64,000 nt of DNA, taken from assembly GCF_006517175.1 (NCBI RefSeq), contig NZ_CP041186.1, positions 7,874,501 to 7,938,500 on the forward strand. The letters run 5' to 3'. This document shows positions 1-64,000 of this stretch, piece after piece (the stretch's first letter is position 1; every line of letters starts with the position of its first letter). Made by a program: the position numbers and the translations under genes. This DNA is from Persicimonas caeni. GTDB taxonomy: Bacteria; Myxococcota_A; Bradymonadia; Bradymonadales; Bradymonadaceae. Under the pieces are notes generated by a model. It was not told the DNA's origin. It was given only the letters and a program-made list of their open reading frames with translations, and did no database searches.

Positions 1-753
1 CGCGACGGTGGAATCGCCACGCTGACGATGAACCGGCCCGACCAGCTCAACGCGCTCAACGAGCAGGTCATCGACGACCTGACCGCCGCTGTCGACGAAT
101 TGTCTGGTCGCGACGACGTGCGCGTCTTGGTGGTCACCGGCAAAGGCCGCGCCTTCGTGGCCGGCGCTGATATCAAGCAGATGCACGGCTTCGAAGAGGC
201 CGAGGCCAAGGCATTCGCCGACAAGGGCCACGCCGCCATGGACGCGCTGAGCAAGCTGCCCTACCCGGTCATCGCCGCGGTCAACGGCTTTGCGCTCGGC
301 GGAGGCTTGGAGCTGGCGCTCGCCTGCGACCTCATCTACGCCTCGGACAAGGCCCGCCTCGGCCTTCCCGAGGTCGGCTTGGGCATCATCCCCGGGTTCG
401 GCGGCACGCAGCGCCTCGGGCGCACCATCGGCTGGCACCACGCTCGCGAACTCGTCTTCTCGGGCCGCCACGTCAAAGCGGACGAGGCGCTTCGCATGGG
501 CCTTGTCTGCGCCGTCTTCCCGGCCGAGGAGTTCATTGATAAGGTCTACGCGTTGGCCGAGAAGATCGCTGCCAACGGGCCAGTCGCCGTACGCGTGGCC
601 AAGCGCGTGATGCGCGAGGGCTCCGAGTTGCCGCTCGACAAGGCCAACGCCTTGGAGCGCGACTCTTTCGGCGAACTCTTCATGACCGACGATCGCAGCG
701 AAGGCATGCAGGCCTTCCTCGAGAAGCGCGAGGCGAACTTCACCGGGAAATAA
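1..753 (+). CDS. Enoyl-CoA hydratase/isomerase (crotonase family), 5' end outside window
   Basis: Hydrates trans-2-enoyl-CoA to 3-hydroxyacyl-CoA in fatty-acid or related acyl-CoA breakdown in the cytoplasm. The frame is open to base 1 and the residues before the first ATG (base 28) read RDGGIATLT, which is family sequence, so the true start lies upstream. The oxyanion-hole segment AFVAGADIKQM, the first catalytic Glu in GGGLELALACD and the second in LPEVGLG are all present, followed by IPGFGGTQRLG, so the enzyme looks active. About 250 residues are visible of a usual 255-265. It is followed after 48 bases by an acyl-CoA dehydrogenase on the same strand, so a beta-oxidation type operon is likely. 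The exact acyl substrate cannot be read from the sequence. Confidence 0.93.
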   Translation, partial: RDGGIATLTMNRPDQLNALNEQVIDDLTAAVDELSGRDDVRVLVVTGKGRAFVAGADIKQMHGFEEAEAKAFADKGHAAMDALSKLPYPVIAAVNGFALGGGLELALACDLIYASDKARLGLPEVGLGIIPGFGGTQRLGRTIGWHHARELVFSGRHVKADEALRMGLVCAVFPAEEFIDKVYALAEKIAANGPVAVRVAKRVMREGSELPLDKANALERDSFGELFMTDDRSEGMQAFLEKREANFTGK

Positions 754-801
754 GCGGTCCCTCGCCCCCAGACCACGAACCTCCGAGACCCCGGCAGTAA
801 C

Positions 802-1953
802 ATGGATTTCACGCTCAACGAGACCCAGCGCCTGGTGCGAGACACCGCCCGGCGCTTTGCCCAAACCGAACTTCAGCCCCACGCCGCGCAGCGCGACCTC
901 ACCGAGGAGTTTCCGGCCGAGGCGCTGGCTCAGATGGCCGAACTCGGTCTGATGGGCGTCAATATCAGCGGTGAGTATGGTGGCTCTGAAGCCGGAGTGG
1001 TTGCCTACAGTCTGGCGATCACCGAAATCGCCCGCGCCGATGCGTCGGTGGGCGTGACCATGGCTGTCAATAACATGGTCGGCGAGGTAATCGAGGCCTT
1101 CGGCACCGATGCTCAAAAGGAGCATTATATCCCGAAGCTGACCTCCGGTGAGTTCTCCAGCGGGTCGTTCTGCCTGAGCGAACCCGGAGCGGGCTCCGAT
1201 CCGGGGGGCATGCGCACGAAGGCGGAGAAGACCGACGACGGTTGGGTCATCAATGGCTCCAAGGCCTGGATCACCTCGGGTGAATTCGCCGGAGTCTTCG
1301 TGGTCTGGGCGCGCACCGAAATGGATGACGGCAAGGAGCGCATTTCGGCCTTTTTGGTCGACCCCGACACTGACGGCATCTCGGTGGGCAAGCCCGAGGA
1401 GAAGATGGGCCAGCGCGGCTCGAATACCGTCTCGCTGACCTTCGAGGACGTCGCCATTCCCGAAAGCGCCCTCTTGGGCGAACTCGGCGGGGGATTCAAA
1501 ATCGCCATGGTTGCCCTCGACGGCGGGCGCATCGGCGTGGGGAGCTTGGCGCTCGGTTTGGGCCTGGAGGCCACGAGTCTGGCGCTCGAATATTCTCAGG
1601 AGCGCGAGCAATTCGGCCAGCCCATCGGCAACTTCCAAGGAATCCAGTTCAAGCTCGCCGACATGGCCACCGAGCTCGATGCAGCCAGGCTGTTGTGTCT
1701 GCGGGCGGCGTGGATGAAGGAGCAAGGCGACTTGCGCTTTACCCGCCAAGCCTCGATGGCCAAGCTGTATGCCACCGAAGCGGCCTGGCGAGCCTGCGAC
1801 GAAGCCGTCCAGATCTTCGGTGGTTACGGCTACACCAAGGAGTACGCCGTCGAGCGACTCCTGCGAGATAGCCGCGTGACCCGCATCTATGAGGGCACCA
1901 ACGAAATTCAGCGGGTGGTCATCGCCCGTGACCTGAGCCGAAACGGCCTTTGA
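802..1953 (+). CDS. Acyl-CoA dehydrogenase
   Basis: FAD enzyme that oxidises acyl-CoA to trans-2-enoyl-CoA, passing electrons to ETF. Its 383 residues are the normal family length. FAD/substrate-binding segments are visible ([30 protein letters not shown]), as is the C-terminal YEGTNEIQR segment carrying the catalytic base Glu of the short-chain/butyryl-CoA group. MGQRGSNT matches the family's MGxRxS element. It lies between a crotonase and the methylmalonyl-CoA mutase B12 subunit, with which its stop region abuts, suggesting a role in short-chain or branched acyl-CoA degradation that ends in propionyl-CoA. No strong ribosome site precedes the ATG, but upstream in-frame starts are absent. Confidence 0.94.
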
Positions 1954-1973
1954 GTCTGACGCGAGAGAACGCC

Positions 1974-2393
1974 ATGTCGACTGCACAGCAAAATCGCACG
2001 TACCGTATCCTTATTGGTAAACCCGGCCTCGACGGGCACGACCGCGGCGCCAAAGTCATCGCTCGCGCCCTGCGCGATGCCGGCTTCGAGGTCATCTACA
2101 GCGGGCTGCACCAGACGCCCGAGATGCTCGTGGCCACCGCGCTTCAAGAAGACGTCGACGCCATTGGCCTATCGATTCTATCGGGAGCGCACAACACGCT
2201 GATGCCGCGCGTGGTCGAGCTCCTCGAGGAAAAGGACGCCTCGGATATCTTCGTCTTCGGCGGCGGCATCATCCCCGATGACGACGTCGAGAAACTGAAG
2301 TCCAAAGGGGTGCGCGCCATCTTCACGCCGGGAACGCCCACCACCGAAGTGGTTGCATTTCTCGAGCAAGAGTGTGCGCGTCGCTATGAGTGA
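1974..2393 (+). CDS. Methylmalonyl-CoA mutase small (B12-binding) subunit
   Basis: Cobalamin-binding subunit of methylmalonyl-CoA mutase or a related acyl-CoA mutase, which interconverts methylmalonyl-CoA and succinyl-CoA. At 139 residues it is only the C-terminal B12 domain. The base-off/His-on motif DxHxxG is present as [10 protein letters not shown] near residues 16-25, then [13 protein letters not shown] and the GGGIIPDDD turn, all typical. I chose the ATG at 1974, preceded by GAGAG, over a TTG at 1950 that overlaps the previous gene. The catalytic large subunit is not in the window, so the enzyme is the split type. The next gene, meaB, starts inside its last codons. Confidence 0.93.
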
Positions 2394-3348
2394 ACCTCTG
2401 TATCAGCGCATTTTGGAGGGCGACGTTCGCGCCGCGGGTCGGCTCATGCGCCAGGTCGACGACCAAATCCCGGGCGCACGCCAACAACTCGAGGCGCTCT
2501 TCGAGCACACGGGAAACGCCTACATCATCGGGTTTACGGGCAATCCTGGCTCGGGCAAGTCGACATTGGTGAATGCATTTATTCGTGAGTGCCGCGAGCG
2601 CGGCCTGAGCGTGGGCGTGGTCGCCGTCGACCCCACCAGTCCGTTTTCGGGCGGTGCGATCTTGGGCGATCGCATTCGCATGCAGGAGCACGCCCTGGAC
2701 GAAGGAGTGTTCATTCGCTCGGTCGCCACCCGCGGAAACCTCGGCGGCGTCTCGCGGTCGACCCCGGCCCTCGTCCAGATCCTCGACGCGATGGGATTCG
2801 ACCTCATCATCATCGAGACGGTCGGCGTGGGCCAAGACGAAGTCGACATCGCGCGCATTGCCGACACCAATATCGTGGTGACGGTGCCCGGTCTGGGAGA
2901 CGACATCCAGGCGACCAAAGCCGGCATCCTCGAGATCGCCGACGTGTTTGTCATCAACAAGTCCGACCACCCGGGGTCCGACCGGTTACGGCGCGAACTC
3001 AAGGCGATGCTTAGCCTGGCCGTGGACCGCTCGGACGAGGACTGGACGCCGCCCATCGTCCACACGGTGGCCACCGACGCCGAAGGCCTCACCAAGCTCT
3101 TCGAGAAAATCGAAGCCCACCGAGACTGGCTCGAAGGTGCCGGCGCCGACGATTCGCGCGGCGCACGGGACCGCCGGCGCATCGAGCACCTGATTCGGCT
3201 GATTGTGTCGGGAGAGCTCGACGCCCGTCTCGATGCAGCGATGGCTGCGCCGACGTGGCAGCGTCACCTCGAGGGGCTCGTCGCGCGGCGCGAGAGCCCC
3301 TATGAGGCGGCCGAAGAGCTTATCGCGGCGATCGCTCGGAAGGACTGA
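2386..3348 (+). CDS. meaB: MeaB/ArgK GTPase, methylmalonyl-CoA mutase chaperone
   Basis: G3E-family P-loop GTPase that loads and protects the cobalamin cofactor of methylmalonyl-CoA mutase. The protein has 320 residues. Walker A is GNPGSGKS near residue 50, followed by [22 protein letters not shown], the family signature, then a conserved ETVGVGQDE switch region and NKSD for guanine recognition. The ATG at 2386 overlaps the stop of the mutase subunit by 8 bases, so the two are translationally coupled; a TTG at 2353 is in frame but would overlap more. The pairing with the B12 subunit makes the function very secure. Its 3' end overlaps that of the convergent otsA by 29 bases. Confidence 0.95.
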
Positions 3349-4873
3349 TCGGGGCGATGCCGTGACCGTTGGTTCGGTGCGGCGCCTCGAAGGTCGGCAA
3401 GTACTCCCCTTTGGATGCCTCCACCAGCGTCGACGGCTCGTGCAAGCTGTCGACGAACTGATTCGCCCACCAGTAGACATTATGTGTCTGGACCTCGTGA
3501 CGCAGACGGCGCATGCGCTTGCGTCGCTCCTTCTCATCCATCATCACCGCCTCGTAGATCGCCTCGGCGGTGCTCACCGTGTCGTAGGGATTGACGAGTA
3601 GCGCGTCCTCGTGAAACTCGTCGGCGGCACCGGCGAATTCACTCAGAATCAGCACGCCCGACTCGTCGACTTGGGAGGCGCAGAATTCTTTGGAGACGAG
3701 GTTCATGCCGTCGCACAGCGGAGTGACCACGCCCACTGACGCATGTCGATACAGGGCGGTCAACTCGGCGATGTCGACGGTGTTGTACAGATAGTGGATC
3801 GGCTGCCACTTCGAGGTGCTGAACCGGCCGTTGATGCGCCCGACGATGCGGTCGATCTCGCGCTTGAGCGCCTGATACTCGGGCACGCTCTCACGGCTGG
3901 GCACGACCAACTGGAAGAAGACGACTTCCTCGCACAGATCGGGATGGCGGCTGAGCAACTCCTCGAAAGCATAGAATCGCTCGAGAAGGCCTTTGGTATA
4001 GTCGAGCCGGTCGATGCCAAGAAGCATCTTGTAGGGCCCCAACTCCTCACGCATCCGCTCCATGCGGCTTTCGACCTCGCGCGACTGAGCCCGCTCGTTG
4101 AAATCATCGAAGTCGATGCTGATGGGGAAGACTCCGACAATGACCTTCTCGCCCTGCACTTCGACGGTGGTCGTGGTGTCACCGTGCACGATATTCGTCT
4201 GGGGCATCAGTCGCTCGACGCACTCCAGGAAGTTTCGCTTGTCGCGGCCCGACTGAAAGCCGAGCAGGTCGTAAGCGAGCAACGCGCGCATCAAGTCGGC
4301 GCGCCATGGCAGCTTGACGTAGTTTTCCAGCGCCGGAAACGGGATGTGCAGGAAATAGCCGATATTGCCCGGCGAGCCGAACTGGCGAAGTTTCTCGGCC
4401 ACGCCAATCAGGTGGTAGTCATGCACCCAGATGGGTTGCCCCGGCTCCATCGTATTGGCCAGACCCGCGGCGAACTTCTCGTTGACCTCCACATACTGCT
4501 CCCAAAACTCCGGCTTGAAGTCGCAGCGGTTGGGGAAGCCGTGAAAGAGCGGCCACAAGACCGAGTTCGCGAAGCCTCCGTAATAACCTTCGACCTCCTC
4601 GGAGGAGAGCATCACCGGTTCGAGCTTGTAGCCCGCCTCTTGGCCAATATCTTCGATGACCTCACGCAGGCTCTGCTCGTACCCTTCCGCCTTCTCCGCG
4701 ACCATCCCCGGCCAGCCGACCCAGGTGCCACCGCGGCTTTGAAGGATCGGGTTCATCGCCGAGACGAGACCGCCGGAGCCAGGCTTTCCGTTCCATTGAC
4801 GGTTCTGCTCGTCGAAGTTCATGACGATGGGTAGACGGTTCGAGACGATCGTCAGTTCCTGATTGTCGGGCAT
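3320..4873 (-). CDS. otsA: Alpha,alpha-trehalose-phosphate synthase (GT20)
   Basis: Forms trehalose-6-phosphate from UDP-glucose and glucose-6-phosphate. The 517 residues cover one complete GT20 domain. Visible are the start [10 protein letters not shown], the donor loop [19 protein letters not shown], the nucleotide-sugar segment [14 protein letters not shown] and the late [10 protein letters not shown]. No phosphatase domain is fused and no otsB lies in the window, so dephosphorylation must be encoded elsewhere. The gene is divergent from mscS and the glgE operon and convergent with meaB (29-base overlap of the 3' ends). It provides de novo trehalose synthesis next to the glucan-based routes. 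Confidence 0.95.
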
Positions 4874-5091
4874 TTTCCAGTCCTATCGTTCGCAATTACG
4901 GGGCTTGTTCGTCCTTGAACTCGCCGGCCTTGGCGGCCGACTGCGCTCGTCCCGTCACTGCGTCGACCTGCGTCAAAGGACAGGTCACGACGGAAACGCA
5001 TCAATGATTCAACACGTCGGGCGCCAAGCTAAACAGCAAGAGGCCTGCGACAAGTCTGCACTGCGTCACCACACCGTGGAGGGATGGTCGG

Positions 5092-5119
5092 TTGTCAAAG
5101 CCCGGGCCGTGTCTACGCT
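5092..5119 (+). promoter_or_regulatory. Candidate sigma-70-type promoter upstream of mscS
   Basis: TTGTCA (5092-5097) and TACGCT (5114-5119) are separated by 16 bases in the otsA/mscS divergent interval, about 35 bases before the mscS start. This is a pattern match only; the -10 box is poor. Confidence 0.3.
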
Positions 5120-5153
5120 TCCATCGCAATTCAGTAAGTATGGAGAGTGGTGC

Positions 5154-6257
5154 ATGTGGGAGAGTCTCGAACAGACCTTCGACGGCGCGATCTATGACGT
5201 GTCAGCGACCAGTTGGCTGATCGCAGCGATCGCGCTGGTGGTGACGGTATTCGGCCTGGGGCTGATCAAGCGTCTGCTCGTCGGGCGGCTCGAACAGCTG
5301 TCGGACCGGCGCATGTTCTCGGCGCTGTCGGTCGTCGTAAAGATGCTCGAGAAGACGACCTTCGTCTTTTACGTGGCCGTCGGATTGCACGCGGCCGTGC
5401 TCTCCCTCGACTTGCCCGAGCGCTTCGAGCGCATGGTCGAAGTGGCGGTGATCGTCACCGTCTTCTTCCAGCTCGGACGCTGGGCCTCCGAGGGGATTTC
5501 CCAGACCATCCAGCGGTATCGAGCCACCGAAGACGAGGACCCGGCCGAATCTACGGCCCTGGCCGCCCTTCAATTCATGGCTCGCTTTCTGGTCTGGGTG
5601 GGCGTGCTGCTGTTGGTGCTGGACAACTTGGGCTTCGATATCACCGCCCTGGTCGCCAGCCTCGGCATCGGCGGTGTGGCCGTGGCCCTGGCGGTCCAGA
5701 ATATCCTGGGCGACCTGTTCGCCTCGCTGTCGATCATCGTCGACAAGCCCTTTGTCATCGGTGACTTCATCATCGTGGGCGACTTTATGGGCACGGTCGA
5801 AAAGATCGGGCTAAAGACCACGCGGGTGCGCAGCCTCGGCGGTGAGCAGCTCATCTTCTCGAACACCGACCTGCTCAAGAGTCGGGTGCGCAACTACAAG
5901 CGCATGGAGGAACGCCGGGTCGTCTTCGAGTTTGGCGTCGTCTATCAAACCGCGACCCGCCAAATTGAGCGCATCCCTCAGATGGTGCGCGAGATCATCG
6001 AAGGAGAGGAGCAGACGCGCTTCGATCGCGCCCACTTCAAAGCCTTCGGCGAGTCGGCCTTTCAGTTCGAGGTCGTCTATTACGTGCTCAGCCCCGATTA
6101 CAACGTCTACATGGACATCCACGAGCGCATCATTTTGGAGATGCTGCGCGGATTTCGCAGCGAGGAGATCCAGTTCGCCTATCCCACCCGCACCGTGCAC
6201 CTGGAGGGCAAGCTGGGTGGGGCAACCTCGGCCAACCCGACGGCAGTACCTGCATAA
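5154..6257 (+). CDS. MscS-family mechanosensitive channel
   Basis: Inner-membrane channel that opens under membrane tension and releases solutes during osmotic downshift. With the ATG at 5154 (GGAGAG seven bases upstream) the protein has 367 residues; the open frame continues upstream but that part is not MscS-like. Hydrophobic helices lie near residues 20-40, 66-84, 93-112 and 147-163. The pore helix follows, with the Gly/Ala-rich pattern SLGIGGVAVALAVQNILGD (about 171-189) and then the beta domain DKPFVIGDFIIVGDFMGTVEKIG. It stands between otsA and the trehalose/glucan operon, which fits joint control by osmotic conditions (inference). Confidence 0.92.
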   Translation: MWESLEQTFDGAIYDVSATSWLIAAIALVVTVFGLGLIKRLLVGRLEQLSDRRMFSALSVVVKMLEKTTFVFYVAVGLHAAVLSLDLPERFERMVEVAVIVTVFFQLGRWASEGISQTIQRYRATEDEDPAESTALAALQFMARFLVWVGVLLLVLDNLGFDITALVASLGIGGVAVALAVQNILGDLFASLSIIVDKPFVIGDFIIVGDFMGTVEKIGLKTTRVRSLGGEQLIFSNTDLLKSRVRNYKRMEERRVVFEFGVVYQTATRQIERIPQMVREIIEGEEQTRFDRAHFKAFGESAFQFEVVYYVLSPDYNVYMDIHERIILEMLRGFRSEEIQFAYPTRTVHLEGKLGGATSANPTAVPA

Positions 6258-6379
6258 CCTGCATGAGAAGGAGGCCCGGGCGCTTGTCCGCGCCCATAGG
6301 CTGTTTAGCTTCGCCCCTCCGCGCAGTGAAGAGAAGTAGATCGTTTCGAATCAGGCCCTCATCGATGAGACCAGAGGCC

Positions 6380-8387
6380 ATGGAAACCGAACATTCTCAA
6401 ATGCCACAAGAAGGTCGACGCCGTGCAGTCATCGAGGGGGTCGAGCCGCAAATCGACGGAGGGCGATATCCGGCCAAGCGGGTCATCGGCGATCGAGTCC
6501 GCGTCGAAGCCGACGTCTTCGGCGACGGCCACGACGAGCCCTCCTGCGCGTTGTTGTGGCGCCATGAGTCGGAAGACACGTGGCATGAAGAACCGATGGA
6601 GTTTGTGGGGAACGACCGCTGGCGAGCTGACTTTCACCTCGAGCAGCTCGGCCGCTACCACTTCACGGTGTCCGGCTGGCTCGACCACTTCAAGACCTGG
6701 CGCCACGACCTCGAGAAGCGTGTCGACGCCGGCCAAGAAATCGACGTCGACCTGCGCATCGGCGCCGCCATGGTCGAAGACGCCGCCGAGCGGGCTCGCG
6801 CAGGTGGCGTGAAAGATGACGCGGGTGCGCTGTCGGAGCTGGCGGCTCTGCTGGCAGACAGCAGCGTGTCGCAGGACGAGCGGGCCGCCCGCGCGTTGGG
6901 ACCGGTGCTCCAGGAGCTGATGTCGAACTGGCCCGATCGCGAATTCGCCGAGCGCTACGAGCCCGAACTCACCATCGAGGTCGACCGCAAACGCGCGCGT
7001 TTTTCGAGCTGGTACGAGATGTTTCCTCGCTCGGCATCCGCGGAGCCCGGAGAGCACGGCACGTTTCGTGATTGTGAGGACCGGCTTCCCTACATCGCCG
7101 AGATGGGGTTCGACGTCGTCTACTTCCCACCGATTCATCCCATCGGTCGCGTGCACCGCAAGGGTAAGAACAACGCCACCGTCGCAGCCGAGGGCGACGT
7201 CGGCAGCCCCTGGGCCATCGGCTCGTCCGAAGGCGGTCACAAGGCAGTCCATCCCGACCTGGGCACCCTCGAAGACTTCCGCAGGCTGGTCGAGCGCGCC
7301 AAAGAGTTCGACATCGAGATCGCACTCGACATTGCTTTTCAGGCCGCCCCCGATCACCCCTATGTCGAGGAGCATCCCGAGTGGTTCAAGGAGCGTCCCG
7401 ACGGCACGATTCAGTACGCCGAAAACCCGCCCAAGAAGTACGAGGACATCTACCCGTTCGACTTCGAGACCGACAATTGGCAGGCGCTTTGGGAAGAACT
7501 CGAGAGCGTCGTGCGCCACTGGTGTGAACAAGGCGTGCGCGTCTTTCGCGTCGACAACCCCCACACCAAGCCCTTCGCCATGTGGGAGTGGCTCATCGCC
7601 AGCATCAAAGAGGACTATCCGGAAGCGATCTTTTTGTCCGAGGCATTCACCCGCCCGAAGGTGATGCAGCGGTTGGCCAAGCTTGGGTTCTCGCAGTCCT
7701 ATACCTACTTCGCCTGGCGCAACACGAAATGGGAGCTCAGCGAGTATCTGCGCGAGCTTACGCACACGGAGCAAGTCGAGTTCATGCGGCCGAACTTCTG
7801 GCCGAACACGCCGGATATTCTGACCGAGTTTCTGCAGACCGGCAAACGCTCCGCGTTCATGATGCGGGTGGCGTTGGCGGCGACGATGACTGCCAATTAC
7901 GGCATCTATGGGCCGGCCTTCGAGTTGATGGAGCATGTGCCCCGCCACCCCGGAAGCGAGGAGTACCTCGACTCCGAGAAGTACCAGCTTCGCGACTGGG
8001 ATCTCGACGCCGCCCACAGCCTCAAAGACTATATCGCTCGCCTCAACCGCATTCGAAAAGCCAACCCTGCGTTGCAGCAGAACCGGCACACCGCCTTTCA
8101 CCGCGCGGAAAACGACTGGGTGTTGGCGTTCAGCAAGCGCACGCGCGACCGCGACAACGTCATCCTGACGGTGGCGAACCTCGACCCGGACCACAAGCAG
8201 GCGGCGATGCTCGACCTCGACTTGGCCGAGTTGGGTCTCGCGCCCGACAAAGCTTTCCAGGTTCACGACCTCATCGACGATGCTCGCTACGTGTGGCAGG
8301 GCCACCGCAACTATGTCGAGCTCGACCCTCATGTCTCGCCGGTGCACGTCTTCCGCATCGGCCAGAAACTGCGCTCGGAGCGAGATT

Positions 8388-8404
<17 letters not shown>
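6380..8404 (+). CDS. glgE: GlgE maltosyltransferase (GH13_3)
   Basis: Transfers maltosyl units from alpha-maltose-1-phosphate to the non-reducing end of alpha-1,4-glucan. From the ATG at 6380 the protein has 674 residues, close to family length. The N-terminal beta-sandwich starts at [15 protein letters not shown]. The GH13 core has the nucleophile Asp in [10 protein letters not shown] (residue 392) and the acid Glu in SEAFTRP (residue 421); this spacing equals that of characterised GlgE (394/423 in Streptomyces). [14 protein letters not shown] is also a GlgE hallmark. The start is uncertain: in-frame ATGs lie at 6365 and 6401 and no ribosome site is convincing. It is the first gene of a six-gene operon and overlaps treS. 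Confidence 0.95.
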
Positions 8405-11771
<3,367 letters not shown>

Positions 11772-11799
11772 ACCAACCTACGAAGCGCAAGAGACAACC

Positions 11800-13782
11800 A
11801 TGACCACGCCGACCGGCGAGGAACGGCCGCAGCCCCAGGAGGCGCACCAGCCTCCTGCGGGCGACGAGCCAGTTCGTTACGACTACACCCGTTTGAGTGA
11901 TCAGGACCGGTACCTGTTCAACGAGGGCACCCATTTTGGCCTGCACAACAAGCTCGGCTCTCATACCGTCGAGGTCGATGGCGAGTTGGGGACGTATTTT
12001 GGCGTCTGGGCGCCCGACGCCGAGCGAATCAGCGTCATTGGAGACTTTAACGGGTGGAACCCCGACAGCCACCCACTTCGCCAGCGCGAAGCCACGGGGC
12101 TTTGGGAGGGATTTATCCCCGGAGTCACATCCGGCACCAAGTACAAGTACCACATCAAGTCGCGCTACCGCGGCTATGAGGTCGAAAAGGCCGATCCATT
12201 CGCGTTCCACCACGAGACGCCCCCAAAGACGGCTTCGGTGGTCTGGGAGCTCGATTACGAGTGGGGGGACGAGGCATGGATGGAGCACCGACAGCAGGCC
12301 AATCGCGCCGAGGCTCCCACCTCCATCTACGAGGTTCATTTGGGCTCTTGGATGCGAGCCCCCGACGATGGCGACCGCTTCCTGAGCTACCGCGAGCTTG
12401 CCCCGAAGCTTGCCGACTATGTCGAGGAGATGGGCTTCACGCACGTGGAGTTGATGCCGGTGATGGAACACCCCTTCTATGGCTCCTGGGGCTACCAGAT
12501 CACCGGCTACTTTGCGCCGTCGAGCCGCTACGGAACACCCCAAGACTTCATGTACTTGGTCGACCACCTCCACCAGCGCGGCATCGGTGTGATCTTGGAT
12601 TGGGTGCCGTCGCACTTCCCCGGCGACGAGCATGGGTTGGCCTATTTCGACGGCACGAGCTTGTTCGAGCACGCCGATGAGCGAAAGGGTTTTCACCCCG
12701 ACTGGAAGAGCTACATCTTCAACTACGGCCGCAACGAGGTGCGCGCCTTTTTGGCCAGCAATGCGATGTACTGGCTCGAAAAATTCCATATCGACGGATT
12801 GCGCGTCGATGCGGTCGCCTCGATGCTCTACCTCGATTACTCGCGCAAGCCGGGCGAATGGGTCCCCAACAAATACGGGGGGCGCGAGAACATCGAAGCG
12901 GTCGACTTTCTGCGCTTTTTCAACGAGAAGGTCTACGAGCGCTTCCCCGACGTGCAGACCATCGCCGAGGAGTCGACCGCCTGGCCGATGGTCTCCCGGC
13001 CGACCTACACCGGAGGCCTGGGCTTTGGCATGAAGTGGGACATGGGCTGGATGCACGATACGCTCGAGTACATGAGCGAGAATCCGGTGCACCGCAAGTA
13101 CTACCACAACGATCTGACCTTTCGCGGCATCTATGCGTTCAACGAGAATTTCGTCTTGCCGCTGTCCCACGACGAAGTGGTCCACGGCAAAGGTTCTCTG
13201 CTCGAAAAGATGCCCGGCGACGATTGGCAGCAATTTGCCAACTTGCGCCTGCTCTTTGCCTACATGTACGCGCAACCCGGAAAGAAGTTGCTGTTCATGG
13301 GGGGAGAATTTGGCCAGCGCGCCGAGTGGAACCACGACCGGAGCCTCGACTGGCATCTACTCGAGCACGACTCGCACGAGGGCGTGCGCCGGTTGGTGCG
13401 CGACTTGAACCACGCCTACCGAGACGAGCCGGCGCTGCATCGCCACGACTTCGAGCCGAATGGCTTCCAGTGGATCGACACCCACGACACCGAGCAGAGT
13501 GTGCTTAGCTTCTTGCGCTGGGGTGATGATCCAGAAGACGTCGTCGCCTGCGTGTTTAACTTTACTCCCGTACCCAGACAAAACTACCGCATCGGCGTCC
13601 CCTTCAAGGGGACTTGGTCGGAGCGGATCAACACGGATGCCCAGCAGTACTGGGGCAGTGGCGTGGGCAATTGGGGCGAGGTCGAAGCTGCCCCCATTGC
13701 CTACCACGGCCATGCGCATTCGTTGATGCTGACATTGCCGCCGTTGGGCGCACTCTACTTGCGTCCAAACGAGGTCTCGTGA
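11800..13782 (+). CDS. glgB: 1,4-alpha-glucan branching enzyme
   Basis: Introduces alpha-1,6 branches into the glucan made by GlgE. The protein has 660 residues. An N-terminal CBM48 (about 45-150, with [13 protein letters not shown]) is followed by the GH13_9 catalytic domain: [23 protein letters not shown], nucleophile Asp337 in [12 protein letters not shown], the IAEEST acid/base segment and [10 protein letters not shown], then [10 protein letters not shown]. The extra N1 domain of E. coli GlgB is missing, as in many bacteria. AAGAGA precedes the ATG. It begins 28 bases after treS and shares one base (TGATG) with treZ, so coupled translation is likely. Confidence 0.96.
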
Positions 13783-15653
13783 TGCAACCAATCATCGAAG
13801 GCAAGCCGCTGCTAGGCGCTACGTACCTCGGCGAGGAGCGCACGCGTTTTCTCGTCTGGGCGCCGTTTCGCCAGCAGGTCGAGGTGCACCTGGTTGCTCC
13901 CGAAGAGCGAATCGTGGCGATGGACGCCGTCGGCGGCGGCTACTTTCGGGCGGTCATTGACGGCGTCGAGCCCGGCGCGAAGTATCTGTACCGGCTCGAC
14001 GGTGATGTCGAACGCCCCGACCCGGCCTCGCGTCTGCAGCCCGAGAGCGTCCATGGGCCATCTGCCGTGGTCGCTCGCGATATGGACTGGGAGAGCCCGC
14101 CTTTCGGGGGCCTGCCTTTGCGCGACTACGTCATCTACGAACTTCACGTCGGAACGTTCACCGAGGAGGGGACCTTCGACGCGGCGATCGAGAAGCTCGA
14201 CCACCTGGTGCAACTCGGCGTCACAGCCGTCGAGGTGATGCCCGTGGCCGAGTTTCCCGGCCATCGCAACTGGGGCTATGACGGTGTCCATCCGTTCGCC
14301 GTCGAGACGAGCTATGGCGGCCCGCAGAGCTTGAAGTCGTTCATACGTGCGTGCCACGAGCGAGACTTGGCGGTTGTGCTCGACGTCGTCTACAACCACC
14401 TCGGCCCCGAGGGAAACTACCTGCACGACTACGGGCCCTATTTCACCGACAAATATCAGACCCCGTGGGGCATGGCGGTCAACTTCGACGGTGATGGCAG
14501 CGACGAGGTGCGCCGCTATTTTCTGCAGAACGCCGCCCAGTGGATCGACGAGTTTCACGTCGACGCGCTTCGTCTAGACGCGGTTCACGCCATCTACGAT
14601 GACACACCGCTGACGTTCCTCGAGGAGCTACGCATAATGGTGGCCGAGCGAGAGCGCCGCCATAACCGACGCATTCATCTCATCGCCGAGACCCATGCGA
14701 ATGACCCACGATTGGTCGCGTCCCCCGAACGCGGCGGTATTGGTATGGACAGCCACTGGTCCGACGACTTTCACCATGCCGTCCACACCCTCATCACCGG
14801 CGAAGAGCAAGATTATTACTGTGACTACGGCTCGCTGGAGCATCTGACACGCTGCCTGCGCGATGGATACAGCTATACCGGTCAACACTCGAAATTTCGC
14901 GGCCGCCGGCACGGACTGCCGCCCCGAGGCATTCGCGGCGAGCGTTTCGTGGTGTGTGTGCAGAACCACGACCAGGTGGGCAATCGGCCGCAGGGCCGTC
15001 GCCTCTCGGAACTCGCCTCTTTCGAACAGCAAAAGCTCGCGGCCTGCGCCCTTCTCTGCTCGCCCTTCGTGCCGCTACTTTTCATGGGCGAGGAATACGG
15101 CGAGTTGGCGCGGTTTCCGTACTTCATCAGCCATGGCGATCCCGACCTCGTCGAGGCCGTGCGAGAGGGGCGACGCGCGGAGTTCCCATCGCTGACCGCA
15201 GGCGAAGAGCCGCCCGATCCGGCGAGCGAAGAGACTTTTCGGTCCGCCAAACTCGATTGGAGCCGCCCCCATCAGACCCCGCACAGCCGCCTGTTGGCGC
15301 TGTATCGCGAGCTGATTCGGCTGCGCAAAAACCTCGAGCCACTCCGTCAGCTCCGGCGCGAACAGTCGGAGGTTTCGAGCTTTGCGGATGCGCGGGCCCT
15401 GGCGATTCGACGCTGGTATGCAGGTGGTGAAGCCCTTATCCTGTTGAACTTCGGAGAGGATCGCGCCACCGTCGAGCTCGAACTCCCTTCGGCGACCTGG
15501 CAAAAGCGCTTGGAGACTTGCTCCGAGCACTGGAACGGTCCCGGTGAACGCCTGCCTAAACGACTCACAAGCGAATCCGATGAGCTGACGCGCCTGGAGA
15601 TGGCGGGCCACTCTGCTGCGTTGTACGACGCTCTTCCCGTTGTCGAGGACTGA
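13782..15653 (+). CDS. treZ: Malto-oligosyltrehalose trehalohydrolase
   Basis: Cuts free trehalose from the maltooligosyltrehalose produced by TreY. The protein has 623 residues from the ATG at 13782, which overlaps the glgB stop by one base; the frame is open further upstream inside glgB but that stretch is not TreZ-like. A short N-terminal E-set/CBM48 region (LGATYLGEERTRFLVWAP) precedes a GH13_10 domain with YELHVGTF, MPVAEFPGHRNWGYDGV, the nucleophile region ALRLDAVHAIYD, IAETHANDPRLV and FMGEEYGE. The next gene begins two bases after its stop. TreY lies two genes downstream, completing the TreYZ pair. Confidence 0.95.
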   Translation: MQPIIEGKPLLGATYLGEERTRFLVWAPFRQQVEVHLVAPEERIVAMDAVGGGYFRAVIDGVEPGAKYLYRLDGDVERPDPASRLQPESVHGPSAVVARDMDWESPPFGGLPLRDYVIYELHVGTFTEEGTFDAAIEKLDHLVQLGVTAVEVMPVAEFPGHRNWGYDGVHPFAVETSYGGPQSLKSFIRACHERDLAVVLDVVYNHLGPEGNYLHDYGPYFTDKYQTPWGMAVNFDGDGSDEVRRYFLQNAAQWIDEFHVDALRLDAVHAIYDDTPLTFLEELRIMVAERERRHNRRIHLIAETHANDPRLVASPERGGIGMDSHWSDDFHHAVHTLITGEEQDYYCDYGSLEHLTRCLRDGYSYTGQHSKFRGRRHGLPPRGIRGERFVVCVQNHDQVGNRPQGRRLSELASFEQQKLAACALLCSPFVPLLFMGEEYGELARFPYFISHGDPDLVEAVREGRRAEFPSLTAGEEPPDPASEETFRSAKLDWSRPHQTPHSRLLALYRELIRLRKNLEPLRQLRREQSEVSSFADARALAIRRWYAGGEALILLNFGEDRATVELELPSATWQKRLETCSEHWNGPGERLPKRLTSESDELTRLEMAGHSAALYDALPVVED

Positions 15654-15655
15654 AG

Positions 15656-18103
15656 ATGGAACGGTTCATATGTGTGCACGGCCATTTTTATCAACCACCG
15701 CGTGAGAACCCGTGGCTCGAGGCGATCGAGCTTCAGGAGTCGGCCCAGCCGTACCACGACTGGAACGCGCGCATCACCGACGAGTGCTATGCGACCAACG
15801 CCGCTTCGCGCATTCTCGACGACCAAGAGAAGATCGTCGAAATCGTCAACAACTACGGCGAGATAAGCTTCAACTTCGGCCCGACCCTGCTGGCGTGGCT
15901 CGAGGAGCACAATCACAACGTCTACGAGGCAATCTTACAGGCCGACCGTATCAGTCAGGAGCGTTACTCCGGGCACGGCTCGGCGCTGGCGCAGGCCTAC
16001 AATCACATCATCATGCCGCTGGCGAATACGCGCGACCGGCGCACCCAGGTGATATGGGGCGTGCGCGACTTCGAGCGACGTTTTGGCAGGCCCCCAGAGG
16101 GGATGTGGCTGCCGGAGACGGCGGTCGACATCGACACGCTCGAGGCGCTCGCCGAACAGGGCATCGCCTTCACGATCCTCGCGCCGCATCAGGCCGAGCG
16201 AATCCGGCCCTTGGGCAATGAGAAGGCCAAGTGGAAGGATGTGTCGAATGCGAGCATCGACCCCAAGCGAGCTTACCTGCAGAAGCTGCCCTCGGGACGC
16301 GAGATCAACCTGTTTTTCTACGACGGGCCGATCTCGCGAAGCATTGCCTTCGAGCAACTGCTGCATCAGGGCGACCAACTCGCCAACCGGCTCATGGGCG
16401 CCTTCGATCCCAAGGGGACCGACGTCCAGCTCGTGCATATTGCCACCGACGGCGAGACCTATGGCCACCACCATCGCCATGGGGACATGGCGCTGGCCTT
16501 TGCGCTTCGACGGCTCGACCGCGACGAGTCGGTGCGATTGACCAACTATGGCGAATTTCTCGAGATGCATCCGCCGGAGTGGGAGGTCGACATCAACGAA
16601 GGCAGCTCGTGGAGTTGTGCGCACGGTGTGGGCCGTTGGGCGGAGGACTGCGGTTGCCGCACCGGAGGACGTGCTGATTGGACTCAAGCGTGGCGCGAGC
16701 CGCTTCGGGGCGCGCTCAATTGGCTGCGCGATCAGGTCTCGGTGCGCTACGAGCGGGCCGCCAAGGAACTCTTCGAGAGCCCGTGGGATGCGCGCAATCA
16801 TTACATCGAAGTCATTCACGACCGCTCACCCGAGAATATCGACCGTTTTCTGAACGAGCACGCCGTCCACAAGCTTGGCGCCGAGGAGACCAGCCGCGCA
16901 CTCAAGCTCCTCGAGTTGCAACGCCACGCGATGTTGATGTTTACCAGCTGCGGCTGGTTCTTCAGCGAACTGTCGGGCATCGAGACCGTCCAGGTGATCC
17001 AATACGCCGGACGTGTTGTCCAATTGGCTCAAGACCTGTTCGACGCCAATGTCCGCTCGGGCTTTTTGGAGCGTCTCGAGAAGGCCAAGAGCAATATCCC
17101 CGAGCACCATCATGGCCGACGGATTTACGAAAAATTCGTCGACGCCTCGGTGATTGATCTGGAGCGCGTGGGCGCGCACTACGCCATCAGTTCCCTGTTC
17201 GACACCCACCAGACCCCGGCGCACATCTATTCGTACCTGGTCGAGGATCGTGAGCGTAAACTGTACGAGACGGGCGAGATTCGCCTGGTCATCGGCCACT
17301 CGCGGGTCACCTCCGAGGTCACTCGCGAGTCGGACGAGTTTATGTACGCTGCGCTGCACCTGGGCGGGCACAACGTCACCGGAGGCATTCAGCCATATTC
17401 GGGAGGAAAGCGTGTCGACGCGCTCATCGCCGAAGCCGAAGCGCTGTTCCAGCGCGCCGAGACGCCGGCGCTGGTGCGTTTGCTCGACCGCACCTTTGGA
17501 GGAAAGTCATTTTCGTTGAGGTCCCTGTTCCGCGACGAGCAGCACAAGGTCATGCAGACCATCTTGGGCTCGGCCATCGAAGAGGCGGAGTCGGCCTACC
17601 AGCAGGTCTACCGGCGTCAGGCGCCGCTCCTGCGCTTTTTGGCTGACCTGGAAGTCGCACAGCCGCGATCGTTTCAGGTCGCCGCCGAGATCGTGCTGAA
17701 CCGACAGCTCGAGGAGGTCTTTCAGTCCGAGGAACCCGACCCGGAGCGGCTCCGTGCGCTTTTGGACGAGGTGGTCACCGGACAGATTGGCATCGAAGAG
17801 GAGTCGCTCGGATATGTGATCAACGAGCGGCTTGTTTCACTGGCATCCAAGCTTGGCGAAGACCCATATAGTCTCCAAATCCTCGAGCGACTGCACACCG
17901 TGGCCACCATGGCGCGTGAGGTGCCATTCGAGGTCAATTTCTGGGAGGCTCAGAACACCTATTTCGATGTCTTGAACACGGAGTATCCGGCCCAAAAGGA
18001 ACTCGCGCAGCAGGGGGACAAAGCTGCCGTCGAGTGGGTGAGCACCTTTGAGGCGCTCGCTCAGCCACTGAGCGTGGCGATCCAGGCCGACGAAGGAGGC
18101 TAA
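15656..18103 (+). CDS. GH57 glycoside hydrolase with DUF3536
   Basis: An 815-residue protein of the glycoside hydrolase 57 type with a C-terminal DUF3536-like extension. The N-terminus GHFYQPPRENPW, then GMWLPETAVD (about 150) and HIATDGETYGHHH (about 260-272), are GH57 landmarks; the last carries the presumed acid Asp. The region beyond about residue 400 is helical and lacks motifs I can assign. GH57 enzymes act on alpha-1,4 or alpha-1,6 glucans (amylase, branching, amylopullulanase). Here it sits between treZ and treY, where many organisms keep the debranching enzyme TreX, so a debranching or glucan-trimming role is a reasonable inference but not shown. There is a 2-base gap from treZ and 31 bases to treY. 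Confidence 0.85.
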   Translation: MERFICVHGHFYQPPRENPWLEAIELQESAQPYHDWNARITDECYATNAASRILDDQEKIVEIVNNYGEISFNFGPTLLAWLEEHNHNVYEAILQADRISQERYSGHGSALAQAYNHIIMPLANTRDRRTQVIWGVRDFERRFGRPPEGMWLPETAVDIDTLEALAEQGIAFTILAPHQAERIRPLGNEKAKWKDVSNASIDPKRAYLQKLPSGREINLFFYDGPISRSIAFEQLLHQGDQLANRLMGAFDPKGTDVQLVHIATDGETYGHHHRHGDMALAFALRRLDRDESVRLTNYGEFLEMHPPEWEVDINEGSSWSCAHGVGRWAEDCGCRTGGRADWTQAWREPLRGALNWLRDQVSVRYERAAKELFESPWDARNHYIEVIHDRSPENIDRFLNEHAVHKLGAEETSRALKLLELQRHAMLMFTSCGWFFSELSGIETVQVIQYAGRVVQLAQDLFDANVRSGFLERLEKAKSNIPEHHHGRRIYEKFVDASVIDLERVGAHYAISSLFDTHQTPAHIYSYLVEDRERKLYETGEIRLVIGHSRVTSEVTRESDEFMYAALHLGGHNVTGGIQPYSGGKRVDALIAEAEALFQRAETPALVRLLDRTFGGKSFSLRSLFRDEQHKVMQTILGSAIEEAESAYQQVYRRQAPLLRFLADLEVAQPRSFQVAAEIVLNRQLEEVFQSEEPDPERLRALLDEVVTGQIGIEEESLGYVINERLVSLASKLGEDPYSLQILERLHTVATMAREVPFEVNFWEAQNTYFDVLNTEYPAQKELAQQGDKAAVEWVSTFEALAQPLSVAIQADEGG

Positions 18104-18134
18104 TCGAGCATCTCCTCTCAGGGGGCACCAACGG

Positions 18135-20732
18135 ATGAGGATTCCCGCCAGTACGTATCGCGTTCAACTTGGCCCCGATTTCGGGTTTCGCGACGCCGAA
18201 GCGCTCGTGCCGTATCTCGACGCGCTGGGGGTGTCGGATCTCTACCTCTCGCCTATCTTGGCGCCGCGTGAGGGGAGCACGCACGGCTACGATGTCGCAG
18301 ATCCCAGCCGGCTCAACCCCGTGTTGGGCACGAGGGGAGACTTCGACAGCCTGTCGCAAACACTGCGCGAGCATCAGATGGGGCTGCTGCTCGACATCGT
18401 CCCCAATCATATGGCGGCCTCCCCGCAGAATCCTTGGTGGGCCGACGTTCTCGCGCGGGGACAGCGCTCCGAGTACGCAGACTTTTTCGATATCGAGTGG
18501 GCCCCACCCTGGCCCAATGGGTCAGAAAAACTCCTGATACCCGTCCTGGGAGACCATTATGCCGAGGTGCTCGAGCGCGGTGAACTCCAACTCGCGCAGA
18601 CCGAAGATGGCTATGTCGTTCAGTATTTCGACAATGTCTTCCCGCTATCGCCCGAGACCTCCGAGGAGTTGGACGCCAACCGCATCGAGGCGCTCAACTC
18701 GGATCCTGAAGCGCTCGATGCCGTGCTGGACGAGCAACACTACAGCCTGCGCTACTGGAAGAGCGAGCGGTATGAACTCAACTACCGTCGCTTTTTTAAT
18801 ATCAGCGACCTTGCCGGCCTGCGGGTGGAGCGACCGCGCGTTCGCCACGAATTGCACGAGTTGATAGGACACCTGTGGGAGGAGCGCGGGGTGACTGGGC
18901 TGCGCGTCGATCATATTGACGGGCTGCGCGAGCCCAAAGCTTACCTCGATTGGTTGCGCCGTACTTTCCGCGGGCCGGGGGACTCCAACCCATATGTGCT
19001 CGTAGAGAAAATCCTCGCCCCCCACGAGCGCCTCCCCGACGACTGGCCTGTTGCAGGAACCACCGGCTACGACTACTTGAACAAACTCAACGGCGTGTTC
19101 GTCGACCCCGACGGCCATCGCAAACTCGCCGAGGTGTACGCTCGTTTTACCGGGCGCTCCGAAGCGTTTCGCACGGTGGTCTACGAGAAGAAGCGTTTTG
19201 TGCTCGAGTGGCTTTTTCAGGCCGAGCTGGAGTTGATGCGCCGCGACCTCGTCACGCTCGCTTCAAAAATGCGGCGCGGACGAGACTTGACCGCGCGCGA
19301 GGTCGGCGATGCACTCGCCGAAGTGTCGTCGTGTTTGAGCGTCTACCGTACATACACCAGGGGTGCCCGAGTCGCCGAGCGTGACCGCGAGCATATCGAG
19401 CAAGCAGTCGACACGGCGCGAAGTTATCGACCGCAGCTCGATTCGGCCGCATACGATTTTGTCGAGCGAGTCCTCTTGCTCGAAGTGCCGGAGCGACTGC
19501 TCGAAGAGGCCTTCGAGTTCGTCCAAACGTGGCAGCAATTCACCCCGCCGTTGATGGCCAAGGGGCTCGAAGACACTTCGCTGTACGTCTACAACCACCT
19601 CATTTCGCTGAACACGGTCGGCGGGGAACCCGACGAGGCGGACGTCTCACTGAGTGAGTTTCACGCGTTCAATGAAGAGCGCTCCCAAAAATGGCCCGGG
19701 GCAATGAATTCGACGTCCACACACGACTCCAAACGGGGTGAGGACGTGCGCAACCGGATCGATGTGCTCTCCGAGATGCCGGAGGCATTCGAGAGACGCC
19801 TGACTCAGTGGGCCGAGTGGAACGAGCCCAAAAAAATCAGCCCCGAGATTGCCGAGCCGCCCAGCCGCAACGAGGAGATGCTGCTGTACCAAACCCTGTT
19901 GGGAAGCTGGCCGCTCGATGAGTCGGAGCTCGACTCGTTTCCCGGACGTCTGCGCGAGTATCTGGTCAAATCGGCGCGCGAGGCAAAGGAGCAAACGAGC
20001 TGGCATGACACCGATGAGGGTCACGAGTACGCGCTCGTTCGGTTCGCCGAGCGAATTCTCGACGACAGCGGGCCAAATCCCTTCCTCGAAGATTTTCTCG
20101 AGATTCAAGAAGAACTAGCCTTCTTCGGGGCGCTCAACAGCTTGTCGCAGGTAGTACTCAAAGTCGCCTCGCCCGGCGTGCCCGACATTTACCAGGGGAG
20201 CGAGCGTTGGAACCTGACGCTCGTCGATCCCGACAACCGCCGACCGGTCGACTTTGACAGGCTCTATGACACGCTGCATGAAATGCAGGACGTGCCTGCG
20301 GAGCATCGCAGCGCTTACGCGGTTTCGCTGCTACGAGACTGGAAGGATGCCCGGATCAAGCAATTCGTGACCTGGCGCGCACTGTCCCTGAGGAGGCAGC
20401 GCCCGTCCCTCTTCATCCATGGCGACTATCGACCCCTTTACGGGCGTCAAAAGGCTCGTCCCTATGTTTGCGCCTTTGTCCGGAGGCACGAGGGGAGCCA
20501 TGTCATCGCGGTTGCGCCGCGTCGGTTGAGCCGAAGGGTCGACCCATTCGAATTGCCGGTAGGGTCAGTATGGGAGAATGATTGCCTTCGACTGCCAAGC
20601 GACCTGCCCTCGCGCTGGACGAACGCGCTGACCGGCGAGGTCGTCGAAGCGGTCGACCGGCCCGAATGTGGTCTAGCCCTGGAGGAGGTATTCGCCACAT
20701 TGCCGGTCGCGCTGCTGGAGGCGACAGAGTAG
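18135..20732 (+). CDS. treY: Malto-oligosyltrehalose synthase
   Basis: Turns the reducing-end alpha-1,4 bond of a maltooligosaccharide into an alpha,alpha-1,1 bond, making maltooligosyltrehalose for TreZ. The protein has 865 residues, within family range. GH13_26 motifs are present: STYRVQLGPDFGF at the start, GSTHGYDVAD, LLLDIVPNHMA, the nucleophile region GLRVDHIDGL, LVEKIL, and the late STHDSKRGEDVR with catalytic Asp. It is the last gene of the glgE operon. A short GC hairpin follows its stop, and the next gene is convergent. Confidence 0.96.
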   Translation: MRIPASTYRVQLGPDFGFRDAEALVPYLDALGVSDLYLSPILAPREGSTHGYDVADPSRLNPVLGTRGDFDSLSQTLREHQMGLLLDIVPNHMAASPQNPWWADVLARGQRSEYADFFDIEWAPPWPNGSEKLLIPVLGDHYAEVLERGELQLAQTEDGYVVQYFDNVFPLSPETSEELDANRIEALNSDPEALDAVLDEQHYSLRYWKSERYELNYRRFFNISDLAGLRVERPRVRHELHELIGHLWEERGVTGLRVDHIDGLREPKAYLDWLRRTFRGPGDSNPYVLVEKILAPHERLPDDWPVAGTTGYDYLNKLNGVFVDPDGHRKLAEVYARFTGRSEAFRTVVYEKKRFVLEWLFQAELELMRRDLVTLASKMRRGRDLTAREVGDALAEVSSCLSVYRTYTRGARVAERDREHIEQAVDTARSYRPQLDSAAYDFVERVLLLEVPERLLEEAFEFVQTWQQFTPPLMAKGLEDTSLYVYNHLISLNTVGGEPDEADVSLSEFHAFNEERSQKWPGAMNSTSTHDSKRGEDVRNRIDVLSEMPEAFERRLTQWAEWNEPKKISPEIAEPPSRNEEMLLYQTLLGSWPLDESELDSFPGRLREYLVKSAREAKEQTSWHDTDEGHEYALVRFAERILDDSGPNPFLEDFLEIQEELAFFGALNSLSQVVLKVASPGVPDIYQGSERWNLTLVDPDNRRPVDFDRLYDTLHEMQDVPAEHRSAYAVSLLRDWKDARIKQFVTWRALSLRRQRPSLFIHGDYRPLYGRQKARPYVCAFVRRHEGSHVIAVAPRRLSRRVDPFELPVGSVWENDCLRLPSDLPSRWTNALTGEVVEAVDRPECGLALEEVFATLPVALLEATE

Positions 20733-20747
20733 CCAAGAAATGACGAA

Positions 20748-20763
20748 GGCGCCTCGCGGCGCC
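20748..20763. terminator. GC hairpin between convergent treY and lipoprotein gene
   Basis: GGCGCC-TCGC-GGCGCC forms a 6-bp stem with a 4-base loop, 15 bases after the treY stop and 31 bases after the stop of the opposing gene. There is no T-run, so its strength as an intrinsic terminator is doubtful. Confidence 0.4.
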
Positions 20764-20794
20764 CTCATCGTGACTTGATGGACTGCGTGGTGAA

Positions 20795-21673
20795 TCAGAG
20801 ACCGCGTCGACCTTCGGCGATAGCGCGGACCTCGGCATTCTCGAAGAGCGCCTCGGCGCCGTGGCCGGTGCTCTCGAGAGGACTGGTCACATCGATACCA
20901 CGCTCTTTTTCACCACCGATGTCGCTGGTGTGCTTGACCGCGCTGAGCAGCGGGTCGACCAGATCGAGCGCCCAATCGTGGACGTCGAAATTGAACGAGA
21001 GGTACTGCTTGCCCGCCTCAAACTCGACTTCATTAAGGGTGAAGAAGACCGAGCGGCGACTGTCGTAATGGAACGGAGTCCACTCCGTGGGGAGTGCAGG
21101 CATGTCCTGCATCTCGTCCTCGTCGCCTTCGTCTTCGTCGAAGGGCATCGGCACCGGGCTGCCATCCGAGCGCTTCTCGTCATAGCGCGGGTCGACGCGC
21201 ACGACGCCCTCACCGGCCACAAAGCCGGCAACGCTGAAGCTCGGGCTGATTGTTTCGGCTGCGCCCTCGTCCGAATGCTGAACTTCGGCGATCGGCTCGA
21301 GGCGCACACTGACGAGGTAGCGACCTGCACGCGGCAGGTCTACGGGCTCGCCGAGCTTGACCGTTTCTCCGTTGGCCACGTCGAAGTGAAGACGTGTCGG
21401 GTTACGCGTACTGTACGCGATCGAGCCCAAGTCGCTGGACAACGGTTCGAGGCGAATCTCGGAAATGGCGAGGCCGAGTTCGCTCAGATAAAGGTTGCCC
21501 GGCAAGTTCGACGTGCCGGAGACGGAAAACTCCGGAACCACCGTCACCGACTGCTCGCGCTGAACTGCCTCGGTCGGCTGCGGAGTGCCGAAATCGACGT
21601 CTCCGCACCCCGCGGCAGCCGTGGCTGCGAGAACACCAGCAAGGGCAACGCTTCTGACTTTCATGAGTCGCAT
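20795..21673 (-). CDS. Predicted lipoprotein, unknown function
   Basis: 292 residues with a lipoprotein signal: positive start MRLMKVR, a hydrophobic stretch and the lipobox AAAGC with Cys23. The mature part is mostly beta-strand-like with short repeated ideas (YLSELGLAISEIRLEPL; RYLVSVRLEPI). An acidic linker (DEDEGDEDEMQDM) sits near residue 185. It resembles small secreted proteins that report a quantity by paired statements, but I recognise no family. It lies 11 bases after the stop region of the large sigma-54 regulator on the same strand, so the two may be cotranscribed. Confidence 0.75.
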   Translation of the reverse strand: MRLMKVRSVALAGVLAATAAAGCGDVDFGTPQPTEAVQREQSVTVVPEFSVSGTSNLPGNLYLSELGLAISEIRLEPLSSDLGSIAYSTRNPTRLHFDVANGETVKLGEPVDLPRAGRYLVSVRLEPIAEVQHSDEGAAETISPSFSVAGFVAGEGVVRVDPRYDEKRSDGSPVPMPFDEDEGDEDEMQDMPALPTEWTPFHYDSRRSVFFTLNEVEFEAGKQYLSFNFDVHDWALDLVDPLLSAVKHTSDIGGEKERGIDVTSPLESTGHGAEALFENAEVRAIAEGRRGL

Positions 21674-21684
21674 CGTAAAGACCC

Positions 21685-24600
21685 TTATCCAACGAGTTCT
21701 TTTTTCAGTGCCAACAATTCATCGGTCGAATTCACAATTTGGCTGAGCCTGGGGCGCTTCATCTGCAAAATCTCAGCCGCACGCGTGATGTTGCCGCCTG
21801 TTTCGATGAGCGCGCGCCGAATCGACTCGAGCTCGAGGCGCTTTTTGATGCTCGCCAAGGACAGCCCCTCAGCAATGATTTGCTCGACAAGCGCCTCTTC
21901 GGGGTCCTCGTATGTCTCGCCGACCTCTTCATACTCTTCGAGTTCGACCTCATAGTCAATTTCCGGCAACTCGAAGTCGACTTCGCCGTCGGCGAAGAAT
22001 TCGCTGAACTCCTGGACGTGCGACATCTCGACCGTCTCGCCCTCGACGAACAGCAGGATGCTCTTGACGAAGTTCTGCAGCTCTCGAATGTTGCCCGGCC
22101 AGCTATAAGAGGCCAAAAACTTGAGCACGTCTTTGGAGAACTGCTTGGGCTGGCGACCACCCGCGTAGACTCTCGCAAAGTGAGCGACCAGACGCGGAAT
22201 GTCCTGGCGACGCTGTCGCAGCGCCGGGACTTCCATGACCACGCCTTTGAGGCGGTAGTACAGGTCGAGGCGAAATTCGCCGCGCTTGACCATCTCCTCG
22301 AGGTTCTTGTTGGTCGCGCAGACGACGCGCACATCGACTTGCTGAGTCTCCGTGCCGCCGACTTTCTCGAAAGTGCCTTCTTGAAGCACCCGCAGAAGCG
22401 CGACCTGGGTCTTGGCCGAAATATCGCCAATTTCGTCGAGGAAAATTGTCCCACCATCGGCGAGCTCGAAGCGACCGACCTTTTCGGAGACAGCTCCGGT
22501 GAACGCACCTTTGACGTGGCCGAAGAGCTCGCTGAGAAGCAGGTCTTCGACGAACGCGGCACAATTGACTTTGACGAACGGCCCGCTCGTGCGCTTGCTG
22601 TGCGTATGCACGGCCTCAGCCATCAGCTCTTTACCCGTACCCGACTCGCCCTGAAGCAAGACCGGGGAGTCGCTCTCCGCGACCCGATCAATGATGCGGA
22701 AGAGCTGGTGGAGCCTGGGGTCCTCGCCGACGATGTCGCCGTAACGGCTGCGCCAGCGCTTGAATGCCGGGTCCTGAGCGTCGACGGTGTTCGACTTCGC
22801 GTCTTCTTCGGGAGCATCGTCATGCTCGATATCGAACTCTTCGGGCACTTCGCCTTTGAGTTCGCGTACCACAGTGACGAGATCCTGATGCAACGGGACC
22901 GAGAAGAAATCGCCGCGGTGAGCCACGGGGATGTCTGCCGCACGCCCTTTGAGTTCTTGGAGTTCACGCTCCAACAGCGCCCGTGCTTCCTCGGGCCGGT
23001 CGTTCTCGCGTAGCGCACGAGCGACAGCAAAGGAGAGCCGGAGCGCGTCGCGAGTGTGGCCGGCGCCATGAGCTCGTTCAGCCGCCTCCCGACCGGAGGT
23101 CAGCGCCGGCTCGTAGTCGCCGTCTTCGATCGCAATGAGGATGCGCGCCAACTCGTAGAGCGCGTCGAGTTGAGGCTGTCGAGCCTCTTTTTCGGGGAGC
23201 TCGAATTCCTCGACGATGCGCTCGGCGGCCTTTTTCTGTCCCAACGCCAAATGGGCCTCGACCGAGCGCAGAAGCGCTTCGCGCACAGGCAGGCTCGACG
23301 CGGTGCTCTCATCGTCCGCATCGGTCAACCGCGCAAACACCTCGAGCGCCTCTTCATACTTGCGCTGGTCGAGCAGGATGCTCCCGAGCACCGCCGTCGG
23401 AAGGGTCCCCACAAAATGTGTGGTTTCGTCGCCTTCTTGACGCTCTTCGAGGTGGTCGATGATCGACAGTGCGCGCTCGAAGGCGCCAATGTCCTGATAG
23501 AGGGTCACGAGGTTGTAGGCCGCCAAGCCATAGCTCGCTTCGGCGCCCTCTTGGCGCGATGCGCGCAGCCCTTCGAGATAATGGCGAAGCGCCTCTTCGT
23601 ATCGCCCTTTGCGTTGGTGGACGATGCCGAGGTTGAGGAAGACGTAGGCACGCGGAATGGCCGCCGGAGAACGCGCAATTTCACGAGCGCGCTCCAGGCG
23701 GTCGAGCGCCTCGGAGAAATCCTTTTCCTGGAGGCATACCAGCCCGAGGTTGGCCTCGGCGCGGGCCACTTCGTCGTCCCAGCCCCATTCGGCGGCCAGC
23801 GTACGGTTCTTGACGAACAGCTCCCTGCCCTTTTGACACTCACCGCGAAGTACCGTCACCTTGCCGATGAGGTTGCGTGCGTGCAGCAGCGACATGTCGA
23901 GATGGTGTCGATCGCGCGTATCGAGTTGGCGCGCCTCTTCAATCTGCTCGAGCACCTCGAGAGCGCGCTCTTCGGCGGCCTGATGTCGGCCCTGTGAGAA
24001 CATCGCCTCGCCTTCACCGAGTTTGGCTTCGATCCAAATCTCGCGAAGCTCGGGGTTCTGGGCGGTGAGGTCGGCGGCTTTGACGAATCGGTCTGTCGCC
24101 GAGTCATACTCGCCGATACGAATCAGCAACTGGCCAGTCTGGCAATTCAGGCGAGCCAGGGCCTGCTCGTCGTCGACCAGCTTCTGCAGTTTGCTGCAGT
24201 GGGCCAGCGCCTTGCGGTGATTGCCCAACGCCGAGTGAACCTCGATGAGCTGGGCATGAATCTCGCGACTATCTTCGTCACGTTCGGAAAACTCGAGCAG
24301 CGACTCGAGCAGGTCCTGTGCTTGGTCGTAGTCGCGTCGCGAGATGAGCCGCTTGGCCGCCCTCTTTCCGTACTTGAGTCCCGCGGCCACGTTGCCCGCG
24401 GCGAGGCAGTGGCGTGCCAAAAAGGCCGCCGAGGCCTCGCTGTTGTCGTTGGCGAGTTCGGCGTCGGCCAGCGCTTGGTGGATCTCGCGTCGAGTGTCCT
24501 GCTCGAGCGTGTCGATCACCGCACGCGCGAATTCCGGACTCTCGATATGAACACGCACGGTGCCGGCGCCGATCTTGCGCTCGACAAAACCGAGTTCGGT

Positions 24601-25527
24601 CAGATGGCGCAGCGAGCGGGCGAAAAACTCCGAGGCCTGCAGCAACGACAGCGCCGAATGCAGCGTGTCGACCAAAATCGGCTCGGCCGCGACGGCCAAG
24701 ACGTTGATCAACGTGCGCTCGAGCCGCTCGAGTCGGTCGTAGCGAAAGAGCCAGAAATTCTCGACGTCTTCGGGCAGGCTCTCGACCAGCTCACCGAGCC
24801 GCCGCGGATCACCGCCGGTCGACTCGATAAAACGACGGACGACGGCGGGGTCAGCCAAGAATTCGCGTACCGATTCCTCGGCGGCCTCAGACAAGTCAAT
24901 CGTGGTCGTCGGAACGTGCTCGAGATCGACCGGGATGGCGTCGGCGCCTTCCAGATAAACCAAGCGGCCTTGCCCTTTCTCGATGGCGTCGAGTTCGGGA
25001 GTCAGTTGCTCGATAGGATCGGCGAAAAAGAAGCTCGACAGGTGGTCGAGTGCCTTGAGTTCGCTCGGCGGGCAGTGCTGAGCGTTGAGCACGAGCAACA
25101 CCGCCGGAAGGCCCTTCGAAAGGCTCGTCCACAGCCGACACAGGGTGTCGGCATAGAGGTTTCCGCCGGCCGCTGGAAAATGACCGCTCTGGGTCTGGTC
25201 GCTGGCCGACGAAACGAATTCAAAGAGGTGGCGCGCGTCATCCGAGAGTCGACCGCGCTGGTCGGCTACACGAACGTAATCGTTGAGGATGTCGAGAAAT
25301 TTGGTTCCAGTGCCGGCTGCACCGGTAGGATCGAGAATAAAGAGAGGAAGACCATGCTTGTCGAGCGCCCCGCGCAACTGCGGAGCGTCGCGATGCACGT
25401 GAGAAGCCGTCACACCCTTCAAGATGAAGATTTGTCCGGCAGATTCGGGGCGCGCGAGGTTATCTGCGATAGCCTCGGCATCCCATCGGCCGACTTCGTT
25501 CGGTTGGCGTCTTGGCCCTTCCGACAT
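21685..25527 (-). CDS. TPR-containing sigma-54-dependent activator with Fis-type HTH
   Basis: A 1280-residue transcription activator. Residues 1-300 resemble the NTPase core of STAND-type regulators, but the expected P-loop is only GAAGTGTK, which does not fit GxxxxGK[ST]. About residues 340-880 are tandem TPR-like helices (repeats such as ALEVFARL, ERALSIIDHLEER). The sigma-54 AAA+ domain follows: Walker A GESGTGKE (about 957-964), GAFTGA intact (about 1007), LDEIGD Walker B and NKNLEEMV. A Fis-like HTH closes it (ITRAAEILQMKRPRLSQIV). It should remodel sigma-54 RNA polymerase in response to a ligand or partner bound by the TPR part. The target genes are not evident. Confidence 0.9.
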   Translation of the reverse strand: MSEGPRRQPNEVGRWDAEAIADNLARPESAGQIFILKGVTASHVHRDAPQLRGALDKHGLPLFILDPTGAAGTGTKFLDILNDYVRVADQRGRLSDDARHLFEFVSSASDQTQSGHFPAAGGNLYADTLCRLWTSLSKGLPAVLLVLNAQHCPPSELKALDHLSSFFFADPIEQLTPELDAIEKGQGRLVYLEGADAIPVDLEHVPTTTIDLSEAAEESVREFLADPAVVRRFIESTGGDPRRLGELVESLPEDVENFWLFRYDRLERLERTLINVLAVAAEPILVDTLHSALSLLQASEFFARSLRHLTELGFVERKIGAGTVRVHIESPEFARAVIDTLEQDTRREIHQALADAELANDNSEASAAFLARHCLAAGNVAAGLKYGKRAAKRLISRRDYDQAQDLLESLLEFSERDEDSREIHAQLIEVHSALGNHRKALAHCSKLQKLVDDEQALARLNCQTGQLLIRIGEYDSATDRFVKAADLTAQNPELREIWIEAKLGEGEAMFSQGRHQAAEERALEVLEQIEEARQLDTRDRHHLDMSLLHARNLIGKVTVLRGECQKGRELFVKNRTLAAEWGWDDEVARAEANLGLVCLQEKDFSEALDRLERAREIARSPAAIPRAYVFLNLGIVHQRKGRYEEALRHYLEGLRASRQEGAEASYGLAAYNLVTLYQDIGAFERALSIIDHLEERQEGDETTHFVGTLPTAVLGSILLDQRKYEEALEVFARLTDADDESTASSLPVREALLRSVEAHLALGQKKAAERIVEEFELPEKEARQPQLDALYELARILIAIEDGDYEPALTSGREAAERAHGAGHTRDALRLSFAVARALRENDRPEEARALLERELQELKGRAADIPVAHRGDFFSVPLHQDLVTVVRELKGEVPEEFDIEHDDAPEEDAKSNTVDAQDPAFKRWRSRYGDIVGEDPRLHQLFRIIDRVAESDSPVLLQGESGTGKELMAEAVHTHSKRTSGPFVKVNCAAFVEDLLLSELFGHVKGAFTGAVSEKVGRFELADGGTIFLDEIGDISAKTQVALLRVLQEGTFEKVGGTETQQVDVRVVCATNKNLEEMVKRGEFRLDLYYRLKGVVMEVPALRQRRQDIPRLVAHFARVYAGGRQPKQFSKDVLKFLASYSWPGNIRELQNFVKSILLFVEGETVEMSHVQEFSEFFADGEVDFELPEIDYEVELEEYEEVGETYEDPEEALVEQIIAEGLSLASIKKRLELESIRRALIETGGNITRAAEILQMKRPRLSQIVNSTDELLALKKELVG

Positions 25528-25900
25528 GAGCGCTCCTCTCGGCTCAAGCCCGGTTTGTCAGCATCCCATCATTCCCAGGCGCTTGTGCCGCTACACAATG
25601 AGCAAGATCAGCGTGCAAAATCTTAAGCACTCGATCTTGCGTGTCGAGGGACTACCCAGTGAACTGCCCTCGTGCGGACTATTCGCGCCTATAAGGCAAT
25701 GAAGTATACAGATTTCGCTGTAGAACACAATGCGCGTTCAGCACAATGTCCTACATGTGGGTGAATGTGCACGCGTTCTTACCTCTCACGACTCCTCTTC
25801 GAGTACTGGAGTCGTGTCTTTATCCCATGTATAGTGCAGATGGATGGGTCCGAATTTGACGCCGCACCACGCGGCTCTTTAGTGTATGAGGTTTATGAAG
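25528..25900. other. Intergenic region between divergent regulator and lipoprotein genes
   Basis: About 370 bases, more AT-rich than the flanking genes. It holds a 9-bp dyad (25787-25816) and a -10-like TATAGT (25830-25835). I see no coding frame with family features, no RNA gene and no clear -24/-12 sigma-54 site. Confidence 0.5.
25787..25816. promoter_or_regulatory. 9-bp dyad at the -35 position of a candidate promoter
   Basis: CACGACTCC and GGAGTCGTG are perfect inverted repeats around a 12-base loop. A TATAGT at 25830-25835 would place its -35 at 25807-25812, inside the right arm. The arrangement suits a repressor or activator site for the lipoprotein gene that starts at 25901, or an RNA hairpin. 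It is a pattern only. Confidence 0.35.
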
Positions 25901-26539
25901 ATGGAACGACAAAGTCTGATTTTTCTCGCCGTACTCGTCATTTTTTCGCTGGCGTGCGGCATCATCGATGACGACGACACCAACGTCAGCTACGAGGAAG
26001 AAGTCCAGCAGTCCTTTACGGTCGACGCCAATCAACTGTGTCCGGAGAGAATAGACTGTCAGGCCAACCAGCAACCGTCCCCGTCGGACGAAGAGCTCCA
26101 GCCCATCGAGGTCACCAAAGATATCGACGTGGTCGCCGAGACGGGTAACCAAGAGCTGGCTGATTTTGCCGGTGCGTTTCGCTCCATTGAAATCACCGCC
26201 ATCGACTACAAGGCCGAGAACAACGACCTGACTTTCGATCTGCCGCCGACGACGCTGTATGTCGGCCCGATGGGCGTGACGAGCAAAGAAGACGAGGGCG
26301 TAGTCGAGCTTGCCACCATTCCGGCAATTCCTGCCGGAGAGAATAAAACGGGCCAGGCTCAGGTTTCGGACTCCAGCCGGGCCGCCTCCAGTGAGTTGTT
26401 CAAAGACTTGAAGCTTTCGACGGTTGTGTTTGCGCAGCCAGTGGTTAAAAAGGACCAGCCGTTGCCGCCCTCGGGGAGCACGAAATTGACCTTGACGATT
26501 CACGTCAAGTTCACGGCGAACCCGCAGGACGCCCTTTAA
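25901..26539 (+). CDS. Predicted lipoprotein, unknown function
   Basis: 212 residues. The signal MERQSLIFLAVLVIF leads to the lipobox SLAC followed by GIIDDDDTN, an acidic linker. The mature part has one CPERIDC pair of cysteines and beta-rich sequence; no family was recognised. I chose the ATG at 25901 because GAGG lies nine bases upstream; in-frame ATGs at 25886 and 25895 would add five or two residues. It is followed after 29 bases by a secreted protein and then a lipoprotein cyclophilin, so the three may form an envelope-directed operon. Confidence 0.7.
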   Translation: MERQSLIFLAVLVIFSLACGIIDDDDTNVSYEEEVQQSFTVDANQLCPERIDCQANQQPSPSDEELQPIEVTKDIDVVAETGNQELADFAGAFRSIEITAIDYKAENNDLTFDLPPTTLYVGPMGVTSKEDEGVVELATIPAIPAGENKTGQAQVSDSSRAASSELFKDLKLSTVVFAQPVVKKDQPLPPSGSTKLTLTIHVKFTANPQDAL

Positions 26540-26568
26540 TCATACTTCGCCCCAGAGCCTCTTTGGAG

Positions 26569-27396
26569 ATGATGCGACAAACACTGCCAACCCTCATCGC
26601 CGCAGCGCTGCTCACTGCGGCGTTTGCGCCGGCCTCGATGGCCCAGGATAAGGTCCAGAAGCCAACGAAGCCGGCGTCCACCAGCAGCGCCGAAATGGTC
26701 GTCGACTACAACGGCACGCTCCAAGACGAGAACGCCAAGCCAGTAAGCGGCGTCTTCCACTTGGAGTTCAAGCTTTACGACGGTCAGCACGCCAAACGTT
26801 CGTCCTGGAACGAACGCCACTTCGTGGCGGTCGTCGATGGCGTCTATACGGTGCCGCTGGGCAGCGCGAAGTCCCTCGAGCGCAGCCTGGTGCCCAAAGA
26901 CGCGTGGATTGGCGTCGAACTTGTCGGTGAAGGTGAGTTGCTGCGCGACCGCTTCGCTTTGTCCGACGGCGGCTCGCAAGCCTCGAAAGGCGTCGACGAC
27001 ATCGCCATTTCCGACGAGACCCGCAAGCTGCTGGAGAGCGCTCAAACCAACAGCAAGATTGCGTTTGCTGACGTTGCCGAGCGCGCTGTGACCGCCGACA
27101 AGGCCGAGGTGGCGGTGCGCGCCCAGCAAATCGGCGATCTGAGCGCCGACGAGTTGGAGAAGAAAGCAGAGGTGGCACTGGAGCGCCTCGGCGAGCATAT
27201 CGCTGACCCCGACGCGCATTCGGCGACCGGAGGCATTCGCCTCGACGGTGAACGCGCGGTTCAAAAGCGCGTCGGTGGCCCGGGCGGCGCGCCCTATCAG
27301 GTCAACTGCCCTCCCGGATATGTCGTCACCGGCATCAAGGGAGGCGCTGGCAAGCTCATCGACAGTGTCCAACTCATCTGCCAGAAGCTTCGATGA
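26569..27396 (+). CDS. Secreted fibre-like protein
   Basis: 275 residues with a Sec signal (LPTLIAAALLTAAFAPASMA, cleavage before QD). Residues about 45-95 (NGTLQDENAKPVSGVF, then FKLYDG, then VVDGVYTVPLG) match a beta-sandwich module common in bacterial tail-fibre-like and endosialidase-chaperone-like secreted proteins. A coiled, Ala/Glu-rich middle follows, then a C-terminal CPPGYVVTGIKGG with two cysteines that may form a disulfide. Start codons at 26563 (TTG), 26569 and 26572 are all possible. The stop overlaps the next gene (ATGATGA), so translation is coupled to the cyclophilin, perhaps its folding helper (inference). Confidence 0.65.
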   Translation: MMRQTLPTLIAAALLTAAFAPASMAQDKVQKPTKPASTSSAEMVVDYNGTLQDENAKPVSGVFHLEFKLYDGQHAKRSSWNERHFVAVVDGVYTVPLGSAKSLERSLVPKDAWIGVELVGEGELLRDRFALSDGGSQASKGVDDIAISDETRKLLESAQTNSKIAFADVAERAVTADKAEVAVRAQQIGDLSADELEKKAEVALERLGEHIADPDAHSATGGIRLDGERAVQKRVGGPGGAPYQVNCPPGYVVTGIKGGAGKLIDSVQLICQKLR

Positions 27397-28178
27397 TGAT
27401 TCCCAACACGAACCTCTCTGCCAAATTGTGCGCTCTGGCGGCGCTATGGATGTTGGCCGCCGCCGGGTGCGACTCGAAGTCGCGCGGCGAGCGTCAAACT
27501 CCGTCCAGCGCCGACGAAGACAAAGTCGCGGCCGCTGCTGATGTCGCATCGGCCAAGACGAACGAGGCCGCCGCCAAGGCAAAGGCCGAGGCCCCCAAAG
27601 CCAGTGATCTGGCGCGCTATACTGCCGACATCCAGGGCTCCGGCGCCTTGACGGCCACCATCGAGACCACCCTGGGAGTCGTGAAGTGCGAGCTTTATGA
27701 AAAACAGGCTCCCGTGACAGTGGCCAATTTTGTAGGCCTCGCCACTGGAAAGAAGACGTGGGTCGATCCACAGACCGGGGAGCTTCGACAAAACGCGCCG
27801 TATTACGACGGCGTCGAGTTCCACCGGGTGATTCCGAACTTCCTCATTCAGGCCGGCGACCGAACCGCCACCGGTTCGAGCGGCCCCGGCTACACCCTCC
27901 CCGACGAGTTCCATCCCGAGTTGCGCCATGACGAGGCCGGAGTGCTCAGCATGGCGAACAAAGGGAAGCCCGACAGCGCCGGCAGTCAGTGGTTCATCAC
28001 CGAGGCGCCGATCCCGCACCTCGACAATCGGCATTCGGTCTTTGGCCAGTGCGAAGACCTCGATGTGGTCAAAAAGATCGCGCGCGTACCCACGGGACCG
28101 CAGAACCGTCCCAAAGATCCCCCGAAAATTGAGAGCATTAGCTTTTCGCGCGAGCTCACCGAAGCGGCGACAAACTAG
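27393..28178 (+). CDS. Cyclophilin-type peptidyl-prolyl isomerase lipoprotein
   Basis: 261 residues. A lipobox (AAAGC, Cys26) and an Ala/Lys/Glu-rich linker precede a cyclophilin domain from about residue 80. Active-site residues are visible: FHRVIPNFLIQAGD (catalytic Arg, Phe and Gln) and SQWFITEAP (hydrophobic-pocket Phe). The cyclosporin-contact Trp is replaced by His (HLDNRHSVFG), as in many bacterial forms. It should catalyse proline isomerisation in the periplasm while anchored to a membrane. Its start overlaps the stop of the secreted fibre-like protein by four bases, making that protein a possible client. Confidence 0.93.
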   Translation: MMIPNTNLSAKLCALAALWMLAAAGCDSKSRGERQTPSSADEDKVAAAADVASAKTNEAAAKAKAEAPKASDLARYTADIQGSGALTATIETTLGVVKCELYEKQAPVTVANFVGLATGKKTWVDPQTGELRQNAPYYDGVEFHRVIPNFLIQAGDRTATGSSGPGYTLPDEFHPELRHDEAGVLSMANKGKPDSAGSQWFITEAPIPHLDNRHSVFGQCEDLDVVKKIARVPTGPQNRPKDPPKIESISFSRELTEAATN

Positions 28179-28218
28179 CCGGCCGGTGACGACGAAGGCG
28201 GCGAATGATCACGAGGAC

Positions 28219-28875
28219 TCAAGCCTCGACGTCATCCTCTTCGCCACCGGCGTCCTCTTGGTTTCGACGCCGAAGTGACCAACGCCGACGCTGTGACTGC
28301 TCGTTGGTGTCCTCTTGCATCTCCTCGTCGTCTTCGAGGTCGTCCTCTTCCTCTTTGGATCGCGTGCGCTTGACCCGCATCTTGCCGCGCGCCGACGGCC
28401 GAAAAGCCTGATCGTTGGGGATGAAGCGCACCTCCATTTTGACCTCGAACGACAGGCTGGTCAGGATCTTGGCGAGTTCGCCGCCCAGATCCATATTTTC
28501 CAGAAAGAGACGAATCTCGCGCGACAAAATCCGCAGAAACTCGCGCTTGGTTGTATCGACCTGCCCGAGAATGAAGCTCACGGCTTCGCGTGGCAGCTTA
28601 CGGTCGCTCAGCCGCGCACGAAACCCTTCGCCTCCTCCCTCGGCGCCTGGAGCTTCGCCCTCTTGCGAGGAGCGCTTGAGAATATCGGGCACCAAGCTTT
28701 CGAGGGACTTGAGCACGCGCGCCACCGATTCTGGATCGCGCGGAATGCTCCATCCTTCGGCCTCGAATTCCGCCTCGTCGAACAGATGCTCGTCTTCGAA
28801 CCTCTCGTCGAACGCGTCTTCGTACGAGTCCTCGAAGTCGTCTTCGTCCCGTTTTTTCTTCTTGTCGTCACTCAC
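28219..28875 (-). CDS. Highly charged hypothetical protein
   Basis: 218 residues, unknown family. The start is very rich in Asp/Glu/Lys (MSDDKKKKRDEDDFEDSYED), residues about 45-70 form an amphipathic helix (VARVLKSLESLVPDIL), and residues about 95-150 are a helical core (LPREAVSFILGQVDTTKREF, then LSREIRLFLENMDLG) ending in the strand-like FEVKMEVRF. The tail alternates acidic and basic blocks. It has no signal peptide or membrane span, so it is likely cytoplasmic. It lies 38 bases after purA in the same direction and converges on the cyclophilin gene. Granule or nucleic-acid association is possible from the charge pattern only. Confidence 0.7.
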   Translation of the reverse strand: MSDDKKKKRDEDDFEDSYEDAFDERFEDEHLFDEAEFEAEGWSIPRDPESVARVLKSLESLVPDILKRSSQEGEAPGAEGGGEGFRARLSDRKLPREAVSFILGQVDTTKREFLRILSREIRLFLENMDLGGELAKILTSLSFEVKMEVRFIPNDQAFRPSARGKMRVKRTRSKEEEDDLEDDEEMQEDTNEQSQRRRWSLRRRNQEDAGGEEDDVEA

Positions 28876-28913
28876 GGATGCCGCTCACTCGCTGAGGGTA
28901 GCCGTCGAACTCA

Positions 28914-31380
<2,467 letters not shown>

Positions 31381-31529
31381 GGAGAGTCCTCGTCGACGAA
31401 GACGTGGGCCTGGGGTCGAACCCGCACAGAGATGCGCGCCTCGATGGCGAAGGTCCAAGCCCGTGAATTCACTGCATTGGGTACAACTGTGGCGTATCAC
31501 TGTCAACGCGCAGGATTGACCACATACAG

Positions 31530-31929
31530 TCAGCGGCCCGTCAACTCGTTCACTGCATTTTCGAGGCCCGACAGGTTGGTGGTAAAGAACGGCTCGAAGA
31601 GCTCATCTCGAGTCGCCCGGCCCATCCGGATGCCAGTGTCTCGCACTGACAGCGTCACGTATTGCCCCGCCGGCAGGCCGATTTTGTCGGGCGGCTGCGT
31701 TGAAATCGAGCGCCACCCCTCCGGCCAATTCGCCGAGTACTTCCAGGCGCAGTGAGCGCTGCAGCTTCTTCTCGGTCGCCTTGTGGGCGCTGATATCGAC
31801 CACCGTACAGAGCCAATCGCGTTCGTTCGACGAGCTCAATCCGCTGATCGGCAACCCTGTCATTTCTCCCCAAACGGTGTGTCCCTCCCTCGGCTCATTC
31901 TGTCTCTCACTTCGCTGCTTAGCCGTCAT
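31530..31929 (-). pseudogene. Decayed PAS-histidine kinase remnant
   Basis: The minus strand first reads a PAS C-terminal part (ending DWLCTVVDISAHKATEKKLQ) and an H-box-like LGELAGGVALDFN where active kinases have AHDFNNLL, so the phospho-acceptor His is Leu. A +1-type frame change then leads straight into LPAGQYVTLSVRDTGIRMG and DELFEPFFTT, the N/G1 and F boxes of the ATPase domain, ending at a stop at 31530. About 100-150 residues between H-box and ATPase are missing. The start overlaps the stop of the upstream hybrid kinase. I read it as a pseudogene with deletion plus frameshift, not a functional small protein. Confidence 0.75.
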
Positions 31930-33889
31930 GCTTATCCCTGCCATCACTCGAACGCGATTCATCGGCTCGCGCGGCCTTCGCCAATAGTTGCTCGGCTGCC
32001 GAGGTCAACCGGCGAAGCGACACGGGCTTAGCCAAAAACACATAATCGACCTCGAGTTGGCCGCCGGTCTCTTCGAGTACGTCAGCTGTATAACCAGACA
32101 CGAAGATGACCTTGACCTCCGGGAACTGGTCGAGACACTCACGAACCAACTCGACGCCGCTACCTCCGGGCATCACCACGTCGGTGATGACGAGATCGAT
32201 ATCGTCACCATGCTCCTTGATAAAATCACGCGCGGTCGCCACATCGCGCGCCTCGAGCACATTGTAGCCGCGCTGGGACAGAGCCTCGCAAAACGGAAGG
32301 CGCAAGTCCTCTTCATCTTCCACGAGCAGCACGGTCGCCGGCGATGACTCGATCGCAGGGGCCTCTTCAGGCTGGTCATTCTCCTCGGCTTCGGCGGGCC
32401 AGTCAGCGGCCGGCAAGTACACCGTGAACACAGCACCCTGCCCGGGTTCGCTATCGACGAAAATGCTGCCTTTGAGTTGCTCGACGATGGCGTGCACGAT
32501 CGTAAGCCCCAGACCGCTGTGCCCCTGTCCGCGCCGTGTCGTAAAGAACGGCTCGAAGGCCCGCGAGTGAAGCTTCGGGTGCATCCCGGGCCCGGTGTCC
32601 GAAATCGTGAGCTCGAGCCAACAACGCGCCTCGAGGCCGCGTGGTGGCGGCTTGGCCTCGTCAGGCTCGAGTAATGCCGTTCGGATCAGAATCTCGAGCT
32701 CGTCGGCACCGGTGTCGACGGCATTTTGGACCAAATTGCCGATCAGTTGCTCGATCTGCTGTGGATCGGCTTCGACCGGTGGAAGGTCCGGTTGGAGGTC
32801 GAGTCGGAGCCGTTGTCCCGCTTGGAGTTTACCGCGCAGTTGAGGCTCGAAAGCCTCGATCATCGGGTTGAGTTGCACCGACACGCGGTGCGTGAGTGGC
32901 TCGTGGCTGATGGCCAGCATCTCGCGGGTCAGCTCGCTTCCATCGTCGACCGCCGCCGTGATGCGGTCCAAGCACTTTTCGACGGGAGCGGAAGGTTCGC
33001 CCAGATAGGCGCGAAGCAGCTCCGACTGCACCATCATGACGTTGAGCAAGTTGTTGATGTCGTGGGCGAGTCCCCCCGCAAAGCGACCGATGGCCCGCAA
33101 CGTGCGCGAGCGCGCGACCTCCGGAGGCGTCTGCTGGTGGATGGCAATCGACGTGGCCACCGTGCGGTCATTGCTGGTGGTCAGCGGCTGACAGTGCACG
33201 CTTCGCATCACCGGATCGGCCACGCCCTCGAATTCGTAGCGTACAATCGACTCGCGTCCCTCGAGCGCTTCACCCAGCTGGTGGTCGAACGGCTCGCCCA
33301 GCTGTGCCAAGGGCCCGTCAGTCACGCTCTCACCGATGACCGGGCTTTGGCCGACGAGCTTCCAGGCCAGCCGTTCGGCAGCAGCATTGAGGTAGAGGAC
33401 GCGCTTGCCCGGACCCACAACGAAAAACGGGTGCAGGATATGGTGGTAGTGCGCGTACCGATGCATCTGCTCGGCCGAAGGCATCTCCATGTTGGGCGGC
33501 TCGACACTTTGTTCGAGCACGCCGTAGACGACCTGGCTGGCGAGTCGCACGAACATCTCTTCGTCTTCGACCCGCATAATATAGCGCTCGAGCCCCTGGC
33601 GCAGGGCCTCGAGCAAAGCGGGCGCGTCATCCTGATCTCCGACCATCACCACCGGGGCGACCGGAAAGTGGCTGCGCACCTGCGACATGACGTTCATGCC
33701 GTGGGGCTCGACGTCGATCAAAATCACGTCCGGGGCCGGTCGTTCACTGAGAGCGCGTTCGAAGTCGTCCGGCTCACGAATATGGGACGATTTGACCTGA
33801 ATCTCTTTTTCAAACGCGGGCCGAGAGAGAATGTCATCGGCCTCAGGGAGTTTACCCAACACGAGTACTTGCCAAACACGCTCGGCCAC
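31919..33889 (-). CDS. Hybrid histidine kinase (pseudo-receiver, PAS, HK, receiver)
   Basis: 656-residue cytoplasmic sensor kinase with no membrane span. Residues 5-110 look like a receiver fold with the phospho-Asp site (VILIDVEPHG), but the acidic pair at the first strand is missing (LVLGKLPEADD), so it is probably a pseudo-receiver. A PAS domain spans about 150-260. The phospho-acceptor H276 is in GLAHDINNLL, the ATPase domain has DTGPGM and GLGLTIVHAIV, and a C-terminal receiver (about 525-640) has VITDVVMPGG with Asp near 569. GTG start with GGAGG five bases upstream. No response regulator gene is adjacent; the C-terminal receiver may relay phosphate to a phosphotransfer protein elsewhere. 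Confidence 0.92.
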   Translation of the reverse strand: MAERVWQVLVLGKLPEADDILSRPAFEKEIQVKSSHIREPDDFERALSERPAPDVILIDVEPHGMNVMSQVRSHFPVAPVVMVGDQDDAPALLEALRQGLERYIMRVEDEEMFVRLASQVVYGVLEQSVEPPNMEMPSAEQMHRYAHYHHILHPFFVVGPGKRVLYLNAAAERLAWKLVGQSPVIGESVTDGPLAQLGEPFDHQLGEALEGRESIVRYEFEGVADPVMRSVHCQPLTTSNDRTVATSIAIHQQTPPEVARSRTLRAIGRFAGGLAHDINNLLNVMMVQSELLRAYLGEPSAPVEKCLDRITAAVDDGSELTREMLAISHEPLTHRVSVQLNPMIEAFEPQLRGKLQAGQRLRLDLQPDLPPVEADPQQIEQLIGNLVQNAVDTGADELEILIRTALLEPDEAKPPPRGLEARCWLELTISDTGPGMHPKLHSRAFEPFFTTRRGQGHSGLGLTIVHAIVEQLKGSIFVDSEPGQGAVFTVYLPAADWPAEAEENDQPEEAPAIESSPATVLLVEDEEDLRLPFCEALSQRGYNVLEARDVATARDFIKEHGDDIDLVITDVVMPGGSGVELVRECLDQFPEVKVIFVSGYTADVLEETGGQLEVDYVFLAKPVSLRRLTSAAEQLLAKAARADESRSSDGRDKHDG

Positions 33890-34050
33890 TACACCTCCGT
33901 CTGTGGGCGGAACAATCAGCGGTCCATGCTGCCCTCAGGAAAGCCAAGTGACAGGGGAGTCTCGAGCTGGACCCACATGCAGGACCTCTCTGATCAAGTA
34001 AGCAACTCGGGAGCGATTTCAACGGGTTCAGCCCCAAGGGAAGCAGTGCT

Positions 34051-35031
34051 TCAGCATGGGCGGTAGACGTTGGCTCCCGCGCGTTTGCAGATGCAACCAG
34101 CCAACTCGGCCTCCAGTAGCGCCGAGTTGAGCCTGGCGGCGGACCACTCGAGCTGGCGCTTGAGTTGATCGACGCCCACGCCCTCGCCTCCTGCGCCGGC
34201 CATCTCCCGAATTGCTTTGTAGAGAGCGAGCCCGTCCTCAGAGAGTGACGACGGTACAATGGCAGCTTGCTCGGAGGATTCCTCATCGGGGGACGCTCGA
34301 GTCTGTGCACCATTTGGACGTGATGGCTTTGTGGCAACTCTGAGGTTCAATTGCGCGCGCGCCGCGGGCACCTCCAAGACGTGCTCCAGGATGTCGGCGG
34401 CGTTGCGCACACACTGGGCGCCCTCGACAAGGAGTTCTAGACACCCCTTGACCAGTGGATCGTCGAGTTCGCCAGGCAGTGCACAGAGGGGGCGCTCGAG
34501 CTTCCGAGCCGCACGCGCGGTGATCATCGTGCCGCTCGAAACCTTCGCGCGTACCACCAGGGTAGCGTCGCCCAGCGCGGCAATGAGGTCGTTTCGTCGG
34601 TGAAAGTAAAACGGGCGCGGGCGAGTGCCCGGCGGATACTCGCTCACCAGCGCGCCCCGGCCGATGATGTTCGCGAAGACATCGGCGTTGCGCACTGGCG
34701 TGGGCCGATCGACGCCACCTGCCAGAACTGAAATAGTCGGCGCCTTGCCTTCCAGACAGCCACGGTGGGCTGCGGCATCGACGCCCAGCGCCCCACCGCT
34801 GATGACGACAACGCCAGCCTCGGCCAAATCCTTGGCAATCCGACGCGCCAGGCGTACCCCGCGCACCGTCGCCTTGCGGCTCCCCACAATGGCGACGGTC
34901 TTCATATACGCCAACCAGCGCAATGATCCGCGCACATAGAGTTGTTCGGGTGGGTTGTCGAGGTCGAGCAGGCGCGCCGGATACTCCGGTGCGCCTTTCT
35001 CGATGATGAAAATATCGTCCTGATGGGCCAT
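34051..35031 (-). CDS. dprA: DprA/Smf-type DNA-processing protein
   Basis: Protects incoming single-stranded DNA and loads RecA during natural transformation. 326 residues. The Rossmann-like core has VAIVGSRKATVRG, VVISGGALGVDAAAHRG, VLAGGVDRPTP and FHRRNDLIAALGDATLVV. The usual YP between the last two motifs is altered and the RN element reads HRRND rather than PxRNR, so it is a divergent member. The C-terminal 70 residues form a winged-helix-like segment (LYKAIREMAG, then ARLNSALLEAELAGCI) as in full-length DprA. The ATG has AGGAG upstream. No other competence genes are in the window. Confidence 0.88.
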   Translation of the reverse strand: MAHQDDIFIIEKGAPEYPARLLDLDNPPEQLYVRGSLRWLAYMKTVAIVGSRKATVRGVRLARRIAKDLAEAGVVVISGGALGVDAAAHRGCLEGKAPTISVLAGGVDRPTPVRNADVFANIIGRGALVSEYPPGTRPRPFYFHRRNDLIAALGDATLVVRAKVSSGTMITARAARKLERPLCALPGELDDPLVKGCLELLVEGAQCVRNAADILEHVLEVPAARAQLNLRVATKPSRPNGAQTRASPDEESSEQAAIVPSSLSEDGLALYKAIREMAGAGGEGVGVDQLKRQLEWSAARLNSALLEAELAGCICKRAGANVYRPC

Positions 35032-35120
35032 CGCTTCGCTCCTGCCTGAGAAACCGGTTGCACACGCCTCCCTTCCAGAGGCCTCATTACGGTTTTCGGC
35101 AGAACGCAGCGATTCGTTGC

Positions 35121-35153
35121 GTAAAAAAACAAAAAACCCGCTCTCGCGGGTTT
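35121..35153 (-). terminator. Intrinsic terminator of the PP2C phosphatase gene
   Basis: A perfect 8-bp stem AAACCCGC/GCGGGTTT (35134-35153) with loop TCTC is followed on the minus strand by a long U-rich tract (complement of the A-run 35121-35136). It sits 45 bases after the phosphatase stop and is the clearest intrinsic terminator in the window. Confidence 0.9.
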
Positions 35154-35197
35154 CTTGGAGGGATTAATCTGATTATTCTCTGTTCGCGACTGTCGCC

Positions 35198-35965
35198 CTA
35201 TTCGGCGACCTTGGCGAGAATGACCGTGATATTATCGTCGCCGCCATGATCGTTGGCCATGTCGACGAGCTTTTTGCACAACACCTCGAGATCATCGCCT
35301 TCGGCGAGCATCTCTTCGAGGAGGCGATCGTTGACCATGTCGGTCAAGCCATCCGAGCAGAACAAAAAGATGTCACCCGGCTCGAGTTCTTCGTAATGAA
35401 CGTCGACCTCGACCTCGTCGGTCAAGCCGCACGCACGCGTGATGACGTTCTTGTACGGGAAATACTCGATGTCCTCGGCGGCCAAAATCCCCATGCGCAC
35501 GTACTCGTTGGCCAGCGAGTGATCTTCGGTACGTTGCTGGAGCTTGCCGTTACGCAGTCGGTAGGCGCGCGAGTCACCAATGTGGGCCAGGTAGACCCCT
35601 TCGTTGGTGAAGTACCCGGACACGATGGTCGTGCCCATGCCTCGGTACAGCTCGCTGTCGGAGGCCGCGGTGAAGACCGCCCGGTTGGCCGATTGCACCG
35701 CCTGCTGTAGGCGACGCTGGATCAAGTTGATGGTGTCTTCACCGTTGACGGTCTCGGACTCGTAATCGGTGTCCGACATCGTTTCGCGGTAATATTCGAC
35801 GATCGCCTTGATGGCCATCGCACTGGCGACTTCACCGGATCGGTGGCCGCCCATGCCGTCAGCGACCACGCAGAGAGCCTCGTTGCCTTCAGAAAGGTAG
35901 AAGTCGTCTTCGTTGTGATCGCGGGCTTTTCCGACGTCGGTCATGCCGGCACAAATGAGCTTCAT
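35198..35965 (-). CDS. PP2C-family Ser/Thr protein phosphatase
   Basis: Metal-dependent phosphatase that reverses Ser/Thr phosphorylation, usually paired with a Hanks-type kinase (none in the window). 255 residues. Metal and phosphate residues lie in DVGKARDHNEDDF, VVADGMGGHRSGEVAS, YLAHIGDSRAYRL, FLFCSDGLTDMV and GGDDNITVIL, a complete set. I use the ATG at 35965 because AGGAA lies at good distance; an in-frame ATG at 36010 has no ribosome site. Short and cytoplasmic, of the bacterial Stp/PstP type without a membrane anchor. A strong terminator follows it. Confidence 0.95.
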   Translation of the reverse strand: MKLICAGMTDVGKARDHNEDDFYLSEGNEALCVVADGMGGHRSGEVASAMAIKAIVEYYRETMSDTDYESETVNGEDTINLIQRRLQQAVQSANRAVFTAASDSELYRGMGTTIVSGYFTNEGVYLAHIGDSRAYRLRNGKLQQRTEDHSLANEYVRMGILAAEDIEYFPYKNVITRACGLTDEVEVDVHYEELEPGDIFLFCSDGLTDMVNDRLLEEMLAEGDDLEVLCKKLVDMANDHGGDDNITVILAKVAE

Positions 35966-36103
35966 GTGCGCTTCCTGGATGGGCCCTTCAACAACAGAAT
36001 CATATGCCATCGGAGTATACGCCGAGTTACGGACAACGTAAAGAATATCCTCGCGCGGCTACCGACGGCAACCGGGGCGAATGCATTCCCCTCTCGTGCA
36101 GCA

Positions 36104-37918
36104 TCACAGGTTGTCGGTGTCGAAGTCAATACGCTCGGCCTCGAAGTCCGCCGAAATCGGCGACGCTTGCGACTGATTGAGGTCGGCGTTCTGCATGAAA
36201 CCGTCGAATTTGCCTTCCTCGATGAAGTCGACGAAACCGTCGGAGGTCGTCTCGACGAGCACACCTTCGCCACCAATACGCATGCCCAGGTCGTACTCCA
36301 AGTTGCGCACGAGCATGTCGGCCAGGCTGAACACCGTGCTGGAGGCGTTTTGGCAGAATCCGGAGATCTGGTGATCGTAGATGCATCCATCCCAGACCGC
36401 CAAGTCGACGCACATCTCGCCGTCCGAGCCGGTGATCGAGGTGCCCAGCCCGTCGCAAATCCAGTACGAGAACGCTTCGCTCAACGAGCTGGCGTTTCCA
36501 TCGGTGAGCTCGGGGATGATCACGTCGTTGAGGATATACATGATCAGTCGGCCGTAGCGCAGCGACAGCGGGTGCATGTCGATCTGCAGCTGATTGTAGG
36601 CGGCCACGCGTCCTGTCCACTCCGAACTCATGATGCCCAAATCGCCAAAATCACCGTCGGCGTCGGCCTGGATGTTGATCGCTCCGCAGTCGGGCGGCGA
36701 GTTCGCGTCGCAATCCCAACGCCAGTAGAGGGTGATGCCCAACCAGTTGTCGGTGCCACGGAACTCGTAGTTGGACGACATCTTGCCGATGGTCAACTCG
36801 CTGTGGACTTCCAAGTTGGCAACGACATTGCGTAGATCCTGGCCGGCGCGCATCAGCGGGGCCAGTGCGTCGTTGTTGTTGATCCAGTTGTTGACCATGT
36901 TAACGAAGTCATCCTCGAGGCCGGTCAGGCTCAGGAACTGGTCCATCGCGGTGCCGCCGAGCCCCAAGAATTGCTGGAGCAGGTTCATCACCTCGTCGTA
37001 CAAGGTCTGACCGGGGTTCTCGAAGAAATCGAGAATCCGCATGATGGTCGATCCGACTGCGCCCGAATCCTCGAGGGCCTGAGAAAAGTCCCAGTGGCTC
37101 GTCACATCGTATCGGCCCACCGGGTTGAGCGGGATGAGCTGTAGGAGCAGTTCTTTGCGAGTGATCTCATCGGGGCGAATCTCGATGTCCTCGATGCACC
37201 CGGCGCCGGCAATCTGGCCGCGATCACCGCGACCGACGGCGGTCACCATGAAGCGCTCGCGCGTGCCGAGCTCTTCGAACTTGACCCTCTCGCTGATCGT
37301 TCCTGCCACGTAGGTGGAGAGATCGCCCTCTTCGCGCGGGGACAACGGGCGAAACTCCGAGCAGCTATAATCGCCATCTCGATACAACCGCAGGTCGATG
37401 TCGGCCAACTGCATGACCGACGCGCCCGTGTTGACCATGGTGATTTCGAGGTCGCCGGTCTCGAGCGGGCGAATATCGACCGTGAAGGTCACGCCGTTCG
37501 ACGAGCCGTGGTCGGCTTTGACTTTGAGGGTTTGCGGCTGGGCGCCCAGGCGCAAATCGACCGAGGCGCCTCCGTCTTCAGAAGTCGCCGAGTTGAAGGC
37601 CGACAGCGTCGTGTCGGTCTGGTCGACCGGCTCGATGATCTCGAAGGCGATGTTCTGGTTGAACGCCGGCTCGCCGGTGGTCTTCTTGTAGAGGAAGACC
37701 TTCAATTCGACCGTCTCGGTCACGTTGCCGATAAGATCGGTCGCGCCCGCAGGAACCATGAAGTAGTCGTCACCGAGTTGCGGCGCTGTGCCGTCCTCGT
37801 CGGCTCGCGACTGGTCCACATTGGTATTTACCGCGCCATCGCCACATCCGAAGAGCGACACGCCGGACAGCGCGATGAGAAGTAAATACAGCGAGACGGT
37901 GCGAAATTTGGCAGCCAT
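36104..37918 (-). CDS. Large predicted lipoprotein, unknown function
   Basis: 604 residues with a clear lipoprotein signal (LYLLLIALSGVSLF, lipobox FGC, Cys25). The first 170 residues look like an Ig-like beta-sandwich (FLYKKTTGEPAFNQNIAFEI, then VDIRPLETGDLEITMVN). The middle and C-terminal parts contain helices and several cysteines (CDANSPPDC; ICDGLGTS; CVDLAVWDGCIYD). No catalytic motif was recognised. It probably faces the periplasm or cell surface. GAGGG precedes the ATG. Such long lipoproteins of unknown role are common in Myxococcota-like genomes (general knowledge). Confidence 0.75.
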   Translation of the reverse strand: MAAKFRTVSLYLLLIALSGVSLFGCGDGAVNTNVDQSRADEDGTAPQLGDDYFMVPAGATDLIGNVTETVELKVFLYKKTTGEPAFNQNIAFEIIEPVDQTDTTLSAFNSATSEDGGASVDLRLGAQPQTLKVKADHGSSNGVTFTVDIRPLETGDLEITMVNTGASVMQLADIDLRLYRDGDYSCSEFRPLSPREEGDLSTYVAGTISERVKFEELGTRERFMVTAVGRGDRGQIAGAGCIEDIEIRPDEITRKELLLQLIPLNPVGRYDVTSHWDFSQALEDSGAVGSTIMRILDFFENPGQTLYDEVMNLLQQFLGLGGTAMDQFLSLTGLEDDFVNMVNNWINNNDALAPLMRAGQDLRNVVANLEVHSELTIGKMSSNYEFRGTDNWLGITLYWRWDCDANSPPDCGAINIQADADGDFGDLGIMSSEWTGRVAAYNQLQIDMHPLSLRYGRLIMYILNDVIIPELTDGNASSLSEAFSYWICDGLGTSITGSDGEMCVDLAVWDGCIYDHQISGFCQNASSTVFSLADMLVRNLEYDLGMRIGGEGVLVETTSDGFVDFIEEGKFDGFMQNADLNQSQASPISADFEAERIDFDTDNL

Positions 37919-38057
37919 TTGGCCCTCGCCATTTTCTTAGCGATATCAATTGTTATTTGTAGACACGCGGCGAGAGTAGCAGCTTGCGGGGGGGAAATCA
38001 ACTCAGCGGGCCTCTAGCGCCGGTTGGCATGTTCGATCAAGGCGACAAGAACGCAAA

Positions 38058-38097
38058 AGGCGCGACTTCCAAGAGGAAGCCGCGCCTGCGTTTTTTG
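38058..38097. terminator. Long hairpin terminator downstream of the 200-residue lipoprotein
   Basis: A 13-bp stem with one mismatch (38058-38070 with 38075-38087, loop AAGA) is followed on the plus strand by TTTTTT (38091-38096), with a shorter T tract on the minus strand. It lies about 28 bases after the minus-strand lipoprotein stop, so it probably ends that transcript despite the better T-run on the other strand. Confidence 0.7.
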
Positions 38098-38114
38098 TAT
38101 CGGACGTGCCGATC

Positions 38115-38717
38115 TTAGCGCTGGAACCCGTCGCCTTCCGGAGCCAGCACGCTGATTCCGACGAAGGTGCCGATAGCCACCGCGCTCACGCCGACGATGG
38201 TGCCTACGGTCTTCCAGGTGCTGAACTGGCGTACTTCGCCGCCTTCGACCTGATCGAGCGATAGGAGAAGGTCGTACTCCGGAGAGACGATCTGCTGCTC
38301 ACTCATCATGAAGTTGAACGGGGTGACGCGGAAAGTCTCGCCGTTCTTGGTCACCACGTTGACCGGGTTGGCGGTCGACACGGGGACGCGCTGACAGCCC
38401 GGGCGGCCGGTCTTCTCTTCGGTCTCGCGCGCGCCGGTGGCGTCGCTGGCCGTCGCAGCCTCGTCGCCCTCGGCCTGCGCCCACATCGAGCCGTCGAGCT
38501 CGAGCGACTTATAGGCCGTGCCCTCAGAGTCCTCGGAGCTCGACGCCGTCGCAGTGTCGGCGCAGTCGCCATAGACGACCACGACCTCTTTCTGCTCGAC
38601 CTCACTCTCGAGCTTCTCGAGCTCGCCCTTGTCGATAAAATACGTGTTATAGCAAGCGACCTGGCTGAAGCTTGCGATCGCCAGAAGTGCAAAGAGCCGC
38701 TTATTTTTCAGGAACAT
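38115..38717 (-). CDS. Predicted lipoprotein, unknown function
   Basis: 200 residues. The signal FALLAIASFSQVAC gives lipidated Cys22 followed by YNTYFIDKGELEKLESEV, a likely coiled segment. The mature part holds one cysteine pair candidate (GDCADTA and RPGCQRVP) and a hydrophobic segment near the C-terminus (VGTIVGVSAVAIGTFVGISVL) that could be a membrane span or glycine-zipper, unusual for a lipoprotein. GAGG is seven bases before the ATG. No family was recognised. A hairpin terminator follows the stop. Confidence 0.7.
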   Translation of the reverse strand: MFLKNKRLFALLAIASFSQVACYNTYFIDKGELEKLESEVEQKEVVVVYGDCADTATASSSEDSEGTAYKSLELDGSMWAQAEGDEAATASDATGARETEEKTGRPGCQRVPVSTANPVNVVTKNGETFRVTPFNFMMSEQQIVSPEYDLLLSLDQVEGGEVRQFSTWKTVGTIVGVSAVAIGTFVGISVLAPEGDGFQR

Positions 38718-38909
38718 CCGCGTACCTCAGTGTCGAACGGTGGCAACGTCTCCGAATCATTTTCGGGTACCGAGCGCCAGAATCGTAGGGCATCCGTGCG
38801 CGGCGCGCAAGGAAGTTTGTCGACAACGTGCCACGACGGCGGCGTCTGGGTGCCACATGAGGCCGTTCAATGGCTGCTCGTCCAAACTACGTGGCAGTCA
38901 CGCCGCGGC

Positions 38910-38937
38910 TTGCCGCATCACCGAGTTGCGTTACACT
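38910..38937 (+). promoter_or_regulatory. Candidate promoter for the barrel-like protein gene
   Basis: TTGCCG (38910-38915) and TACACT (38932-38937) are spaced by 16 bases, 31 bases before the ATG at 38969. This is a pattern match only. Confidence 0.3.
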
Positions 38938-38968
38938 GCTCCGGACGCATTCCCCGCTCGGTTTCCGA

Positions 38969-39658
38969 ATGAGCATAATCATGCAGTGTTTCGAACTCCT
39001 GCGCACACGCTTGCTAAGACTGGCGGCGTTGCTCTGCCCTCTTCTTTTGCTGACGTCCTCCGCCGTCGCCGAGGAATCCTCGGGAGACGCCACGCGCGAG
39101 TACAGCCAATACTACACCGGTGCGTTCCACGAGTACTCGATGCGCGGCGGGCTGACCCTGCCGTCGAACACCGACTACAGTGGCTGGCACCTCGATATCG
39201 GCATGCGCCACTCCTTTCCGTTCCTGGTCGGGGATTTTCGCGTCGCCTATCAGTTCGATCGGCTCGACGCCGACACGGACGCCGATCTCGGTCAGCTCGA
39301 GCAACACGCGGTCGGCGGCTACCTCGCCATTCATCCCGGCTACCTGCTCCTCTTGGGGAGTGACTGGCTCGCCTACACCCTCTCTTCGGTGCACTTGGAA
39401 CTCGGCGGCGGCGCGCAGATGGGCGTGCTCGAGAATTCCGCGACCGAGGACTTCGAGACCGGCTTTGGCCCGTTCGTCTCCATCGGCGGAGGCTTCGACG
39501 TCCCCTTGTCCGACCCGGACAACGGCGCTGCGCCGTGGCTCAACTTCATCTACCGCTGGCGCGTGGCCGACTTCGACGGCGAAGTCGAAACCTTCGATCT
39601 CGACACCCACCTCGTACAAGTCGGGCTGGGGTGGCGAATAAACGGGCTGCTTTTCTGA
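38969..39658 (+). CDS. Predicted outer-membrane beta-barrel-like protein
   Basis: 229 residues. A signal peptide (RLAALLCPLLLLTSSAVA, cleavage before EES) is followed by alternating hydrophobic/polar strands rich in Tyr, Gly and Asp (YSMRGGLTLPS; GWHLDIGMRHSF; VAYQFDRLD; LGGGAQMGVL; FVSIGGGFDVPL), ending in GLGWRINGLLF with a terminal Phe as outer-membrane proteins often have. I infer a small 8-10 strand barrel; the sequence does not show what it does. The start at 38969 or 38981 is uncertain, since neither has a good ribosome site. The lytic transglycosylase gene follows after 83 bases. Confidence 0.7.
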   Translation: MSIIMQCFELLRTRLLRLAALLCPLLLLTSSAVAEESSGDATREYSQYYTGAFHEYSMRGGLTLPSNTDYSGWHLDIGMRHSFPFLVGDFRVAYQFDRLDADTDADLGQLEQHAVGGYLAIHPGYLLLLGSDWLAYTLSSVHLELGGGAQMGVLENSATEDFETGFGPFVSIGGGFDVPLSDPDNGAAPWLNFIYRWRVADFDGEVETFDLDTHLVQVGLGWRINGLLF

Positions 39659-39741
39659 GTTGTGATGGGCGGCTTGTCTCGTGCGGCCTGCGCCGCACAA
39701 CCTGCATCTTGCGAATCTCGTTAGACTTTCCGGAGAAATCT

Positions 39742-41994
39742 ATGTCTCACCGTCGTTTGTCGCTCGCGTTTGCGCTCGCGGCTTCTTTGACTCTCAGCGC
39801 GAGCAGCGCGTCGGCTCAATTGCCGAACGCGTCGGTCTTGCCGCCGGCATTTTGTCCGTCGTCGGCGTGTGGTCAGGGAATGCAACTGTACGCGCTCGAG
39901 AAGTACGCCGAGGCGGCGAAGGCCTGGGAGAAGGCGCAAACGGCGCTGCCCAAAGACGAGTCGACCTGGCGCACGCGCGTCGACTTGTTGATCTTGTCGG
40001 CCAACGCGCACGAGATGGCCGCCGATTATACCCGCGCGGGCATGAGCTATCTGAAGGCGAGCCGGCTCGACGAGTCGCTTCGGCCCTACCTGCAGTTCAA
40101 GGCCGCCGAGACGCTGGTGCAGTCGCCCGAGCCCCCGAGGGACGCGCTCGAGCGGATTGTGGAGGCAAAGGTCCTCGAGCGCGGCTACCCGGGCTCGGAG
40201 TTCGTCGCCGCTCGCCTCGAGGCTTTCTTGAAGGATGGCATGCTGTCGGCAAAGCGCGCCGAAGCGGCTTTGACCAGCGAGGAGCGCGAGGCGACCTGTC
40301 AGTGGCTGTCGGCCATGCTCGTCGACGAGACCAAGCCGAAGGGTGGCAAGCGCAACAAACCGGGCGCCGAGTGGGCCAAACTCGCCGATTTGACCTACGG
40401 CAACTGCCTTCCGGAGCAACTGCACGCCGACTTCGAGAAAACGCCCGTCAAACCGTCCGATTCGATGCAACTCGAGCGCGCCGAGCGTTGGTACGGCGCG
40501 GTTCGCTTTCCCGAGGCGTTCGACGAGCTCGAAAAGGTCGACCTGAAGAAGCTCGACAAGACCGAGCAATGCCGCACACACTTTCGCCGTGGACGCACGC
40601 TCTACCGGCTGCGCAAGCGCACAAAGTCGATTCAGGCCTACGAGAAGGTCATCGACAAATGCAAGACCGAGGCAAACGTCGACGAGCGTGTCAGCGCCCT
40701 GTACGCCGTGGGCAAAATGCTCTTCTGGCGCGACAAATTCGACACCTCCAAAGCGCGTTTCGAGACCCTCCTGAAGGACTACCCGAAGCGAAGCCACGCC
40801 GACGACGCCCTGCTCTACTTGGCGCGTATCGCCCGTGAGCAGAAGAAGCCCAAACAAGAAGAGAAAATCGTCGAGCGCGCTCTTCGCGAGTATCCCGACG
40901 GCGACATGGCCCACGAGATCGTGTGGGAGTACCTCGAGGGCTCGTACCGCGCCGGCAAGCACAAGGAGTTTCTGGCCAAGCTCGACCGCCTCAAGATGCC
41001 CGAGTTCGACGCCCAGTACTTCAGCCAGGGCCGCCTCGAGTATTTCTCGGGCCAAGCCTGGAAAGCGCTCGGACGCGAGAAGAACGCCGCTGAGGCGTGG
41101 CAAGAGGCATGGTCAAAGTATCCCTTTAGCTTTTACGGCTACGTCGCTCGCCAGCGCCTCCTCGAAGAAGGCAAGACGCCGGCGTCACTCGACGACGGCG
41201 TTCAGATGCAGGTCGCCGATTGGTTCCTCGACACCAAGTGGCAAACTTCGGGCGCGGAGCGCCTCGTGCAACTCGGCCGCTACGGCATGGCAGCCGAGGT
41301 CGAGCGCGCCCGTCTGAACAACGGTGAGCGCAGCGACGCCGACCGCTGGCGGCTGGCGTACCTGGAACACCTGGCGGGGCGTTATCCCGTGAGCCACAAC
41401 ATCGCGCGGCGCGGCGTACGCGGCCGCCCCTGGGCACATCCAGAGGCTGGGCGTCACGTACGCTGGACGATCGCGTGGCCCAACCCGTTCGCCACCGACA
41501 TTCGACGAGCCGTCGTCGCCGAAGCCCGCCAAGCGACGGACAAAGAGACGGTCGACCCGGCGCTTCCGGCCGCGATCATGCGCGAGGAGTCGAGTTTTAT
41601 CGAGGATATCGAGTCTTGGGCGGGCGCGCTCGGATTGATGCAACTCATGCCCGCGACGGCCAAGGGCCACGACGACGACATCGAAGGCGTAGCGACGCCC
41701 GCCAAGCTCAAGACGTCGCTCGTCAACATTCGCGTGGGTGTCGATCACCTGTACTACCTGGCGCGGCGCTTCGACAGCCACCCTGTGCTGATGACCGCGG
41801 CCTACAACGCGGGCGGCGGCGCCGTGTCGAAGTGGCTGCGTCGCAACAAGGCCAAGGATATCGCCATTTTCGTCGAGGACATCCCCTACGACCAGACGCG
41901 CAACTACACCAAGCGGGTCATCGGCAGCTACGGGGCGTACCAGTGGCTCAACGGGATCCGCACTCTCGACCCGACGGTCGTGCGCGATCCGTAA
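39742..41994 (+). CDS. Slt70-like lytic transglycosylase
   Basis: Cleaves peptidoglycan glycan strands to 1,6-anhydro ends in the periplasm. 750 residues from the ATG at 39742, which has GGAGA five bases upstream; the frame is open further upstream inside the previous gene. Signal peptide to about SASSASA, then a long superhelical TPR-like region (LYALEKYAEAAKAWEKAQ; KSIQAYEKVID; TSKARFETLLKDYPK), then the catalytic domain with IMREESSF (catalytic Glu616), GALGLMQLMPATAK and TAAYNAGGGAVSKWL. The length and order match Slt70, with a long extra TPR segment. It converges on a hybrid kinase gene with only 26 bases between stops. Confidence 0.93.
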   Translation: MSHRRLSLAFALAASLTLSASSASAQLPNASVLPPAFCPSSACGQGMQLYALEKYAEAAKAWEKAQTALPKDESTWRTRVDLLILSANAHEMAADYTRAGMSYLKASRLDESLRPYLQFKAAETLVQSPEPPRDALERIVEAKVLERGYPGSEFVAARLEAFLKDGMLSAKRAEAALTSEEREATCQWLSAMLVDETKPKGGKRNKPGAEWAKLADLTYGNCLPEQLHADFEKTPVKPSDSMQLERAERWYGAVRFPEAFDELEKVDLKKLDKTEQCRTHFRRGRTLYRLRKRTKSIQAYEKVIDKCKTEANVDERVSALYAVGKMLFWRDKFDTSKARFETLLKDYPKRSHADDALLYLARIAREQKKPKQEEKIVERALREYPDGDMAHEIVWEYLEGSYRAGKHKEFLAKLDRLKMPEFDAQYFSQGRLEYFSGQAWKALGREKNAAEAWQEAWSKYPFSFYGYVARQRLLEEGKTPASLDDGVQMQVADWFLDTKWQTSGAERLVQLGRYGMAAEVERARLNNGERSDADRWRLAYLEHLAGRYPVSHNIARRGVRGRPWAHPEAGRHVRWTIAWPNPFATDIRRAVVAEARQATDKETVDPALPAAIMREESSFIEDIESWAGALGLMQLMPATAKGHDDDIEGVATPAKLKTSLVNIRVGVDHLYYLARRFDSHPVLMTAAYNAGGGAVSKWLRRNKAKDIAIFVEDIPYDQTRNYTKRVIGSYGAYQWLNGIRTLDPTVVRDP

Positions 41995-42020
41995 CACGGG
42001 CTTTCTCGAACCCGGCGCGC

Positions 42021-43775
42021 CTAGTGCTGGATGAGGCTCGTTAACGTCTCGGCGCTCACCGGCTTGACCACGTGATGGTCGAAGCCCTCCGCGATTGAAC
42101 GCTGGCTGACAGCTTGGCCACTACGGCCCGAGACGGCCAGGAACCTCGTTTCGGCGAGGTTCTCTAGCTTCTTGAGCTCCTTGAGAACCGTATAACCGTC
42201 GAGGTCCGGCAGGCCCAGGTCGAGCAGCACGATATCCGGCTCGAAATCGGGCGCTGCTTCGAGCGCCGACTTGCCGTCCAAGCGCACGCAGACCTGATGG
42301 CCGCGCATCTTCAGAAGCATCGCCAGCGCTTCACCAAGATCTTTACTGTCGTCCACCAGCAGAATTCGCTTGCCGGTGTCGCTCGTCTGGCCGCCCTTCT
42401 CCTGAACCATCACTTCAGGTTCGACGAGCGGCTGCGCGCACGATTGTTCGTCCGAGCTCGTCTCGTCCGAGATATGCTCGGCGAGCAATTCGACCAGACA
42501 GGGGCCGTCGATAGGCTTTCGCACGTAGCCGTTACAGCCCGCTTCCAAGCATTTCTTGCGGTCGCCGCGCATTGCATTCGCCGTGAGCGCCACGATCGTC
42601 CCCTCGTAGCCCTCCTGGCGGAGCCGTCGGCTCGCCTCGTAGCCGTCCATGACCGGCATTTGCATGTCCATGACCACGGCATCGAAGGGGTTGCCCGCCT
42701 TCTCGGCCTGAGCGACACACGTGATCGCCTCCTTGCCGTTGGCACAGGTGCGCACGACGCCGCCGGCCCGCTCGATGAAATAGCGCGCCAAGAAGCGAAT
42801 CTCGTGGCGATCGTCGACCACCAACACCCGGCACTCGAGCTTGGGCAGCGGACGGGCCGACTGCGGCTCGGGCATCGTAATGCCTTTTCGCGGCGTCACC
42901 ATCGCGACGTTTTCGAGCGAGCCGGTCGGCATGATCACCGTAAACGTACTCCCCTCCCCCAGCGTGCTGTCGACTTCGAGGCGGCCGCCCAGCCGCTCGA
43001 CGAGACGCCGGCAAATCGTCAGGCCGAGCCCGGTGCCGCCGAACTCGCGCGTGACCGAAGTGTCGGCTTGAGCGAATGGCTCGAAGAGCCGGCGCTGATG
43101 GGTCTCGCTGATGCCGATGCCGGTGTCGATCACTCGGAAGCGAATCTGCGACTGCGCTTCATCGATGAAGTCGACCTTCAAGACCACGTGGCCGTCGTCG
43201 GTGAACTTGATCGCGTTGCCCACGAGGTTGACCAGCACCTGGCGAAGCCGAGTCGGGTCGGTCTCGATGGTCTCGGGCAAATCGCCGTCGTACTCGACTA
43301 CCAGCGGAATCTGCTTCTCCTGAGCGCGCACGTGCATCAGCGACGACACCTCGGCGACCAACTCGTCGGGGGCCGCGCGTGTCGTATCGATCTCGAGCTT
43401 ACCGGCTTCGATCTTCGACAAGTCGAGGATGTCGTTGATGATCTCGAGCAGGAAATTGCCGTTGCGTTTGATCGTCTCCACGCAATGGCGATTGTCGGGA
43501 TCGTCGAGATGGCTCAGCAACACGTCGGCATACCCCAAGATCGCCGTCATCGGCGTGCGAATCTCGTGGCTCATATTCGCCAAGAACTCGCTCTTCGAGC
43601 GGTTCGCCGCGTCGGCCTCTTGCTTGGCACGCTCGAGCGCTTCGAGCTCTCGGTCGCGCACACCTTCGGGCAAGGACGTCCCCCCATATAGCTGGAGGGC
43701 CTCACGCAACCGGGCATTCTCGGCTTCGAGCTCGCTCAGGCGCGTGTGCAAATCGTTGTTATGATTGATGGTCAT
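42021..43775 (-). CDS. Hybrid histidine kinase with two receiver domains
   Basis: 584 residues, soluble. An N-terminal coiled coil (LHTRLSELEAENARL) replaces a sensory domain, followed by HisKA with H70 in MSHEIRTPM, the ATPase domain (DTGIGIS, GGTGLGLTIC) and two receivers: Asp370 in VVMDMQMPVMDG and Asp519 in IVLLDLGLPDLDG. Both receivers keep the acidic pair and conserved Lys (RKPID; VKPVS). No DNA-binding output is present, so output probably goes through a phosphotransfer protein or protein contact. The ATG at 43775 has AGGAG upstream and is preferred to an in-frame start at 43838. Confidence 0.93.
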   Translation of the reverse strand: MTINHNNDLHTRLSELEAENARLREALQLYGGTSLPEGVRDRELEALERAKQEADAANRSKSEFLANMSHEIRTPMTAILGYADVLLSHLDDPDNRHCVETIKRNGNFLLEIINDILDLSKIEAGKLEIDTTRAAPDELVAEVSSLMHVRAQEKQIPLVVEYDGDLPETIETDPTRLRQVLVNLVGNAIKFTDDGHVVLKVDFIDEAQSQIRFRVIDTGIGISETHQRRLFEPFAQADTSVTREFGGTGLGLTICRRLVERLGGRLEVDSTLGEGSTFTVIMPTGSLENVAMVTPRKGITMPEPQSARPLPKLECRVLVVDDRHEIRFLARYFIERAGGVVRTCANGKEAITCVAQAEKAGNPFDAVVMDMQMPVMDGYEASRRLRQEGYEGTIVALTANAMRGDRKKCLEAGCNGYVRKPIDGPCLVELLAEHISDETSSDEQSCAQPLVEPEVMVQEKGGQTSDTGKRILLVDDSKDLGEALAMLLKMRGHQVCVRLDGKSALEAAPDFEPDIVLLDLGLPDLDGYTVLKELKKLENLAETRFLAVSGRSGQAVSQRSIAEGFDHHVVKPVSAETLTSLIQH

Positions 43776-43869
43776 TGCGACTCCTGGGACATACCACGTG
43801 CAGTCTTCGAACGTGTGCACCGGAGTCGTAATTTCCAATGAGACTACAAATACTTAGAAATACTAAACC

Positions 43870-45208
43870 TCAGTAGAACTGACCGCCGCCGAGGCTGATG
43901 GGGTTGGTAATGTCGCCGTAGAGGGGCAACGCGTAGTCGATGCGGGCGATAAAGCCCTGGATCTTGGGCACGATAAAGCGCAACCCGATGCCGGTGCTCG
44001 CCCCCGTGAGCTTGGCGAGATTCGAGAACTCCGTCGAGATACCCGAGGCGTCGGCGAAGACCACGTGTTGGAGCACGACCCAGCGCGTATCGAGCGACGG
44101 GATTCGATACTCGAGGTTGGCGAGCCAGTAATGCTCCCCGGCAAACCGGTCGTTGGCGAACCCGCGCACGGTGTCGAGGCCGCCCAGAAAGAACCGGTGC
44201 TGGATGGCGTCGATATCGCCGGTGCCGGCGGCCAGGCGCGCGGCGAGGTTCGAGTTGAGCGGCAGCGTCTCGAAGTGGCTCACGCCGGCCAATAGCTTGG
44301 TGTAGGTGTGTGTCGAGCCCAGATTCTCGTTGGCGTGCGACAGGCTCACGCTGAACTGCGTGCCGTCGAGCAGGTAGTTGTCTTGGTCGATACGCCCCAA
44401 CATGGCGCTCAGGCTCATGATGGTCGCGTGGCTCTCGGGCGGAAGCCCCCGCTCACGCTGGAGTTCTTCGATGGTCGGCGACAACCGGTTGTACGAGAAG
44501 TCGTCGTTGACGTAGCGCAGCGATAGCTGAGTGCGAAACCACCAGAGCCACTCCTTCCGTAGATACGTGCCGACGGTGAACCGATTGAGCAAAAAGCCGC
44601 CGTCGACCTCACCGTCTGCGTCGTAGAGTGTGTATCCTCGGTTTTGCGTGCCTACGTCGATCCCTCCGCGCAGACGCTGCCCGAACATTCGCGGGTGATA
44701 CAGCCAGCCGTAAAACGAGTTCGCCTCGCCCAACCGCTCGTATTGGCCTCCCACGCCGATATAGTGCCCCAACAGGTTGTCGTCGAAGGCGCCGACGATG
44801 AGGCGGTAAGTGCCGCCCCCTCGGTTGAAGCTAAAGATTGGAAGCGTCGTCCACTTCTCGTCGACCGAGATCTGTAGCGCCGCCGCGCGGACGCCCTCGG
44901 GCAAGACCTTCGTGGTCTGCACATCGACCAACTCGTAGCGGACTTTGCGAAAGAGCCCGGTGTTGCGAACGCGCTGGACGCTCTCTTCGATCGAGTCGAC
45001 GCTCGCCGTCTCACCCTCCTCGACGATCAACTCTCGACGCACGACGTACGGCTCGGTGCGCTCGAGCCCTTCGATAGTGACGGTGTCGACGAAGATATGC
45101 CCGGGCTTCTCGGCGCCCTCCTCTCCATCTCCGGCGGCCGTACCGGTTCTGGGGGACAGAAGGCACACCAGCGCGGCCAAGAGTGCGGCCGCAGTGCCCA
45201 GCATGCGT

Positions 45209-45219
<11 letters not shown>
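43870..45219 (-). CDS. Omp85/BamA-type outer-membrane protein with one POTRA
   Basis: 449 residues. Signal sequence to about TGTAAG, then one POTRA-like domain (FVDTVTIEGLERTEPYVVRR, then ESVQRVRNTGLFRKVRYEL, residues about 42-100). The rest is a barrel of the surface-antigen type with GGLDTVRGFANDRFAGEHY (loop 6 VRGF/Y motif), LANLEYRIP and the C-terminal GGGQFY. BamA has five POTRAs and TamA three, so this is a short member of unknown substrate. The GTG start at 45219 overlaps the regulator's stop by 11 bases; an ATG at 45204 is also possible. It is the last gene of ruvX-mltG-regulator-barrel. Confidence 0.88.
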
Positions 45220-46765
<1,546 letters not shown>

Positions 46766-46774
46766 GTTCGAGCG

Positions 46775-47869
46775 TCACTTCAAGAAGCGTCGAATCGCCT
46801 TTTTGTGCTCGGCGAACGTCTTGGAGAAGTAGTGACGCATCGTACCATCACGACGGGCCACAAAGAAAAGGTACCCCTTGGCGTCCTCCTCGTCGCTCGG
46901 GTCGAGCGCTGCCTGTAGGCTCCCCCTTCCAGGGTTGGCGATCGGCCCGGGCGGCAGCCCGTCGATGACATAAGTCGAGTATCGGTTGAGCTTATCCTTG
47001 CAATACTTCGGCCTGGGCACCTTGTCGTAGGTCTCCTCGCCGTACACGCACGTCGGGTCGGTCTGCAGGCGCATGTCGCGGTCGAGCCGGTTGAGGAACA
47101 CGCGCGCGATCAGGTCCCGCTCGCCGTCGGCCGACGTCTCGCGCTCGACGAGGCTGGCCAGCGTGACGAAATCGTGGCGATCGAACTCGTACTTCTCGGC
47201 GAGCGCCTTTTTGCGCTCGGCGTGCTGCTTTTCGAGCGCCATCCAGATCACCTTCCACCGCCCGTGCATCCGCTCGACGATTTTGGCAGCCGAGGTCCCT
47301 TTGCGGAAGCGGTAGGTGTCCGGAAACAGGTAGCCTTCGAAGCTGTCGGCGTCGATGCCGGCCTTTTGCAGCGCTTGCTTGTCGCGAGCCGCTCGCAAAA
47401 ATTCGTCACGCGACGCCAACCCCAGGCGTTCGACGCGGTCAGCCATATGGAAGATCGTCAGCCCCTCGGGAAAGGTGACCACCGTCTCGTCGACCTTGCC
47501 TCCCTCACGAAGCTTGGAGGCCAACTCCGGCAGGCCCAGGGGCCCGCTGAGCTCGTAGGTACCGGCTTTGACCGCCGGCGGAAGGTGACGCCGGCGCGCC
47601 CAATACTCGAAGTAGGTCGAGCGACGAACCAGATCGGCGCGCTCCAAAATCGAGACGACCTGCGGCCAAGCAGTGTTCTTCGGGATGACCAAGGTGACGC
47701 TCTCGCCCTCTTCGAGCACCGGCGAGCGCACGTAGCTGCGATAGTGCAGATAGACCGCGCCCAGGACCATCATGGCCACGGCCAGCGCCACCGCCGCCAG
47801 GCGCAGCGCCAGCTTTCCGAGGCTCTTCGAATCGTCCGAAGCAGGATTAGGCTTGTTACGTGCTGACAT
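46775..47869 (-). CDS. mltG: Endolytic murein transglycosylase MltG
   Basis: Cuts nascent peptidoglycan near the membrane and sets glycan chain length. 364 residues. One membrane span near residues 18-40 (ALRLAAVALAVAMMVLGAVYL), then a LysM-like segment (SVTLVIPKNTAWPQVVSIL) and the YceG domain with KAGTYELSG, FPEGLTIFHMADRVE, EGYLFPDTYRF, catalytic Glu in ASLVERE, RLQTDPTCVYG and IDGLPPGPIANPG. The ATG at 47869 is preferred; a GTG two codons earlier touches the ruvX stop. The classical yqgF/ruvX neighbour is directly upstream. Confidence 0.95.
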   Translation of the reverse strand: MSARNKPNPASDDSKSLGKLALRLAAVALAVAMMVLGAVYLHYRSYVRSPVLEEGESVTLVIPKNTAWPQVVSILERADLVRRSTYFEYWARRRHLPPAVKAGTYELSGPLGLPELASKLREGGKVDETVVTFPEGLTIFHMADRVERLGLASRDEFLRAARDKQALQKAGIDADSFEGYLFPDTYRFRKGTSAAKIVERMHGRWKVIWMALEKQHAERKKALAEKYEFDRHDFVTLASLVERETSADGERDLIARVFLNRLDRDMRLQTDPTCVYGEETYDKVPRPKYCKDKLNRYSTYVIDGLPPGPIANPGRGSLQAALDPSDEEDAKGYLFFVARRDGTMRHYFSKTFAEHKKAIRRFLK

Positions 47870-47875
47870 CGTCAC

Positions 47876-48322
47876 TCACTGCGAATCGCTCAGGGAATCG
47901 AGGTAGCCCTGCAAAATATGGCTGGCCGCGATTTGATCGACGACCTTCTTGCGGCGTCGACGCGAGACGTCGGCGCCGATCAAAAACGTCTCGGCCGCCG
48001 TGGTCGTCAATCGCTCGTCCCACGGGACGATTTCGGGCGACGCGTCGGTTTGTTCGAGGGCGGCCTCGAGGCGCTCGATGAATTTCTCCACGCGGCGCAC
48101 AGCCCTGCCCTCGGCGCCTTCGAGCGTCAGTGGCCAGCCGACGACCACCGTGTGGCACTCCGACTCCTCGATCAGCGCGGCGATTTGCTCGGCCGCGGCG
48201 TGGCGCCGCCCGACGTCGACCGTCTCGTGCGGCATGGCGATTTTGCCGCTACGATCGGATTTTGCCACACCGATACGCTTGGTGCCGACATCTAAGCCTA
48301 TGTAAGGACTCGCAGGGGCCAT
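47876..48322 (-). CDS. ruvX: RuvX/YqgF Holliday-junction resolvase-like nuclease
   Basis: RNase H-fold protein of 148 residues, implicated in Holliday-junction resolution and in pre-16S rRNA maturation. Catalytic residues are visible: GLDVGTKRIGVA (Asp), VVVGWPL and VPWDERLTT (Glu), then VDQIAASHILQGYLD near the end with the last Asp. Length is normal. It heads the operon ruvX-mltG-regulator-barrel and is divergent from the RND transporter; a large dyad lies in the shared upstream region. Confidence 0.95.
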   Translation of the reverse strand: MAPASPYIGLDVGTKRIGVAKSDRSGKIAMPHETVDVGRRHAAAEQIAALIEESECHTVVVGWPLTLEGAEGRAVRRVEKFIERLEAALEQTDASPEIVPWDERLTTTAAETFLIGADVSRRRRKKVVDQIAASHILQGYLDSLSDSQ

Positions 48323-48351
48323 GGCTCTGGCTTCTCTGGTCTAGCTTGTGT

Positions 48352-48469
48352 GGGCCCGAGAAAAGTGCGAAGCACGAGTGGACCAACAACTAAGTTTCTC
48401 GGCCCTTCGCCGGTTCTGAGCGGCGATCTCTTCGGCGAATTATCCGAAGAATTTAGTTGTCGGTCCACT
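48352..48469. repeat. Large imperfect inverted repeat in the ruvX/RND divergent region
   Basis: Two nested inverted repeats. The outer pair of 17 bases (48377-48393 with 48453-48469) matches at 16 positions, and partial pairing continues inward. A second pair, GGGCCCGAGAAA (48352-48363) with TTTCTCGGCCC (48395-48405), competes with it. The element lies between two divergent starts, so it could be a regulatory RNA switch, an operator or a REP/MITE-like insertion. Confidence 0.6.
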
Positions 48470-48518
48470 GGTACGGGCATTCTCAGATTGTTGACCTTTC
48501 TTCTTCGACGGGCACGTG

Positions 48519-50852
48519 ATGTACGCCTGGCTCGCAGACCGCATCATCGAGTACCGCCACTGGATCCTCGCCGTCATGGCGGGGCTGGCGGCGCTCTTCG
48601 CCACCACCGTTCCCGAGCTGGGCTTCGACTTTACGCCCCAGCAGATGTTCCAGTCGACCTCGTCGGCCAACGAATATCGCGAACAATTCGCCGAGCGCTT
48701 CGGGCGTGAGGACAACCTCGTCACCATCGCCGTCGACGGAGAAGACGTCTTCCGTCCCGACGTGCTCGAGACGATGCGCGACCTGACCGTCGACCTTCGA
48801 CGTGTCGACTCTATCAAAAACGCCGAATCTATCGCCACCTTCGAGATTCCGAGGGCCGGCGAGTCCGCGGGAACGATGACGATCGAGCCGATCTTGTCCC
48901 AAACAACGGGATCGCCTGGCGAGATTCGTCCCGAGGAAGCCAAAAACCTTCAACAGCTCGCGCTCTCCGAGCCGCTCGTCCGTGGCCGGTTGGTCAGTAA
49001 CGAGGGCGACATGGCGCTGGTGGTCGCCTGGATTCGCGACGACCTGCAGGACGCCGGCGAACTCGCCGAGGCCGTCGAAGACATCGAAACCGAGCTCGAA
49101 GCCCATCCGCTGCCCGACGGCTACGAGTACCTGACCAGCGGCGTGCCCACGCTGCGCGCCGAGATCGTCGACCAATTGCGCACCGAGCAGCTCACCTTCT
49201 TGCCGCTCACGGGCGTCATCTACCTCTTTATCTTGATCTGGCTCTTCCGGCGTGTCTCGGGGGTCGCCTTGCCCCTGCTCACCGTCCTCCTCGCCGTCCT
49301 CGCCACCGTCGCCCTGATGGTGTGGACCGGCTCGCCCATCAACATCGTCAACAACGTGCTGCCGAGCCTCATCTTCGTCATCGGGATCAGCGATAGCATC
49401 CATATGCTGACGCGCGACGCCGAGGAGATCGAGGCGGGCGAAAGCCGCATCGCCGCGGTCAAATCGACGATCCGCCACACCGGCCTCGCCTGCCTGCTCA
49501 CAAGCTGCACCACCTCCGTCGGCTTCGTCAGCCTCTTGGCCGCCGACTCCGACATTCTGCAGAATTTCGGCTGGCAAGCCGCCGCCGGCGTCATGTTCGC
49601 CTATGCCGCGACGCTCCTCTTTTTGCCGGCGGCGCTGTCGTATCTGAAGCCGGTCAAACGCAAAAAGGTCGACGAGAGCGACAAACTCCACGGCGGCGCC
49701 CTGCTCGAGCGCTTCCTGGTCAGCTCCGGCGAGCACTTGTTGCGCCACGCCAAGGCCGTGGTCGTGTTGGGGCTGCTGGTCACCACCGGCTTCGCCGCCC
49801 TCGCCTATAAGGTCGAGATCGACACCACGCTGCTCGAGGTCTTCCACGAGGAGCACCCGAGCTACAGGACGAGCGAGCTCATCGAAGACAACCTGGGCGG
49901 CTACCTTCCCGTCGAAGTGAGCCTCGAGGCGCAGGCCAAGGATCGCTTCAAGGATCCGGAAGTCTACGCCAAGATGGCCGAATTTCAGGACTTCGCCCGC
50001 CAGCAGCCCGAAGTCTTGTCGACCCAGAGCATCGTCGACTTCCACCAGGCCGCCCGCGCAGCGCTCATCGGCGACCCGGCCGAGCGCGAGAAGATGCCTG
50101 ACTCCCGCGCCCAGGTCGAGCAGCTGCACCTGCTCATCGCCGGCGCCCCCGACGAGCCCGCGGGGGTCAACAAGTTCGTCACCTCCGACTTCCGCAACGC
50201 CCGGGTCCTCGTGCGTGTCTCCGACGTGGGCGCCAAGGCCCAACTCGACCTCGCCAAGCGCCTCCAAGCCAAGCTCGACGCGCTCTTGAGCGACGTCGAC
50301 GACGTCGACTACCGGCTCACCGGCGACGCCTACGTCGCCTCGGTCGCCCTCGACTCGTTCATCCGCGACCTCTTCTACAGCCTGCTCGTCGCCATCGTCA
50401 TCATCTTCGGCATGATGACCATCGTGTTCCGCTCGATAAAGCTCGGCCTCATCAGCATGATCCCGAATACGATCCCGCTGGTGATGACCTTCGGCTACAT
50501 GGGCCTGATGGGCATCAACCTGAACACCACCACGATCATCATCTTCGCCATCAGCCTCGGGCTCGCCGTCGACGATACGATCCACTTCCTGGCGCGCTTC
50601 CGCGAAGAGCTCGACCGCCGCGACAATATCCGCGACACGATCCTGTACACCTACTACGGCGCCGGACGTGCCATCCTGCTGACGAGCGTCTTGCTGGTGA
50701 TTGGTCTGTCGGTGGTGCTGATCAGCGACTTCGTGCCGACTCGGCAATTCGGGATTCTCACGTCGATTACGATTGGCGGGGCGGTCTTCGGCGACCTGAT
50801 TCTGCTGCCGAGTCTGCTGTACTTGCTTTACGGGGGGAAGGAGGAGGAGTGA
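48519..50852 (+). CDS. RND-superfamily (MMPL/HpnN-like) membrane transporter
   Basis: 777 residues with two repeats, each of one helix, a large periplasmic loop and a five-helix bundle. Helices lie near residues 17-35, then about 225-370, then 410-430 and about 625-770. Motifs of the group are GISDSIHML in the first bundle and GLAVDDTIHFLARF in the second, the latter with the charged pair thought to relay protons. No multidrug porter signature is seen; the size and layout resemble exporters of lipids or hopanoids. No periplasmic adaptor or outer-membrane channel gene is adjacent. Start ATG 48519 or GTG 48516. Confidence 0.88.
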   Translation: MYAWLADRIIEYRHWILAVMAGLAALFATTVPELGFDFTPQQMFQSTSSANEYREQFAERFGREDNLVTIAVDGEDVFRPDVLETMRDLTVDLRRVDSIKNAESIATFEIPRAGESAGTMTIEPILSQTTGSPGEIRPEEAKNLQQLALSEPLVRGRLVSNEGDMALVVAWIRDDLQDAGELAEAVEDIETELEAHPLPDGYEYLTSGVPTLRAEIVDQLRTEQLTFLPLTGVIYLFILIWLFRRVSGVALPLLTVLLAVLATVALMVWTGSPINIVNNVLPSLIFVIGISDSIHMLTRDAEEIEAGESRIAAVKSTIRHTGLACLLTSCTTSVGFVSLLAADSDILQNFGWQAAAGVMFAYAATLLFLPAALSYLKPVKRKKVDESDKLHGGALLERFLVSSGEHLLRHAKAVVVLGLLVTTGFAALAYKVEIDTTLLEVFHEEHPSYRTSELIEDNLGGYLPVEVSLEAQAKDRFKDPEVYAKMAEFQDFARQQPEVLSTQSIVDFHQAARAALIGDPAEREKMPDSRAQVEQLHLLIAGAPDEPAGVNKFVTSDFRNARVLVRVSDVGAKAQLDLAKRLQAKLDALLSDVDDVDYRLTGDAYVASVALDSFIRDLFYSLLVAIVIIFGMMTIVFRSIKLGLISMIPNTIPLVMTFGYMGLMGINLNTTTIIIFAISLGLAVDDTIHFLARFREELDRRDNIRDTILYTYYGAGRAILLTSVLLVIGLSVVLISDFVPTRQFGILTSITIGGAVFGDLILLPSLLYLLYGGKEEE

Positions 50853-50858
50853 CGGAGG

Positions 50859-51058
50859 TGGGTTGTTGAGGCGGCCCCTCCGGCGGAGCGGAGAAGCAGC
50901 GTTTTGGGTCCGCGTCGGGAGCACTGCTTGGGTCCGCGTCGGCAACACTGCGCGATCGCGAAGGGGCTCCTCCCCGCGGCATTCGCCGGGGGGAGGTGCC
51001 GAGCGCTAGCTGCCGCAGGCAGCGGCGCGCGAGGCGGAGGGGCCGCCTCAACAACCCA
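50859..51058. repeat. 200-bp element bounded by perfect 24-bp inverted repeats
   Basis: 50859-50882 and 51035-51058 are exact reverse complements (core GGGTTGTTGAGGCGG and CCGCCTCAACAACCC). The interior has a 24-base direct duplication starting at 50906 and 50930 (GGGTCCGCGTCGG) and further GC palindromes near 50960-51000 and 51005-51030. It sits between the stop of the RND gene (+) and the stop of serS (-), so it may also serve as a two-way terminator. No coding frame; MITE- or REP-like by shape. Confidence 0.75.
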
Positions 51059-51068
51059 AAACTCCCAC

Positions 51069-52343
51069 TCACCTCTTCGGCTCAATCCGCGTAATCCCGT
51101 GCATATACGGCACCAACACCTCCGGCACCTTCACGCTTCCATCTTCCCGCTGATAGTTCTCGAGAATCGGAATCAAAATGCGCGGGCTCGCCGCCAGCGT
51201 GTTGTTGAGCGTGTAGGCGTACTGAATATTACCGTCTTCGTCGCGGTAGCGGATGCCCGAGCGGCGAGCCTGGTAGTCGTAGAGGCTCGAGCACGAGTGG
51301 GTCTCCGAGTAGGCGTTGCGCGAGGGCATCCAGGTCTCGAGCTCGTGCTTGAGCACCTGACCCAGGCCGATCTCGCCCGAGCAGGCCGCCGCGACACGGT
51401 ACGGCAGGTCGAGCGCCTGCATGAGCTTTTCGGAGTTCGACATGAGCATGTCGTGCACTTCGCGCGACTTCTCTTTGTCGGCCGGGATGATGGCGACCTG
51501 CTCGACCTTGGTGAATTGGTGGACGCGGTAGACGCCGCGGGTGTCGGCGCCGGCGCTGCCAGCCTCGCGGCGGAAGCAGGGGCTGTAGCCGGTGTAGAGC
51601 TTCGGCAGATCTTCCAGGTCGAGGATCTCGTCCTGGTGGATGCTCACCAGGTAGACCTCGCTGGTGCCCACCAGCCACTTGTCGTCGCGCTCGAGGTGGT
51701 AGGTGTCTTCGCGGCCGTACGGGAAGAAGCCCGTGCCGGTCATCGCGCCCTCGTTGACCATGACCGGGCCGAGCACCGGCTCGAAGCCCTGCTCGACCAT
51801 GATGTCCATGGCCAGGCGCATCACCGCCATCTCGAGCAGCGCACCGGCGCCTTTGAGTAGATAGGCGCGCGAGCCGGCGAACTTGATGGCCCGCTCCTTG
51901 TCGATGATGTCGAGCAACTCGCCGAGTTCCTCGTGGTCACGCGGCTCGAAGTCGAACTCGGTCGGCTCGCCGTAGCTGCGCAGCTCGACGTTGTCCTCGT
52001 CGGTCTCGCCGACGGGCACTTCCGGCAGCGGCACGTTGGGGACCATCAGCAACAGCTTCTCGTAGTCCTCTTTGACCGCGTTGAGATCGTCGTCGAGGGT
52101 TTGGAGCTTCTCTTTGAGCTCCTTGCCCTCTTCGATGAGCTCCGGGCGCTCCTCGTTGGAGGCGCGCGGAATGGCCGAGGCGACCTCGTTTCGGCGCTGA
52201 CGCACCGCCTCGTTCTCCTGGATGAGCTCGCGGCGCTTCTCGTCGAGCTCGAGCAATCGATCGACGTCGACGTCGAAGCCCTTGTTCTTGGCGCCCTCTT
52301 TGACGGCCTCGGCGTTGTCGCGAATGAAGTTGATGTCCAGCAT
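51069..52343 (-). CDS. serS: Seryl-tRNA synthetase
   Basis: Charges tRNA-Ser with serine. 424 residues. The N-terminal helical arm is visible at about 30-100 (LLELDEKRRELIQENEAVRQ), followed by the class II core: motif 1 around GFEPVLGPVMVNEGAM, motif 2 FRREAGSAGADTRG and motif 3 NNTLAASPRILIPILENYQ, where most bacterial enzymes read GLAVGR, a local variant. TSEVYLVSIH precedes motif 2 as expected. The ATG at 52343 has GGGAG eight bases upstream; an in-frame TTG two codons earlier is too close to it. It is convergent with the RND transporter across an inverted-repeat element. Confidence 0.96.
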   Translation of the reverse strand: MLDINFIRDNAEAVKEGAKNKGFDVDVDRLLELDEKRRELIQENEAVRQRRNEVASAIPRASNEERPELIEEGKELKEKLQTLDDDLNAVKEDYEKLLLMVPNVPLPEVPVGETDEDNVELRSYGEPTEFDFEPRDHEELGELLDIIDKERAIKFAGSRAYLLKGAGALLEMAVMRLAMDIMVEQGFEPVLGPVMVNEGAMTGTGFFPYGREDTYHLERDDKWLVGTSEVYLVSIHQDEILDLEDLPKLYTGYSPCFRREAGSAGADTRGVYRVHQFTKVEQVAIIPADKEKSREVHDMLMSNSEKLMQALDLPYRVAAACSGEIGLGQVLKHELETWMPSRNAYSETHSCSSLYDYQARRSGIRYRDEDGNIQYAYTLNNTLAASPRILIPILENYQREDGSVKVPEVLVPYMHGITRIEPKR

Positions 52344-52431
52344 CTGCAATGCTCCCGGTAGGTGATGAGTTATACACCACGCGTCTTAGCAATTGGTAAA
52401 ACGAATGACAATTGAGTACATTGCCGGCGTT

Positions 52432-53337
52432 ATGGAAAGTCGAAATTGCACAGCAACGAATCTGGTAACCATCCCACTCTTCGTCGGCCTCTTTGTCGCC
52501 CTCCTGCTCGGCACGAGCGCCTGCTTCGGCGACGAGGACCCGCCCGCGAGCAGCGACGTGGGTGTCGACGCGGACGCCACCGGGCTCGATAGCGGCGACG
52601 ACACTGCGGATACCGACACCAAAAACGAGATCGGTGAGCCGTGCTTTGGCCCGCAGGACTGCGTCGAAGGCGCCTCGTGTATCGGCACCGGCCAAAACGA
52701 TCAGTTCGTCTGCATGGAGAACTGCACCGAGGCCGGGCGCATCTGCGACGACGGCAGCGTGTGCACCTCGCGGCTCGCGTCGGCCGACCCCATCTGCTTC
52801 ACCGCGGGCACCACCCCGCGCGGCGAGCGCTGCGACACCAACTTGGACTGCGAGCCCGGCACCCTCTGCTTCGGCTCGGACAACGAGTACTACTGCCTGC
52901 AGGCCTGTCACGAACTCGACCCGGGCGTCTGCCCCCAGGACACCTACTGCGACACCATCTCCGAGAGCGGAAAAGGGCTGTGTCGCACCCGCGTGGGCGC
53001 CGGCTGCACGAGCAGCGCCGACTGCACCGACACGCTCACCTGCTCCGAAGAGCTCGGCGACGCGTTCGCCGGGCTGCTCCCCGGCGGCTACTGCACCCAG
53101 AGCGAGTGCTCCGCCGACGCCGACTGCCCCGGCGACAGCGTGTGTCGTACGTTCCCCGACACGTCCACTGCCATTTGTGTGGCCACGTGCGCCACAGACG
53201 GCGATTGCCGCTTCAACGCGGATTATCGCTGCCTGCGCGATGGTTATTGTAATGAGGTGAGCAACCCGGAGGGCTGCGAGGCGTTTCGCGCCGGCGAAGA
53301 CGTCTGCTTTCCGGTAGCGCTCATCGAAAACTTTTAA
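52432..53337 (+). CDS. Cysteine-rich predicted lipoprotein
   Basis: 301 residues. Signal LVTIPLFVGLFVALLLGTSAC with lipidated Cys, then an acidic linker (DEDPPASSDVGVDADATG). The mature part has about 24 cysteines in spaced pairs (GPQDCVEGASC; NLDCEPGTLC; SADCTDTLTC; DADCPGDSVC), a pattern of disulfide-bonded repeats like those in secreted proteins of Myxococcota. It is therefore probably surface-exposed and rigid. In-frame starts at 52393 and 52405 would add a hydrophilic lead and are less likely. No enzyme motif was seen. Confidence 0.75.
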   Translation: MESRNCTATNLVTIPLFVGLFVALLLGTSACFGDEDPPASSDVGVDADATGLDSGDDTADTDTKNEIGEPCFGPQDCVEGASCIGTGQNDQFVCMENCTEAGRICDDGSVCTSRLASADPICFTAGTTPRGERCDTNLDCEPGTLCFGSDNEYYCLQACHELDPGVCPQDTYCDTISESGKGLCRTRVGAGCTSSADCTDTLTCSEELGDAFAGLLPGGYCTQSECSADADCPGDSVCRTFPDTSTAICVATCATDGDCRFNADYRCLRDGYCNEVSNPEGCEAFRAGEDVCFPVALIENF

Positions 53338-53345
53338 ACGGTGAT

Positions 53346-53425
53346 TTCACCACAGGGGCCACCGAGCACACGGCGAACAACTCGTTTTTGATTTCCCCCG
53401 TGTCCCCAGTGCCCTCCGTGGTGAA
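53346..53425. repeat. TTCACCAC-type imperfect hairpin repeat
   Basis: 28-base arms (53346-53373 and 53398-53425) pair imperfectly around a 24-base loop, both ending in TTCACCAC when read outward. The wording (CACCAC.GAGG.CAC.G) is like a hairpin repeat scattered in intergenic regions of many bacteria. It follows the Cys-rich lipoprotein stop by eight bases and may act as its terminator. Confidence 0.6.
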
Positions 53426-53544
53426 CACTCTTTAATCGCAACCGCCTTGTACGCGTTGCGCGGCCGGGGCCGAGATGTTAGAGGACAGCCCAACGAGAAG
53501 GATGTCCCCTGCGTTCTCCCCCGGATTCAACGAGGTAATTGGCC

Positions 53545-54192
53545 ATGAAGATCTTTATCGATAGCGCAAACGTCGACGAGATTCGCGAGGCGGCGAGTCT
53601 TGGCCTGGTGGACGGTGTGACCACCAACCCGAGCCTGGTTGCCAAGAGCGGCCGCGATTTCCGCGAAGTGATCGAAGAAATTTGCTCGCTGGTCGACGGC
53701 CCGGTCTCCGCCGAGGTCACCGGCCTGCAGGCTGACGAAATGGTCGCCGAGGGCATGGAGTATGCCGCTTGGGCCGACAACGTGATCATCAAGGTGCCGC
53801 TGACCCGTGAAGGCCTCAAGGCGTGCAAGCGTCTGAGCTCCGACGGCATCGGCGTCAACGTCACGCTGTGCTTCTCGGCCAACCAGGCGCTCCTGGCTGC
53901 CAAGGCCGGCGCGACCTACATCAGCCCGTTCATCGGCCGCCTCGACGATATCGGCCACGACGGCATGCAGCTCATCTCGGACATCGTCGAGATCTATAAC
54001 CACTACCCGAACCTCGAGACCGAGGTTCTGGTCGCATCGGTGCGTCACCCGCGCCACGTGACCGAGGCTGCCAAGCTCGGCGCCGACGTCGCCACGATTC
54101 CTTTCCCCGTCCTCGACAAGATGCTCCTGCACCCCAAGACCGACTCGGGGCTGGAGAAGTTCCTGAAGGACTGGGAGAACGCTAAGTCGTAA
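53545..54192 (+). CDS. tal: Transaldolase (short FSA/TalC type)
   Basis: Transfers dihydroxyacetone units in the pentose phosphate pathway, or acts as fructose-6-phosphate aldolase; the short family contains both. 215 residues, one TIM barrel. [15 protein letters not shown] at the start, [13 protein letters not shown], the Schiff-base Lys83 in [27 protein letters not shown] and [11 protein letters not shown] are the TalC signature. K83 is the position found in bacterial TalC proteins. ATG 53545 has GAGG nine bases upstream. The next gene, fxsA, begins 27 bases after it. Confidence 0.95.
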
Positions 54193-54219
54193 CTTATCGG
54201 CCCACGTCCAGGAGGCCCT

Positions 54220-54747
54220 GTGCTTGCCAAATTGCTGTTGCTCTTTACGATCATCCCGATCGTCGAACTGGCGATCCTTATCCCGCTCGGACAGTGGATG
54301 GGGTTGGTGCCCACCGTGGCCCTCGTGGTGGTGACCGGAGTGTTGGGCGCGGTGTTGGCCAAGCGACAGGGGCTCGCCGCCTGGAATCGCCTGCACGGCG
54401 ATCTCGGCGAGGGGCGCCTGCCCGGCGACTCCCTCTTGGACGGGCTGGCGGTGCTCATCGCCGGCGCATTTCTGGTTACCCCCGGCGTGCTCACCGACAT
54501 CGCCGGCATGGTGCTCCTGATTCCGCCGCTTCGAAAGCCGCTCAAGCATTACCTCAAGAAGCGTTTCAAACGCTCCTTGGAATCGGGCTCCGTGACTTAT
54601 ATCAACTTCGAGGGGCCGTTTGCGCAGAACCCGTTCGACCAAGCGTCTCCCTTCGACCAGTCGTCTGCCTACGACGACGGTGAGGTTATCGACGTGACCC
54701 CCGACGAGTCGGAGACGCACGAGTCGGACCGACGACGAATGAATTGA
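54220..54747 (+). CDS. fxsA: FxsA family membrane protein
   Basis: Small inner-membrane protein of the FxsA family (in E. coli overproduction relieves F-exclusion of phage T7; cellular role unclear). 175 residues with helices at about 3-25 (LLLLFTIIPIVELAILIPLG), 29-47 (VPTVALVVVTGVLGAVLA) and 75-103 (LAVLIAGAFLVTPGVLTD), then a basic stretch and an acidic cytoplasmic tail. GTPGVLTD-like Gly-Pro turns are conserved in the family. GTG start with an AGGAGG site five bases before. It sits between transaldolase and the PHP-fold gene. Confidence 0.88.
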   Translation: MLAKLLLLFTIIPIVELAILIPLGQWMGLVPTVALVVVTGVLGAVLAKRQGLAAWNRLHGDLGEGRLPGDSLLDGLAVLIAGAFLVTPGVLTDIAGMVLLIPPLRKPLKHYLKKRFKRSLESGSVTYINFEGPFAQNPFDQASPFDQSSAYDDGEVIDVTPDESETHESDRRRMN

Positions 54748-54775
54748 CTATTTTATTGGACCCCAAGACTGCCAA

Positions 54776-55414
54776 ATGCTTGTAGACATCCACGGTAAAT
54801 CCGCCCTCTCTCCCGACGTCAACCTCTCCCTCGAAGATGTCGTCGTGCAGGCCAAGTCCTGCGGCATCGGCGCCATCGCCTTCTGCGAGCGGCTGTCGAC
54901 CAACCTCTGCGAAGACGCCATCGCCATCGGCCGAAGCCACGACATCACCATCTTTATCGGCGTGGAGATCCCCACCGACAAAGGTATTTTGTTGGGGTTC
55001 GTGCCCGAGATCGACGGGTTTTATCTGGGCGAAGAGTGGCGACGTCTGGCCGACGTGACCGCCCCGCCCGCCGAGGCGGTCCTCGACCTGTTCGACAGCC
55101 GAGGCGGCGCGGTCATCGCCGCGCGCCCCTACGACCTGGACATCCCCTTCAACATGGGCGACCACGTCTTCACCTTCGATAAATTGTCGGCGGTGGAGGT
55201 GTTCAACTCGCGCGTGGGCGAGATCCAGCAAGACTTCGCCATGGAGGCAGCTTCCTTTATGGAGGTCTCGTCGGTTGGCGGAAGCGACCCGACCGATTCG
55301 CTCGCCGCGGTGGGCAAATACGCGACCTTCTTCGAGGACGACCTGGCCACCCAGCGAGACTTCGTCGACGCGCTCAAGAACGCCGAGTACTGGGCGGTCA
55401 AGCTGGGCGAATAA
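54776..55414 (+). CDS. PHP-fold protein with degenerate metal site
   Basis: 212 residues of the PHP (polymerase and histidinol phosphatase) fold. Motifs are recognisable but damaged: DIHGKSALS where active enzymes have DxHxH, FCERLST for the TDH element, AARPYD for the AHP element and GGSDPTD for SDAH. GVEIPT and AVEVFNSR keep their Glu residues. At least three metal-ligand histidines are thus missing, so hydrolase activity is doubtful and a binding or structural role more likely (inference). No signal or membrane segment. The ribosome site is weak; it follows fxsA by 28 bases. Confidence 0.8.
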   Translation: MLVDIHGKSALSPDVNLSLEDVVVQAKSCGIGAIAFCERLSTNLCEDAIAIGRSHDITIFIGVEIPTDKGILLGFVPEIDGFYLGEEWRRLADVTAPPAEAVLDLFDSRGGAVIAARPYDLDIPFNMGDHVFTFDKLSAVEVFNSRVGEIQQDFAMEAASFMEVSSVGGSDPTDSLAAVGKYATFFEDDLATQRDFVDALKNAEYWAVKLGE

Positions 55415-55435
55415 GCCCGCCTCGGTGTCACCCCA

Positions 55436-56323
55436 CTAGCTCTCCTGAATCTCCGCGATCGAAAAGATGGCGCTTCTCCCGCCGATATCCGTGCAGGAGA
55501 GCGCCGCTGCTTTGTTGGCGAACTCGATCATGTGGGCGAAGTCCCACTCGTGGAGCAGTCCGTAGGCGAGCGCGCCCAAGAAGATATCGCCTGCCCCGGT
55601 GGTGTCGACGACATCGACCGGGTGGGCTTCCTGGCGGATCATCTCCTGGGCGTCGGCGTCCATGCCGACCACGCCCTCATCTCCCATCGTCACAATCACG
55701 CGGCACGGCCCGCGGTCGAGCAGCGCTCGGCACAGGCTCTCGAGCCGGCCGACGCCGGCGAATTGGCTGGCAAAGCGCTCCGAGGCGACCAGACAGTCGG
55801 CGTTGGCCACCAACTCGGCGGCGTCGCGCTGGCTGCGGTTCGCCTCGAACATCACGGTGATGCCGCGCTTCTTCGCCTCGCGCATCAGCTCGAGCTGCGC
55901 GGCCTTCTGTTTGCCGTCGACGAGCAGCAGGTCGACGTCGTCGAGCACCGACACGTCGATCTCGTCGGGCTCGAGCCCCGAGACACTGCCGCGCGTGTAG
56001 ACCGTCTGCTTGCGTCCGCTTCCGCTCTCGATGAGCACGAAGCGAAACTGGCTGATGGCGCCTTCCTCGTGAATCATGTCGCTGGTGTCGACGCCCTCGT
56101 CGGCCAGCGTCGACTCGATGAGCTTGCCGCGCGGGTCGTTGCCGACCTTGCCGATGAACTTGGTCTCCACGCCCCAACGCGCTAACGCGGCGATGGCGGT
56201 GGCCGCACATCCGCCGCCCTGGACGCTAAACTTCGACATTTCGGCTTTGAGGTTCGGCTCGGCGAACCGTTCGACGACCCCAAGGTGGTCGAGAGTACAA
56301 CTTCCAACACTCAGTACACGCAT
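55436..56323 (-). CDS. PfkB-family carbohydrate kinase
   Basis: ATP-dependent sugar or nucleoside kinase of the ribokinase family, 295 residues. GGGCAATAIAALARWG and KVGNDPRG (N-terminal signature) and DTTGAGDIFLGALAYGL (anion hole and catalytic Asp) are present; ATP-site residues follow. The substrate cannot be named; ribokinase, fructokinase and sulfofructose kinase-like members share these motifs. I use the ATG at 56323, eight bases from GGGAG. It converges on the PHP gene, with about 20 bases between stops. Confidence 0.9.
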   Translation of the reverse strand: MRVLSVGSCTLDHLGVVERFAEPNLKAEMSKFSVQGGGCAATAIAALARWGVETKFIGKVGNDPRGKLIESTLADEGVDTSDMIHEEGAISQFRFVLIESGSGRKQTVYTRGSVSGLEPDEIDVSVLDDVDLLLVDGKQKAAQLELMREAKKRGITVMFEANRSQRDAAELVANADCLVASERFASQFAGVGRLESLCRALLDRGPCRVIVTMGDEGVVGMDADAQEMIRQEAHPVDVVDTTGAGDIFLGALAYGLLHEWDFAHMIEFANKAAALSCTDIGGRSAIFSIAEIQES

Positions 56324-56685
56324 CAGCATCGCTCCCGTTGGTCGACCGCGAGCCGCTCTCGCGCGGCTCACAGGGTCGAATCCGCAGTATCTTCTCGCGC
56401 AATGAGACTACAGGTTTGCGCCCCATCCACGCAAGCGCGGGCGAACTTTTCCGCCCTCTGGAATACACCTTCGCGCCACCTCAAAACTCTGAGAGTGCAG
56501 GCGCAAAGATTTCAGAATTTCGGCAACCCCTGCAGGTTCTCCGCGCACCCACCCCCGCCCGAAGCTCACGAAAGGCGTGTCGACAGATATTTACGGCGTC
56601 GGCATCGTTCTTGCTTCATATCCCAGTGCCAGATCACATATGACCTTTTGCGAAACGAAACTCACACACTGAAAGTGAGGGCAAG
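56324..56685. other. Divergent intergenic region, nothing recognised
   Basis: About 360 bases between the PfkB-type kinase (-) and the beta-propeller gene (+). I see no gene, RNA or strong promoter. GTGAGGG just before 56686 is the ribosome site of the propeller gene. Confidence 0.5.
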
Positions 56686-59919
<3,234 letters not shown>

Positions 59920-59944
59920 GCGCGCACGACATACCCGCCTAACA

Positions 59945-59981
59945 CGAAAGGCGCCGGCCTCCTCGAGACCGGCGCCTTTCG
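59945..59981 (+). terminator. Hairpin terminator after the beta-propeller gene
   Basis: A perfect 13-bp stem (59945-59957 with 59969-59981, CGAAAGGCGCCGG) with an 11-base loop follows the stop at 25 bases. It is strong in stem but has only TTTCG after it, so it may need Rho or be bidirectional. Confidence 0.75.
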
Positions 59982-59984
59982 TCC

Positions 59985-60018
59985 GTGATCGTCGTCGTGA
60001 TCGTGATCGTGATCGTCG
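59985..60018. repeat. Simple GTGATC/GTC microrepeat
   Basis: Hexanucleotide GTGATC is repeated about four times with GTC interruptions directly after the terminator. No function is evident. Confidence 0.6.
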
Positions 60019-60028
60019 CCCCCGCCCG

Positions 60029-60452
60029 CACACCTCTTTGTCCACCTCGCATCACACATTTTCGCGCCGCACACGCCTTTGCTCGCCTCGCATCACACAT
60101 TTTCGCGCCGCACACCTCTTTGTCCGCCTCGCATCACACATTTTCGCGCCGCACACGCCTTTGTCCGCCTCGCATCACACATTTTCGCGCCGCACACCTC
60201 TTTGTCCGCCTCGCATGCCCGTCGTAGATTCTGCACTCCCCTTTGTTCGCCGCGCACGAGCGTCGTAGATTCTGCACTCCCCTTTGTACGCCGCGCACCG
60301 GCGTTGTAGATTCTGCACTCCCCTTTGTACGCCGCGCACCGGCGTTGTAGATTCCGCGCGACCCGATGTCCGCCGCGCACCGGCTTCGTAGATTCTGCAC
60401 TCCCCTTTGTACGCCGCGCACCGGCTTCGTAGATTCCGCGCGACCCCATGCG
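60029..60452. repeat. 41-bp tandem repeat array, about ten units
   Basis: Ten consecutive units of exactly 41 bases (starts 60029, 60070, 60111, 60152, 60193, 60234, 60275, 60316, 60357, 60398) and a partial eleventh. Units 1-5 carry CACACATTTTCGCGCCG, with CACACCTC and CACACGCC alternating as an 82-bp higher-order pattern. Units 6-10 carry GTAGATTCTGCACTCCC and later TTCCGCGCGACC. The common core CTTTGTNCGCC runs through both sets. The unit is not a multiple of three, so all six frames are mixed and no protein is likely. It lacks unique spacers, so it is not CRISPR. Confidence 0.9.
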
Positions 60453-60510
60453 CCCCAAGTTTGCACATAGAACGCCGGCCATCTCACCCAAGAGACCCCG
60501 GCGGGTTCAA

Positions 60511-60775
60511 CCTCATCCTTCGCCACATTCTTTCGTCCACGTTTAGCTCTTCTAGACGCAAGAGCGATGGAAGGCCTCCGACTCGATGTCTTCTGATGAG
60601 CGGAGCCGGAGGCGGAGCGACACCCGGCGGTGTTTGCCGGGTCTTTGTAGCCGGGTGTGACCGAAGGGAACGCCCGGAGCGCCAGAGACCCCTCTCCGCT
60701 ACGCTACGAGGGGTGGCGCTTCGGCTTGCGCCTCCGCTTATCAAGACGACTTCAGATTTGTGGGGAAGGATGAGG
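60511..60775. repeat. Nested palindromic element (265 bp)
   Basis: Outer arms 60511-60526 and 60760-60775 pair at 15 of 16 bases (CCTCATCCTTCGCCAC). A second pair, TGATGAGCGGAG (60594-60605) and CTCCGCTTATCA (60732-60743), pairs at 11 of 12 bases inside. The interior is GC-rich with short palindromes (ACCCGGCGGTGTTTGCCGGGT; GACCCCTCTCC and GAGGGGT). No coding frame. It could be a mobile palindromic repeat or a structured RNA; it ends six bases before a separate MITE-like element. Confidence 0.65.
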
Positions 60776-60780
60776 GCCCT

Positions 60781-60934
60781 CTATTGAGGTAATTAGCATT
60801 GAAGGGCGGACGATTCGCGGCGTTTGCGCGAAACAACGCAGACAGGCAATAGCCACGTGGCTGATCTGCACGCCCACCGCCACACGCACACGCAACGTAT
60901 CGTCCGCCCTTCAATCGTAATTCCACCTCAATAG
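60781..60934. mobile_element. MITE-like element with 34-36 bp terminal inverted repeats
   Basis: 154 bp bounded by CTATTGAGGT (60781-60790) and ACCTCAATAG (60925-60934). After 7 or 9 unpaired bases comes a second perfect 17-bp pair, ATTGAAGGGCGGACGAT (60798-60814) with its complement at 60899-60915. The 84-bp middle has no open frame. The form suits a non-autonomous mobile element; no clear target duplication is seen and no matching transposase is in the window. Confidence 0.65.
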
Positions 60935-60964
60935 CCGGCGTGAACCCACTGCAAGACGTTCAAT

Positions 60965-61834
60965 CTACGCCGCCGCCGTCGAAATCCCCACCCGGGGATA
61001 TTCGATGCCGTGCTCCCGAAACGCCCGCTTGACCCTTGCGGTCACATCCGTCTCGAAGGCCTTCTCGTAGCGCACGTCGATGACATACGCCTTGCACTGG
61101 ATGATCGTCGAGAAGGCCATGCCGGTGACGTCGTCCTTCATGGTGATGGTGACCGGCTTGTTCAGGTAGACGTATTTGGAGGTGACGCACGCCTCGTAGA
61201 TGATGCGGCGGGCCAGGTCGAAGTCCTCGTCCATCGAGATGTAGAACTTGATGACGATCATCATGTCGAGCGCGCCGGAGTTTCCGGAGGTGACCGCCTC
61301 GGTCAAGAACTTGTTGTTGGGGATGCTGACTTCGCTGTCGTCGAGGGTCTGGATGCGCACCGAGCGCAGCCCGATCTCGGTAACCTCGCCGTAGGTGTCG
61401 CCGAAGGTGACCCGGTCGCCGACCTGGAAGGGTTGGTCGACGAGGATGAGGATGCCGGCCATGACACTCGAGGCGGTGTCTTTGAGGGCAAAGCCAATGG
61501 TCACCGCCAGCGTGCCGCCCAGACCCAGGAGCGCGGTTTTGTCCTCCTCGGCGTCGAAGAAGGTCATCACGAGCATGTACAGCGCGATGGCGAAGATGGC
61601 CACGCGTGAGAAGCTCGCGACCTTCTTGAGCATCAGGCGGCGCTTGGCGTTGCCCTCGCCCATCTTCTCGAGGGTGGCCTGCAACACCCGGCTTGCGACC
61701 ACCGCCGCGCCGATGATGGCCAGCGCCCAGATGATCTTTTCGAACTCGAACAGGTCGGCCTTCTGGGCCAGCTCGGCCACGGTCTCGGCGTCGGCCTGGG
61801 CGACGAGCGGGATGTGATGGAGGAGGTGGAGCAT
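60965..61834 (-). CDS. MscS-family channel paired with membrane AAA ATPase
   Basis: 289 residues from the ATG at 61834, two bases after the stop of the ATPase gene. Helices near residues 34-52 and 72-92, then the pore segment TALLGLGGTLAVTIGFALKD (about 99-120) and the beta domain ILVDQPFQVGDRVTFGDTYGEVTEIG, LRSVRIQTLDD and IPNNKFL. It is a standard small MscS, without the regulatory extensions of MscK. The frame is open upstream inside the ATPase gene but that part is not MscS-like. Tight coupling to the ATPase suggests the two work together; how is unknown. Confidence 0.92.
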   Translation of the reverse strand: MLHLLHHIPLVAQADAETVAELAQKADLFEFEKIIWALAIIGAAVVASRVLQATLEKMGEGNAKRRLMLKKVASFSRVAIFAIALYMLVMTFFDAEEDKTALLGLGGTLAVTIGFALKDTASSVMAGILILVDQPFQVGDRVTFGDTYGEVTEIGLRSVRIQTLDDSEVSIPNNKFLTEAVTSGNSGALDMMIVIKFYISMDEDFDLARRIIYEACVTSKYVYLNKPVTITMKDDVTGMAFSTIIQCKAYVIDVRYEKAFETDVTARVKRAFREHGIEYPRVGISTAAA

Positions 61835-61836
61835 GA

Positions 61837-64000
61837 TCAATCCCACAAGAAGTTGGAGGCGCTGAGCTTCTTGACGACCTGGCGGAAATACAGCGGGCTG
61901 AGGTAGGCGCGCCGGCCCGACGGGTCGAGCTCGACGATCTCGCGCTCTTCGAAGTAGTTGAGGGCCATCTCGCAAAAGGCGCGGTCCGAGTTGATGATCT
62001 CGGCGATCTCACCGGCGTCGAGCGCCCCGTGCTGGGCGATGGCGGCCAGGGCGAACAGGTAGTCGTCGCTCAACTGCTGGACCGGCTGCATCGACGGCTT
62101 GCGGAACAGGCTCACCTGCATGTCGCCGTCGGCGTTGGGCTTGACGCTTCGCTTCCAGAAGCGCAGCGCCACCATCGGGTTGCCGCCGCTGAACTCGTGC
62201 AGCAGGCGGAAGTAGCCGTTGGCCGTCTTGATGATCTCGTAGAAGTCGTGGTCGCCCTCTTCGTGAGCCACCACCAGGTCGGTGAAGCTGATATTGCGCC
62301 CGGCGAGCGCGTTTCGGCGCTGGACGAGGTCCTGGATCTCGCGCTCGTTCCAGGGGCGAAGCTCCAAGATCTGGCCGAAATAGTGTTTTCGGGGGCGCAC
62401 CCGGTTGATGTAGTTCCAGGCGTATTTGTTGAACGTGAGCACCCAGTAGTGGATGTCGTCGGTCAGGTTGACGACCTCCAAGAAGGTGTCCAGGCCGGCG
62501 AAGCCGCCGATTTCGCGCACGAAGAAGTGGTGGCAGTCGTCGATGAGCAGCACGCGCGGCTCGAGCTCGCGAAGCGCTTCGACGAGCTCGACGCGCGACT
62601 CGGGGACCTCGTCGAGCTCGAAGAGGTCGGCCAGAAAGCCGAGCACGCCGTCGTCGACGACCTTCGAGGCGAGCGAGGTGTACTTGCGCGTCAGGTCGGG
62701 GAACTCCTTGGCGAAGGCGCGCGAGACGTCGTTGAGCAGGCTCGTCTTGCCCATGCCCTGCTCGGCGCTGATGGCGAGCGAGCCCTGCGGGCGCCCGTCG
62801 CGCAAAAAGGCGCGCGCGTCGGCGACCACGTACTCGAGCTGGTCCTGGCGGATGACCTTGTAGTTCTCGTCGTCGAGCGGGCGCTGCTCGAAATAGGCAG
62901 CGTAGTCGTCGGGCAGCGGCTCGCTCGTCGTGCTCGTGTCGACCTCTTCGCCGCTTCGCTCCTTTTGCTGCATCTCGATGCGCTTTCGGAACACGAAGTT
63001 GCTCACCCGCTTGCTCCACTCGGTGTCGCTGGCGTGGGTGCGGGCGAATTGGCCGATCTCGCGAAACGCCACGTAGATAAAGGCCACGGCGATGACGAGC
63101 ACGCCGTAAAAGCGGTCCTTGTGGTTTTTGACGAACTCGACCGAGCGCGGCAACCGGTCTTCGGCCAGGCGCACGAACAGGGCGGCGATATCGTCCTTCC
63201 AGGTCGACAGGACCATGTAGACGACGATGGCCAGGCCCCACACGAAGAAGGTCTTGACCAGCCAACTGATGACCGAGTGGCCCACCAATTCGGTGACCGC
63301 GCGGGGCACGTAGTGCTCGAGCAGCCAGAAGACCAGAATGATGCGCACGCTGCGCACGAGCTTCTGGGCGCGGGTGATCTCGATGGTGATGACGTCGACC
63401 GCCGACAGGGACTGACGCCCGTCGCTGGCGCCAATCTGGACCAGGTCGGGCGCCGGAGAGCGGCCGGCCTGCTCGCGGTAGCGCCGGGGCAGCACCATGA
63501 CCTTGACCAGCGTCATGACCACCCAGAACAAGAAGAAGGCGTCGACCGCCCAGCCCAAAAAGACCAGCTCGCCGAAGGCGTCGGCCACGTAGGCGACCAG
63601 CTTGTCGATGACCAGGTAGAGGACCACCGGGCGGATGATCGAGCGCAAGACCTCGGCGGCCTTGATGGTCACCCGCGCGTAGCGTTGGAAGAAGCGGCGT
63701 CGAAGCGCCCAGCCGGTCAGCTTGCGGATGAGCGGATCGGTGTAGTGCTGCGAGACGTAGATGACCCCGCCCAGGAGCAAAAACCAGCCGAGCAGCCCCA
63801 AGATCCAGCCCCACAGCTCCACCGAGGTCAGCCGGGTGGGAAGCTCGAGGGCCTGCTGCAGGCGCATTTCGGCGATATCGACGCTGCGCTCCAGCGCCTG
63901 AAGCACGCCAAACCAGGCGCTCTGCCAGTTCTCGTCGCTGAAGATGGAGTAGAACTTGTCGCGCTGCGCGTCGCTGATTCTGGGGAGCAGCCGCTCGATC
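61837..64000 (-). CDS. Membrane-anchored AAA/STAND-like ATPase, 5' end outside window
   Basis: 720 residues visible; the frame stays open to the window edge and the residues before the first GTG look coding (RISDAQRDKFYSIFSDENW), so the start lies outside. The first half has several hydrophobic helices (LWGWILGLLGWFLLLGGVIY; VVLYLVIDKLVAYVADAFG; FFLFWVVMTLVKVMVLP; SWLVKTFFVWGLAIVVYMVL; VLVIAVAFIYVAF). The cytoplasmic half has Walker A SAEQGMGKTS (about 62745-62770), Walker B RVLLIDDCHHFF (about 62521-62560) and a sensor-like VLTFNKYAWN, then a winged-helix-like C-terminus. No known family is certain. An MscS channel gene follows after two bases. Confidence 0.82.
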   Translation of the reverse strand, partial: IERLLPRISDAQRDKFYSIFSDENWQSAWFGVLQALERSVDIAEMRLQQALELPTRLTSVELWGWILGLLGWFLLLGGVIYVSQHYTDPLIRKLTGWALRRRFFQRYARVTIKAAEVLRSIIRPVVLYLVIDKLVAYVADAFGELVFLGWAVDAFFLFWVVMTLVKVMVLPRRYREQAGRSPAPDLVQIGASDGRQSLSAVDVITIEITRAQKLVRSVRIILVFWLLEHYVPRAVTELVGHSVISWLVKTFFVWGLAIVVYMVLSTWKDDIAALFVRLAEDRLPRSVEFVKNHKDRFYGVLVIAVAFIYVAFREIGQFARTHASDTEWSKRVSNFVFRKRIEMQQKERSGEEVDTSTTSEPLPDDYAAYFEQRPLDDENYKVIRQDQLEYVVADARAFLRDGRPQGSLAISAEQGMGKTSLLNDVSRAFAKEFPDLTRKYTSLASKVVDDGVLGFLADLFELDEVPESRVELVEALRELEPRVLLIDDCHHFFVREIGGFAGLDTFLEVVNLTDDIHYWVLTFNKYAWNYINRVRPRKHYFGQILELRPWNEREIQDLVQRRNALAGRNISFTDLVVAHEEGDHDFYEIIKTANGYFRLLHEFSGGNPMVALRFWKRSVKPNADGDMQVSLFRKPSMQPVQQLSDDYLFALAAIAQHGALDAGEIAEIINSDRAFCEMALNYFEEREIVELDPSGRRAYLSPLYFRQVVKKLSASNFLWD

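Follow-up and report, generated by a model that had tools for sequence, protein, structure and literature searches.

In the 64,000-nucleotide stretch of Persicimonas caeni DNA analysed here (the window, i.e. positions 7874501-7938500 of an 8.05-Mb genome that forms a single contig), a large membrane ATPase gene is followed directly by a gene for an MscS-family protein, and this pairing is conserved far beyond chance. We regard a functional pairing of the two proteins as very likely; most probably they form a complex in which the ATPase regulates the MscS and which serves ion/turgor or envelope control. To the specific reading, i.e. that the two form one functional unit in which a dedicated ATPase subunit controls the opening of an MscS-type channel in a nucleotide-dependent manner, we assign a probability of about 0.5. 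Its basis, as seen in the analysis, is the gene structure, the adjacency of the genes, the reciprocal exclusivity of the partners, their correlated divergence, the clade-specific residues of the channel and the fold of the ATPase. Further support comes from a second architecture, in which the AAA+ module is joined to a Na+/H+-exchanger domain and is again paired with an MscS protein.

The copy of the pair in the window is chromosomal and has the following features (window coordinates):
61837-64000, minus strand: ATPase gene, of which the 3' 720 codons lie in the window
63817-64000, minus strand: end of the exported coiled-coil region of the ATPase (residues about 31-485), long helices following the signal segment; the remainder lies beyond the window
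63046-63816, minus strand: membrane domain of the ATPase (residues 486-742) with six hydrophobic segments, from hydropathy of the protein and its alignment and from AF2 helices
62089-62964, minus strand: AAA+ domain of the ATPase (about residues 770-1061), from the AF2 model and PDB matches
62740-62757, minus strand: Walker A motif GMGKTS (residues 839-844), from the sequence motif
62521-62550, minus strand: Walker B region LLIDDCHHFF (residues 908-917), from the sequence motif
61840-62088, minus strand: winged-helix domain of the ATPase (about residues 1062-1144), from AF2 secondary structure and a sub-threshold MarR_2 match
60965-61834, minus strand: MscS-family gene (289 aa), from a PF00924 match

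The ATPase reading frame ends with a stop codon at 61837-61839 and is open to the window edge. The original prediction had called for completion of the 5' end, and the flanking DNA supplied it, giving a full reading frame of 1144 aa (L005:2338-5772) that extends to window-equivalent position 65271. The junction of the two genes reads TGA-tc-ATG, so the MscS start codon does lie two bases past the ATPase stop, as had been predicted.

The ATPase consists of a signal segment, a long coiled coil, six hydrophobic segments, an AAA+ domain and a winged helix. Hydropathy of the protein and its alignment placed the signal segment at residues 12-31 and the hydrophobic segments between residues 486 and 742, in agreement with the prediction of about five or more membrane helices. 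However, if all six segments spanned the membrane, the AAA+ domain would, given the exported N-terminus, end up outside the cell; the number of membrane-spanning helices must therefore be odd, with one hydrophobic segment misread or non-spanning. An AF2 model of the 375 C-terminal residues (mean pLDDT 83, pTM 0.83) contains an AAA+ domain plus a winged helix, which bears out the winged-helix-like end of the original prediction, and both Walker motifs that it had named were located and are intact. The top PDB matches of this model were ORC/Cdc6 AAA+ ATPases (Foldseek E=2.2e-9; Z=16.3 and rmsd 3.8 over 248 aligned residues), with TnsC, RuvB and the NLR/Apaf-1 STAND proteins close behind; the Cdc6, TnsC and NLR chains score near one another, and sequence identity is low at about 15%. 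The Pfam families AAA_16 and AAA_22 fell below their cut-offs in the window ATPase, AAA_22 being passed by its paralogue in the same genome and by the relatives from Alphaproteobacteria. An MscS-independent family that accounts for the ATPase had been named as evidence that would count against a new system, and no known family of this kind explains the protein.

A Pfam search found no PF00999 exchanger domain in the window ATPase and no match to its coil and membrane region. When this region was compared by hhalign with MscK, MscS and the exchanger there was no profile similarity (probabilities 0.2-1.9%), and an MscK-like origin of the large protein was rejected on this ground. A full-length AF2 model was made for one relative (L049) and was of modest quality (pTM 0.42); among the PDB matches listed for it, which are filled by the AAA+ ATPase domain, there was no match to the coil and membrane region and no chain of MscK or another channel.

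The window MscS matches PF00924 with 74.6 bits against a cut-off of 20.2 (E=6.6e-21), and a profile of the paired MscS proteins (A7) gives a whole-length match to solved MscS chains, over positions 26-273 with E about 1e-23. The protein is thus assigned by sequence to the MscS superfamily and is a predicted channel. The host genome has 11 MscS genes. In the MscS tree the paired proteins form one clade with a support of 0.97, which excludes all seven unpaired MscS proteins of the host genome as well as E. coli MscS and MscK; among the paired proteins, only the second MscS of the Caulobacter locus is placed just outside it. The MscS proteins of the window type and of the haloarchaeal type share near-fixed residues, among them R66, Q137, V138, R141, Y148, N185, G187, L189, S219, Y221, P227, Y250, D253 and E257, which are absent or rare in a comparison set of nine unpaired MscS. 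The topology used to place them is that of established MscS structures. On alignment to E. coli MscS they lie mostly in the cytoplasmic TM1-TM2 loop, the beta domain and the alpha/beta domain, and this may be the region where a cytoplasmic AAA+ partner would bind. In the exchanger-fused type the signature is only partly present.

An MscS reading frame lay immediately downstream on the same strand in 97 of the 101 informative non-redundant ATPase loci. The gap between the genes was mostly -4 to +24 bases, the commonest value being a -4 overlap. In the four non-adjacent cases the locus reached a contig end (L031), the MscS gene lay 2.1 or 3.5 kb further on (L039 and L108, both with a displaced MscS that belongs to the paired clade) or no MscS was found (L134). 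Four further haloarchaeal loci and the locus of Novosphingobium sp. PP1Y, which are not included in these counts, also show the linkage. The converse search gave the same picture: the A7 profile had 33 matches at E<=1e-50 across 112 genomes of the phylum, and comparison of their positions with the ATPase search placed 32 of them next to an ATPase gene and the remaining one (in G122) 3.5 kb away, so that no orphan member of the paired branch was seen among these matches. Since there are only 11 MscS genes in the 8-Mb genome, chance adjacency would be expected for a few genes in a thousand. The original prediction of a coupled ATPase-MscS system, which had proposed a search for conserved pairs in other genomes and had named separation of the genes in most relatives as the contrary outcome, is strongly supported by this linkage in both directions; the pair is not separate, and it stays together while the other flanking genes change. 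Identities of the ATPase domain and of the MscS were correlated between loci (Mantel r=0.75 for 102 pairs and 0.81 within the window type, p=0.001), a correlation that reflects joint inheritance rather than contact because shared ancestry contributes to it. No fused ATPase-MscS reading frame was present among the loci examined.

Homologues of the ATPase were found in 31 of the 57 relatives searched, the close relatives of the locus including Lujinxingia vulgaris and a Lujinxingiaceae MAG. A profile search of the phylum detected the ATPase in 99 of 282 genomes, i.e. in 77 of 187 genera and in 29 families; it scored two candidates per genome, so that copy numbers are lower bounds. The spread outside the phylum is likewise a lower bound, the pattern scan of genome contigs having used alignment A2 and reached few loci. 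The host genome itself has a second copy, in which the gene for a 903-aa ATPase precedes two MscS genes, the nearer one starting four bases past its stop. Two consecutive MscS genes after one ATPase were noted at L006:8879-10605 and L037:6707-8550, and mixed channels are possible at such loci.

Three architectures were observed. Type A, the form in the window, has about 1100 aa and comprises a signal peptide, coiled coil, TM region, AAA+ domain and winged helix; pairs resembling it occur on plasmids of Alphaproteobacteria (Novosphingobium pentaromativorans US6-1, Novosphingobium sp. PP1Y and Caulobacter sp. NIBR2454). Type B has about 1550 aa and joins a Na+/H+-exchanger domain (PF00999, E=5e-22 and 2e-16) through a long middle region to the AAA+/winged-helix module, and the MscS gene again follows. 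In 14 type B loci an extra membrane protein of roughly 450 aa with no Pfam match is encoded directly upstream (e.g. L039:3529-4908), and in the four tested hhalign showed it to be distantly related to the exchanger (probability 97%, E=4.7e-11). The minimal type, found in haloarchaea (L059, L060, L155-L158; 5 of the 146 genomes of one order), is a soluble ATPase of roughly 290-330 aa whose gene overlaps or abuts the MscS gene. A reading of the haloarchaeal matches as Orc1/Cdc6 initiators was rejected, as the loci show a soluble ATPase with an overlapping MscS gene.

The active site is conserved less well than the pairing. Of 108 ATPases, 87 retain the Walker A lysine and 18, including all haloarchaeal members, have arginine instead; the second acid of Walker B remains in only 63 of the 108. 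Hydrolysis therefore cannot be needed in every member, and ATP binding is apparently kept more widely than hydrolysis. That the pairing with MscS outlasts the loss of catalytic residues suggests a nucleotide-responsive or structural regulatory subunit rather than a motor. The haloarchaeal ATPases, in which the lysine-to-arginine change is found throughout and a DDCHHLY-type motif is partly kept, may represent an ATP-binding form or a pseudo-ATPase form.

MscS channels are textbook valves opened by membrane tension alone (or, in MscK, together with potassium). We infer for the paired proteins a physical complex, a gating role of the ATPase and the direction of control. In such a unit, the ATPase would sense the state of the envelope or membrane with its exported coiled coil and membrane helices, its cytoplasmic AAA+/winged-helix part would dock onto the MscS oligomer from the cytoplasmic side, and its nucleotide state would set the timing of channel opening or recovery. 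Solute release would then no longer be the work of a purely tension-driven valve but a step of turgor, ion or envelope homeostasis under active control, and in the exchanger-fused form the same ATPase could co-ordinate cation/proton exchange with channel opening. The general form of this proposal, i.e. that bacteria and archaea possess nucleotide-controlled MscS complexes in which an ORC/STAND-like ATPase gates the channel and is mounted on an envelope sensor, on a cation exchanger or on neither, is one to which we would give just short of an even chance.

In several genomes of the bradymonad class, one of which belongs to another family, a TPR gene and a Mla-type lipid-transport cluster stand back to back with the type A pair. 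At the locus studied here the divergent TPR gene lies just past the window end (L005:5932-12194), together with a Mla-type cluster that is duplicated and comprises two MlaE permeases, ATPases and MlaD. A gene for ribosomal protein L3 is found downstream at some loci, and a universal stress protein gene directly follows three of the haloarchaeal pairs (L156, L157 and L158; one confirmed by Pfam). Nothing in these surroundings points to defence.

Could the genes be neighbours that are inherited together with no functional tie? The partly conserved flanks in the bradymonad class, i.e. the Mla cluster, would fit this, but the pair is retained across several phyla and two domains even though its other neighbours differ, the association holds from either partner, and two distinct ATPase architectures both keep it; mere gene order is in practice refuted. 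An immune function, in which a STAND-like sensor opens the channel upon phage attack and so causes abortive infection, might be considered given that the fold is near STAND/NLR proteins as well as ORC/Cdc6 and that some copies are plasmid-borne. However, PADLOC gave only weak coiled-coil or P-loop matches, a motif scan of viral contigs yielded no relative, and the context is one of Mla lipid transport, TPR proteins and, in some genomes, ribosomal protein L3; moreover, the divergence of the partners is correlated, one architecture has a cation exchanger and variable recognition repeats were not seen. We consider this very unlikely, and the suggestion in the original prediction that the ATPase senses phage or damage is unsupported: PADLOC matched nothing meaningful, the viral contigs scanned had no relative, and the genes around the pair are of a housekeeping kind.

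The two other alternatives accept the pairing and assign the ATPase a different task. It could be an assembly, insertion or recycling chaperone of this MscS branch that builds, remodels or extracts the oligomer and has no part in gating: AAA+ domains are often at work in protein remodelling, and overlapping genes with the ATPase in first place would be apt for an assembly factor, as would an obligate pairing with a single MscS branch. Against this, other MscS proteins have no need of such a factor, the repeated loss of catalytic residues while the pairing persists fits a remodelling motor poorly, and such a task would explain neither the exported coiled coil nor the exchanger fusion, so that we think a chaperone role unlikely. 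Alternatively, the ATPase could act in signalling in the reverse direction, detecting the opening of the MscS or the tension of the membrane and relaying this inwards, e.g. via its winged helix, since a C-terminal winged helix and an ORC/Cdc6-like fold are typical of nucleic-acid-binding or switch proteins. Type A is membrane-anchored, however, and no conserved target gene adjoins the pair; in STAND/ORC proteins, winged helices also serve just as commonly as protein-protein modules. Such a reporter role is in our estimation distinctly improbable.

The MscS, AAA+ and exchanger parts are each known. As in the MscS family (PF00924), the paired channel has a three-TM MscS fold with beta and alpha/beta domains, and its profile spans nearly all of the solved heptameric MscS structures, but it forms a clade of its own that nearly always occurs with the ATPase and has about 20% identity to E. 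coli MscS. MscK and MscM likewise combine an MscS channel with additional TM helices and an exported region rich in coiled coil, all within a single functional unit; there, however, the exported domain and the channel are one polypeptide, whereas here they are encoded by two genes, the large protein ends in an AAA+ ATPase and its N-terminal and TM region is not homologous. MscK also requires a second signal, potassium, according to PMC9653487. With ORC/Cdc6, TnsC and the STAND AAA+ proteins the ATPase shares an AAA+ core, a C-terminal winged helix and, in the window protein, intact Walker A and B motifs, but it is membrane-anchored and tied to a channel, and its relatives often have degenerate Walker motifs. 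The CPA-type cation/proton exchangers (PF00999) share their domain with type B, where it is fused to the AAA+/winged-helix module, but not with the window's own ATPase.

To our knowledge, no near-obligate ATPase-MscS unit has been described. In keeping with the original prediction, which knew of no system with this pairing, none was found in Pfam, NCBIfam, PADLOC or open-access PMC papers (subscription literature being outside this scope), and within these libraries and papers the unit appears to be new. If our reading is correct, nucleotide state or signalling actively governs part of the MscS superfamily, the way in which cells decide on opening an MscS channel becomes testable, and widespread proteins annotated only as 'ATP-binding protein' gain a function. 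A channel branch that is nearly always accompanied by an AAA+/STAND-like ATPase, in two domains of life and three architectures, is also a natural experiment on when an AAA+ domain may lose catalysis yet remain useful.

Downstream of the MscS gene the window contains two kinds of repeat:
about 60780-60940: palindromic element of about 160 bp
60026-60436: 41-bp tandem repeats in two adjoining arrays (4.7 and 6 copies)

The original prediction had taken a repeat-rich flank as fitting an accessory module. The repeats are real, but the palindrome is a MITE-like dispersed repeat with about 75 full and partial matches on both strands of the genome and therefore marks no mobile module. With the palindrome dispersed and the window copy chromosomal, the reading as a mobile or accessory module was rejected; plasmid copies of the pair exist elsewhere. 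One palindrome copy lies about 1 kb from a type B MscS gene (G000:C1:2225165). Further downstream of the pair, and unrelated to it, positions 56686-59919 encode a secreted beta-propeller-like protein of 1077 aa.
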